In this document: piece after piece, positions 1 through 35,817 of the stretch
Layout: every line of letters begins with the position of its first letter
Position numbering within the stretch: the stretch's first letter is position 1
From: a virus
Virus record (IMG/VR): IMGVR_UViG_3300030410_000009
Coordinates: 1 to 35,817 of that record
Strand: one strand, 5' to 3'
Length of the DNA: 35,817 nucleotides
The notes under the pieces: model-generated
Databases searched by the model: none
The model's input: only the letters and a program-made list of their open reading frames with translations
Told to the model about the DNA's origin: nothing
Program-made: the position numbers and the translations under genes

Positions 1-99
1 TCTAATTTAAATGATGTTAGTGTTAAGATGGTATATACTCTTGACAATGCTAACACGATGGGAACTGGAATCACTGTTTCTAAAATAGGAGGAACAGTG
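1..99. repeat. Terminal direct repeat, left copy (circular closure)
   Basis: These 99 bases are identical to the last 99 bases of the window (35719-35817). A k-mer-length overlap at the two ends of a contig is the usual sign of a circular assembly path. The reading frame of the tail-fibre gene also passes through the junction without a break. The biological molecule is therefore circular or circularly permuted, and one copy of the repeat should be removed. Confidence 0.95.
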
Positions 100-2277
100 A
101 CGACATTTCAATTAGACCATAGCACATCTTCGGCATCTAAATTAAATGTTTTGATTGGAGGCGTTGTTCAGCCAATAGAATTCAATGATAACACCCTGTC
201 GGCAAGCGCAACGGATGTTATTACATTGACGGTTACAGAATGTAAGAATAAATATATATTCTCTGCTGAGGTGCTTCATTCAGGCGTAAGAACAGAGCAA
301 ACAGTAACGTATACAGCACCGCTATATGTAGATACTCAAATTTCAGGGCAGACAGTTTTTGGAATTGCAAATTTAGGAGGAAGTCAAAGTATAAATTCAT
401 TTAATGTATATGGCGAAACACAAGTTGGTTTGGATCTTATTGTTGTTGGAGACTCGTATTTACAAGGATTCAATAGTCCAGACAATAATAACACGCTTGC
501 TTCTTTAATAGAAGCTAGAACATATTCACGCGTTGGAACTTGGGCGAAAATTGGGAATACTACTCAGAATTTAATTGATTCACAAGCAGAATTGTTATCA
601 CTTGCTCCTAAAAATGTTTATATAAATATTGGTGCAAACGACATGGGTGGCACTCCAAGTGTTGTATTCTCTTCCCTGCAAACATTTGTCGCAACCCTTC
701 AAGCGGCAGGTATAAATGTAGTGATAGGCAAGGTTTATCCAAGGGCAACTGGATTTGCAAACACTGTAACATTTAACGGGCTAATTGATGCTACATATAG
801 CAGCTCAATGATAGTTGATATGTTTACTCCTTTAGTCAACTCCGCAGGCACGAGCTACAACTCCAAATATGGCAATGGTGTTCATTTAAATATTGAAGGA
901 GAGAGAGTGTATATTGATGTTGTTTGGAATAAATTGAAAACATTTCTGATTCCTAAAAATTCGTACGAATCGGAGTCAAATTATTTTAATAAAAGATATT
1001 CAAGTTGCACGCAACTTGGATATAGCAATGTGATAAATTCTACAAACCCAACGTTTTTAAATCCAACAGGTGCGATAAATTCAACACAGACAGTAATACC
1101 TTTCGCTGTCAATCCGTACACTTTTGGATTTAGAAAAGGGATTGCAATTATTAAATATTCAACACAAAATGAATATATAAACATTACTGGTATAGATGAA
1201 ATTGCTAATACGATTACTGTTGATAGAGCGCAATTAGGCTCGACAAATTTGGCTACAGCGGGCACTCCTGGAATTCAAATGGTAACATATATGAATTCAA
1301 CTTCAACGCAAGGCCCTGTACATTCGATCGAACAAGGAAACATGAGCGTATTTGCTGGTGGATCACTAGGGACATTTCAAAACACACACACATTTTATAC
1401 AACAGGGGGCGGTAGCAATGGATTGGCTGTTATAAATCCAGCAACCAATGGTAGCGCATTCTCTTTAATTTCAAGACAATCAACGTCTGCTAATGCAGCA
1501 TTGCGTTTCATGACGGGGACGGCAAATACATATGACATCATTTGCCAAGGATCTGCCGACTTAAGTATTGGTAGAGCTTCACAGACAGATCTTTATTTAA
1601 CAGGTGGAATGTTTGGATTTGGAACGATACCATCGGGGGCTTATGTTAATATTAAAGAGGGAAATTCAACTATAGCACCATTAAGACTTACTGGATGTTC
1701 GTTAGCGTTAAGTGCAGCTTCTGGTAACGGCTCGCAAGCAACATTTACCTTTGCTGTTACGCAACCTGTAGCGCCTTTCAAAGCAAACTCATTAATTACT
1801 ATTGCAGGATGTACACCAACTGGCTATAACAATCAATACTTCGTTGTATCATGCACTACAACACAAGTTGTGGTTGGCAGCACAACAACTGGGTCTTTAA
1901 CAGTTAACGGTGTCATTACACAGGGCGCACAAACAAGTACTTTAATACCTGGCACTATAGAGGTGTCTGCTAGTGGCGATAGGATAACTCACGTTCCTTT
2001 TGGCGCAACATTTGCAAGACAATCTATTGCATACCTTTCCGACATTAAACAACAAGTTATCGGAGGGCAATACACAGGTACAGGAACCGCAACAACAACG
2101 TACACAGTAACAATACCAACGCAAGCGAATACAACGTACAAGGTAAACGTAGAACCTACCAACGCATTAACAGCGGTTATGCAATACGCAACAAATAAAA
2201 CAACAACTTCATTTGATGTAACATTTGTAACGGCCTTGACTGGTGCGGTTGCTTTCGATTGGACTCTAGTACCTTAA
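1..2277 (+). CDS. Tail fibre / receptor-binding protein with SGNH hydrolase-like domain (C-terminal part, continues from 34564)
   Basis: This is the 3' part of a 1143-residue protein that begins at 34564 and crosses the circle junction; nucleotide 1 is codon 386. An SGNH/GDSL esterase-like domain occupies roughly joined residues 528-705. The block I motif GDSY is at 448-459 with Ser537, block II is around IGNTT, block III is NIGAND with Asn598, and block V is NGVHLN with His680. The family's usual Asp three residues before the His is Asn677 here. Such domains on phage fibres commonly deacetylate or cleave surface polysaccharide. The rest is Ser/Thr/Gly-rich beta-structure, and the C-terminus has the IAYLSDI-type motif seen near the ends of phage fibres. 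It lies directly upstream of the lysis genes, the usual place for a fibre. The SGNH call is strong by motif; substrate and activity are unknown. Confidence 0.85.
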   Translation, partial: SNLNDVSVKMVYTLDNANTMGTGITVSKIGGTVTTFQLDHSTSSASKLNVLIGGVVQPIEFNDNTLSASATDVITLTVTECKNKYIFSAEVLHSGVRTEQTVTYTAPLYVDTQISGQTVFGIANLGGSQSINSFNVYGETQVGLDLIVVGDSYLQGFNSPDNNNTLASLIEARTYSRVGTWAKIGNTTQNLIDSQAELLSLAPKNVYINIGANDMGGTPSVVFSSLQTFVATLQAAGINVVIGKVYPRATGFANTVTFNGLIDATYSSSMIVDMFTPLVNSAGTSYNSKYGNGVHLNIEGERVYIDVVWNKLKTFLIPKNSYESESNYFNKRYSSCTQLGYSNVINSTNPTFLNPTGAINSTQTVIPFAVNPYTFGFRKGIAIIKYSTQNEYINITGIDEIANTITVDRAQLGSTNLATAGTPGIQMVTYMNSTSTQGPVHSIEQGNMSVFAGGSLGTFQNTHTFYTTGGGSNGLAVINPATNGSAFSLISRQSTSANAALRFMTGTANTYDIICQGSADLSIGRASQTDLYLTGGMFGFGTIPSGAYVNIKEGNSTIAPLRLTGCSLALSAASGNGSQATFTFAVTQPVAPFKANSLITIAGCTPTGYNNQYFVVSCTTTQVVVGSTTTGSLTVNGVITQGAQTSTLIPGTIEVSASGDRITHVPFGATFARQSIAYLSDIKQQVIGGQYTGTGTATTTYTVTIPTQANTTYKVNVEPTNALTAVMQYATNKTTTSFDVTFVTALTGAVAFDWTLVP

Positions 2278-2287
2278 TTTAAGAATC

Positions 2288-2614
2288 ATGAACAAAATGT
2301 ATAATCTTTGGAAAACATTAGTCGGTACAATACAAGGAATGAACAATGAAGGTAGTTCTAAAAGAGCTACCGCACTTGGATTCTATATTCTATCTGCTAT
2401 AATGGTAATTACGTATTCTTCTTGCTATCTTTATGTAGTGATAACGAACAATAATACAGCAATGGGTCTTACAGTAATAAATCAGAAAGTTATTATTCTT
2501 AGTATTGTTGTTGGTACGCTAACGGCGGCACTTGGATTGACTTCTTATGAAAAGAAAGTAGAGGCAAAAAAAGAAGTAGATTTGAATTGTGATAAAATAA
2601 ACGAAGTAAAATAA
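2288..2614 (+). CDS. Small membrane protein, holin candidate
   Basis: This 108-residue protein has two strong hydrophobic segments (about residues 30-52 and 69-87) and a charged, Lys-rich C-terminus (EKKVEAKKEVD). It starts 10 bases after the fibre gene and abuts the next membrane protein at base 2614. Small size, two membrane spans, a charged tail and a position two genes before the lysozyme fit a class II-like holin or an antiholin. No family motif was recognised, so the role is inferred from context and topology. Confidence 0.55.
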   Translation: MNKMYNLWKTLVGTIQGMNNEGSSKRATALGFYILSAIMVITYSSCYLYVVITNNNTAMGLTVINQKVIILSIVVGTLTAALGLTSYEKKVEAKKEVDLNCDKINEVK

Positions 2615-2853
2615 TGCCGCATAGATTATTCCAAAATTTATCAACAGATGATGTTTTCGGGGGGGTAGGGACGGGAACATTTGTAGCCTTAAAATTATTA
2701 TTCTTCAGTGAAGCAACGTACCACTTTACCCTAGTTTCGTTTGATGCTTTCTTAGGTGGTGCAATTGGTTTGGTCGTGGTGCACTACGGGAAAAAGGTAT
2801 TGAAAAGCTTCGATGAATGGGTTGCAATTAAATTTAAAAAAGAAAAGGAATGA
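2614..2853 (+). CDS. Small membrane protein, second holin/antiholin candidate
   Basis: This 79-residue protein has two hydrophobic stretches (about residues 18-35 and 42-57) joined by a short loop and followed by a strongly basic tail ending KFKKEKE. Its start shares base 2614 with the stop of the upstream gene, and its end overlaps the lysozyme start by 4 bases, so the three are translationally coupled. A pair of small two-span proteins before an endolysin suggests a holin/antiholin pair. Which is which cannot be told from sequence. Confidence 0.55.
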   Translation: MPHRLFQNLSTDDVFGGVGTGTFVALKLLFFSEATYHFTLVSFDAFLGGAIGLVVVHYGKKVLKSFDEWVAIKFKKEKE

Positions 2854-3320
2854 TTACAAGTCAAAAAGGTGAATGCTTTATTAAGTCATTCGAAAAGTTG
2901 TCGTTGCATCCTTACTTAGATGCTATTGGTGTGGCTACTATCGGGTGGGGTAATACAACTTATGAAGACGGTACAAAAGTAAATATTGCAGATGCGCCTA
3001 TAACTCCAGCTCGTGCTGACAGATTATTTTATTCTATTCGTACAAAATTAGAAAACGAAGTGAATAAAATACTTAAGAATAAAGGGCTTTCACAACACCA
3101 ATACGATGCGATAATCTCATTTACGTACAATTGTGGTATTGGAAATTTAAGAGGTCATACACTCATTAAAAAGGTTAATTTGAATGAGAATGATTTAACC
3201 ATACCTGACGAATTTCATAAATGGGTAAATGCAGGAGGTAAACCGCTAGACGGCTTAATTGATAGAAGAAATAAAGAAGCCGATATTTATTCAAAAGGAA
3301 TTTATGTAAACCATAATTAG
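2850..3320 (+). CDS. Endolysin: T4-type lysozyme (glycoside hydrolase family 24)
   Basis: This 156-residue muramidase is predicted to cut the N-acetylmuramic acid to N-acetylglucosamine bond of host peptidoglycan at lysis. The GH24 catalytic signature is intact: Glu15 (in SFEK), Asp24 (in PYLDAIG) and Thr30 (in ATIGWGN). The spacing of +9 and +6 is the same as Glu11-Asp20-Thr26 of T4 lysozyme. The later LSQHQYDAIISFTYNCG motif and the C-terminal RR-KEADIY motif are also family features. There is no signal peptide or SAR segment, so it probably depends on a holin. It overlaps the upstream holin candidate by four bases. Confidence 0.93.
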   Translation: MITSQKGECFIKSFEKLSLHPYLDAIGVATIGWGNTTYEDGTKVNIADAPITPARADRLFYSIRTKLENEVNKILKNKGLSQHQYDAIISFTYNCGIGNLRGHTLIKKVNLNENDLTIPDEFHKWVNAGGKPLDGLIDRRNKEADIYSKGIYVNHN

Positions 3321-3321
3321 T

Positions 3322-3750
3322 ATGATAAATATATTTAGTTTGGTCGATTGGAATTTAGTGTTAAGATGCTTCAATATTGCATTCCTATTGTTCTTGGCTG
3401 GCGTGTTTGACGGCAAAATGGATTACATTAAATTATACAGCTTAGACCGAACAACATGGGTTAACAAGTATGCAAAAGGAGAAATACCATATATAAAGAA
3501 ATGGTATTACTTTGGATTACACACACCTAAATATGCAGAAGCATTTGCATTTTCTTCAACTGTATTGGTTTCATTTACCGATAAATGGCATCTTTATAAA
3601 TTATTGTCATTTGGCTTTTTAGAACTTGCTATAATGTTCATATTTGTACCATACTCCCATTTGCATTGGTGGTACGTCCCTCTAGGCATACTATTACTAA
3701 AGGCTTGCAGGGGCTTAGGTTTTACTTTAATTTACGATAAGAAAGCATGA
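3322..3750 (+). CDS. Polytopic membrane protein of the lysis region, unknown function
   Basis: The 142-residue product has about four hydrophobic segments (near residues 12-31, 72-87, 92-112 and 117-138) and aromatic-rich loops such as KKWYYFGLHT and HLHWWYVP. The gene starts two bases after the lysozyme stop and overlaps the next gene by 4 bases (ATGA). Position suggests a helper of lysis or of the envelope, but no motif supports a specific function. It could equally be a superinfection-exclusion protein; this is not resolvable here. Confidence 0.6.
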   Translation: MINIFSLVDWNLVLRCFNIAFLLFLAGVFDGKMDYIKLYSLDRTTWVNKYAKGEIPYIKKWYYFGLHTPKYAEAFAFSSTVLVSFTDKWHLYKLLSFGFLELAIMFIFVPYSHLHWWYVPLGILLLKACRGLGFTLIYDKKA

Positions 3751-4127
3751 AGACACTTATATACCCACTTTACAATTCAATAAGTGAGTCGTACGGTGAT
3801 GCAACACTGAATTTAGAAGAAAAACAATTACAAGAAAAGTATTTAAAAATATTAAAAAATATCATGGTAAAGACAAATGCGGTAATTCAATTTATGGTTA
3901 AGAATCCAGAAAATGGCAAATTTTATGTTTATGAAAAAGAACTAGATTTTATTCCTTCAGTTGGATTGGATATACAAAAACCAATTAGTAATAAAATACA
4001 TCGTGTCAGACATGATGGAGAAAGATATATTGCACAAATCGAAGCTGTTTTAGAACCTACAGACATGGCAAATTTTGATTATTATGCTAAAAATGGATTT
4101 ACTGAAATTAAGGTTTTCAACTTGTAA
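3747..4127 (+). CDS. Hypothetical protein in the lysis region
   Basis: This is a soluble-looking 126-residue protein without signal peptide or membrane span. The N-terminal half is a charged helix with NLEEKQLQEKYLKILKN, and the C-terminal half looks mixed alpha/beta. Start and stop overlap or nearly abut neighbours (ATGA overlap with the upstream gene, 9-base gap downstream), so it belongs to the lysis transcript. No family was recognised. Confidence 0.6.
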   Translation: MKTLIYPLYNSISESYGDATLNLEEKQLQEKYLKILKNIMVKTNAVIQFMVKNPENGKFYVYEKELDFIPSVGLDIQKPISNKIHRVRHDGERYIAQIEAVLEPTDMANFDYYAKNGFTEIKVFNL

Positions 4128-4136
4128 GTATAACTA

Positions 4137-4754
4137 ATGAAAACTATAAACTATATACTTGGTGTTGCGTTGGCAATTATGCTAATATACTTGGTCATAC
4201 CTCAGTCATGCAGTAAAAAGCTTGATAGATTAGAAGCAAAGTCTAGTAAATCGCTGGTGATTGATTCCATTATTTCAGATCAAACAAGAAAGCATAATGC
4301 CGTTTTAGATTCGATTATTTATGTAAAAAAGAAAACCGACTCGATTCAGAAGGTAAATATTTCAGTTCTTCAAAGTAAATACAATGCACTACGGTTAATT
4401 GTAAAGCAACTTAAACCTGCAACAATAGATTCATTAACTAAAGTTGTTAACGGTGTTCCTGTTGAAGCCTATAACGCTTCAATCAACTCTGGTGTGATGT
4501 GTGATGAATTAATTGCGGATAAAGATGAATCATTAAACCGGAAAGACTCGATAATCTCAATGCGTGAAATTCAAATAGTGAATGACAATAAAGAAATTGA
4601 AGCCAAAGAGCAAGCTATACAGGATTTAATAAGTTTGGACGATCAGAAAACAAAGAAGCTAAAACACGCCAAGTCTTTGAATAAAAAGATACCTTTAATT
4701 GCAGGAATTGCAGCAGGGTTAGGGTTCTTATTAGCTATCTTTGCATTAAAATAA
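4137..4754 (+). CDS. Coiled-coil envelope protein with both ends membrane-associated; unimolecular spanin candidate
   Basis: This 205-residue protein begins with a 19-residue hydrophobic segment followed by a Cys (IPQSC at about residue 25). A long charged region with heptad character fills residues 28-180, and the protein ends in a hydrophobic segment (about 186-205). An N-terminal lipoprotein signal plus a C-terminal transmembrane segment is the layout of u-spanins such as T1 gp11, which bridge outer and inner membrane. The lipobox is not canonical (PQSC instead of L[AS][GA]C), so the N-terminus may instead be an inner-membrane anchor. It is the last gene of the lysis block, right before a terminator, as expected for a spanin. 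Confidence 0.5.
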   Translation: MKTINYILGVALAIMLIYLVIPQSCSKKLDRLEAKSSKSLVIDSIISDQTRKHNAVLDSIIYVKKKTDSIQKVNISVLQSKYNALRLIVKQLKPATIDSLTKVVNGVPVEAYNASINSGVMCDELIADKDESLNRKDSIISMREIQIVNDNKEIEAKEQAIQDLISLDDQKTKKLKHAKSLNKKIPLIAGIAAGLGFLLAIFALK

Positions 4755-4792
4755 TTTACAAGCCATAAGTTGACACGGAGGTTTTGTTTATG

Positions 4793-4825
4793 AAATACCA
4801 TTCTTAATCGAGTGGTATTTTTTTT
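4793..4825 (+). terminator. Rho-independent terminator closing the structural/lysis transcript
   Basis: AAATACCA (4793-4800) pairs with TGGTATTT (4813-4820) around a 12-base loop, and the right arm runs into an uninterrupted T tract to 4825. It sits 39 bases after the spanin-candidate stop and fits the end of the long late transcript. Confidence 0.8.
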
Positions 4826-4935
4826 GTTGCTGTTATTATTTTGAAGTAGTTTTAAATCTAATTGGCTTCAAAAGAAAATAAACAAAGAACACTTGTCAGT
4901 CAATAAAGAAACAAAAGAAAAAGCCCCCTGAAAAA

Positions 4936-4992
4936 CAATATTGCCCGACTAGGTTATCAAATGAGCCTAATCAATTTACCTGATCCAATATT
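4936..4992. other. Imperfect stem-loop in the 4826-5170 non-coding stretch
   Basis: AATATTG (4937-4943) can pair with CAATATT (4986-4992), and shorter inner complements (TAGG/CCTA) lie between them. This is the only structure found in the gene-free stretch besides the terminators at 5034-5069 and 5077-5100. The AT-rich composition makes such pairings easy by chance, so this is a weak call. Confidence 0.25.
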
Positions 4993-5028
4993 CGATTAAA
5001 TAAAGTTTATGCTTCGTTTATTTCTAAA

Positions 5029-5069
5029 TGCAAAAAGCCTGAATGTAGGACTAGTACATTACAGGCTTT
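5029..5069 (-). terminator. Rho-independent terminator for the leftward transcript
   Basis: On the minus strand, AAAGCCTG pairs with CAGGCTTT (outer arms 5063-5069 and 5034-5040), and the pairing continues as TGTA/TACA with one bulged base. It is followed by a T run (complement of the A run at 5032-5036) and more T-rich sequence. It lies about 100 bases past the stop of the only leftward gene (5171-5374), the expected place for its terminator. The hairpin is symmetric and may also act on the other strand. Confidence 0.7.
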
Positions 5070-5076
5070 AGGTTTG

Positions 5077-5100
5077 TCTTTCGAGCAAGAAAGATTTTTT
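5077..5100 (+). terminator. Weak rightward terminator
   Basis: TCTTTC (5077-5082) pairs with GAAAGA (5089-5094) around a 6-base loop, followed by six T (5095-5100). The stem is short and A/T-heavy. It could back up the main terminator at 4793 and keep late transcripts from running into the leftward unit. Confidence 0.4.
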
Positions 5101-5170
5101 AATGCTTTGTCCGTTCTAGTCCAACGATTATATGCAAATATATAAATTTATTATTCAACTACAAATTTAT

Positions 5171-5374
5171 TTACGGTAGTATTTGTTTTATGTTTTCATC
5201 CGTATTCAATTCGCTCATTAAAACACCTTTCTTAGCCTCGTCTAAAACGATATTTAAAGCTTTGGTTAGTATTTTTGGATGTATCATTTCCGCATCATCA
5301 CCCATTCTCCACGACTGGTAGTACTCTATTGTTGCAATTGCTTCGTCATTAGGTAATCTTTCAAATTGTCCCAT
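5171..5374 (-). CDS. Small hypothetical protein, the only leftward gene
   Basis: The 67-residue, mostly helical, acidic protein has an N-terminal region with NDEAIATIEYYQSWRMGDDAE. No domain was recognised. It is the only supported gene on the minus strand and lies downstream of the leftward promoter (5688-5658) and the tRNA-like RNA (5629-5438). A terminator follows at 5069-5029. A solitary gene transcribed against the rest of a phage genome is often regulatory or active early, which is inference only. Confidence 0.7.
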   Translation of the reverse strand: MGQFERLPNDEAIATIEYYQSWRMGDDAEMIHPKILTKALNIVLDEAKKGVLMSELNTDENIKQILP

Positions 5375-5437
5375 TGTTTTTTATATTAATTATTTAACTA
5401 TCTATTTATTCAATTAAATCATTCGTTAAAATCTATG

Positions 5438-5629
5438 TAAATGAGGTTGGAATCGAACCAACATGCAATTATTTACGCTTAGCTAACACTCTTTACGAGG
5501 ACAATAGTTAATTATTAATGCGTAATTTGTTTGGTGGGATCAGATTACCTGTTTACTTAGCTTATATACACTGCTTCACGGCACACCAATTGCTTTACTA
5601 TATAACCATTTCCATTCTGGCACTCATTC
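5438..5629 (-). ncRNA. tRNA-like structured RNA with a ~120-nt insertion where the anticodon arm should be
   Basis: On the minus strand, GTTGG-TTCGATT-CCAAC (5462-5446) is a textbook T arm with all invariant bases. It is followed by CTCATTT (5445-5439) and a discriminator A. GAATGAG at 5629-5623 pairs with CTCATTT over 7 bp (one terminal G-U). After it come U8 and a D-arm-like CCA / GAATGGAAA / TGG containing the paired GG. Between the two tRNA halves are about 120 bases with their own stems: TTGGTG/CACCAA and TTACGC/GCGTAA. No normal 7-base anticodon loop is visible and CCA is not encoded. Possible readings are an intron-bearing or split tRNA, a minimal tmRNA-like RNA, or a tRNA mimic. It lies about 30 bases inside the predicted leftward transcript. 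Confidence 0.5.
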
Positions 5630-5657
5630 AAATATCATTTTTGATTTAATTACTCTA

Positions 5658-5688
5658 CAAATATACACAAGTACTTTGTAATTACAAA
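5658..5688 (-). promoter_or_regulatory. Leftward Bacteroidota-type promoter
   Basis: Read on the minus strand, TTTG (5688-5685), 19 bp, then TATATTTG (5665-5658) exactly match the Bacteroidota housekeeping consensus TTTG / TAnnTTTG. Transcription would start near 5652 and run through the tRNA-like RNA into the 67-residue gene. It interleaves with the rightward promoter at 5675-5704. Confidence 0.75.
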
Positions 5689-5704
5689 TAAATTACTAAC
5701 TTTG
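5675..5704 (+). promoter_or_regulatory. Rightward Bacteroidota-type promoter for the early region
   Basis: TTTG (5675-5678), 18 bp, then TAACTTTG (5697-5704) match the TTTG / TAnnTTTG consensus. The start codon of the next gene is at 5727, giving a short leader. Its -33 element lies inside the leftward promoter, so the two probably compete. Confidence 0.75.
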
Positions 5705-5726
5705 TTAAAAATAAATTACGTACCAA

Positions 5727-5978
5727 ATGGAAACTAAAAGACAATACAATCAAAGCACTATTGAAGAAAAGAAAAAACACGCTATTATATTAGCGAAATT
5801 AAAAGTTAGAATGAATGCAATAGGAATGAGTCGATACGCTAAAGAATTTCCTGATTATGATTCATACTATTTAGGCAATGTTATGAACGGAAAGATTGTC
5901 AATTTTGAGTTTCTTGACATTTTAGAAAAAAAGATTAAGGTTATTGAAAAACTTTCTCGTACTAAATCAGATAGTTAG
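5727..5978 (+). CDS. Small basic protein beside divergent promoters, candidate transcriptional regulator
   Basis: The 83-residue, Lys-rich, predicted all-helical protein includes KLKVRMNAIGMSRYAKEFPDYDSYYLGNVMNG and ends with KKIKVIEKLSR. The segment from about residue 30 to 70 could be a degenerate helix-turn-helix, but no family is certain. It is the first gene after the interleaved promoters at 5658-5704, a position typical of Cro/CI-like regulators. The regulatory role is inferred from location, size and charge. Confidence 0.65.
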   Translation: METKRQYNQSTIEEKKKHAIILAKLKVRMNAIGMSRYAKEFPDYDSYYLGNVMNGKIVNFEFLDILEKKIKVIEKLSRTKSDS

Positions 5979-6008
5979 ATATTTGTTTAAATTAATCTTA
6001 GTAATTTG

Positions 6009-6040
6009 TTTGTATATTAAATAGTAATTGCATACCTTTG
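6009..6040 (+). promoter_or_regulatory. Rightward Bacteroidota-type promoter
   Basis: TTTG (6009-6012), 20 bp, then TACCTTTG (6033-6040) match the TTTG / TAnnTTTG consensus. The first ATG downstream is at 6069. It would drive the small-ORF and recombination operon beginning there. Confidence 0.7.
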
Positions 6041-6068
6041 ATTCATCAATAACGAAAACAAAAGCATT

Positions 6069-6233
6069 ATGAAATACTTTCCTATAATTAACCTTTTATC
6101 TATTATAATTATGGCTTACTGGCTATTTAAAGACTGCAAATTCAAACCTTGGTTTAGAAAAGCAAAAAACAGATTTGTAGATTTCTTTTGCAATTGGACT
6201 GAAAGAATTAATAGTGATTACGAATTATTTTAA
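6069..6233 (+). CDS. Small membrane protein
   Basis: This 54-residue reading frame has one N-terminal hydrophobic segment (INLLSIIIMAYWLF) followed by a basic stretch (KFKPWFRKAKNRF). It is the first ATG after the promoter at 6009-6040. Such short single-span proteins are common in phage early operons. No function was recognised. Confidence 0.5.
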   Translation: MKYFPIINLLSIIIMAYWLFKDCKFKPWFRKAKNRFVDFFCNWTERINSDYELF

Positions 6234-6245
6234 ACTTATAAATTT

Positions 6246-6329
6246 ATGAAAAAAGTCAGACAGGCAATGCCGAAACGCTTTATCGGTAAATTTTCAGATT
6301 TTCAAAAACTAATAAAATCAAGATTATGA
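6246..6329 (+). CDS. Very small basic peptide
   Basis: This 27-codon frame encodes a strongly basic peptide beginning MKKVRQAMPKRF. It overlaps the next frame by four bases (ATGA at 6326), the coupling seen throughout this operon, which is the main argument that it is translated. There is no recognisable domain. Confidence 0.4.
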   Translation: MKKVRQAMPKRFIGKFSDFQKLIKSRL

Positions 6330-6487
6330 ATGAAATAACGACAGAACTAAATGATGCGCTGACAAAAGTTAAAGCTCTATCATATTTGAAATATGAGATT
6401 TCAGAAGATTTGTCGATTGAGGTTATGAGACTAATTTATTTTTATAACGAAGAGTTAAAAATATACAATAAGAGGACGATCAAATGA
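6326..6487 (+). CDS. Small hypothetical protein
   Basis: The 53-residue protein is predicted to be alpha-helical with an acidic middle (YEISEDLSIEVMRL) and a basic end. It overlaps both neighbours by ATGA-type junctions (6326-6329 and 6484-6487). Two such couplings make translation likely; no family was recognised. Confidence 0.5.
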   Translation: MNEITTELNDALTKVKALSYLKYEISEDLSIEVMRLIYFYNEELKIYNKRTIK

Positions 6488-6933
6488 AAAATTCTATGGA
6501 AAACAATAACGACTTATACATTAAGTTTCTTGAGGAAAAGGTTAATAAGTTAGAGCGCAAAGACCGCCTTTCAACTTACATTTACCCTCACAATGCGTGG
6601 ATACGTGAAGAAGTTATTACATTCTGTTACGATGAAAGCCATCGTAAGTCAATAGGAGACAATGACAAGATGGTTTTTACATTAAAGACACTATCACTAA
6701 TTAAGTTTAAAGCTTTCCTTAAATTTAACGCTAAATACCTTAATCTTTACCCGTGGGTATGTATGGAAGGTGGCGAAGGGTATTATAGTAACGTAATTGA
6801 TAGAGAACTTTATAACCAATGCTTTACAATTCGACTTTCAGAATGCCTTCATAAATGGATTGAATCTGATAACGAATTAAAGCTGTCATTAATGACAGAT
6901 ACAAAAAAAGAATTTCACGAACGAAATAGATAA
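6484..6933 (+). CDS. Hypothetical protein upstream of the recombination gene
   Basis: The 149-residue soluble protein starts with an acidic coiled-coil-like helix (NNDLYIKFLEEKVNKLERKDR) and continues into an aromatic-rich region with LYPWVCMEGGEGYY. It ends two bases before the ERF-family gene. The context suggests a part in DNA recombination or replication, but no motif confirms it. Confidence 0.6.
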   Translation: MKNSMENNNDLYIKFLEEKVNKLERKDRLSTYIYPHNAWIREEVITFCYDESHRKSIGDNDKMVFTLKTLSLIKFKAFLKFNAKYLNLYPWVCMEGGEGYYSNVIDRELYNQCFTIRLSECLHKWIESDNELKLSLMTDTKKEFHERNR

Positions 6934-6935
6934 TC

Positions 6936-7505
6936 ATGGAAAAGTCAGAATCAATTAAGAATTTAGCAATAGCACTTTGTAAGTTTCAAGGTACAGTCGA
7001 AACAATTGTAAAGACAGCAACAAATCCATTCTTTAAGTCAAAATACGCTAATCTTGCGGACATATTAGATGTAATTCGTGAACCTTTGCAATTAAACGGA
7101 CTTTCATTTGTTCAATTTCCAGAGGGAGAAAGCGGACTAACTACAATGTTAATGCACGAATCTGGAGAACACATAACAGCTACATATATTATGAAGCCTG
7201 TTAAAAACGATCCACAAGGTCAAGGTTCTGCTATTACATATCAAAGACGTTATGCGCTTGGAGCAATATTAGGGCTTAACATAGACGACGACGACGACGG
7301 GAACCAATCAAGTAAACAGGCCGCACCAAAAGCAAATACACAGGCTTCGCAATCCAATAAAGAGGAATTAACGCCAAATCATCCAAAATGGAAAGGGGCT
7401 ATACAGGCATTAATTAATTCAACAACAACAATATCAAAGATTAGAACAGTGTTTGTTTTAAGCCAAAATAATGAAGAACTTTTAATTGCGGAGGCTGCGA
7501 AATAA
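6936..7505 (+). CDS. erf: ERF-family single-strand DNA annealing protein
   Basis: This 189-residue protein matches the ERF superfamily of phage recombinases, which anneal complementary single strands in Rad52-like rings during recombination-dependent replication. Family features present are the N-terminal FKSKYANLADILDVIREPL block, the LTTMLMHESGEHI strand region, and SAITYQRRYALGAILGLN followed by an acidic run (DDDDDG, about residues 116-121). The C-terminal part is a variable linker, possibly interacting with SSB or DNA. Its last base is the first base of the next gene, so the two are coupled. Confidence 0.9.
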   Translation: MEKSESIKNLAIALCKFQGTVETIVKTATNPFFKSKYANLADILDVIREPLQLNGLSFVQFPEGESGLTTMLMHESGEHITATYIMKPVKNDPQGQGSAITYQRRYALGAILGLNIDDDDDGNQSSKQAAPKANTQASQSNKEELTPNHPKWKGAIQALINSTTTISKIRTVFVLSQNNEELLIAEAAK

Positions 7506-7864
7506 TGGCACTAGATTTAATGTTACCCGTAATAATGACATCTTACCGACCTAGGGTAGATAAGAGTTGTAGCATAACATTTAGCACCTTAGAACTTGAT
7601 GTAAATAAAATGGGTTTGCTTTTTTCTTTACAGGGAAAAATGGGAGCACTTGTATTTAAAGCAGAAAGTGACCTAACAAAGAATGAGATTTTAATGTGTG
7701 AAAACATGGAAATTGAATTGGGTGGAAAGACTAAAAGCGAACGCCTAAGAAACGTTTTATTTCGTAACTGGGAACTTGAAAACAAAGATCATGCAACATT
7801 TGACAATTATTATGCTTCTGAAATGGAAATAATAATAGTCCATTATAAAGGCAAATTATCTTAA
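7505..7864 (+). CDS. Hypothetical protein coupled to the ERF gene
   Basis: The 119-residue protein looks alpha/beta, including SITFSTLELDVNKMGLLFSLQGKMG and a C-terminal YYASEMEIIIVHYKGK. Its ATG shares base 7505 with the ERF stop codon, implying coupled translation and probably a shared task in recombination. It could be an accessory or single-strand-binding factor, but no binding motif was recognised. Confidence 0.6.
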   Translation: MALDLMLPVIMTSYRPRVDKSCSITFSTLELDVNKMGLLFSLQGKMGALVFKAESDLTKNEILMCENMEIELGGKTKSERLRNVLFRNWELENKDHATFDNYYASEMEIIIVHYKGKLS

Positions 7865-7870
7865 AAACAT

Positions 7871-7948
7871 TGAGAGGGCAATACAAGCAGATGGTCTGTA
7901 TGTATAACTTAAAAACATAGCTGTATTGAAAAGTTTATAGCCCTCTCA
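7871..7948 (+). ncRNA. Structured RNA element between genes (cis-regulatory RNA or small RNA candidate)
   Basis: TGAGAGGGC (7871-7879) and GCCCTCTCA (7940-7948) form a perfect 9-bp GC-rich closing stem in an AT-rich genome. Inside, AATACA(A)GC (7880-7888) pairs with GCTGTATT (7920-7927), and TATGT (7899-7903) pairs with ACATA (7915-7919). This leaves a 10-base bulge AGATGGTCTG on one side and a 12-base bulge GAAAAGTTTATA on the other. The fold fills the space between two genes and ends 13 bases before the next ATG. The closed, multi-bulge shape resembles a riboswitch or ribozyme more than a terminator, and there is no T tract. No known class was recognised. Confidence 0.55.
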
Positions 7949-7961
7949 TTAATTAAAAATT

Positions 7962-8078
7962 ATGAAAGTAAAAGAATTTATAAAAGGACATTTGTTCGGG
8001 TTTGCTATTGTAATACTCTTCATTGTGTTGATATATCAGACGGTAATGTTTGTTCTTAAAAGTAATAACCTAATCTAA
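7962..8078 (+). CDS. Small single-span membrane protein
   Basis: This 38-residue frame has one strong hydrophobic segment (LFGFAIVILFIVLIY) flanked by a basic N-terminus. It is the first gene after the structured RNA at 7871-7948, which may control it. Function is unknown. Confidence 0.45.
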   Translation: MKVKEFIKGHLFGFAIVILFIVLIYQTVMFVLKSNNLI

Positions 8079-8082
8079 AATA

Positions 8083-8160
8083 ATGGCAAAATTTAATTTA
8101 AAAGAGTTCATGTACGAGGATTTCAAAAAGTCAATTCGGAAGCAGTGCTATACCACATAG
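8083..8160 (+). CDS. Possible very small ORF overlapping the next gene
   Basis: The 25-codon frame starts MAKFNLKEF and ends at 8160, inside the next frame. It begins four bases after the previous stop, consistent with operon coupling. It may be a leader peptide for the overlapping gene, or the two frames may be one gene separated by a shift. It is too short to judge. Confidence 0.25.
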   Translation: MAKFNLKEFMYEDFKKSIRKQCYTT

Positions 8161-8333
8161 GCGAATACTACCACTATCCGAAGTGTAAAAATCAATTCAA
8201 GCTTATTGAAAATCGGGCATTTGTATTTGTATTCGAGTGTGGCCATTGGTGTACAGATACCGTATTTCAAGATTTAATAAGAACATCAACTGGCGTTCAG
8301 GTTTGTAACGAAATTCAACTATCATTATTCTAA
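8145..8333 (+). CDS. Small Cys-rich protein, possible zinc-binding
   Basis: This 62-residue frame opens at a GTG (8145). It has a possible metal site made of HYPKCK near residue 13 and ECGHWC near residue 34. The paired Cys/His pattern suggests a small zinc-stabilised fold. The start is uncertain because no ATG is in frame upstream; the true start may be this GTG or an earlier non-ATG codon in the overlap with 8083-8160. Confidence 0.45.
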   Translation: MLYHIGEYYHYPKCKNQFKLIENRAFVFVFECGHWCTDTVFQDLIRTSTGVQVCNEIQLSLF

Positions 8334-8343
8334 ATAAAAAATT

Positions 8344-8490
8344 ATGAAAAATTTAAAACAATCATTCAAAAATATATTCGATTTCTTCACAGAAGATATT
8401 GAAGGCTTTATGTACCTAATTATTATTTTAATTATCGGATACAAGACAATATTATACGTTTACGAAAATAATACATTTGTATTATGGTAA
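8344..8490 (+). CDS. Small single-span membrane protein
   Basis: This 48-residue frame has a hydrophobic segment MYLIIILIIGY preceded by an acidic stretch FFTEDIEG. It overlaps the next gene by seven bases, consistent with coupled translation. There is no recognised family. Confidence 0.45.
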   Translation: MKNLKQSFKNIFDFFTEDIEGFMYLIIILIIGYKTILYVYENNTFVLW

Positions 8491-8810
8491 CAGAACTGAA
8501 ACAAATAACAGGGAGCAGATCGAGCAATACGCTGACAAGTACTAGAAATGTAATGTACCGGATTCAATTGAATAGCGAAGTTGTTAAGTGTATAGGGGGT
8601 TTTGAGTGCATGGTACAAAAAACAGATATAGGGTTCGTTATAATTCAAAATAGGTACGGGGTTGATTCTTTTGTATTAAGACCTAGCAAGATTACATCTA
8701 CCTACACATTAAATATTCCTAAACGATTAGTCGACCCTTGGAATGACTTAGGTAAATACGAACTAGAATTTGATTACGAAAATAATTGTGTTGAATTGAT
8801 AAAAGTTTAG
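8484..8810 (+). CDS. Hypothetical beta-rich protein
   Basis: The 108-residue protein is predicted to be mostly beta-strand. Its C-terminal segment YTLNIPKRLVDPWNDLG followed by ELEFDYENNCVELIKV loosely recalls AbrB/SpoVT-like swapped-hairpin DNA-binding domains. That likeness is weak and unproven. It ends just upstream of the attenuator-like RNA at 8835. Confidence 0.55.
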   Translation: MVTELKQITGSRSSNTLTSTRNVMYRIQLNSEVVKCIGGFECMVQKTDIGFVIIQNRYGVDSFVLRPSKITSTYTLNIPKRLVDPWNDLGKYELEFDYENNCVELIKV

Positions 8811-8829
8811 AAATTAGTTATTATATTTA
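8796..8829 (+). promoter_or_regulatory. Weak candidate promoter in front of the attenuator-like RNA
   Basis: TTG (8796-8798), 23 bp, then TATATTTA (8822-8829) resemble the TTG / TAnnTTTG consensus with one mismatch. The predicted start point would fall around 8835, exactly where the structured element begins. That agreement is the main reason to list it. Confidence 0.35.
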
Positions 8830-8834
8830 CGTAT

Positions 8835-8938
8835 TGAATCGCTTCGACAATATACGATTCACAGACATTTAAAGTCTAGCCATTTCAGAAAGTTACGAGG
8901 TCGAAGCCGTGATGATTAAGGAATGGCTTCTTTATTTT
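8835..8938 (+). promoter_or_regulatory. Attenuator-like leader RNA with mutually exclusive stems (riboswitch candidate)
   Basis: Several strong pairings compete. TGAATCG (8835-8841) pairs with CGATTCA (8855-8861). GCTTCGAC (8841-8848) pairs perfectly with GTCGAAGC (8900-8907). AGCCATT (8878-8884) pairs with AATGGCT (8922-8928). GAAGCC (8903-8908) pairs with GGCTTC (8925-8930), followed by TTTATTTT, a terminator-like hairpin. The two long-range helices would each occupy one arm of that terminator hairpin, the classic antitermination arrangement, or together form a pseudoknot. The element fills the leader of the small gene whose ATG is at 8939. The ligand or trigger is unknown. Confidence 0.55.
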
Positions 8939-9118
8939 ATGGAAAAAACCTTTTTATTAACATTCGTAAAAGACGGGAAAGTGGCTGTTTTGAATTCGCA
9001 CGTTTTAGTACAAGAAATACAACGGGAAAAGAAAGAACGAAGCTTAAACCCTCAGTACAGAGGTGGCAAATTACAGGTTCGTACATTAAAAGGATTTAAA
9101 GCAAAGCCGATATTATGA
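8939..9118 (+). CDS. Small basic protein behind the attenuator-like leader
   Basis: This 59-residue protein begins MEKTFLLTFVKDGKVAVL and ends in a basic tail (GFKAKPIL). An earlier in-frame GTG/ATG at 8909/8912 would put the coding region inside the hairpin, so 8939 is preferred. No family was recognised. Its basic character and tight control suggest a regulator or nucleic-acid-binding protein, as inference. Confidence 0.5.
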   Translation: MEKTFLLTFVKDGKVAVLNSHVLVQEIQREKKERSLNPQYRGGKLQVRTLKGFKAKPIL

Positions 9119-9137
9119 AAATAAATAAATTAAAATG

Positions 9138-9169
9138 TTTGCTTGTAAAATTAAATTAACTTATATTTG
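9138..9169 (+). promoter_or_regulatory. Bacteroidota-type promoter giving a leaderless regulator transcript
   Basis: TTTG (9138-9141), 20 bp, then TATATTTG (9162-9169) are an exact consensus match. The ATG of the XRE gene is only three bases downstream (9173), so the transcript should start at or next to the start codon. Phage lambda cI transcribed from PRM is a well-known leaderless parallel. Confidence 0.75.
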
Positions 9170-9172
9170 TGT

Positions 9173-9328
9173 ATGATAATTAAAGACGTATTAAAAGAAA
9201 GGGGTATTAAAAAATCTTGGCTTGCTCAAAAGGTTGGCATATCAAGAACTATGATGTCATTCTATTTAAACGATGTTAGGCCAATGCCTTTAAAGGTTGA
9301 AGAAAAGATAAAATCTATCTTGTCATAA
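9173..9328 (+). CDS. Minimal XRE/Cro-type helix-turn-helix regulator
   Basis: This 51-residue protein is almost entirely a Cro/C1-type HTH: VLKERGIKKSWLAQKVGISR (about residues 6-25) carries helices 2 and 3, followed by MMSFYLNDVRPMP. WLAQKVGIS is the conserved turn region. It is expected to bind operator DNA as a dimer. It has no cleavage or oligomerisation domain, so it is Cro-like rather than a full CI. Its own promoter is at 9138-9169. It is too short for most gene callers but the HTH signature is clear. Confidence 0.85.
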   Translation: MIIKDVLKERGIKKSWLAQKVGISRTMMSFYLNDVRPMPLKVEEKIKSILS

Positions 9329-9365
9329 AAAAATTTATTAAAAACGTAACATAAAATTTACAAAT

Positions 9366-9770
9366 ATGAGTTATCTTGAATTATTAAGGCACCCAAAATG
9401 GCAAAAGAAAAGGTTGTTAATTTTGGAAAGGGATAATTTCACATGCTGTTATTGTTCAGATAAAGAAACTGAACTTCAAATACACCATTTAAAATATCAC
9501 AAAAATCCTTGGGATGCAAAAGATGAATACCTTTTAACGTTGTGTAAGGATTGCCATGGGCTGGTTACCGCTTTTAAAGATTTTGTTAATATTTCTGTTG
9601 AAAAGGTTGTTTTCCCAAATGGTGATGTAACTTTCTATGTAAGACATAATTATGAAGATTTTATAGCCATTTCAATGATAGAAAAGATGGATAATAATTA
9701 TAACGAGATTGTTCGTTTTAAACAAAATGGTATAAGTATTAACAAATTAATGAAATTAAATAATGGCTAG
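9366..9770 (+). CDS. HNH endonuclease
   Basis: This 134-residue protein has an N-terminal HNH domain: CCYC (about residues 20-23) as the first zinc pair, LQIHHLKYH as the catalytic HH strand, and LCKDCH as the second zinc pair. HNH proteins in replication modules may be homing-type nucleases or take part in DNA processing. Most of the remaining 65 residues are of unrecognised fold. It overlaps the next gene by eight bases. It is a free-standing gene, not inside an intron. Confidence 0.85.
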   Translation: MSYLELLRHPKWQKKRLLILERDNFTCCYCSDKETELQIHHLKYHKNPWDAKDEYLLTLCKDCHGLVTAFKDFVNISVEKVVFPNGDVTFYVRHNYEDFIAISMIEKMDNNYNEIVRFKQNGISINKLMKLNNG

Positions 9771-10521
9771 ACCTGAACGAACTACAGTAGACTATTTCCC
9801 ATTTCTTTGTAAAGAGGGTAAGGCAATGTATTTTATAGATAAAAAATACGGTAACGATGGATATGCAACATGGGTAAAAGTATTAAGAGAAATTGCAGTT
9901 ACAAGTAATCACCATTTAATATTGTCTAAAAATGTTGATATGATGTATATGGCTTCACGTTGCAATATCTCCACTGAATTGCTTGAAAATATACTTACCG
10001 ATTTATCAAATTTAGGGGAAATAAATATGGAATTATGGACTACTGCAAAGGTTGTTTGGTCTGACAAATTTATAGAACACATCCAAGATGCATATAAAAA
10101 GCGTAATAATAAATGTATTACTTTACCTAGTTTAAGGATACTTTTAACTAGTTTGAGTATCCTTTTACCAAGTAAAAGTAACAGTCAAGTACCCAATAAT
10201 ACACAAAGTAAAGTAAAGAATACTAAAGTAAAGAATACTAAAGAAGATGAAGGGTTTGAAGCATTCTGGAATGTTTACGATAAAAAAACAGATAAAGTCT
10301 CTTGTGAAAAAAAGTTTTTTAATTTAACAGAAAATGAAAAGGATTTGATTATGAATCATATTACCAAGTACGTTTTAAGCACTCCAGACAAACAGTATCG
10401 TAAGAATCCAGAAACATACTTAAAGAACAAGTGTTGGAATGACGAGATTATTAAACCAATAATTAAGCCCTCTAATACTGGGAGAATAAGTGGTGGTCAA
10501 AATGATGGATTTGTTAGTTAA
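9763..10521 (+). CDS. DUF4373-type replication initiator / replisome organiser
   Basis: This 252-residue protein has an N-terminal DUF4373 (Lin1244/Lin1753-like) winged-helix domain, recognised by YFPFLCKEGKAMYFIDKKYG and GYATWVKVLREIA and ending around residue 105. A linker with simple repeats follows (about residues 120-160). A C-terminal domain with FEAFWNVYDKK, YRKNPETYLKNKCWNDE resembles helicase-loading regions. It precedes the primase-helicase gene, consistent with origin recognition and helicase recruitment. The linker DNA contains the candidate origin repeats (10134-10245), as in lambda O. Confidence 0.8.
   Translation: MARPERTTVDYFPFLCKEGKAMYFIDKKYGNDGYATWVKVLREIAVTSNHHLILSKNVDMMYMASRCNISTELLENILTDLSNLGEINMELWTTAKVVWSDKFIEHIQDAYKKRNNKCITLPSLRILLTSLSILLPSKSNSQVPNNTQSKVKNTKVKNTKEDEGFEAFWNVYDKKTDKVSCEKKFFNLTENEKDLIMNHITKYVLSTPDKQYRKNPETYLKNKCWNDEIIKPIIKPSNTGRISGGQNDGFVS
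10134..10245. repeat. Iteron-like palindrome and direct-repeat cluster inside the initiator gene (candidate replication origin)
   Basis: AAGGATACT (10134-10142) and AGTATCCTT (10156-10164) are perfect inverted 9-mers flanking the palindrome AACTAGTT. CTTTTAC-CAA-GTAAAAG (10162-10178) is a second perfect palindrome. Two tandem 15-bp copies of TAAAGTAAAGAATAC follow (10209-10223, 10224-10238) plus a third partial copy. All lie in the coding linker of the initiator, where lambdoid O genes carry their origin. The direct repeats are in frame (KVKNT repeated). Confidence 0.5.
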
Positions 10522-10526
10522 AAAAT

Positions 10527-12170
10527 ATGATTGATTTGAGAAAATACGGTATCGAAGTAGGGAATAAAACAGCAGGTGAAACAAAGTGCATTTGTCCACA
10601 ATGTTCTCACACTAGGAAAAAGAAACAAGATAAATGCCTTTCGGTAAATCTTGATACGGGACAGTTTCATTGTTTCAATTGTGAATGGAAAGGTAGTGCT
10701 ATGCAAAGAGAAAAAGAACAAAAGACATATACGCTTCCTGTTAAGAACTTGACTAAGCTATCTGACAAGGCTCTGGATTGGTTCAAAGGTCGTGGGGTAA
10801 CACAAAGTACCATAATGAAATTTGAATTGACTGAGGGGCTTGAATGGATGCCACAGGAAAATAAAGAAGTTAACACAATTCAATTCAATTATTTTGAAGG
10901 CGAAACTTTAGTAAACGTAAAATATCGGGACGGGAAAAAGAATTTTAAACAGTTCAAAGGCGGTAAGCCTGTTTTTTACAACGTTAATTGTATGCCTTTA
11001 TTTGATGAAATTATAATAGTAGAAGGCGAAATAGATGCTCTTAGTTTTTATGAAGCAGGTTATCCAAATGTTATTTCGGTACCTGCCGGTGCCACTGACA
11101 GCGACACTGCAACGCTTGAATATTTAAACGTATGTTATGATTACTTGAAAGGTAAGCGGTTCGTTATCGCAGTGGATAACGATAAAAAGGGTATCGCATT
11201 TAGAAATGTATTGGCTAATCGACTAGGTAAGGATGTGTGTAAATACGTTCAATTTGAGGAAGGTGTGAAGGACGGGAACGAGCTTTTAATGAAATACGGA
11301 TCAGTTGATTTTCAGAACCATTTAGCAGTTTATGAGTTTCCACTTGAAGGAATTGAAAAACTAATTGACTTTGAAGATGATTTGGATAATATTTATTTTA
11401 ATGGTTACCCTGAAGGTATAAAAATAGGTTATTCACAATTTGACCAGTTAATGAGTTGGTTCACATCACAAGTTACAGTATTGACTGGAATACCAGGCCA
11501 TGGCAAATCTGAATTTTTAGACCAAGTCATGATGAAATTGGCAGAAATTAACTGGAAGTTCGGGGTGTTCTCAGCCGAAAACCAACCAACGGCACAGCAC
11601 GCAGTTAAATTAATAGAAAAGAAAGCTGAAAAATCAATGTTTGGCTTTAATAAAATGACTGATTATGACTATCAACAAGCTAAGATATTTATAAATGACA
11701 GGTTCTTTTTTATTAAGTTCAACGAAATAAACCTTTCAATTGATGCTATTTTACAAAGGGGTAAGGAGTTAGTAACAAGGCACGGGATAAAGATGTTAGT
11801 TATTGATAACTGGGCCAACCTTGACCACAACTACGCAGGTATGAACGAGCACCAGTATATCGGTCAATCATTGATTAAGGTGATGAATTTTTCTAAAATG
11901 TATGATGTTCACGTTGTTGTAGTTGCTCACCCTACTAAGATTTATAAGAACAAAGATACTGGTTTGCATGAGGTACCAAACCTTTATTCTATCTCAGGAA
12001 GTTCGCATTGGTTCAATAAGCCAGACAACGGTATAACGATTTATAGGGATATGAAAACGGGTTGTACAGAGGTTCATATACAGAAAGTTAGATGGAAATT
12101 TACTGGAAAAGTTGGGCATGCAGTATTTAATTGGAATAAAGAAAACGGTACATATATAGAACAATTTTAA
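10527..12170 (+). CDS. Bifunctional primase-helicase (DnaG-like TOPRIM plus DnaB-like RecA domain)
   Basis: This 547-residue replication protein is built like T7 gp4. The N-terminal zinc-binding domain has CPQC (Cys23/Cys26) and CFNC (Cys49/Cys52). A TOPRIM domain carries EIIIVEGEIDAL at about 160-171 and IAVDNDKKG at about 214-222. A hexameric helicase domain has Walker A GIPGHGKS at about 321-328 and Walker B MLVIDN at about 422-427. It should unwind duplex DNA and lay primers at the fork. It follows the initiator by five bases. No phage DNA polymerase was found, so host polymerase is probably recruited. Confidence 0.92.
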   Translation: MIDLRKYGIEVGNKTAGETKCICPQCSHTRKKKQDKCLSVNLDTGQFHCFNCEWKGSAMQREKEQKTYTLPVKNLTKLSDKALDWFKGRGVTQSTIMKFELTEGLEWMPQENKEVNTIQFNYFEGETLVNVKYRDGKKNFKQFKGGKPVFYNVNCMPLFDEIIIVEGEIDALSFYEAGYPNVISVPAGATDSDTATLEYLNVCYDYLKGKRFVIAVDNDKKGIAFRNVLANRLGKDVCKYVQFEEGVKDGNELLMKYGSVDFQNHLAVYEFPLEGIEKLIDFEDDLDNIYFNGYPEGIKIGYSQFDQLMSWFTSQVTVLTGIPGHGKSEFLDQVMMKLAEINWKFGVFSAENQPTAQHAVKLIEKKAEKSMFGFNKMTDYDYQQAKIFINDRFFFIKFNEINLSIDAILQRGKELVTRHGIKMLVIDNWANLDHNYAGMNEHQYIGQSLIKVMNFSKMYDVHVVVVAHPTKIYKNKDTGLHEVPNLYSISGSSHWFNKPDNGITIYRDMKTGCTEVHIQKVRWKFTGKVGHAVFNWNKENGTYIEQF

Positions 12171-12180
12171 AAAACAAAAA

Positions 12181-12348
12181 ATGGCTAACCAAAAAAAACA
12201 ACTAGTGTACTCATACGAGGAAATAAACCGAGATATGAATACTAAAGCAGAGTTACAGAACTTACTTGATAGATGGACAGAAAGCGAACCAAGCGAGGTA
12301 AGAACGAGAATAATTAAAGAGTTAAACGAGGAACTAAGAAGTAATTAG
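12181..12348 (+). CDS. Small acidic hypothetical protein
   Basis: This 55-residue, highly charged and probably helical protein contains SYEEINRDMNTKAELQNLLD. It lies ten bases after the primase-helicase and one base before the next gene, so it fits the operon. No family was recognised. Confidence 0.55.
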   Translation: MANQKKQLVYSYEEINRDMNTKAELQNLLDRWTESEPSEVRTRIIKELNEELRSN

Positions 12349-12349
12349 A

Positions 12350-12685
12350 ATGGCTAAACCATATTCAAAACTTGATTCAACCCGGCACGCCGCCAAGGAG
12401 GTTAAACAGAAAGCAAAGCCAAAGCCTATACCGAAAAAGTCTAAAAAATTAGTTGATGCAGAAAAAATATACAATAAAGAACGTAAAGAATATTTGCAGG
12501 CTTACCCTTACTGTGAGCGTGGTTGCGGTTTGGGTTCATCATGTATACATCATAAAAAGGGTAGAATTGGAGCACTTTTGACGGATCCGGAATACTTTAT
12601 GGCTGTTTGCATTGATTGTCATAAATGGATTGAAGAACACCCATTAGAAGCCAAAGCAAAAGGTTACTCAATAAGTAGACTATGA
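12350..12685 (+). CDS. HNH/zinc-finger nuclease-like protein
   Basis: This 111-residue protein has a basic N-terminal tail rich in Lys/Pro (residues 15-36). It continues into an HNH-like core: YCERGCGLGSSCIHHKKGRIG with the HH pair near residue 68, then VCIDCHKWIEEHP near residue 86. The Cys pairs and HH strand resemble small HNH or NinG-type junction-processing proteins. It overlaps the DUF1064 gene by four bases, suggesting a shared DNA-processing role. Confidence 0.7.
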   Translation: MAKPYSKLDSTRHAAKEVKQKAKPKPIPKKSKKLVDAEKIYNKERKEYLQAYPYCERGCGLGSSCIHHKKGRIGALLTDPEYFMAVCIDCHKWIEEHPLEAKAKGYSISRL

Positions 12686-13005
12686 ACAAGTACAGAAATA
12701 AAAAGACAATGTACAACGGTGTATTGTACGATTCGATGAAAGAATCATGTTACGCCCGTGAGCTTGATCTAAGAGTTAAAGCTAATGATATTAAAGCGTG
12801 GGTAGGAGATAAAAAGAAATTAAAGTTTCAAATCGTTGTTAACGGCAGCAGAATATGTACATACACCCCCGACTTTATGATAGTATCAAACGACAATAGT
12901 ATTGAATACGTTGATATAAAAGGAATTGAAACCACAGTATTTAAACTTAAGTGGAAATTGATACATGCACTGTATCCAGAATTAAAATTTATAATAATAA
13001 AATAG
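12682..13005 (+). CDS. DUF1064 family protein, predicted nuclease
   Basis: The 107-residue protein has the DUF1064 pattern: NKYRNKKT at the N-terminus, YDSMKESCYARELDL helix, TYTPDFMIV with the conserved Asp, and VDIKGIETTVFKLKWKLI. The E...D...DxKG arrangement resembles the PD-(D/E)XK nuclease core, and the family occurs in phage replication modules where a junction-resolving role has been proposed. Catalytic candidates are Glu21, the Asp of TPDF, and Asp/Lys of VDIKG. Confidence 0.75.
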   Translation: MNKYRNKKTMYNGVLYDSMKESCYARELDLRVKANDIKAWVGDKKKLKFQIVVNGSRICTYTPDFMIVSNDNSIEYVDIKGIETTVFKLKWKLIHALYPELKFIIIK

Positions 13006-13012
13006 TAGACAA

Positions 13013-13531
13013 ATGGAGAGTAGGGAAATAATACGATTAAAAGAATTAAGGGATGCGCAAATTATTGGTAGTACTGAATATCAGTGTTATCATAAAGCAT
13101 TTATCGAGGTTAATCAAATTTTAATTACAAAAAGAAGAAGAGTTTCTGCAAAAAGAATACCTATTAGAAAGCGACCTATAAGCAATTATGAATCACTACC
13201 CCAAAATGTGCAAGACATAATCAATATTATAATGATAAATACAGGGATTAGTCATATTGAAATTTTAAGTAACGCAAGGCAGGGAGAAGTGGTTAGAGCT
13301 AGGCACTTATCAATGTATCTATGTTTTAAATATGTTAATGAAAGCCCCAGCGTTGTTGGTGCTTGGTTTAATCGAGACCACTCAACATGTTATAACGCCA
13401 GAACATGTGTAATGAATTATTCTGATACTAATGTTAAATATAAAAAAACTTTAGATGACTTAGAAAATATATGCTTTGATAGATTCATTAAAAATAATTT
13501 ACTTAGTAATCAAGTAGTTGCAAGTTTTTAG
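13013..13531 (+). CDS. DnaA domain IV-like DNA-binding protein
   Basis: This 172-residue protein ends in a region resembling DnaA domain IV: EVVRARHLSMYLCFKYVNES (about 100-119) matches the helix before the HTH, and WFNRDHSTCYNAR (about 124-136) matches the GRDHSTV signature that reads DnaA boxes. There is no ATPase domain. The basic middle (KRRRVSAKRIPIRKRPI) may add DNA affinity. It could bind a phage origin, compete with host DnaA, or act as a transcription factor. The last gene of the replication operon before the repeat region at 13541. Confidence 0.75.
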   Translation: MESREIIRLKELRDAQIIGSTEYQCYHKAFIEVNQILITKRRRVSAKRIPIRKRPISNYESLPQNVQDIINIIMINTGISHIEILSNARQGEVVRARHLSMYLCFKYVNESPSVVGAWFNRDHSTCYNARTCVMNYSDTNVKYKKTLDDLENICFDRFIKNNLLSNQVVASF

Positions 13532-13540
13532 AAATAAATA

Positions 13541-13573
13541 TAAATATATGTGTAGGATATTAAATATATGTGT
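13541..13573. repeat. Perfect 13-bp direct repeat, operator candidate
   Basis: TAAATATATGTGT occurs at 13541-13553 and again at 13561-13573, exactly 20 bp apart, about two helical turns. It replaces the expected -33 TTTG element upstream of the TATATTTG at 13575. Same-face direct repeats at this position suggest a regulator binding site, probably for activation. Confidence 0.5.
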
Positions 13574-13574
13574 T

Positions 13575-13582
13575 TATATTTG
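13575..13582 (+). promoter_or_regulatory. -7 element TATATTTG immediately before a start codon
   Basis: TATATTTG matches the Bacteroidota -7 consensus and lies three bases before the ATG at 13586, the same geometry as at 9162-9173. No clear TTTG sits about 20 bp upstream; the 13-bp direct repeats are there instead. It is probably a regulated promoter making a leaderless transcript. Confidence 0.5.
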
Positions 13583-13585
13583 TAT

Positions 13586-13738
13586 ATGACAAAAGTAAAT
13601 AAGTATTTAAAAGTAGGGCGTCCGCTAAAGTACGGAGAGGAAACGGTACGGCATTCTGGCTTTCATTGTCCTAAATCAAAGAAGGACGAAATTGATTGCT
13701 TGATTAAAACAAAATTAAAGACGTGGGAAATTAAATGA
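13586..13738 (+). CDS. Small basic GRP-KYGE family protein (paralogue of 15695-15868)
   Basis: This 50-residue basic protein contains VGRPLKYGEETV, then CPKSKKDEIDCL and a Lys-rich end (KLKTWEIK). The layout (GRPxKYGE-T, a strand-like stretch, PKSKK, amphipathic helix with KLK-W) recurs in the gene at 15695. It resembles short ribbon-helix-helix-type DNA-binding proteins common in Bacteroidota mobile DNA. The RHH assignment is an inference. Its transcript looks leaderless. The stop overlaps the next ATG. Confidence 0.6.
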   Translation: MTKVNKYLKVGRPLKYGEETVRHSGFHCPKSKKDEIDCLIKTKLKTWEIK

Positions 13739-13833
13739 ACATCCTAGAGCCAAATCCCTTTTGGTTTAACCGATTGATGTGCAAATATCGCACATGGGAG
13801 AACAAGCAGTATATAAAATTTAAAAGAAAGTAA
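13735..13833 (+). CDS. Very small basic protein
   Basis: The 32-residue frame (MNILEPNPFWFNRLMCK...) overlaps the previous stop by ATGA and ends two bases before the next ATG. This close packing and a basic, aromatic composition argue for translation. No function was recognised. Confidence 0.4.
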   Translation: MNILEPNPFWFNRLMCKYRTWENKQYIKFKRK

Positions 13834-13835
13834 TT

Positions 13836-14096
13836 ATGAATTCAAAATCTATGTTTGGAATGACTTTGATGATGGGGGCTATGCTATCAGCATCAGGAGA
13901 TAATAATACTAGAAGAAATGAAGCAATAAATAGATTAGGGGAATCTGTAGAAGAAAGAAAAAATCGTCTTGCTGATGCTAAAATAAAACAGAACATAGCA
14001 AAAGGTCTTAAAGAATTTCACTATCCTAAAGCTTCTATTTGGGCGTTGAATCAAAAGTCTGCCGATAAAAAAGCAAATAAACTTAACTTAATTTAA
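13836..14096 (+). CDS. Hypothetical protein
   Basis: The 86-residue protein starts with a weakly hydrophobic, Met-rich stretch (MFGMTLMMGAMLSAS) followed by a charged helical region and a C-terminal motif YPKASIWALNQKSADKK. The N-terminus could be a poor signal or simply a buried helix. No family was recognised. Confidence 0.55.
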   Translation: MNSKSMFGMTLMMGAMLSASGDNNTRRNEAINRLGESVEERKNRLADAKIKQNIAKGLKEFHYPKASIWALNQKSADKKANKLNLI

Positions 14097-14149
14097 TCCC
14101 TCTCTTTAGTTAAGCAGGGGATAGTGAACAGTATAAAATTTAAAAAGAA

Positions 14150-14941
14150 ATGAGCAAAGATATAACAATACAGAAGTTGAAAAGGCTAGACGGGCCAGTC
14201 TGGATGTATTTTATGAATAGTAGCGCAGCAAACAAATACGCAACCTTACTAAATACATTTATCGACTACCAAGATCAACAAATCAAAGACTTACAATACA
14301 AGTTAAACACGTACGAGATTGAGGAGAGTGTGACAATAAAGCAGGTAGATCCAAAGCCAAAAGGATATTGCATCAAACGCACTCCCGAAAATGCAAAGGC
14401 TCTTAATAATTGGGCGAATGAACAGCATGGAGGAACTATTTGCAAGTACGAAGGGTCTGGAGAAACATTTGAATACTATATTTATAGTATTCCAGTTGTC
14501 GATAAAATGTACTATGTTAAATTTTATGTAAATAAAGAAAAAATATATGGCTTCACAGAACTATTTACAGCAGAAGAGTTCTTTGCTAAAGTAGGCTACA
14601 CTCCCGAACCTAAGTTAATAGCTAATCAACCAATAGGAGTTTACGAAGGAGTTGAGATATTTAAAGACACTAAGGCGTGGTTTGTTTATTTGAAAGAATT
14701 GAAGATTGTGAAATTTGACCACATGAAGCACTCTCTAGCGGCTGCACTTTACAAATATTCTAAAATGTACCTTACGCCCAAAGGAGCGAACGCGAGACTT
14801 CGTTCGGAGATTGCCAAAAAAGCAATGGATTACCCCATTACAATTACATCTAATGAATATAATAATGGAGACGTAACTTTACATGGAAGAGCCATGAAAG
14901 CAATCGAAAAAGAATATAACATAACCTACCTACCAGAATGA
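14150..14941 (+). CDS. Hypothetical protein, longest unknown in the early region
   Basis: This 263-residue protein has a helical N-terminus (LLNTFIDYQDQQIKDLQYKL), a middle region starting KGYCIKRTPENAKALNNWANEQHGG, two similar aromatic beta stretches, and a helical C-terminus with KYSKMYLTPKGANARLRSEIA. No signal peptide or membrane span was seen. The next gene overlaps by four bases and encodes an exported protein. No family was recognised. Confidence 0.65.
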   Translation: MSKDITIQKLKRLDGPVWMYFMNSSAANKYATLLNTFIDYQDQQIKDLQYKLNTYEIEESVTIKQVDPKPKGYCIKRTPENAKALNNWANEQHGGTICKYEGSGETFEYYIYSIPVVDKMYYVKFYVNKEKIYGFTELFTAEEFFAKVGYTPEPKLIANQPIGVYEGVEIFKDTKAWFVYLKELKIVKFDHMKHSLAAALYKYSKMYLTPKGANARLRSEIAKKAMDYPITITSNEYNNGDVTLHGRAMKAIEKEYNITYLPE

Positions 14942-15225
14942 AATACATAACAATACTATTCCTTCTTATAGCATTAAATAGTAATGCGCAAGATACAACA
15001 CGAACACCAATCGGTTATACCATTGACTTCCCACACCTGTACGTATTATTCGATACTATCAATAAAATGGCTCAGATTTATTCTTACTACCCTAGCAAGA
15101 TGTTTATAAGCATAAACGGAGGTAAGGCATTAATAATACAAAAGCGACAAGTTTTAACTGTTTGGTCAAATCATTTTACGGTAACAGTTACAAGAAAAAA
15201 GTATAAACGAATTTATCAATTTTAA
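14938..15225 (+). CDS. Exported small protein with signal peptide
   Basis: This 95-residue protein has an N-terminal signal peptide: MKYITILFLLIALNSNAQ with a typical AQ end as in Bacteroidota secreted proteins. Cleavage would leave about 77 residues of a beta-rich basic domain. An exported product in an early phage operon may act at the host envelope, for example in superinfection exclusion; that is inference. It overlaps the upstream gene by ATGA. Confidence 0.65.
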   Translation: MKYITILFLLIALNSNAQDTTRTPIGYTIDFPHLYVLFDTINKMAQIYSYYPSKMFISINGGKALIIQKRQVLTVWSNHFTVTVTRKKYKRIYQF

Positions 15226-15227
15226 TT

Positions 15228-15698
15228 ATGGATAATCAAATTAATGTTGAAGATTTAGCGAACAGGAGAGATTTGTTTGTTAAATCTCATATTAAGAATG
15301 AAGAAGTTTGTTTAAAGATGCTTAATAAATCTTTGTCTTATTATTTAAAAATAAAGAATAAACAAGAATCTACATGGCAAATGGTTCAATCTAATATGCT
15401 CGCAAGAACTCCATCACAAAGAATTAAATTTAGTGTGCTATGCGAAGAGGTATATTTTTACAGGGAACTTCTAGACATTTTGTTTGAAAAAATTGTATTA
15501 AAACATCAAAAATCAAACATTTTCGATAAAAATGGAATAGAGGTACAATCTGGCGATACAATTGAAATATATCAGCCAGATGGCAAATGGTATGGCAAGG
15601 TTAAATTGGAGAGTGGTTGCTTAAAATGCATATCCGACAATACCATTTCTGTTTGTGTTGGATCTTATAATAGTTCAGATATTAGAATTATTTCATGA
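15228..15698 (+). CDS. Hypothetical protein with C-terminal small beta domain
   Basis: The 156-residue protein has a helical N-terminal part to about residue 100. A YopX-like or SH3-like C-terminus follows: NIFDKNGIEVQSGDTIEIYQPDGKWYG. The pattern 'DKNGxEVxxGDxI' is typical of YopX-type phage proteins. The overlap of its stop with the ATG of the next gene shows coupling. Function is unknown. Confidence 0.6.
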   Translation: MDNQINVEDLANRRDLFVKSHIKNEEVCLKMLNKSLSYYLKIKNKQESTWQMVQSNMLARTPSQRIKFSVLCEEVYFYRELLDILFEKIVLKHQKSNIFDKNGIEVQSGDTIEIYQPDGKWYGKVKLESGCLKCISDNTISVCVGSYNSSDIRIIS

Positions 15699-15868
15699 AA
15701 AAAGACCGTAAATTAGGCAGCGGAGGTGCAAGAGAAGGATCTGGACATCCATTGAAGTACGGAGAGAAAACAGTTAATGCAACCTTCCGTGTTCCTAAAT
15801 CCAAGAAACAAGAGTTTCGAGAGTATGTGAATAAGAAGCTTAAGTCATGGCAAAATAAAAATAAATAA
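15695..15868 (+). CDS. Small basic GRP-KYGE family protein (paralogue of 13586-13738)
   Basis: The 57-residue protein reads GAREGSGHPLKYGEKTV, then FRVPKSKKQEF and KKLKSWQNKNK, matching the layout of the protein at 13586. The central TVNATFRVPKSKKQEFREYV is compatible with a ribbon-helix-helix fold (one strand then a helix). It starts by ATGA overlap. Two diverged copies in one small genome suggest related regulatory roles. Confidence 0.6.
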   Translation: MKKDRKLGSGGAREGSGHPLKYGEKTVNATFRVPKSKKQEFREYVNKKLKSWQNKNK

Positions 15869-15913
15869 TTTTTTAGTCAATCAAACAATCATAACACTTA
15901 ATAATCATGAACC

Positions 15914-16087
15914 ATGAAAGCATACGCAATAAAAGATCCGAAAGGGAATTTGATGGTAGAAACATCGAGTGAATATATTGTTGGTTCCAGACAAGCAATA
16001 GTTTATTTAAAAGAAGAGAACTGGGAAGATTTAGAAGAAATTGGCTACCGTTGTGTACCTGTAGTAATAACAGAAGTTAACATATGA
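15914..16087 (+). CDS. Small conserved-looking hypothetical protein
   Basis: The 57-residue, compact alpha/beta-like protein begins MKAYAIKDPKGNLMVETSS and continues with WEDLEEIGYRCVPVVITEV. The ATG at 15914 is chosen over the one at 15907, whose frame stops after 21 codons. It overlaps the next gene by four bases. The family has no assigned function. Confidence 0.6.
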   Translation: MKAYAIKDPKGNLMVETSSEYIVGSRQAIVYLKEENWEDLEEIGYRCVPVVITEVNI

Positions 16088-16287
16088 ATAGTTTTCATGA
16101 AGCAAGAAAAGCAAAACAGCAACACTATTTAACAGATCCTACATATTGCCAAGAAGGAGAGTGGAAAAACGATATACCAATTTCATACTATTTCTATGGG
16201 GTATTATTTATTATTTGCTTCGTTCTAATTTGGAATAAAATTGAAAAAATATTTAACCACAGAAGAAACAAACAAGCTAAGTGCTAA
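16084..16287 (+). CDS. Small single-span membrane protein
   Basis: The 67-residue protein has one hydrophobic segment (YYFYGVLFIICFVLIW, about residues 35-50) followed by a very basic tail (HRRNKQAKC). Its start overlaps the upstream stop (ATGA). The downstream frame begins inside its last 47 bases. Confidence 0.55.
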   Translation: MNSFHEARKAKQQHYLTDPTYCQEGEWKNDIPISYYFYGVLFIICFVLIWNKIEKIFNHRRNKQAKC

Positions 16288-16531
16288 AGAGTTTTTAAAA
16301 ACATTTCCAGACAACGAAGACGTTGTATCGCTATCATTAAAGCATTGGAATCAAGTTTACGAATGTATGGATGGATTCGCATCTATGAGAGTAGAGCAAG
16401 ATCGCAAAGATAAAAATGAGATTATAGAACAAGTTAAGTTTTTACTTGAAAAGAATGGCGAATTAGAGCAAAAAGTAAAAGAATTAAAGCAAGAAATATA
16501 TTTCCTTAACAATTCATCAAATTTTCAATAA
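16241..16531 (+). CDS. Coiled-coil hypothetical protein
   Basis: This 96-residue protein starts at a TTG (16241), giving MKKYLTTEETNKLSAKEFL. It ends with a heptad-rich helix, VKFLLEKNGELEQKVKELKQ. The TTG start implies a 47-base overlap with the upstream gene; the next in-frame ATG is about 40 codons later and would remove half the protein. The start is therefore uncertain while the frame is well supported. Confidence 0.5.
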   Translation: MKKYLTTEETNKLSAKEFLKTFPDNEDVVSLSLKHWNQVYECMDGFASMRVEQDRKDKNEIIEQVKFLLEKNGELEQKVKELKQEIYFLNNSSNFQ

Positions 16532-16737
16532 TGAAAAGTAAAGCAATTGCAACATTTGAAGAGTATATTACAGATCAATTCGGTAATATGCCAGAAGATC
16601 CAAATGATATGATAGAATTAGGTCAAGATTACGCAGTATTTTATGCAGAACAAGCTAAAAAAGAGTGGGCAATTGAAAAACTCGAAATGGAAAGCAAAAT
16701 ACACCATTTAACTCAAGTAATTAACTATCAAGGATAA
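16531..16737 (+). CDS. Small acidic helical protein
   Basis: The 68-residue protein contains FEEYITDQFGNMPEDPNDMI and a coiled C-terminal helix. Its ATG shares base 16531 with the previous stop. The middle (YAVFYAEQAKKEWAIEKLEME) resembles the following protein (EYATIAVEHEQMALEKEKAE), hinting at a duplicated gene pair. Function is unknown. Confidence 0.5.
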   Translation: MKSKAIATFEEYITDQFGNMPEDPNDMIELGQDYAVFYAEQAKKEWAIEKLEMESKIHHLTQVINYQG

Positions 16738-16741
16738 TGCA

Positions 16742-16936
16742 TTGGCAGAATGCTATAATATTCATAACATTAAAATAAGTGAAAAATATACACCTCATTT
16801 GCTAATTGCAATGGAAGAATACGCCACCATAGCAGTAGAGCACGAGCAAATGGCGTTGGAGAAAGAAAAGGCTGAAACTATAAATAATCCTAGTTTTAAT
16901 TATGGCGAATTCGCCACAATTACAAAAAGTTCTTGA
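16742..16936 (+). CDS. Small acidic helical protein, last gene of the early transcript
   Basis: This 64-residue frame opens with TTG at 16742, four bases after the previous stop. It is helical with YATIAVEHEQMALEKEKAE, similar to the preceding protein. The start is uncertain. The intergenic region that follows carries the late promoter and operator, so the early block ends here. Confidence 0.4.
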   Translation: MAECYNIHNIKISEKYTPHLLIAMEEYATIAVEHEQMALEKEKAETINNPSFNYGEFATITKSS

Positions 16937-17007
16937 CTTAACTCGTTCAAACGGACATACAAAAAAATTGATTAATAATTTAAATATTCAAATAACATAA
17001 AGTAAGT

Positions 17008-17038
17008 TTTGCAAATTGATGTAAATTAACTATATTAG
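17008..17038 (+). promoter_or_regulatory. Candidate late promoter of the packaging/head operon
   Basis: TTTG (17008-17011), 19 bp, then TATATTAG (17031-17038) match the spacing of the Bacteroidota promoter but have TTAG instead of TTTG in the -7 element. A 17-bp palindrome follows at 17046, covering the predicted start point. A weakened -7 plus an operator fits a late promoter that is held off or activated by a phage regulator. Confidence 0.55.
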
Positions 17039-17045
17039 AGTATTA

Positions 17046-17062
17046 TTTAGAATGATACTAAA
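17046..17062. promoter_or_regulatory. Operator candidate, copy 1 of TTTAGAWTNAWWCTAAA
   Basis: TTTAGAATGATACTAAA is a near-perfect 17-bp palindrome located at the expected transcription start of the terminase operon. It differs by two positions from the copy at 24961-24977 and shares both TTTAGA and CTAAA ends with the copy at 24932-24948. Confidence 0.6.
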
Positions 17063-17077
17063 TAGTAATTTGATAGT

Positions 17078-17359
17078 ATGGCATTCAAAAAAGGACATTC
17101 AAAGGTAGGGGGAAAGGCTAAAGGTCATCAAGACGAGGCGACTTTGGCATCAAGGGAGGTTTTTAAATCTGCTATTGAAGAACAATTCCCTAAAATGATG
17201 ATAGCATTTGAAGAAGCAAGAAAGCAAAGCCCAATAAAGTATCTTGAATTGATTACCAAATTCGCACAGTATGTAATGCCAAAGATGGTCGACATTACAA
17301 CAAAGGGCGAAGAAGTTAAGCAAGTGTTTAAGATTGGAGACACAGAAATAGAACTTTAG
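17078..17359 (+). CDS. Terminase small subunit candidate
   Basis: The 93-residue protein has a basic N-terminus with GHSKVGGKAKGHQD, a helical middle (SAIEEQFPKMMIAFEEARKQSPIKYLELITKFAQYVMPK) and a short C-terminal strand. The GxKxGGKxxG start and helical core match small terminase-like proteins of Bacteroidota phages, and it sits 49 bases before the large subunit. It would recognise packaging sites and regulate the motor. The call relies mainly on position and this pattern. Confidence 0.65.
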   Translation: MAFKKGHSKVGGKAKGHQDEATLASREVFKSAIEEQFPKMMIAFEEARKQSPIKYLELITKFAQYVMPKMVDITTKGEEVKQVFKIGDTEIEL

Positions 17360-17408
17360 CAAGTTTGCTAACCGTAAAAACACTAAACAAATATAACTAA
17401 ATGAAGTA

Positions 17409-18797
17409 TTGATCCAAAATAAACAAGTATTATTTGAGTCGTTCCCCAAACAGAATGAGTTTTTAAAGGCTATATTCAGCAATGAGTATAGCTTTATTTT
17501 ATATGGGGGCGCAATCAGAGGGGGCAAAACTTTTGCAGGGCTTAGCGGCTTATTGCTACTTTCTAAAAAGTACCCAGGCAGCAAATGGTGTGTTGTTAGG
17601 GATACACTACAGACATTAAAGCGTACTACTATACCTTCATTCAACAAGATTTGTCCCAAGTCTTTTATTAAGTCGTATAACCAAGATACTCAGACGGTAA
17701 CGTTCACCAATGGAAGTCAAATACTTTTTTTGGGGGAAAATTATGCAGATGATAAAGACTTAAACCGATTTAAGGGTTTAGAAGTAAATGGTTTCTTATT
17801 AGAGGAAATAAACGAACTGCAAGAGGTAACGTTTTTAAAATGTATCGAGCGCGCAGGGTCGCACATAATACCCAATAACCCAAAGCCTTTAATTTTAGGA
17901 ACGTGTAACCCTACTCAGAACTGGGTTAAGACTAAAATTTATGATTTATGGAAGGCATCCCGACTACCTGCTAATTGGCTCTATATACCCTCAAAGATTA
18001 CTGACAACCCACATATACCCTTAGATTACTTAGAGTCGCTTAAAATGCTTCCTACCTATCAATATGAAGTATTTGTGAATGGCAACTGGGATATACAACT
18101 TAAAACGGGTGGCGAATATTGGAAATGCTTTGACTTAGACAATCATGTTAAATCATGTGCATACAATCCAGAATTACCCTTACATATTTCTTTCGATGAA
18201 AACGTTAACCCGTATCTACCTTGTGGATTATTTCAAGTTGAGGGAACAAATGTTGTTATGGTTGATGAAATAGCAATGCGTACACCAGTCAATACTATTT
18301 CAGATATTTGTAAGGAGATTATAAGAAAGTACCAATCTCACAGCTCAGGGATGTACATATATGGAGATGCAACAAGCAAAAAGCAAGATACCAAATTAGA
18401 AAAGGGTTATAACTTCTTTAGGCTGATAATTGAAGCGCTTAGCCAATTTGATCCACAGTTAAGAGTGCCACAGGCTAATCCAAGCGTTGTGATGCGAGCG
18501 AACTTTATAAATAGCATATTTGAGAAGAACATATACGGAATAAAAATACAATTTGACAATAACTGTGTGTTAACCATTTCCGATTTGACGAATGCAAAAG
18601 AAGCAGCGGATGGAACAATCAACAAGGAAATGGAGACAAATCCAGAAACTAAAGTACGATTCCAAAAAATAGGACACTTTTCAGATTTATTTTCTTACTT
18701 CATTTGTGAATGTTTTAAGAATAATTATGTAACTTACCAACGTGGGGGTGCAATAGGCAGTCCTTTATTTGGATTTAGAGATAATAACGACTACTAA
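17409..18797 (+). CDS. Terminase large subunit (packaging ATPase and nuclease)
   Basis: This 462-residue protein drives DNA into the prohead. ATPase motifs: Walker A GGAIRGGKT (about 34-42), Walker B GFLLEEINE (about 127-135) and coupling motif LGTCNPTQN (about 162-170). The RNase H-like nuclease half has ISFDENVNPYLP (about 258-269), YIYGDATS (about 315-322) and a C-terminal FSDLFSYF Asp (about 424). The frame opens with TTG at 17409; an ATG at 17401 is out of frame and stops at once, so TTG is the probable start. The product is of near-normal length. Confidence 0.93.
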   Translation: MIQNKQVLFESFPKQNEFLKAIFSNEYSFILYGGAIRGGKTFAGLSGLLLLSKKYPGSKWCVVRDTLQTLKRTTIPSFNKICPKSFIKSYNQDTQTVTFTNGSQILFLGENYADDKDLNRFKGLEVNGFLLEEINELQEVTFLKCIERAGSHIIPNNPKPLILGTCNPTQNWVKTKIYDLWKASRLPANWLYIPSKITDNPHIPLDYLESLKMLPTYQYEVFVNGNWDIQLKTGGEYWKCFDLDNHVKSCAYNPELPLHISFDENVNPYLPCGLFQVEGTNVVMVDEIAMRTPVNTISDICKEIIRKYQSHSSGMYIYGDATSKKQDTKLEKGYNFFRLIIEALSQFDPQLRVPQANPSVVMRANFINSIFEKNIYGIKIQFDNNCVLTISDLTNAKEAADGTINKEMETNPETKVRFQKIGHFSDLFSYFICECFKNNYVTYQRGGAIGSPLFGFRDNNDY

Positions 18798-19459
18798 TGA
18801 GGTATCTAATTGATAGTGAATACACTTCTTTTATTCAGGCCTATAACTTTACGGCTGCATTGACCAACACTACGATTGATCTGTGTGAGGCTATCGCTGT
18901 TGAAGAAGCAAAGACATATATTCGACAAAGATATAACGTTGATTTAGATTTCAGGCCTGTATTAGTTTGGAATGTTGCAACACAATACAAAGGACTTGAC
19001 CGTGTAGCTTATAACGGTGCTGTTATGGCATTCCCTTCACCACAGGCTGTATATGACAATAATAACCCGTATATAATTGGTACTCAAGTGTATGTATATG
19101 GATTAGGAGTTTACACATCTTTAACGGCAACAACTGGCAACTACGTAACAGACACTAATTACTGGGTATTTGTCAACAATCCACTATATGCAGCTAACAC
19201 AATACCAACACTTTCAGACGACAGGAACCTACAGAGCATTCTGCATATTGTTCATATATCGTTATTTAATTTAATTCATAGGATAGCACCAAGAAATATT
19301 CCACAATCGTTTCTTGATGGGTATGATAGGGCTATTGTATGGTTAAAGCAAATTGCACGAGGTGAAATAACGGTATCAATGACATTGTTACAGCCTGAAA
19401 GTGGCAAACGCATTACTTGGGGATCTGATTCAAAGGATAATTTAGATTATAGATATTAA
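18797..19459 (+). CDS. Mu gp36-like (DUF1320) head-tail connector with a carbohydrate-binding-like insert
   Basis: This 220-residue protein has DUF1320 features at both ends. The N-terminal helix region is AIAVEEAKTYIRQRYNVDLDF. The C-terminal FLDGYDRAIVWLKQIARGEI is the family hallmark. Between them (about 57-130) is a stretch with DNNNPYIIGTQVYVYGLGVYTSL and NYWVFV that resembles small chitin/carbohydrate-binding modules. The role is head-tail joining, next to the portal. It shares base 18797 with the terminase stop and base 19459 with the portal start. Confidence 0.8.
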   Translation: MRYLIDSEYTSFIQAYNFTAALTNTTIDLCEAIAVEEAKTYIRQRYNVDLDFRPVLVWNVATQYKGLDRVAYNGAVMAFPSPQAVYDNNNPYIIGTQVYVYGLGVYTSLTATTGNYVTDTNYWVFVNNPLYAANTIPTLSDDRNLQSILHIVHISLFNLIHRIAPRNIPQSFLDGYDRAIVWLKQIARGEITVSMTLLQPESGKRITWGSDSKDNLDYRY

Positions 19460-20703
19460 TGGGAATATTCGATAACATATTTAAGGGCAATAATGCAAAT
19501 GTGGCTGTAAAGACCTCGGAACATGCTGTTCCTGTTGTTCCTCAGCCATTACAACGTCTTAAATTAGACATACAACGGTGGAGAAATGCACTATTTACGG
19601 CAGAGAACATTCTCAATCCTTACAGGGTAGAGCTTCAGCGTAACTATAATGAAATAGCAATAAATGCACACATAAAAGCGTGCGTTGAGCGTAGAAAGAA
19701 TTTAACTTTATTGCGTGATTACGACTTCAAAAAGGGAGAAACAGAGGTTGAAATTGAAAACACTCAACTTGTTGCTCAAATAATTACAGGCATTGTCAAT
19801 GCAGAGTTATACGGATATTCTTTGCTTCAAATTGGTGATATAGTAGAAGGTAAGACAAACGTAACTGTAGTTAATAGGGAAAGAATCATACCAGAGTCGA
19901 TGACCATATCAACGTCATCACAATACGACACAACAGGCGTTAAAATATATGATCCAAAATACGAGCCATGGTTATTATGGTTTCCAACGGAAAGCGATTC
20001 GAGTAACACGAAATGCGGACTAGGTTTATTTAATGTATTAGCACCATACGCGATATATATCCGTAATGCTAACACGGCATGGAGTGAATTCCAACAGATA
20101 TACGGTGTTCCGTTGCGGATTGGAAAGACAAACACTCGTGAGCGTATAATGCGAGATAATATGAGCCAAATGATGTCAGATATGGGTCGTTCAGGTTGGG
20201 CTGTTATTGATATTGAAGACCAGATTGAAATGATTGATGGAGGCAAAGGTGGCGGCGCTTCTGATAACTTTTTAGGTCTTATTAATTATTGCGAAAAGGT
20301 AATAAGCAAAGTAATTTTAGGTCATGCAGACGCTTTGGATTCGACACCGGGTAAACTTGGTGCAGAAACAAGCACAGAGAATGCGTTAAGCGAAACACAA
20401 CAAAAAGACGGACTAAGGGTAGAGAAATTACTTAATTCTTACGTGTTCCCTAAGTTGGTAGCAATCGGATTAAAAGAATTTGACGGTTTAGCTATTTGTT
20501 TTGAAAATAACAAAGAAGAAAATACAGATAAATTAACCGAAGCGGAAATAAACAATAAATTAATGGCAAACTATCTTATTGCCTACCAAATGGGCTTACA
20601 ACCCGATGCTAAGGCAATCAGCGAACTGTTAGGCATAGATTTTACCAATAACGAAGCAGTAATAAAAGAAACGATTCAGAATAGACTTAATAATTTATAT
20701 TAA
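19459..20703 (+). CDS. Portal protein, Mu gp29-like (DUF935)
   Basis: The 414-residue protein carries DUF935 signatures: INAHIKACVERRKNLTLLRDYDF (about 73-95), IYGVPLRIGKTN (about 214-225) and a segment on GWAVIDIEDQIEMIDG (about 250-265). The portal ring is the entry and exit channel for DNA at one capsid vertex and docks the terminase. It is somewhat shorter than Mu gp29. Its stop overlaps the next start by one base. Confidence 0.88.
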   Translation: MGIFDNIFKGNNANVAVKTSEHAVPVVPQPLQRLKLDIQRWRNALFTAENILNPYRVELQRNYNEIAINAHIKACVERRKNLTLLRDYDFKKGETEVEIENTQLVAQIITGIVNAELYGYSLLQIGDIVEGKTNVTVVNRERIIPESMTISTSSQYDTTGVKIYDPKYEPWLLWFPTESDSSNTKCGLGLFNVLAPYAIYIRNANTAWSEFQQIYGVPLRIGKTNTRERIMRDNMSQMMSDMGRSGWAVIDIEDQIEMIDGGKGGGASDNFLGLINYCEKVISKVILGHADALDSTPGKLGAETSTENALSETQQKDGLRVEKLLNSYVFPKLVAIGLKEFDGLAICFENNKEENTDKLTEAEINNKLMANYLIAYQMGLQPDAKAISELLGIDFTNNEAVIKETIQNRLNNLY

Positions 20704-21419
20704 TGTTTGCAGGCGATTACATAGACGAGTTAATTTCGGATATTTACAGAGGTAAATATTCGTTAAAAAAATTGCCTAAAAGTCTTTATGAAGCCTATGT
20801 AAAAACATTTAATAAAGCTTATGATGATGTTCCAACGTTAACAACTAAGCTATTCGATCAAAGTATTTATAAGAATATACGATTATTTAGTGGAGCAAAA
20901 ACATTTCAATACTCATATTCGACAATTGATTTACTTTATGTTGATGGTAAAGTTGTACCCTTTGATGTTTTTAAAGAAAACGCAAAGCAGATATTTAAGC
21001 AGTACAATGAAACCTATTTAAAAACTGAATATGGATTTGCTCAATCGCAAGCAGAGTTAATACAAACATGGAACGAAGAAACAGAGGTTAACGACTATCT
21101 TGAATACGTTGCTGTATTGGATTCAAAGACTTCTGATATATGTAGTCATTTAGACGGTATTATTAGAAAGAAGTCTGATTCATTCTGGGTAACACACAGC
21201 CCATTGAACCATTATAGATGTAGATGTACGCTAATAGGGGCTGATGGAGAAACCCCAAGCACTAAAGCGAAAGTTGACAAGGCGATAAAAGATAGTAATG
21301 TACCAAAAGATATGCAGTATAATGCTGCTTTAATGGGAAAAGTATTTAGTCCAGATCATGCGTATTTTACAGTACCGAAATTGTATAAAGGCGACTTAAA
21401 AAAGAACTTTGGGTTATGA
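20703..21419 (+). CDS. Minor head protein, Mu gpF-like (PF04233)
   Basis: This 238-residue protein has the Mu F/SPP1 gp7-like domain. The signature is AVLDSKTSDICSHLDGII (about 137-154) followed by WVTHSPLNHYRCRCTLIG (about 160-177). The conserved Cys and His residues may bind metal. The family is packaged in the head and assists assembly or early infection. It is placed directly after the portal, as in Mu-like phages. The next gene overlaps by four bases. Confidence 0.88.
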   Translation: MFAGDYIDELISDIYRGKYSLKKLPKSLYEAYVKTFNKAYDDVPTLTTKLFDQSIYKNIRLFSGAKTFQYSYSTIDLLYVDGKVVPFDVFKENAKQIFKQYNETYLKTEYGFAQSQAELIQTWNEETEVNDYLEYVAVLDSKTSDICSHLDGIIRKKSDSFWVTHSPLNHYRCRCTLIGADGETPSTKAKVDKAIKDSNVPKDMQYNAALMGKVFSPDHAYFTVPKLYKGDLKKNFGL

Positions 21420-21805
21420 GTTATAAAACAAAATGGAAGATAGTACCCGAACAAATAGACCAATTATTTGCAGGCGTTCAATCTATTGCCAAAAAGTTTA
21501 TAATTACTAACTTTAGAAAGCAAGGTTTTCAAGATGGTGGACTTAAAGCATGGAAGCCAAAGAAAAAGAATGATGGTAGGAATATATTGGTAGGTAAGTC
21601 AGATCCTCACATGTTCCAATCGTTTCACTTTGATAAGTTAGACAAAACAAGCACGAGGATAACAAACAGTAAAAAATATTCTGGTCTTCATAACGAAGGG
21701 ATTGGCAAAATGCCACAGCGGAAAATGATTGGAGAATCAAAGACATTGGACGGTATGATTGACAAGGATATTGAACGCAGAATGAAAAAAGTATTTAAGA
21801 AATGA
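21416..21805 (+). CDS. Virion morphogenesis protein, Mu gpG-like
   Basis: This 129-residue basic protein has the gpG/virion morphogenesis pattern: an N-terminal helix ending IITNFRKQGF, GLKAWKPKKK, then SGLHNEGIGKMPQRKMIGES (about 89-108), the family's HNxG-xxPxRxF hallmark. Members act in tail completion or head-tail joining. It overlaps both neighbours by four bases. Confidence 0.85.
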   Translation: MSYKTKWKIVPEQIDQLFAGVQSIAKKFIITNFRKQGFQDGGLKAWKPKKKNDGRNILVGKSDPHMFQSFHFDKLDKTSTRITNSKKYSGLHNEGIGKMPQRKMIGESKTLDGMIDKDIERRMKKVFKK

Positions 21806-22317
21806 AAGAGTTTTACTTAGCCTTAAAAACATACTTACTTGCTCAGGTTCCAACTATACTACATCTACGTATGTGGAATAGCCAACTTGATTATATGGAA
21901 ACCGGGGAACAAATACCGTTCTTATTCCCAGCCGTTTTTGTTGACTTTTCAAATATTGAGTATTCTGACTTGGGAAACAAGTGGCAAAATGGAACGCTTC
22001 AAGTTGATTTACATATCTGTGATGAAATGTGGAATGGAGCGTATGAAGAAGAAAATCTAGAAGTATTTGATTTAAAAGAATTGATCTACAAAGCACTTTC
22101 ACAAACAAAACTAGGGCTGTCTGCACCAATTACACGAATTAATGAACAAACCGACCCAACACATACAAATATATATCATTACATTCAATCGTACAGAGTT
22201 GAGATAGTAGACAACGCAGAAGGAACAATAATTGAACTTACAAATGTGCTTCTTAATTTAACAGCAACCCGTCAGATTACGAATCGCGATTTAATGACTA
22301 AACCCAAATACGAATAA
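21802..22317 (+). CDS. Tail terminator / completion protein candidate (gp37-like)
   Basis: The 171-residue protein has a mixed alpha/beta outline with PFLFPAVFVDFSNIEY and LQVDLHICDEMW, followed by a helix and a long C-terminal strand region. Strands in this order (PAVxVxF then V-L-HI) are typical of tail terminator proteins such as lambda U-like and Mu gp37-like ones. Its position after the gpG-like gene fits. The role is inferred. Confidence 0.6.
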   Translation: MKEFYLALKTYLLAQVPTILHLRMWNSQLDYMETGEQIPFLFPAVFVDFSNIEYSDLGNKWQNGTLQVDLHICDEMWNGAYEEENLEVFDLKELIYKALSQTKLGLSAPITRINEQTDPTHTNIYHYIQSYRVEIVDNAEGTIIELTNVLLNLTATRQITNRDLMTKPKYE

Positions 22318-23174
22318 TGGCACGTACTATTTCACAAATAAAACAAACGATAATAGACGCTAAGAATGCGACAGTACTATCTACTATTCTATTCAAAGAA
22401 GAAGGTGGAAGCCAAGCAGGCATATTTAATATGATAGCTGACATATTCGCTATTCTTATGAATGTAGCAGAACAGTTATGGGACACTATGAGCACGAATA
22501 TAAGCAATACAGTTATAAAAGGAGGAGTCGGTACTGGACGGTGGTGGAGAGAAAGAATATTGGAATTTCAAAACGGAGATGTATTAAAGTATGCTAACGG
22601 AGTGTATTATTATGATGTTGTAAACGCTACAAAAACGCTCGTTACGTTTTGTTCTGTTACAGAAACGGGAAATAAGACAATACAGATAAAGGTAGCGAAG
22701 GGAATCACACCAACTAAGTTGACAGCTCTAGAGCTGATAGGGGGGTTAAAAGATTATGTTGATTTCTTTAGATTTGCTGGCACTCAGATTGATTTAATTT
22801 CTTTGGATTCAGACAAATGCTATATTAATGCTAATATTTATTATTCTGGTCAATATTTTGCAACAATTCAGGCTAGTGTAAATAGTGCCATAACAGCGTA
22901 TTTTAATAGCATATCCGCAGGGGCGAACTTTAACGGTGCTATAATAACAACAAATATTCTAAAGGCAATACAAGCCGTAGACGGTGTTTCTTATGTTAAA
23001 TTAAACATCATTAAGGTAAGACAAGATACAGTAGCATTTTCAAGTGCATATACGCTCTTTAGTTTGCCATTATCTATGGACAACGTGCTAGTAAATACGT
23101 ATGCTGGTTACGTAGTCGGGGAGACAACCGCTGGACAAACATTAAACGATTCACTAACATTCACGGCTGTATAA
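22317..23174 (+). CDS. Baseplate J-like wedge protein
   Basis: This 285-residue protein fits the baseplate J family of contractile tails. The N-terminus (MARTISQIKQTIIDAKN) resembles gpJ starts. The C-terminal half shows the YFNSISAGANFNGAIITTNILKAIQAVDGVSYVKL block (about 192-226), the most conserved part of the family. It lies between a tail terminator-like gene and the capsid genes, away from the other baseplate genes at 31858-34107. Confidence 0.75.
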   Translation: MARTISQIKQTIIDAKNATVLSTILFKEEGGSQAGIFNMIADIFAILMNVAEQLWDTMSTNISNTVIKGGVGTGRWWRERILEFQNGDVLKYANGVYYYDVVNATKTLVTFCSVTETGNKTIQIKVAKGITPTKLTALELIGGLKDYVDFFRFAGTQIDLISLDSDKCYINANIYYSGQYFATIQASVNSAITAYFNSISAGANFNGAIITTNILKAIQAVDGVSYVKLNIIKVRQDTVAFSSAYTLFSLPLSMDNVLVNTYAGYVVGETTAGQTLNDSLTFTAV

Positions 23175-23884
23175 TGGGGATCTTTGATATTACATATTCG
23201 TTACAAGTTAGTAGGTTATTGCCCCCTAATTTAAGATCAATAACACTTACTGCAATGATGCAGTCTTTGCTTGCTCCGTTGCAGGATTTAAGCAACCGTA
23301 GCATTAAATATGGTCGTATTGGGTTTGTCGAAAAAACAACGAATACAACAAGTAATGTAATATTGCAACCGTCAATTACACAATGGAATATCTCAACAGC
23401 ATATAATAAAGGCGATAAAGTTTATTTGCCATTTGGGGCGGTTTATGTTGCAAATGTGAATAATACAGGTCAACAACCCGATATATCTAGTAACTGGTAT
23501 TATTATACAAATGATATTTTTGGGTACGAGAATCTTGTCAAAGTTGGAGGTCAAAAAAGTGGACTTGAATACATTCTAAATCTTTGGTGCTATGGAATCT
23601 ACTCAGGGGCATGCAATTCAACAGCATTGACAACTAACTTAATATACATAACGCACAATTCTGTATTGTTGCAGAATTTTCATATTGGTGCTACAATAGA
23701 CAATAGTTCGCTTATAACAATTAATGCACCAAATGAATATATTGGAACGGTAGGCACATCAAATACTGTTCAATACGATTTTACAATTCATTTGCCTACA
23801 GGATTCACATTATTAACTCAACTAACGGGAGTTATAAATAAATACAAGTTAATCGGTTCGACTTATAACATTGTTTATTATTAA
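23174..23884 (+). CDS. Tail/baseplate protein with a carbohydrate-binding-like module
   Basis: This 236-residue gene follows the J-like gene by a one-base overlap, the usual place of a tail protein I. The N-terminal third is helical and may be the baseplate-binding part. Residues about 70-112 match a small chitin-binding-type module: ITQWNISTAYNKGDKVYLPF and ISSNWYYY. The C-terminal third is beta-rich. It may attach fibres or contact cell-surface glycans. No firm family was assigned. Confidence 0.6.
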   Translation: MGIFDITYSLQVSRLLPPNLRSITLTAMMQSLLAPLQDLSNRSIKYGRIGFVEKTTNTTSNVILQPSITQWNISTAYNKGDKVYLPFGAVYVANVNNTGQQPDISSNWYYYTNDIFGYENLVKVGGQKSGLEYILNLWCYGIYSGACNSTALTTNLIYITHNSVLLQNFHIGATIDNSSLITINAPNEYIGTVGTSNTVQYDFTIHLPTGFTLLTQLTGVINKYKLIGSTYNIVYY

Positions 23885-23886
23885 TT

Positions 23887-24822
23887 ATGAAAACATTAGA
23901 TTTATCAAATGTAACTGGGTCGGTGAGTGCTCCCTTCCTTAAAACAACAGGAGACCACGTAACGAATGCACTTAAAGAACTATCTGAAAGAGTAGGCGCT
24001 GACTACGTTCCGAATCAATGGAATAGTAGCGGAATTGTTGTACTAGTAAGTGGATCTGCACATGGAAAGGGTGTTGTATTCTATAACGGGGAAGTCTTCG
24101 ACTTATTTTGTTCTCTTGGAAGTCTTGCAACTGACTATTTTGTAATTCAAAATTCCTACATATCAACCGATCCAGTTAAATACTCAGATGGAAATTTATA
24201 TTCTCAGCATAAGAATAGAATAATGACAAATCAGACCTCAATTACTGGTTCTACAGGGGTTCAACTTCGTGCAGTAAAGTACATGGAAAGATTTGTTTCT
24301 GACTTTGATTTGGTACTACCTATGGCTACTTATGGAGCAACTGGCAATCAGTTTATAGTCGCGCCTGCTTATTCTGCTTCACCTTCTGTCAACGTGTTTT
24401 GGAGTGTAGTTAAAACAAAGCTAGACGGATATACTCAAATTGTAAAAGTTGATGTAAATTATAATATTGTAAGATTTAAAGACGCAAATGTGGTACCGTC
24501 TGGTTCATGTGGGTTCTCTATTGACTTTTCAAGTGTTTGGAATGGAACAAACACTAGCATTAATCCATTTCACGCAAATGGACTTCAAGAAATATGTGTA
24601 GCGTCTTCAGGAAGCGTCAGTTCAAGTATGATAATTGGCGTTCACAGGTCGGAAGTTGCTTATAACCCGTCAACAAATGTACTTACGGTAAATCTTGCAG
24701 TTAGAAAAGCTGATGGTGTTACTTTTCAAACTCCTACATCATTCACGGCAATTGATTCAACATTTACGGCTGGGTCATTTGATAGAATTACAGGTAGTTT
24801 TACCGTTTTTATTGGATTATAA
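23887..24822 (+). CDS. Beta-rich virion protein, probably tail/fibre associated
   Basis: The 311-residue protein has no signal peptide and is mostly beta-strand with Ser/Thr/Gly-rich turns. It includes SSGIVVLVSGSAHGKGVVFYNG near the start and a C-terminal region ending FDRITGSFTVFIGL. The composition is that of phage fibre or decoration proteins. It is the last gene of the terminase operon before a terminator. Function is not recognised. Confidence 0.55.
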   Translation: MKTLDLSNVTGSVSAPFLKTTGDHVTNALKELSERVGADYVPNQWNSSGIVVLVSGSAHGKGVVFYNGEVFDLFCSLGSLATDYFVIQNSYISTDPVKYSDGNLYSQHKNRIMTNQTSITGSTGVQLRAVKYMERFVSDFDLVLPMATYGATGNQFIVAPAYSASPSVNVFWSVVKTKLDGYTQIVKVDVNYNIVRFKDANVVPSGSCGFSIDFSSVWNGTNTSINPFHANGLQEICVASSGSVSSSMIIGVHRSEVAYNPSTNVLTVNLAVRKADGVTFQTPTSFTAIDSTFTAGSFDRITGSFTVFIGL

Positions 24823-24837
24823 AATATTTAATAAAAT

Positions 24838-24880
24838 AATTTAATTCTTATTTGTATTTAGTCTAAATAAGAATTAAATT
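24838..24880. repeat. Perfect 16-bp inverted repeat with an inner operator-like palindrome
   Basis: AATTTAATTCTTATTT (24838-24853) and AAATAAGAATTAAATT (24865-24880) are perfect arms around 11 bases. The centre holds TATTTAG-T-CTAAATA (24855-24869), a shortened version of the operator half-sites found nearby. It could form a long hairpin in RNA or be a protein-binding site; there is no T tract directly behind it. Confidence 0.6.
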
Positions 24881-24894
24881 AACGAATAAATGAT

Positions 24895-24922
24895 AAAGAG
24901 GGATTAAAATGCCCTTTTTATT
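24895..24922 (+). terminator. Rho-independent terminator between the two late operons
   Basis: AAAGAGGG (24895-24902) pairs with CCCTTTTT (24912-24919; one G-U pair) around a 9-base loop, and the right arm ends in a T-rich stretch. It closes the terminase-portal-baseplate transcript 70 bases after the last gene. Confidence 0.7.
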
Positions 24923-24931
24923 GTACCATTA

Positions 24932-24948
24932 TTTAGATTTAATCTAAA
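24932..24948. promoter_or_regulatory. Operator candidate, copy 2 of TTTAGAWTNAWWCTAAA
   Basis: TTTAGATTTAATCTAAA is a perfect palindrome about a central T, and the symmetry continues for two more bases on each side. It lies 29 bp (centre to centre) from copy 3, close to three helical turns, which would allow cooperative binding. Confidence 0.6.
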
Positions 24949-24960
24949 TAAAAATAACAG

Positions 24961-24977
24961 TTTAGAATCATTCTAAA
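24961..24977. promoter_or_regulatory. Operator candidate, copy 3 of TTTAGAWTNAWWCTAAA
   Basis: TTTAGAATCATTCTAAA is a perfect palindrome about a central C and ends eight bases before the ATG of the protease gene. It matches the copy at 17046-17062 at 15 of 17 positions. Binding here could block or activate the capsid operon. Confidence 0.65.
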
Positions 24978-24985
24978 TAAGATAT

Positions 24986-26071
24986 ATGAAGTACTGCATA
25001 AATCCAATGTCTGAAACACCCATATTTATTCTAAATGGTAACATTGGAGTAGGTGAAGACGGGACAGGCATTTCGGGTGTTGAATGGCAAAATGAATTTA
25101 TGCAGGTTGATGCAATGCAGCCTAAAAAAATATCTGTTTGGATTAATTCAGGCGGGGGATCCGTTGTAGATGGGTATAACATTTACAACGCTATCACCAT
25201 GAGCAAATCAAATGTAGATACCTATTGCTATGGTATTGCGGCTTCGATGGCTGCTATTATATTTCAAGCAGGCCGCAACAGAGTAATGAGTGACATTGGA
25301 GTCATGATGTTACACAACCCATATAACAACTCAGGTGGTAATTTAGACATGCTGGCCGCAGTTCGTGACGGGTTGATTAATGCAGTATCTAACAAGTGTG
25401 GCAAAACACTTGACGAAGTCGGTGCAATATTTGACAAAACTACATGGTTTAACGCCCAATCATGCATGGATAGCTATATGTGCGATTCTATTTTTGTGAG
25501 TGGGTTAAATAAAAAAGTAAAGCCAAATGCTGAAAATATAGAGGCACTTGTCGAGGACTACGAACTAATATTAAATAGTTACATAAAAAAAGAGACCAAA
25601 ATGGAATTAAAAGAAGTAAAAGCGTTCTTAAAACTTGATGAAGTTTCTGAGGACTCAATTCTTAAAGCAGTTAAATCAAAAGATACAGAAATTGAAGGGT
25701 TAAAAAACTCTTACGATGTTGTTTTTACTGAGCTTTCTGAATTAAAAAACAGTATCGAAAAAGAAAAGACTGAAAAAGGAGCACACGAACTTATTGAGAA
25801 TGCTATTAAAGAAGGCAAAATCAATGAAGCTTCTAAAGATGCTTTCTTAACTCTTGCGCTTAACTCATTCGATGCAACTAAAGCGGCTATTGATGTAATG
25901 TCAGTAAACAAAGTATCTGCAAAGGTTGAATTTACAACAAGTGCATCCGCAGGAAAAGAGGGCTGGTCTATTCGTGATTACGAAAAGAAAGCACCTAAAG
26001 AACTTGAAAAAATCAAGGCTGAAAACCCTGAATTGTACGAACAACTTTACAACTCATATTACAAGAAATAA
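24986..26071 (+). CDS. Prohead protease (ClpP-like) with C-terminal scaffold domain
   Basis: This 361-residue protein has an N-terminal S14/ClpP-like protease domain: SVWINSGGGSVVDGYNIYNAI, CYGIAASMAAIIF with Ser87 as nucleophile, and VMMLHNP with His110. The third residue is uncertain: the family's RDTWFxA reads KTTWFNA, leaving Asp150 as the nearest Asp. Residues about 206-361 are charged and coiled-coil-like, typical of a scaffold. Mu has the same fused I/Z arrangement with an internal start. It probably cleaves the scaffold during head maturation. Confidence 0.88.
   Translation: MKYCINPMSETPIFILNGNIGVGEDGTGISGVEWQNEFMQVDAMQPKKISVWINSGGGSVVDGYNIYNAITMSKSNVDTYCYGIAASMAAIIFQAGRNRVMSDIGVMMLHNPYNNSGGNLDMLAAVRDGLINAVSNKCGKTLDEVGAIFDKTTWFNAQSCMDSYMCDSIFVSGLNKKVKPNAENIEALVEDYELILNSYIKKETKMELKEVKAFLKLDEVSEDSILKAVKSKDTEIEGLKNSYDVVFTELSELKNSIEKEKTEKGAHELIENAIKEGKINEASKDAFLTLALNSFDATKAAIDVMSVNKVSAKVEFTTSASAGKEGWSIRDYEKKAPKELEKIKAENPELYEQLYNSYYKK
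25601..26071 (+). other. Possible in-frame internal gene for a free scaffolding protein
   Basis: An ATG at 25601 (MELKEVKAFLKLDE) sits at the boundary between the protease and scaffold parts, preceded by the A-rich stretch AAAAAAAGAGACCAAA. Translation from it would give a 156-residue acidic coiled-coil protein identical to the C-terminus of the longer product. Mu gpZ is made from gene I in this way. Whether this start is used is inference. Confidence 0.4.
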
Positions 26072-26092
26072 CTACTAAACGAAAAACTCAAA

Positions 26093-27007
26093 ATGGCATT
26101 ACAAAAAGAGATTTGGATTAACGACATCCAAGAAAACTTATACAATAACAATTTGTTTCTAGGTCAAGTGGGCTTAGACCACTCTGCGTTTGTAAACTTT
26201 AAAACGGTTCACATTCCACAGGCAGGAGCAAGACCTTCCGTTACGGCTAACCGTTCAACTTTGCCTGCAACTATTGCAGCAAGAACGGATGCGGAAATTA
26301 CTTACTCAATGAGCGAGTACACAACCGATCCATTGCTATTGCCAAACATCGATACATTACAATTGTCTTATGACAAACGTATGTCTTTGCTTAGTAACTC
26401 AATTGCAACATTGTCTGATACAATTTCAAACAAAACGCTGTATGCTTGGTCTCCATTATTGGCTAACTCTATTCGTACCTCTGGAACAGCAGTAGCTTCA
26501 GCTCTTGCTCCTTCTGCAACAGGTACGCGTAACGCTTTTACATTAGCAGATTTGAGATTAGCAGTAAGAATTTTAGATAAATCAAACTTCAATCCAAATG
26601 AAGAAAGATTCTTAATCTTACCAGCCGATATGTACTGGCAGCTAATGGGAGATCCTGGTATTTCTCAATTTTTACAATTAGGCCAAGATACTCAAATCAA
26701 CGGTAAACTACCTATGATATTGGGTTGCAGAATCATTGTGCGTGCAAGTGTTAACGTTTACGATACCTCTGGAGTTATTAAAGTAACAGCAGATACAGGT
26801 ATTCCTTCTGCACCAGCTGCAACGGATAACTATGCAGCTTTATTGATCTCTAAATCAGCAGCATCAAGAGCTTTGGGAGATATTAAAGTGTTTGCTCAAA
26901 TGGACAGACCCGATTACTACGGTTCTATTTTCTCAGCATTAATAATGCACGGAGCAACTAAATTAAGAACAAACGGTGAAGGTATCGTTGGTATTATTCA
27001 ACAATAA
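26093..27007 (+). CDS. Major capsid protein
   Basis: The 304-residue protein follows the protease/scaffold, the normal place of the major head protein. It has an N-terminal region (MALQKEIWINDIQENLYNNNLFLG) and no obvious long delta domain. The middle has FNPNEERFLILPADMYWQLMGDP, and the C-terminal half has MILGCRIIVRASVNVYD. These features match major capsid proteins of the HK97 fold found in Bacteroidota phages. Codon use looks smoother and G/C-richer than in the small early genes, as expected for a highly expressed gene. Confidence 0.85.
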   Translation: MALQKEIWINDIQENLYNNNLFLGQVGLDHSAFVNFKTVHIPQAGARPSVTANRSTLPATIAARTDAEITYSMSEYTTDPLLLPNIDTLQLSYDKRMSLLSNSIATLSDTISNKTLYAWSPLLANSIRTSGTAVASALAPSATGTRNAFTLADLRLAVRILDKSNFNPNEERFLILPADMYWQLMGDPGISQFLQLGQDTQINGKLPMILGCRIIVRASVNVYDTSGVIKVTADTGIPSAPAATDNYAALLISKSAASRALGDIKVFAQMDRPDYYGSIFSALIMHGATKLRTNGEGIVGIIQQ

Positions 27008-27013
27008 TTAAAC

Positions 27014-27035
27014 GGGGGGTTATTAATTTAACCCC
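27014..27035 (+). terminator. Hairpin after the capsid gene, partial terminator or mRNA stabiliser
   Basis: GGGGTTA (27016-27022) pairs with TAACCCC (27029-27035) around TTAATT. Only a weak T-rich tail follows (CTCTTAATTT), so it probably attenuates rather than stops transcription, lowering expression of tail genes relative to capsid, or protects the mRNA 3' end. Confidence 0.5.
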
Positions 27036-27052
27036 TCTTAATTTAACATATT

Positions 27053-27271
27053 ATGACACAGCAAGAAGCTACAGACCTAGCAAGTAAATACGTTGATATA
27101 AATGCGGTTGATAATTGCATTGTTAGTGTAACAGGTGACGTTTACTACAATACAGATATTGAAGTATTGAAATTGACTATTGATGTTAACGATTTGATAT
27201 ATGTAAAAGGTCAACAAACAGATGTTGCACCTGAACAAACAGATGTTGCACCTGAAAAACCTAAAAAATAA
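27053..27271 (+). CDS. Small hypothetical protein between capsid and sheath
   Basis: This 72-residue acidic protein starts with MTQQEATDLASKYVDI. It ends in a short repeated tail (QTDVAPE twice, then KPKK) encoded by a perfect 21-bp tandem duplication at 27215-27256. Its position suggests a small head or head-tail accessory protein, but no family was recognised. Confidence 0.55.
   Translation: MTQQEATDLASKYVDINAVDNCIVSVTGDVYYNTDIEVLKLTIDVNDLIYVKGQQTDVAPEQTDVAPEKPKK
27215..27256. repeat. Perfect 21-bp tandem repeat in coding sequence
   Basis: Two identical 21-base units (27215-27235 and 27236-27256, starting CAAACAGATG) lie in frame near the 3' end of the small gene and encode QTDVAPE twice. 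It is probably a recent slippage duplication and may vary in copy number. Confidence 0.8.
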
Positions 27272-28771
27272 ATGGCATTAGCTAACGTAACGATAACCAA
27301 ATCGCAGGGCGGTTTAGGTTTTCCATCCACAAATCAGGATATGATTTCTGGACTAGTCATTTATGATACAGCGCTCCCAAGTGGTATTGCAAATGGAGAT
27401 GTAAGAATATTTTATTCTGTTGCAGATGCAGAAGCGGCAAACATTAAAGGTAATTATTCTGGAGCAACAAGTGGAACGGGTGTAATAACCAATACGGCTG
27501 TTGGTTCAGTTGGTGATAGAGTTGTTATTACATTAGTGAACGGAACAATTTCAATTACTCTTTGTGACTACTTTGTAACAAGTGCAGACACTACTCCAAC
27601 ATTATTGGCAGCATCCCTTTCAGGTGTAATAAATCAAGGTAAAAGCGGAATCACAGCAACTAGTGTAGCAGGTGCGATTACCTTTGTTGTACCTAAGAAA
27701 TACGGAGCGTTCTTTAACACTTTCTCAACAACTAAAACAATTACCGGAACTGCAACATTTGCAGCAGATACGGCAATTTCAGGAGGTGTAACGGATAACA
27801 ACAAACAGTATCACTACCAAATTAGTGAGTTTTTCAGAATGAATCCAAACGGTACTTTGTGGCTTAAATGGAGTACCTCCACAGCCTATACATTTACCGA
27901 AGTTTCAGATTTGCAAAATACAGCGGTTGGTGTTATTCGTCAATGTGGTGTTATTACTGATAGGGGTACTGTTTACACAGCTTCACACGTAACGGCATTA
28001 CAGAGTATTTACACATCTTTAAAGGCAATTGATATGCCTATGGAAATCATATTTGCCCCTGAATGGTCAACTGCAACCGTAGCAACCGCAACAGATTTAA
28101 GTACTTATGCAGGTTCTGATGTCATGATGGTTGCTCTTTGTGACATTGGTGGATTAGGCGGATTTACTGCAACTGTAACTGCTAAATCTATCCCTGCACT
28201 GGGTGCAACACTTGGAACTATTTCACTTGCAAATGTTGCTTCATCTATTGCAGATGTAGGACAATTTAATGTAAGTAACGGAACGGAACTTGAAAGCGTT
28301 GGGATATTCAATTTGATTAACATCAATACTCTTTCTGTAAGTGCTCTTACTACATTAGAGAATAAGCGATATACATTTCTTCGTAAATTCATAGGTCGTA
28401 CAGGTTCTTATTTTAATGATGACAATACAGCCGTTGACCCTACTACTGATTATTCTAAAATTCGTTTAAATAGAACGATCGATAAAGCAGTTAGAAATGT
28501 CAAGGCGGTTATGTTACCATTCTTAAATAGTAAAGTATTTGTAAACTCAAACGGGACACTAAAGTCTGATTTGATTGATTCTTATAAAGCTTCTTGCGAG
28601 AATCCACTAAATAGAATGCAATCAAATAGAGAACTAAGCGACTATCAGGTTTCCATTGATCCTAACCAAAATGTTATTAGTACAAGTACTATCAACATAG
28701 TAATTAGAATCATTCCAGTAGGTGCTGCAAAATTCATAAACGTAACAATCGGATTCACAACTAAATTATAA
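27272..28771 (+). CDS. Contractile tail sheath protein (DUF2586-like)
   Basis: The 499-residue protein has the build of a tail sheath: an N-terminal strand-rich region starting NVTITKSQGGLGF, a variable middle, and a conserved C-terminal domain with DYQVSIDPNQNVISTSTINIVIRIIPVGAAKFINVTIGF. Two internal segments (YHYQISEFFRMNPNGTLWL; MPMEIIFAPEW) are typical of Bacteroidota phage sheaths. It places the phage among contractile-tailed viruses. The tube gene follows two bases later. Confidence 0.82.
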   Translation: MALANVTITKSQGGLGFPSTNQDMISGLVIYDTALPSGIANGDVRIFYSVADAEAANIKGNYSGATSGTGVITNTAVGSVGDRVVITLVNGTISITLCDYFVTSADTTPTLLAASLSGVINQGKSGITATSVAGAITFVVPKKYGAFFNTFSTTKTITGTATFAADTAISGGVTDNNKQYHYQISEFFRMNPNGTLWLKWSTSTAYTFTEVSDLQNTAVGVIRQCGVITDRGTVYTASHVTALQSIYTSLKAIDMPMEIIFAPEWSTATVATATDLSTYAGSDVMMVALCDIGGLGGFTATVTAKSIPALGATLGTISLANVASSIADVGQFNVSNGTELESVGIFNLININTLSVSALTTLENKRYTFLRKFIGRTGSYFNDDNTAVDPTTDYSKIRLNRTIDKAVRNVKAVMLPFLNSKVFVNSNGTLKSDLIDSYKASCENPLNRMQSNRELSDYQVSIDPNQNVISTSTINIVIRIIPVGAAKFINVTIGFTTKL

Positions 28772-28773
28772 TC

Positions 28774-29205
28774 ATGGCAGCAACATTAGTAAATGGTATA
28801 AATTATGCGTGGGGAACAATCGTAATACGTGCCTTAGGTAGCGTATTTACAGGCGTTACAAAAATAATGTACACAGATGCTCAGGAAATGGAGAACACTT
28901 ATGGAGCTGGAAACTTTCCAATCGGTAGGGGCTTAGGCAAAATTTCTTTCGAGGGTTCTATAACATTGTACATGGAGGAACTTGTTTCTTTGCGCTCTAT
29001 TGCTCCATTTGGTCGCATTCAGAACATTACAGAGTTTGATGTCACTGTAACATTCGATACGGGTGGAGGTAAGCGTGTAAGCGATGTATTGCAAGGTTGT
29101 AGATTCATGGAAAATGGCCGTGAAGTTGCAAGCGGAGACACTAAAATTGAGGTTGATATTCCTTTGATTATCGGCGGAATAAATTTTGGTGTTGCGCTGG
29201 TATAG
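28774..29205 (+). CDS. Tail tube protein
   Basis: The 143-residue protein is beta-rich with a helix containing MEELVSLRSIAPFGR. It continues with FDVTVTFDTGGGKRVSDVLQGCRF and the closing VDIPLIIGGINFG. Size, fold outline and position between sheath and chaperone genes match the tail tube of contractile phages. It would polymerise along the tape measure inside the sheath. Confidence 0.78.
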   Translation: MAATLVNGINYAWGTIVIRALGSVFTGVTKIMYTDAQEMENTYGAGNFPIGRGLGKISFEGSITLYMEELVSLRSIAPFGRIQNITEFDVTVTFDTGGGKRVSDVLQGCRFMENGREVASGDTKIEVDIPLIIGGINFGVALV

Positions 29206-29228
29206 TTGTATATTTATAAAAAAAATAT

Positions 29229-29537
29229 ATGACTCCTACCAAAAAGCAATACGACGATTTAGTCGAAAAGTATGGCAAAGTTTCAGTAATTGAAATTGAA
29301 GGCGATTTAGTTGCAACTTTTCATTATAACTTAGATCGAAACAGTCTTTCAAAAGCTCTTTCATTAAGTTCAAATGATCCAGTTTTAGCAACGGAAATTA
29401 TATTTAATTCAGTTTCAATAAAAGAGTTTACAAGTGCAGAATTGTATGATGTTAAAAAACCAATGCTTTTAATGTCAATAGCGGCTGAGCTTGGTGCTGT
29501 AATGGAACTAAAAAAAACGAATGTGAAGGTTTATTAA
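29229..29537 (+). CDS. Tail assembly chaperone, short form (gpG-like)
   Basis: This 102-residue, mostly helical acidic protein lies between the tail tube and the tape measure, the invariant place of tail assembly chaperones. The 0-frame product ends at 29537, shortly after an A-rich slippery site (29510-29516). It includes SLSSNDPVLATEIIFNSVSIKE and a helical end LLMSIAAELGAVMELKK. Chaperones of this kind coat the tape measure while the tube grows. Confidence 0.8.
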   Translation: MTPTKKQYDDLVEKYGKVSVIEIEGDLVATFHYNLDRNSLSKALSLSSNDPVLATEIIFNSVSIKEFTSAELYDVKKPMLLMSIAAELGAVMELKKTNVKVY

Positions 29538-29707
29538 AAAATCACACAATTGTTGAAGGAAATGACAGTGCTTACGAACAGATAAACGCTGTCATTTCTT
29601 TTTATTTAAAGCTCGTTCCCGAACATCTAACAGATGAAGAATGGGCTAAGTCATACAATAGGGTTGAGTGGATTCTAAAAAAGCAAAAGTATAGTAATGA
29701 GCACTAG
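29229..29707 (+). CDS. Tail assembly chaperone, frameshifted long form (gpGT-like)
   Basis: A -1 shift at A-AAA-AAA (29510-29516, in the frame CTA AAA AAA ACG) gives a 159-residue fusion: 96 residues of the short form plus 63 from the -1 frame, ending at 29707. The extension reads NECEGLLKNHTIVEG and later EWAKSYNRVEWILKKQK. It has no start codon of its own and fills the gap before the tape measure, overlapping its ATG by 11 bases. This is the conserved G/GT arrangement of long-tailed phages. Confidence 0.82.
29510..29516 (+). promoter_or_regulatory. Slippery heptamer for programmed -1 frameshifting
   Basis: A AAA AAA lies in the correct phase (X XXY YYZ) with an eighth A following. An 8-bp stem, AATGACAG/CTGTCATT, is found at 29561-29568 and 29589-29596, which is 45 bases downstream and farther than usual for a stimulator. 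Confidence 0.8.
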
Positions 29708-31244
29708 CATAGATTACATTTTAAAACTCAAAGATCAGTTTAGCGGAACCTTTAACAAATTCGATAAAGGGGCACAAGGTGTTGATTCTAAAATGAAACA
29801 AATGAAATCGTCCACTGTTGCGATGGGTTCAATTATTGCTACGGGTGCGGTGGCTGTTTTTAGTGCTATTGTTGGAGGTGTTACAAAGGCTTATCAAGCC
29901 ACTGCGAGATACCAGGATTTAATGACTGGATTTACTGTAATGCTTCACGGCAATGCAGAACAAGCCAAATCACTAGTAGATGAAATTTATCGAATGGGTA
30001 AATTTACCCCCTTTGAAAGTGCCGACATTTCAGAACAGGCGGAATACTTAAAATCAATGGGTGTTCAGACTAATAATCTAATTCCTTTACTTGGTAAAAT
30101 TGGGGACATCTCACTAGGCAATGGTGAAAAGTTTAAAACCATTTCGACCGTAATGGGACAAATAAACTCATTAGGCAAATTGCAAGGCCAAGACTTGAAG
30201 CAGTTGCAAGTTGTAGGGTTTAATCCACTTGTAACGTACGCTAAACGTTACGGAATAACTATGGAAGAAGCTCAAAAGCGTTCCTCCAAAGGTATGATTT
30301 CATTTGAAGAAACTGTAAAATCTTTAATGGAAGAAACAGGGGAAGGCGGCCAATTTTATAAAGGCATGGAAGCTGGAGCTAATAATTTGAATGCTAAAAT
30401 GGGCGGCTTAATGGACACAATAGATCAAATGTTCATCAAAATAGGAATTAGTGGAGGCGCTAATTTATTTGGTACAATAATAGATAATATCACATACGCT
30501 ATTGATTGGGTTAGCACTAACGGTGGCACTATTTGGGAGGCTTTTTTAGGTGGTTCGAGTGGTATGCTATCAAAAATAAAAGGGTATTTAGGTGCAATTA
30601 GTGATGCACTTTTTGGTAGTGGAGGATCAATACTTTCAAACATAACTAATGCGATATATGGTTTATTTACTGCACTTGCTCCAATAGGGGAGTTGGTAGG
30701 TTATATATTTGGTGAGGTTATGGCAATTTTTACTCAAATATTTGGCAATGGCGGTGGAATGTTAGATGCGTTTATTATGGCAATAGGAATATTTGCAAAA
30801 GTATTTTCATGGGTAGTTAAAAATTTATTTGATTTTGTGAATTGGCTAGTTACACCATTTAAAGCAATTATAGGATGGATTTGGTCTGCAATAAAACCAA
30901 TCGTTGGATTTATTGGTAAAGTGATGGGAGTTTCAGGAATGGGAAATCTCAATTTAAAAGAACCCGAAAAGGCGCAAGCCTATCAAGTTGGTGCTTATAA
31001 TTTTGGAGCCGATGCAGTAACTGGAGCAGGGGCTTCAAAGGGCGCGGCTTCTTCTAAAGCCTCAAGAGTTGGAGGTATTGCAGGGGGAAAACCGACAAGC
31101 GTTATAATTAATATTGATTCTTTGATTAAAGAAAACGTGAACCAAGTTAATAATGTTACTGGAGACGGTTTGCAGAAGTTTGAAAAGATGTTGACCGAAG
31201 CTTTACTACGAGTAGTAAACGATTCACAAATAGCAATACAATAA
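29697..31244 (+). CDS. Tail tape measure protein
   Basis: The 515-residue protein has the tape-measure pattern: an N-terminal helical region (DYILKLKDQFSGTFNKFDKG), a tape-measure domain with YRMGKFTPFESADISEQAEYLKSMGV and LQGQDLKQLQVVGFNPLVTYA (about 100-180), and several long hydrophobic segments (about 46-62, 310-350, 356-405). It sets tail length; 515 residues would correspond to a rather short tail of very roughly 75 nm by the usual 1.5 angstrom per residue rule. The start overlaps the frameshifted chaperone. Confidence 0.9.
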   Translation: MSTSIDYILKLKDQFSGTFNKFDKGAQGVDSKMKQMKSSTVAMGSIIATGAVAVFSAIVGGVTKAYQATARYQDLMTGFTVMLHGNAEQAKSLVDEIYRMGKFTPFESADISEQAEYLKSMGVQTNNLIPLLGKIGDISLGNGEKFKTISTVMGQINSLGKLQGQDLKQLQVVGFNPLVTYAKRYGITMEEAQKRSSKGMISFEETVKSLMEETGEGGQFYKGMEAGANNLNAKMGGLMDTIDQMFIKIGISGGANLFGTIIDNITYAIDWVSTNGGTIWEAFLGGSSGMLSKIKGYLGAISDALFGSGGSILSNITNAIYGLFTALAPIGELVGYIFGEVMAIFTQIFGNGGGMLDAFIMAIGIFAKVFSWVVKNLFDFVNWLVTPFKAIIGWIWSAIKPIVGFIGKVMGVSGMGNLNLKEPEKAQAYQVGAYNFGADAVTGAGASKGAASSKASRVGGIAGGKPTSVIINIDSLIKENVNQVNNVTGDGLQKFEKMLTEALLRVVNDSQIAIQ

Positions 31245-31858
31245 TGGAGTTTCAGGAAAACCCTTTAAACAAGGCTAATAAATTAAACGACTTTAATCTC
31301 CCTATTACGGGTAGTTTAGGCGTTCCAAATAAGCCAGAATTTACCCTTGCTGTATTTGGGTTGAGTGCTTTAAAAAACGTTCTATTAAAAAACGATGCTG
31401 AAAATATAGATACGCAAGTTGGAACCACTCGATACGGTGCTCCAATCTTTAAATTTAGTGAAGTAAAACTAAGCACCAGCAATACGGAATTGTTACTAGA
31501 TACGGCTATACTTTCAATAAGCCAATCTAAGAACATTGTTACAACTACATTGCAGGGACGAGATGGAACTGTAAAGGAATATATAAGCGATGGAGACTAT
31601 GAAATAAACATAAAAGGCGTTTTGGATTCTGGCAATATGTTTGTGTATCCTGAGGCTTTAGTAAAACGACTAAAAAGCATTTGTGATATTAAGGGCAATA
31701 TTCAATTAAGAAGTCCTTTCTCTGAAATGCTAGGGATAACAGAAGCAGTTATTACAGGGTATTCATTTAGCCAAGTGCCAGCAGGTTACAATGTACAACC
31801 ATACGACATTACGTTACTTTCAGATGTTCCACTAATAATAAAAGCGCAACAAGATTAA
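31244..31858 (+). CDS. Tail protein, DUF6046-like
   Basis: The 204-residue beta-rich protein has a long central domain with FKFSEVKLSTSNTELLLDTAIL and the C-terminal SQVPAGYNVQPYDITLLSD. Proteins of this outline follow the tape measure in Bacteroidota phages (DUF6046) and take the place of Mu gp43-type proteins, joining tail tube and baseplate. It shares single bases with both neighbours (31244, 31858). The name is by position and pattern. Confidence 0.6.
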   Translation: MEFQENPLNKANKLNDFNLPITGSLGVPNKPEFTLAVFGLSALKNVLLKNDAENIDTQVGTTRYGAPIFKFSEVKLSTSNTELLLDTAILSISQSKNIVTTTLQGRDGTVKEYISDGDYEINIKGVLDSGNMFVYPEALVKRLKSICDIKGNIQLRSPFSEMLGITEAVITGYSFSQVPAGYNVQPYDITLLSDVPLIIKAQQD

Positions 31859-32856
31859 TGTTTATTTTAAAATCTAAAATAACGATAATAGGGAGCGATA
31901 CGTTTGTATTTACAAGCGTTAATGAATGTAATATTCAAAAGAGTTGGAAAAGCCTAACTCAAAAAGGAAGTATTAAAATAGCTAGGAAAATCACTTGGAT
32001 TGGTAGCAATGGTCTTGTAAGCGACAAGCCTTTGATAAAAAGAGGCGATAAAATTAAAGTAGAGTTAGGGTATGAGCCAAATTTAACCACGTACTTTGAT
32101 GGGTACATCACAAAAGTAGGTATTAATAACCCTTTAGAAATTGAATTTGAGGATTCAATGTGGAAGTTAAAACAGCAAATGATTGAAAAGTATTCTGTTA
32201 AAAAGACAACAATTAAAGCATTACTAAATGACTTGATTACAGATTACGAAATTGTTGCTGTGGATGCTGATATTGGTAAATTTAGCGTTTCAAACTCAAG
32301 TGTTTCGCAGGTTTTGGAATACATAGAAAAGAATTACGGATTAATAAGTTATTTTGTTGACAACATTCTTTACTGTGGAATGGCTTATTATACAGGAGAT
32401 ACAGCGTACACGGGTGGAGATTCAGTAAAATTTAAGTCAAAAACAGTATATCGTGAAGTTGGTAATTCAATAATTGAAAATGAATTGCAGTACAATTATC
32501 CAAGTGACGAACCTATCAGCGTAAAGTGTATTTCTATGAATAGCGATAACACTAAAACAGAAACAACTTTTGGCATAAGTGGGGGAACTGTGCGTACATT
32601 ACATTTCTTCAATAAGAGTGAAACCGAAATGAAGAAATTAGCAAAAAACGAAGTAGCAAGGTTGCAAGCGGACGGCATTAGTGGCAGCTTTAAAACGTTT
32701 GGAGATATTCAGATAAATTTCGGTGATTCGATTGATATTTACGATCCGCAAAATGAGAATATTAAAGGAAGTTATTTTGTTGATGAAGTTGAATATTATT
32801 TTGGAGTTGATGGATTCAGACAAGATGTATCACTAGATAGGAAAAGTGGCGTATGA
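31858..32856 (+). CDS. Baseplate hub protein, gpD/gp44-like
   Basis: The 332-residue protein resembles T4 gp27/P2 gpD-type hubs. The first beta domain includes IKRGDKIKVELGYEPNLTTYFDGYITKV (about 60-87), the late-control D signature, then IEFEDSMWKLKQ. A helical middle with LNDLITDYEI follows, and the C-terminal region has FGDSIDIYDPQ and KGSYFVDEVEYYFGVDGFRQDV. It forms the trimeric platform above the spike. It overlaps the spike gene by four bases. Confidence 0.85.
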   Translation: MFILKSKITIIGSDTFVFTSVNECNIQKSWKSLTQKGSIKIARKITWIGSNGLVSDKPLIKRGDKIKVELGYEPNLTTYFDGYITKVGINNPLEIEFEDSMWKLKQQMIEKYSVKKTTIKALLNDLITDYEIVAVDADIGKFSVSNSSVSQVLEYIEKNYGLISYFVDNILYCGMAYYTGDTAYTGGDSVKFKSKTVYREVGNSIIENELQYNYPSDEPISVKCISMNSDNTKTETTFGISGGTVRTLHFFNKSETEMKKLAKNEVARLQADGISGSFKTFGDIQINFGDSIDIYDPQNENIKGSYFVDEVEYYFGVDGFRQDVSLDRKSGV

Positions 32857-33338
32857 GCTTAAAAGAAGTAATGAGAGCAATCCAAACAGAGCAATCAATA
32901 CAATCTACGCTTTGTAAAGTCGTTAGTGTAGATGGGTTGCTATGCGATTGTAGTCCAGTTAATGGGAACGCTGATATACTAGAGGTTCGATTGAATGCAA
33001 GCGGATTAAATGGATTTGTAATTACGCCAAAGGTTGGTAGTTATGTGATGGTTACCAGGTTTGAAAGATTTGAAGCATTTATAAGTTCGTTTTCAGATGT
33101 TGATAAAATAGCCTTTAACGGTGGCGCAAATGATGGTTTGGTACTAGTTAATAAACTAATTGACAAATTGAACGCATTGGAAAATAAAGTAAATTCAATA
33201 ATCAGTACATTCAATACGCACGTTCACGCAGGAGTAATAATAGGTTCAGACTTAAGTGCAGTAACACCTACGTTAGTGGCAGGAGCATTAACTCCAACTA
33301 TTAAAAGTGATATTGAAAACGCAAATATAACACAATGA
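32853..33338 (+). CDS. Baseplate spike (membrane-puncturing) protein, gpV/gp45-like
   Basis: The 161-residue protein has an N-terminal OB-fold-like domain (residues about 15-85) with VDGLLCDCSPVNG and KVGSYVMVTRFE. A helix with INALENKV-like spacing (KLNALENKVNSIISTF) follows, then a C-terminal segment with THVHAGVIIGS. The HxH pair (HVH) matches the iron-binding tip motif known from P2 gpV and Mu gp45 spikes, although here it precedes a further 40 residues. It would form the trimeric needle. Confidence 0.75.
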   Translation: MSLKEVMRAIQTEQSIQSTLCKVVSVDGLLCDCSPVNGNADILEVRLNASGLNGFVITPKVGSYVMVTRFERFEAFISSFSDVDKIAFNGGANDGLVLVNKLIDKLNALENKVNSIISTFNTHVHAGVIIGSDLSAVTPTLVAGALTPTIKSDIENANITQ

Positions 33339-33613
33339 GAACGGATTTGATTTTAGAAAACGGAGATTTGAAAATAGATGGCAATGATTTTGTTATCAGT
33401 GTTTCAGATCAGCAAAATTCTGAATTAATTATTTATTCAGAAAAAGGATGGTTTAAATTAAGTCCGTTTCTTGGCTGTGCAATTAATTCAAGATTAAACT
33501 CTAAAACAGATGTTAACGCAATAACACGATTAATAAAAAGCGAATTGTTAACAGACGGGTATTCAAATGTGAATGTTTTGGTACAGGGCGATAAAATAAG
33601 CGTTGCAATATGA
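33335..33613 (+). CDS. Baseplate wedge protein, gp25/gp46-like
   Basis: The 92-residue protein starts RTDLILENGDLKIDGNDFVIS, the repeat of beta hairpins typical of Mu gp46-like wedge proteins. It contains WFKLSPFLGCAINSRLNS, then a helical RLIKSELLTDG. The GWFKLSPFLG block corresponds to the conserved Gx-R/LG core of gp25 relatives. Size and position behind the spike gene agree. Confidence 0.78.
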   Translation: MRTDLILENGDLKIDGNDFVISVSDQQNSELIIYSEKGWFKLSPFLGCAINSRLNSKTDVNAITRLIKSELLTDGYSNVNVLVQGDKISVAI

Positions 33614-34107
33614 TAATTCCTTACGGTTCTAACATTTGGGATAATGCGGTATTTACGGGTATTGAAAATGCTATATCAATAGTATACCTTACTTCTGGCT
33701 GGGATAGTGATTTATCTGATTTATGGGTTACGAATATTCCGCTAATTGAAAATAAAAATATTGAAATTATTGAGTACAAGCCCAAGATTTCACCAATTCA
33801 ATACGTATTTAAAGCTATTTCTAATCAATCTCCGTACGACTTGGCAATACAGTTATACGCCGATGTTAGTAAAGCTTTGTTAATAGGTTATGGAATGGAT
33901 TCTTATATTCCAGTTGGAACAGAATTTAAGCAAACTACGACAGATTATAAAAAAGTATTTACTGACAAAATTGTCAGTGATTCTATAATTTATTCAACCG
34001 ATTTAGGTATATTGGACACAAATAACAATGTTGAAACATTTAAAATTTTAACAGAGTCAATGAGTCCGATTATTACAGAAGATAATAATAACATTGTATG
34101 GATTTAA
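33610..34107 (+). CDS. Hypothetical baseplate protein
   Basis: The 165-residue protein lies in the baseplate cluster, overlapping genes on both sides. It has PYGSNIWDNAVFTGIENAISIVYLT at the start and PYDLAIQLYADVSKALLIGYG in the middle. It may stand in for a wedge or tail protein I element. No family could be assigned. Confidence 0.6.
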   Translation: MIIPYGSNIWDNAVFTGIENAISIVYLTSGWDSDLSDLWVTNIPLIENKNIEIIEYKPKISPIQYVFKAISNQSPYDLAIQLYADVSKALLIGYGMDSYIPVGTEFKQTTTDYKKVFTDKIVSDSIIYSTDLGILDTNNNVETFKILTESMSPIITEDNNNIVWI

Positions 34108-34322
34108 AGATAAGTGATTTGCCGTTAGCCTCAACAATAACGGGCACAGAATACGCACCAGTAGTGCAGGGGGGCGTTACTAAAAAAACATTAGTATCTG
34201 GTTTTGGTGGTATAAGCACTCCTTCAAATCCCACATCAATACAATATTGGAAAGATGCGAATAACGTTGTGTGGAAAGTAACAATAGGCACTGATGGAAT
34301 ATTTCAATCACAATCAATTTAA
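34098..34322 (+). CDS. Short fibre-attachment-domain protein
   Basis: The 74-residue protein begins DLKISDLPLASTITGTEYAPVVQ and continues GGVTKKTLVS. This is the well-known N-terminal phage-fibre motif (ISxLPxA-x-TGxExxPVVQxGxTKK), which normally attaches a fibre to the baseplate. Here it stands alone with only a short tail (QYWKDANNVVWKVTIGTDG). It may be an adaptor between baseplate and the large fibre. It overlaps the upstream gene by ten bases. Confidence 0.6.
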   Translation: MDLKISDLPLASTITGTEYAPVVQGGVTKKTLVSGFGGISTPSNPTSIQYWKDANNVVWKVTIGTDGIFQSQSI

Positions 34323-34325
34323 AAA

Positions 34326-34562
34326 ATGATTATACAAATAGAATTATCGAACGCAAACGAACTAGATTTATTATGTGGCTCGGAATTATTACCTGCTCAA
34401 TCTTCACTTGGCAAACCGATAAAGATTTCGACTAACCAAATATTAGAGTTTATTAAATCTAGCCCAATAAACTCCTTTAAAATGATTACAAGCGGAACTA
34501 ACGCAGATCAAGTATTGATAACTTTAACAGACGATTTTACATTCCAATTCACAAAAATTTAA
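34326..34562 (+). CDS. Second short fibre-attachment-like protein
   Basis: The 78-residue protein starts MIIQIELSNANELDLLCGSELLPAQSS and continues KPIKISTNQILEFI. It echoes the upstream attachment motif in degenerate form (ELDLLCGSELLPAQ for TGTEYAPVVQ). It is tightly placed one base before the large fibre gene and may be another adaptor. Confidence in function is low; the frame is well supported by spacing. Confidence 0.55.
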   Translation: MIIQIELSNANELDLLCGSELLPAQSSLGKPIKISTNQILEFIKSSPINSFKMITSGTNADQVLITLTDDFTFQFTKI

Positions 34563-34563
34563 C

Positions 34564-35817
34564 ATGAAAAAAATACTCTTACTATTATCAATCGTTTTCG
34601 TTACGGCTACGACTTTTGGACAGGCTACCGGATATGTATTACCCAACTTTGCAAGCTCTGGAAGCATTGGCACAGCGTCCACAACAGTTGATGTGTACTC
34701 ACGTATTAACATTAATCAAACAACCCCTTCAATTACTTTATCCATTCCAAATCCAACAAATACGAGCACTAAAGTTACTGAGGTGTGGGTTGGTAATATT
34801 GGTACAGTATCATTTTCTCTTGCTCATTGTGGAGTGATAGATACGGCAACATGTGTCATATTAAAATGGACAGGGAGCAATTATTCAGTTATCGGCCGAA
34901 AGGCTGTTACGTCTGGATCGGGAACAGTAACAAGCGTATCAATAGTTTCCGCTAATGGAGTAAGTGGAGCTGTATCAAATCCAACAACAACACCAGCGGT
35001 TACCTTATCGCTAGGTGCAATAACACCAACAAGCGTAGTAGCTTCAGGAGCCATTTCAGGATCTAATATTTCAGGAACAAATACTGGCGATCAAACAAAC
35101 ATAACGGGTAACGCAGGAACAGTAACTACCAATGCTAATTTAACGGGTGACGTAACAAGTGTAGGTAATGCAACAACGCTTTCAACAACATCGGTAACAG
35201 CAGGCAGTTACACTAATACTAATATAACAGTCGATTCTAAAGGCAGACTAACAAGTGCATCGAACGGCACAGGTGGCGGAGGTGCTCCAACAGGCGCAGC
35301 AGGCGGCGACTTAGCAGGCACATACCCAAATCCAACGGTTGCCGGCCAAGTTGTAAAATCGGTTGTACTGAATACTCCGAACGTTATATTCGCTAATCCC
35401 GTAACATTTACAACTGCTACCAATACAGCAACGGGAACACTTGCATTAAATGCACAGGCTGCAAAGACAGTTCTTGCAGGCCCTTCAACAGGATCGACAG
35501 CAACGCCAACATTTAGGGTGTTAGTTCCAAATGATATTCCTACACCACAATCATTGGGAACATTGTTTTCTTTATCTGGCGCACAATGGAATAGTGCAAC
35601 AATACCAACCACATTTACAAAAGTTGGATCTGGAACATATACTTTCGGTTCGAACAAGCTTGTTATTTCTGCTGGCTCAGGATCGTTCACAGACTACGTT
35701 TACTATACATCATATCAATCTAATTTAAATGATGTTAGTGTTAAGATGGTATATACTCTTGACAATGCTAACACGATGGGAACTGGAATCACTGTTTCTA
35801 AAATAGGAGGAACAGTG
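34564..35817 (+). CDS. Tail fibre, N-terminal part (continues at position 1) with a signal-peptide-like start
   Basis: This is codons 1-385 of the 1143-residue fibre, plus the 99 repeated bases. It has no stop and joins the 1-2277 part in frame. The first 21 residues (MKKILLLLSIVFVTATTFGQA) look like a Sec signal peptide of Bacteroidota type (FGQ end), which is odd for a phage structural protein. Later come phage fibre repeats: GTVTSVSIVSANGVSG, LTGDVTSVGNATTLS and NITVDSKGRLTSAS, then the PTGAAGGDLAGTYPNPTV motif. These are common in tail fibres. The start is the only ATG near the upstream stop. Confidence 0.85.
   Translation, partial: MKKILLLLSIVFVTATTFGQATGYVLPNFASSGSIGTASTTVDVYSRININQTTPSITLSIPNPTNTSTKVTEVWVGNIGTVSFSLAHCGVIDTATCVILKWTGSNYSVIGRKAVTSGSGTVTSVSIVSANGVSGAVSNPTTTPAVTLSLGAITPTSVVASGAISGSNISGTNTGDQTNITGNAGTVTTNANLTGDVTSVGNATTLSTTSVTAGSYTNTNITVDSKGRLTSASNGTGGGGAPTGAAGGDLAGTYPNPTVAGQVVKSVVLNTPNVIFANPVTFTTATNTATGTLALNAQAAKTVLAGPSTGSTATPTFRVLVPNDIPTPQSLGTLFSLSGAQWNSATIPTTFTKVGSGTYTFGSNKLVISAGSGSFTDYVYYTSYQSNLNDVSVKMVYTLDNANTMGTGITVSKIGGTV
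35719..35817. repeat. Terminal direct repeat, right copy (circular closure)
   Basis: These bases are identical to bases 1-99. The fibre reading frame runs through both copies without change, consistent with an assembly overlap of a circular sequence rather than a genomic terminal repeat. Confidence 0.95.

Follow-up and report, generated by a model that had tools for sequence, protein, structure and literature searches.

A tRNA-like RNA with no recognizable anticodon arm in a Bacteroidota phage, possibly a non-decoding tRNA mimic of a kind recurring in phages

A Bacteroidota phage carries, in its divergent control region, a small RNA gene whose product resembles a tRNA at both ends and not in the middle. 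There is strong support that the ends of the RNA fold into the acceptor, D and T arms of a tRNA, with the nucleotides that hold the tRNA elbow. This tRNA-like body is conserved by compensating changes, and no anticodon arm was found. Our tentative reading, to which we give slightly less than an even chance, is that the RNA is a non-decoding tRNA mimic, probably serving to decoy the host's tRNA-acting factors. The phage is the virus record IMGVR_UViG_3300030410_000009; the whole record (35,817 nt) was analysed and is called the window below.

The tRNA-like RNA is on the minus strand (Table 1). A sequence-only reading of the locus had pointed to a 7-bp acceptor stem with U8, a D-arm-like hairpin and a fully paired T arm, and all of these are present. 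The acceptor stem has 7/7 pairs, including one G-U at 1:72. U8 and G9 lie between the acceptor strand and the D arm, which also has the class-II nucleotides G13/A22. Combined with the T loop UUCGA, U8 and U48, the letters of the D arm make up the set that keeps a tRNA elbow together. A strict descriptor, which demanded a 7/7 acceptor, U8, a GG-bearing D arm and a T arm without mismatches, had this RNA as its single match in the window and matched 0 of 1500 dinucleotide shuffles, ruling out a chance fold. The stretch from the D arm to the T arm, ending in U48, measures 143 nt, longer than the roughly 120 bases estimated before. Compared with a decoding tRNA, the acceptor, D and T arms and the elbow are there and the anticodon arm is missing; no 5-bp/7-nt hairpin with U33 was found in the RNA. 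Without an anticodon, it probably cannot take part in decoding. ARAGORN had no match at the RNA. Rfam gave nothing in the window at the gathering score, and three weak, unrelated matches near the RNA at E-values up to 10.

Table 1 Features of the tRNA-like RNA and its locus in the window.
Feature	Position	Strand	Basis or remark
Whole tRNA-like RNA, acceptor through A73, 192 nt	5438-5629	-	sequence, scan, syntenic L004 RNA
Acceptor stem, 5' strand GAAUGAG	5623-5629	-	pairs 7/7 with 5439-5445
Class-II (Leu-type) D arm CCA-GAAUGGAAA-UGG, with A14, A15, G18G19	5606-5620	-	
S1, 5' strand UUAUAUA, at the anticodon-stem position	5599-5605	-	
S2, 5' strand GCAAUUG, within the S1 loop (proposed pseudoknot)	5587-5593	-	
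S1, 3' strand UAUAUAA	5562-5568	-	
S2, 3' strand UAAUUGC, directly before A47-U48 and the T arm	5465-5471	-	
T arm GUUGG-UUCGAUU-CCAAC	5446-5462	-	perfect pairing
Acceptor stem, 3' strand CUCAUUU	5439-5445	-	A73 at 5438
Bacteroidota-type promoter TTG-N19-TATATTTG for the tRNA-like RNA	5658-5687	-	pattern match
Divergent promoter TTG-N18-TAACTTTG, rightward early genes	5676-5704	+	pattern match
67-aa ORF 3' of the tRNA-like RNA, without known family, missing from L004	5171-5374	-	
Hairpin UCGUU-GGACUAG-AACGG, common to the window and L004	5111-5127	-	read by eye; pattern scan
Probable terminator, a hairpin with one bulge, for the leftward transcript	5034-5069	-	read from sequence

The proteins recognized in the 35.8-kb window phage were a Mu-type portal, TerL, a tape measure, a phage lysozyme, an ERF annealing protein and a primase-helicase. 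Both promoters of the control region are matches to the Bacteroidota pattern, of which the window has ten on the two strands combined. The -7 box of the minus-strand promoter ends 28 nt upstream of the acceptor, which fits the leader of about 25 bases proposed earlier. A search found no relatives of the 67-aa ORF. A simple terminator scan found none in the window; the counterpart in the related phage L004 is found by scan. Ahead of the shared hairpin, positions 4867-4989 of the window are 78.6% identical to L004 and have no called ORF. A match to the GTTCTNGTNCAACGATTAT pattern in L083, in the other orientation, looks like a chance match.

The ERF protein of L004 is 68% identical to that of the window phage, and L004 has a 151-nt tRNA-like RNA syntenic with the window RNA. 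Its acceptor (AGUAAUG/CUUUACU) has 6/7 pairs, its D arm is GUG-GAAUUGGCAAA-CAC and its T arm ACAGG-UUCGAUG-CCUGU. The letters of the acceptor, D and T stems differ between the two phages, and the pairing is kept in all three. Acceptor pairing in relatives had been named beforehand as a point on which the sequence-only reading could fail, and here it held. In L004 the -7 box of the promoter is 6 nt upstream of the acceptor, so that the transcript would start at or near the 5' end of the tRNA-like RNA; a clear terminator follows 3' of the RNA, with no ORF in between. In L002, the closest relative by ERF, the covariance model described below found no such RNA and the neighbouring gene is present, suggesting that the RNA is probably accessory. 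A custom scan detected RNAs of the same kind in an Alistipes prophage (L087) and, as two copies, in a Sphingobacterium one (L156).

To place the window RNA among phage RNAs, we defined a Leu-type class by a class-II D arm, a 7-bp acceptor, U48, a T arm and at least 49 nt between the D and T arms. By this geometry the window RNA is a member. A DNA pattern (Leu-type D arm, 52–82 nt, T arm), in which the acceptor and U48 were left free, gave at least 120 matches in viral contigs. Among the matches listed, 98 of 120 had an acceptor stem of 6–7 out of 7 pairs at the tRNA position, and 67 distinct acceptor pairs averaged 6.87/7 with their own partner versus 3.63/7 with a swapped one. A formal count of pairs over 60 sequences gave a covariation score of 0.717, versus 0.164 in shuffles, but this set had been chosen for 7/7 acceptors, so the 98/120 is the fair figure. 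Position 48 was U in ~97% of the A15 class and C in ~96% of the G15 class (matches listed), a correlation expected from the Levitt tertiary pair of a real tRNA core. The pattern matched in 3 of 395 Bacteroidota genomes, hence the class looks mainly viral. That the tRNA-like design recurs in many phages, with a wide but patchy distribution, is strongly supported.

The surroundings of the class members would fit another function too. RNase P and 3' tRNA nucleases might cut the fold and thereby shape a polycistronic transcript. Among the members listed, 48 of 71 are within co-directional gene runs, which fits an mRNA processing element too, and 19 of 71 are ≤60 nt from a downstream ATG. In the window, the 67-aa ORF starts ~64 nt 3' of the RNA. 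In L004, however, promoter, RNA and terminator stand alone, and for processing a plain tRNA fold would suffice, which leaves the long middle unexplained. We regard such an element as improbable.

The Leu-type RNAs of L174, L175, L180, L245 and L270, found by the pattern alone, share with the window RNA the proximity of an ERF/Rad52-type annealing gene. In L161, L176, L181, L204 and L274, hairpins with five covarying pairs, an invariant GAAAGA loop and TTGAC/TGAC in front end a few nt upstream of the tRNA-like RNA. In L217 (1522-1951) a group I intron contains a Leu-type tRNA-like RNA, located between its P7 and P3' segments, and in L231 (3138-3590) a Leu-type tRNA-like RNA comes immediately after a phage tmRNA. 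Tandem T arms, the second with a pairing acceptor, lie upstream of an ERF gene in L017 (2240-2340), as another odd tRNA-like RNA.

A covariance model (R1) was built from 60 Leu-type RNAs, with the window, L004, L087 and L156 left out of the training. It scored L087 with 64 bits, the two copies in L156 with 56 and 55 bits, and L004 with 42.7 bits over the full length. The window RNA reached 19.3 bits in its 3' part only, mostly the T arm, a score within reach of ordinary tRNAs, so that geometry and the L004 synteny are what place it in the class. Cultured phages gave R1 matches too: in Bacteroides phage BF1-TP2 (69.5 bits), where the match overlaps gp8, annotated as a hypothetical gene; in phage PJN03 (53.8 bits), within an unannotated gap; and in Lactobacillus phage Lb (33.6 bits). 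A copy in Lactobacillus phage SA-C12 was found by the custom scan. A covariance search with a model from related phages had been proposed together with the first reading, and it recovered L004, L087, L156, BF1-TP2 and PJN03. The gp8 of BF1-TP2 (L410:3787-3951) overlaps the full length of the RNA (3829-3943 of PQ571263) and may be no gene. A 57-nt tRNA-like RNA lacking any anticodon arm is present in Lactobacillus phages (L083:4321-4377, L405:2910-2966, L407:1505-1561); Rfam calls it tRNA with 41-47 bits.

Sequence searches of phage records with the window region, two class members and L156 gave no match, probably due to fast divergence of the middle. Rfam and ARAGORN miss or mislabel the Leu-type anticodon-less RNAs. 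No such class was found in Rfam 15 or in the literature searched, where the coverage of subscription journals was small, and a prior description is possible. The class would belong to a known kind, the non-decoding tRNA mimics.

Phages often carry tRNA 3' ends at their attachment sites, and several of the Lactobacillus phage copies look degenerate. The window RNA could accordingly be a decayed tRNA gene or the attachment-site remnant of a host tRNA. Against such a relic, L004 and the 67 acceptor pairs preserve the pairing while the letters change, both halves of the RNA are present, and no integrase was found among the window proteins scanned. We consider this origin very improbable.

An intron-bearing tRNA was among the first proposals for the window RNA, and it was not borne out. 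Deletion of any insert brought back an anticodon arm with no more success than in shuffled sequences: 250 of 500 shuffles equalled the window RNA, and for 91 related Leu-type RNAs (matches listed) the mean score was 9.78, versus 9.73 for the shuffles. Group I introns are much longer than the insert, and Rfam matched no group I core or other intron in its 143 nt. Splicing of a genuine tRNA by some unrecognised route might still be considered, since the L004 RNA has a possible anticodon-like arm (CCUCC-UUGUCUC-GGGGG) and since insert removal restores such arms in a parallel set of RNAs. These were found in a control scan for the ordinary type-I D arm, with spacing as for the Leu-type. In 27 of the 76 type-I RNAs listed, removal of an insert, mostly after nt 28/29, gave a near-perfect tRNA with perfect anticodon arms, versus 0.5% in shuffles, and in many the removable insert was ~40–55 nt. 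With neither the window RNA nor the Leu-type class surpassing shuffles in the deletion tests, we think a spliced tRNA quite improbable, more so than a processing element.

The type-I RNAs probably have a link to the bacterial Y RNAs. A Ro60/TROVE gene was present at 27 of 81 type-I loci, mostly <700 nt away, versus 0 of 98 Leu-type loci (matches listed for both), and the ACAGCAA motif recurs in the type-I class. The Ro60-adjacent loci include L289, L290, L292, L294, L320, L326, L345, L348, L352, L369 and L373. Possibly, the type-I RNAs are Y RNAs embedded in tRNA genes. We rejected a Y RNA identity for the window RNA: in contrast with the type-I class, Ro60 genes were found neither in the window nor in L004, although the host might have one.

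The middle of the window RNA had been described as having its own stems. As nested stems these did not hold up, the nested-only fold of the 143 nt being no better than shuffles (z = +0.74), but crossing helices stand out. S1, at the anticodon-stem position, and S2, which joins the S1 loop with the strand preceding the T arm, give 7 + 7 bp, equalled by 6 of 300 shuffles. Among the matches listed, 24 of 91 Leu-type RNAs have crossing S1/S2 helices, compared with a mean of 6.7 and a maximum of 13 in 20 shuffle sets. Some subfamilies have compensating changes (L274/L168, L175/L180, L271/L172, L263/L223). Over automatic alignments the covariation support was thin, and a pseudoknot in the middle is at best plausible.

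Across the Leu-type class the middle is much more variable than the tRNA arms, which would also suit a tRNA-scaffolded regulatory RNA. There, the fold would give processing and stability and the 143-nt middle would do the work, by antisense pairing or protein binding, setting early or immunity gene expression like the C4 RNA of P1/P7 or the CI RNA of P4. The location between the divergent promoters of the control region agrees with such a role, and phage M3 and C4 RNAs are established RNase P substrates (PMC11143913). On the other hand, no motif common to the middles of the class was found, and the closest relative, L002, has the neighbouring gene and shows no such RNA. A regulator of this type is, in our opinion, rather unlikely, with more in its favor than a processing element or a spliced tRNA.

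Of the three options raised initially (intron-bearing tRNA, tiny tmRNA-like RNA, tRNA mimic), the mimic is the one that fits. As a mimic, the window RNA would be a short non-coding RNA transcribed leftward from a promoter of its own within the divergent control region. Host RNase P, CCA addition and T-/D-loop modification would treat it as a tRNA, and the predicted result is a stable RNA unable to decode. It may then decoy, or compete for, the host factors binding the tRNA elbow or acceptor end, above all defence enzymes that attack tRNA; of this last step we are less sure. Having no anticodon, the mimic could not be inactivated by anticodon nucleases. The decoy idea has a precedent, as competitive inhibition of an anticodon nuclease has been suggested for the tRNA-like domain of YrlA (PMC7790460).

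For the class as a whole we put forward, with some reserve and as possible rather than probable, a widespread unnamed family of phage RNAs. Its members would be three-dimensional mimics of tRNA-Leu without an anticodon, with a hypervariable, often pseudoknotted core. They would be accessory, and would keep host factors that bind tRNA occupied or lead them astray, tRNA-attacking defences among them. If true, phages have a large hidden set of RNAs that look like tRNAs, do not decode, and are dropped or mislabelled by standard tRNA finders. This would bear on why phages carry tRNA genes, on how they face tRNA-targeting defences, and on the origin of Y RNAs and other tRNA mimics. The cultured carriers BF1-TP2, PJN03, Lb and SA-C12 make the reading testable now.

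Among known systems, phage tRNA-Leu has the same class-II D arm, T arm, A73 and acceptor as the window RNA, but ~36 nt between the D and T arms, whereas the window RNA has 143 nt and no anticodon arm. The tmRNA also has tRNA-like ends around a middle with a pseudoknot, which for the window RNA is only proposed. The D region of tmRNA is unpaired, however, and tmRNA contains a tag ORF and binds SmpB. The window RNA has a paired class-II D stem, and neither ARAGORN nor Rfam matched it to tmRNA; the tiny tmRNA-like RNA suggested before is not supported. The C4 RNA of P1/P7, the CI RNA of P4 and the M3 RNA of phi80 are phage non-coding RNAs handled by tRNA enzymes, as proposed for the window RNA. 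C4 and CI lie in immunity regions. None of the three is known to combine acceptor, D and T arms, and the window RNA had no Rfam match to them.

Bacterial Y RNAs are known as Ro60-bound tRNA mimics; one of them, YrlA, is a non-coding RNA of 90–150 nt in which one domain resembles the acceptor, D and T arms of a tRNA (PMC8394870). Both YrlA and the window RNA have a tRNA-like body without decoding. The ends of YrlA pair into a Ro-binding stem, whereas those of the window RNA form the acceptor stem, and the window class has neither the ACAGCAA motif nor an Rfam YrlA match. The tRNA-like structures of plant RNA viruses are viral tRNA mimicry as well, partly by means of a pseudoknot, as proposed for the window RNA. 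These structures are the 3' end of a genomic RNA, while the window RNA would be a separate transcript of a DNA phage.

Follow-up and report, generated by a model that had tools for sequence, protein, structure and literature searches.

Background

The pT181 repC leader carries a countertranscript-driven attenuator that is built on an intrinsic terminator. In phage T4, the pseudoknot of the gene 32 mRNA nucleates gp32, and in type III toxin-antitoxin systems the ToxI RNA consists of tandem pseudoknot repeats, which are followed by a ToxN-like nuclease gene. Kissing loops and pseudoknots have been reported to control the rep genes and incompatibility of I-complex plasmids (PMC10724649). In Bacteroidetes, a 109-bp palindromic candidate RNA (HMP candidate 4078) has been described near phage D5_N domains (Fremin and Bhatt 2021, PMC8040213).

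In the present study, we analyzed a leader located at positions 8835-8938 on the plus strand of an IMG/VR virus record. The window, which is the whole stretch of DNA analyzed, comprised 35,817 bases. Distant matches of its portal, primase, and terminase included Flavobacterium and other Bacteroidota phages, among others. The window also encoded a tail sheath and contained Bacteroidetes-type promoters (TTG-N17-23-TAnnTTTG).

The leader and its surroundings

The features of the leader and of the genes around it were as follows.

8484-8810: orphan ORF upstream of the leader
8796-8829, plus strand: probable promoter, from sequence (TTG at 8796-8798, a 23-nt spacer, and the -7-like box TATATTTA at 8822-8829)
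8835-8861, plus strand: hairpin I with stem P0, TGAATCG (8835-8841) and CGATTCA (8855-8861), whose 13-nt loop contains the 5' kissing arm
8831-8836 and 8848-8853, plus strand: alternative P0 (GTATTG and CAATAT), from the covariance-model alignment, likewise with GCTTCGA in its loop
8841-8848, plus strand: 5' arm of the kissing helix P1, GCTTCGAC, pairing with 8900-8907
8862-8877, plus strand: A/T-rich linker between the hairpins, CAGACATTTAAAGTCT, from sequence
8878-8928, plus strand: hairpin II with outer stem P2, AGCCATTTC (8878-8886) and GGAATGGCT (8920-8928)
8893-8897 and 8908-8912, plus strand: inner stem P2b of hairpin II (TTACG and CGTGA), with a 10-nt loop at 8898-8907
8900-8907, plus strand: 3' arm of P1, GTCGAAGC, in the loop of hairpin II
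8929-8938, plus strand: U-rich tract TCTTTATTTT (8 of 10 T), directly 3' of P2, terminator-like
8939-9118, plus strand: first gene of the unit, a 59-aa basic orphan protein with ATG at 8939
9138-9169, plus strand: promoter of the HTH gene itself (TTTG at 9138-9141, N20, TATATTTG at 9162-9169), conserved in contig L002
9173-9328, plus strand: HTH gene (Cro/C1-type) with an HTH_26 match
9366-9770, plus strand: HNH protein, replication module downstream of the leader
9763-10521, plus strand: Lin1244_N-domain protein, replication module
10527-12170, plus strand: DNA primase/helicase, replication module
9366-12170, plus strand: the whole downstream replication module

The leader probably controls the replication genes behind it. 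The AUG at 8939 lies immediately after the U-rich tract and agrees with the spacing from P2 to AUG in the family described below; the alternative ATG at 8912 lies within hairpin II. Homologue searches with the 59-aa protein found none, and direct relatives of the leader and the neighboring orphan proteins, sought by protein patterns and tblastn, were not found. An exact 17-mer scan for relatives of the leader returned two matches, both by chance. The closest phage contig, L002, had the HTH gene and its promoter in common with the window (88% identity over 225 nt) and carried other genes directly upstream. This conservation covered window positions 9138-9362, and the change just upstream of it marks a mosaic boundary immediately after the gene of the leader.

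The sigma-ABfr consensus of Bacteroidetes is TAnnTTTG at -7 with TTTG near -33 (PMC7366714). The -7 box of the window, TATATTTA, has one mismatch to TAnnTTTG; because the match is imperfect, the transcript start site is one that we infer. An exact TAnnTTTG was present upstream in 15 of the 23 top-scoring family copies (score of at least 48) that precede an ORF.

Fold of the leader RNA

The first-pass annotation had described an attenuator-like leader with three competing helices, and the four helices it named were all present: the 8-bp helix P1 (8841-8848/8900-8907), the 7-bp helix AGCCATT/AATGGCT (8878-8884/8922-8928; 9 bp including one G.U pair, 8878-8886/8920-8928), the 7-bp helix TGAATCG/CGATTCA (8835-8841/8855-8861), and the 6-bp helix GAAGCC/GGCTTC (8903-8908/8925-8930). 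The minimum free energy (MFE) fold from ViennaRNA contained both hairpins unasked, with energies of -5.1 (hairpin I) and -16.5 kcal/mol (hairpin II), and the isolated P1 duplex yielded -11.7. The 7-bp hairpin that had been noted at the predicted transcript start was thus recovered as P0. The folding energy of the leader corresponded to z = -2.45. In the linker at 8862-8877, a 4-bp AGAC/GTCT hairpin is possible, and the family alignment gave a consensus of approximately AnATTAAnA for this part.

P1 and P2 had no base in common, and P1 and P0 had only one (G8841), so the helices are compatible with each other, contrary to the proposed mutually exclusive pairings. The sole exception was GAAGCC/GGCTTC, which is incompatible with both P1 and P2. 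These arms do overlap P1 and P2, as had been proposed for the terminator, but the pairing was absent from the MFE fold and from the architecture common to the relative L082 and the wider family. The GAAGCC/GGCTTC hairpin is therefore incidental, and the terminator-like part is P2 (AGCCATTTC/GGAATGGCT) together with the U-rich tract. A simple H-type pseudoknot of P1 and P2 was also considered and was replaced by kissing hairpins once P0 and P2b were seen. The comparative data lent good support to a leader in which a kissing helix connects the loops of two hairpins, rather than to competing helices.

Among shuffles, which preserved dinucleotides only, 0.2% had three or more perfect helices of 7 bp or longer within 104 nt. 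The same count was reached in 1.3% of stretches of this length taken from the contig itself, so that the sequence, viewed by itself, is no more than moderately unusual.

A family of kissing-hairpin leaders

Among 172 loci scanned for the layout of the leader, many copies were found. A first loose pseudoknot scan without context gave little excess (promoter plus T-run, 10 versus 1 and 8 in shuffles). When the 5' hairpin and the start-codon context were added, the family stood out. In the start-anchored scan, we searched at the ATG of ORFs of at least 50 aa for a good pseudoknot whose P2 was followed by 6 or more T within 10 nt, and obtained 16 leaders versus 0.5 expected from shuffles. P0 flanking the 5' arm of P1 reached a score of 310 in 27 members, some of them interrelated, versus 220 ± 12.6 in shuffles. 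With P0 included, copies with a TAnnTTTG promoter and an ORF at a score of 48 numbered 15, versus 0.05 expected (20 shuffles). The locus sets had been fetched by recombination or replication genes; only a scan of six phage records and the blind-pattern set described below were free of this bias. The six Bacteroidota-type phage records contained two promoter-plus-ORF copies (morran9-1 and phi19:1) versus 0 expected, and a scan of phage lambda found none. Sequence similarity revealed one more copy, in phi18:3.

The blind pattern, ATTTGN{4,8}GTAATGARGTNNNNNNCATT, constrained P0, the end of the promoter, and two of the eight loop bases; the other six and everything downstream could vary. It matched 47 stretches of viral contigs in IMG/VR, 36 of them distinct. 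An exact 8-nt reverse complement of the own loop was found downstream in 35 of these 36 loci, which carried 10 loop sequences. The one exception, L202, was without the remainder of the leader.

Since MAFFT was unable to align the diverse members, covariation was measured on the alignable subfamily. Alignment A5, of 34 leaders, comprised 850 cells in P0, P1, and P2, and every one of them was paired. Two-sided changes were observed in 14 of 25 pairs, including 8 of the 11 pairs of P2, and the covariation score was 0.424 versus 0.181 ± 0.010 (reached in 0 of 500), with slid controls at about 0.10 or less. P2b, which encloses the 3' arm of P1, covaried in all four pairs and was paired in 96.9% of cells among the relatives. 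The 850 cells contained 57 G.U pairs, no A.C, and no other mismatches. This bias pointed to conservation of an RNA with the sense of the gene strand and not of a palindromic DNA site.

The members had a common architecture. The predicted transcript begins with hairpin I (P0), which has a loop of about 7-13 nt and is followed by an A-rich linker. Hairpin II consists of P2, a purine-rich internal loop, P2b, and a loop of about 7-13 nt. The two loops form P1, with 6-10 bp, and a U-rich tract and the start codon follow. At least 6 T within the 10 nt after P2 were present in 32 of 34 relatives, which had not been chosen for the U-rich tract, and the mean T content after P2 was 69% versus 30% upstream of other genes. 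The AUG lay 9-55 nt farther downstream, with a single locus at 93 nt; its distance from P2 was 9-16 nt in the window, L082, L131, L133, L134, and L004. Members with a long spacer between U-rich tract and AUG (L095 2895-3073, L097, L118, L169, and L177) had one more conserved hairpin in common, for example CGGTAATCTTAAAACCG, immediately ahead of the AUG.

Membership of the window leader and its relative in L082

The window leader had one alignable relative, at a different place in L082, a contig that matches part of the window's primase at 91% identity. Its order, namely the TATATTTG promoter, GTTCTCAC, GCCCTTTC, GTGAGAAC, GGAAGGGC, and TATCTTATTTTATG, matched that of the window. Four of the eight P1 pairs were changed on both sides relative to the window, and one P2 pair was changed from A-U to C-G. 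Compensatory changes in homologous leaders, which the first-pass annotation had advised seeking, were thus found there and in the subfamily, and the loss of pairing in close relatives that it had named as contrary evidence was not seen. The general reading of a structured leader RNA whose 3' hairpin is terminator-like gained strong comparative support.

We also built a covariance model (R2) of P0, P2, and P2b from 15 members; P1 was omitted, and the window, L082, L131, and L134 were left out of the training set. The model matched L134 (E = 1e-4), L131 (E = 0.005), and L082 (E = 0.017). With filters off, its top match in the window was 8831-8941 (21.4 bits, with a weak E of 0.064; next 1.1), and with default filters the window leader was missed. 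This match by itself is suggestive. The subfamily model R1 did not recognize the window leader, its match at 8892-8941 being misplaced. Taken together, the full sequence architecture, the relative in L082, and the weak R2 score make it very likely that the window leader is a family member.

In L082, the leader and a 173-aa HNH/NUMOD-like gene (1779-2540) resembled an insertion relative to window positions 12938-13004 and were flanked by a direct repeat of about 67 bp. The L082 leader and the endonuclease may be mobile as one unit.

A second copy on the minus strand

The window contained a second kissing-hairpin RNA.

5164-5135, minus strand: strong promoter, TTG..TATATTTG
5131-5023, minus strand: second kissing-hairpin RNA, with no ORF directly behind it
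hairpin I of this copy: CGTT and AACG around the loop GGACTAG
hairpin II of this copy: AAAGCCTG, AATGTA, the loop CTAGTCC, TACATT, and CAGGCTTT, then a T-rich tail
about 5476-5437, minus strand: piece resembling the 3' half of a tRNA, GTAAATAATTGCATGTTGGTTCGATTCCAACCTCATTTACA

The two 7-nt loops of this copy were exactly complementary in the MFE fold, its end was terminator-like, and a covarying homologue was found on the minus strand of L004 (4486-4385). A strong Bacteroidetes promoter (5687) stood some 200 nt upstream of the tRNA-like piece, for which ARAGORN made no call; the piece is possibly an att core or a tRNA-like RNA. In L004, too, a T-arm-like sequence preceded the stand-alone RNA.

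Gene context of the relatives

The leader usually lay at the head of a replication module, often behind a TAnnTTTG promoter. The typical order after the 34 pattern-fetched leaders was an ORF of 59-92 aa, a protein of 200-300 aa, which was a replication initiation or primosomal protein where recognized, and a primase/helicase. The primase/helicase family phrog_239 accounted for 13 of the 54 downstream proteins scanned, and the remaining PHROG matches included replication initiation, primosomal, and HNH families. Homing-endonuclease-type genes stood behind some copies (L082 and L167). Among cultured phages, the leader preceded the replication operon in Flavobacterium Lillamyvirus and Muminvirus and in Cellulophaga phi19:1 and phi18:3; the record of Flavobacterium phage morran9-1 showed only a hypothetical ORF at the leader.

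Small proteins of phrog_33177 (MAKFELKF...LDKSTAIKFAKTLRTEINKITE, alignment A7) recurred directly behind the leader and made up 11 of 23 first small ORFs, that of the window not among them. The phrog_33177 protein is a candidate autoregulator.

Proposed mechanism and rival explanations

We consider it rather probable that this untranslated leader of a phage mRNA, from an undescribed kissing-hairpin family, is a cis-acting leader of the attenuator type, which tunes the passage of RNA polymerase. Hairpin II with its U-rich tract would act as a leaky intrinsic terminator, that is, an attenuator. P1 could form once the loop of hairpin II is transcribed, ahead of the 3' arm of P2, and this loop-loop helix would set the speed and efficiency with which the terminator folds. 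The leader would in this way adjust the amount of RNA polymerase that enters the replication genes. Protein-controlled attenuation, which the first-pass annotation had named, may apply, and a phage protein, a host factor, or a trans-acting RNA might shift the balance. The stem followed by a U tract, which is a feature of intrinsic terminators, was present in the window as P2 and TCTTTATTTT. A consensus and pattern scan for a canonical terminator at the leader called none. The U tracts are interrupted (TCTTTATTTT and TTACTTTTTA) and the hairpin loops are long, and for this reason termination may be weak or may not occur.

A leader acting on translation is a less likely but serious alternative: the kissing complex, which lies directly upstream of the AUG, would gate ribosome access or serve an RNA-binding protein as its operator, and termination would not be involved. 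Bacteroidota genes are usually without Shine-Dalgarno control, which counts in favor of this explanation, as does the short ORF that recurs directly downstream and could encode an autoregulator. In the short-spacer members, including the window, the U-rich tract also lies in the ribosome-landing region, and there translational control fits equally well. Against it, the small downstream proteins do not form one family, and that of the window is without relatives. Across the members, the AUG moves over 9-93 nt while the U-rich tract stays fixed to P2, and two copies have no gene directly after them; the fixed tract and the gene-less minus-strand copy favor termination over a ribosome-site function.

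Compared with attenuation in cis, a replication control of the plasmid type seems improbable. Here a trans-acting RNA would target the loops, whose sequence would make the control of phage replication self-specific and incompatibility-like; this RNA could be antisense, or it could be a terminated leader made by the phage itself or by one that superinfects. The leader does head replication operons, and its loops are variable yet self-complementary (10 variants in one subfamily). A search for sigma-ABfr-type promoters on the opposite strand, however, found one in 1 of 34 leaders versus 3 of 34 control stretches and none in the window, so antisense control of this type was not supported. Moreover, the complementarity lies within one RNA and needs no trans partner, and the element also occurs ahead of homing-endonuclease-type genes. 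Only as a speculation, and a doubtful one, do we raise a phage counterpart of plasmid incompatibility RNA, in which short terminated leaders accumulate and act in trans, via their self-complementary loops, on newly made leader RNAs from phages of the same type. If true, replication would be dosage-controlled, superinfecting kin would be excluded, and loop sequences would drift as specificity determinants. It is very improbable that the repeats act at the DNA level, as repressor operators or single-stranded DNA structures. All helices are inverted repeats near a promoter, as phage operators often are, and an HTH gene lies downstream at 9173, but the G.U pairs without A.C or other mismatches are unexpected for palindromic DNA, and the order of promoter, hairpins, U-rich tract, and gene is fixed. 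Chance pairing in an AT-rich leader is hardly credible: the helix count in same-contig windows and the lack of clear excess in the first loose scan are outweighed by the 35 of 36 compensated blind-pattern loci, the enrichment of 15 versus 0.05, and the compensated P1 and P2 in L082.

Two other classes were considered. The resemblance to riboswitches suggested by the first-pass annotation was not supported for the metabolite-binding kind: the shared elements were only short (A-rich, GGA, and GAA), a rough alignment of 23 diverse members had two invariant columns, and with no invariant unpaired core visible across them a metabolite riboswitch is unlikely. As for a ToxI-type RNA, the leader is a single copy and the downstream ORF is without a family match.

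Significance and comparison with known systems

The attenuator-type leader proposed here belongs to a recurrent, strongly covarying structured RNA of Bacteroidota phages that is outside Rfam and heads the replication operon of cultured phages. It offers a testable handle on the timing of replication genes in little-studied phages, whose hosts have an unusual sigma factor and make little use of Shine-Dalgarno sequences. None of the 4227 Rfam models reached the gathering threshold in the window or at the leaders of 12 relatives' loci, and matches by E-value (STnc100 and others) were sub-threshold noise. No description of a kissing-hairpin leader RNA was found in the open-access literature.

Like the pT181 repC attenuator, the leader lies before a replication gene, has a stem and U tract before the gene, and has RNA contacts upstream. 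It differs in that the search for an antisense promoter found none, the long-range contact is made by a loop-loop helix within one RNA molecule, and there is no conserved mutually exclusive antiterminator. The I-complex rep leaders (repZ/repA; PMC10724649) likewise have loop-based long-range pairing and variable loops in the leader of a replication gene. There, antisense RNAI binds stem-loop I, whereas here no antisense promoter was seen, and hairpin II of the phage leader carries a U tract. The antisense RNA that defines plasmid rep leaders was sought, by its promoter, and not found; we filed the leader as a new family of cis-acting leader RNAs. The fully complementary 7-nt loops of the minus-strand copy recall those of ColE1 RNA I and RNA II, which are two separate RNAs rather than one, and no Rop-like protein was identified here. 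The leader resembles the T4 gene 32 mRNA operator in that a structure of the pseudoknot class lies close to the 5' terminus of a phage mRNA, with an unstructured U/A-rich stretch ahead of the start codon; the leader has kissing hairpins instead of a compact H-type knot, and its downstream genes are not SSB genes.

Two RNAs of the same host group were also compared. HMP candidate 4078 (PMC8040213), for which no terminator was predicted, was compared with the leader by description only. DUF805b RNA (RF02914) is a cis-regulatory leader in a Flavobacterium phage that also has a kissing leader (L095). It differs in being 35 nt long, conserved in sequence, and located at a separate locus of the same phage (L095 1578-1612), where a T-rich stretch and an ATG follow it; it is another structured leader in the phage group of L095. 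In summary, the leader represents a new RNA family of a known kind, the cis-acting leader RNAs, and is plasmid-rep-like in design.
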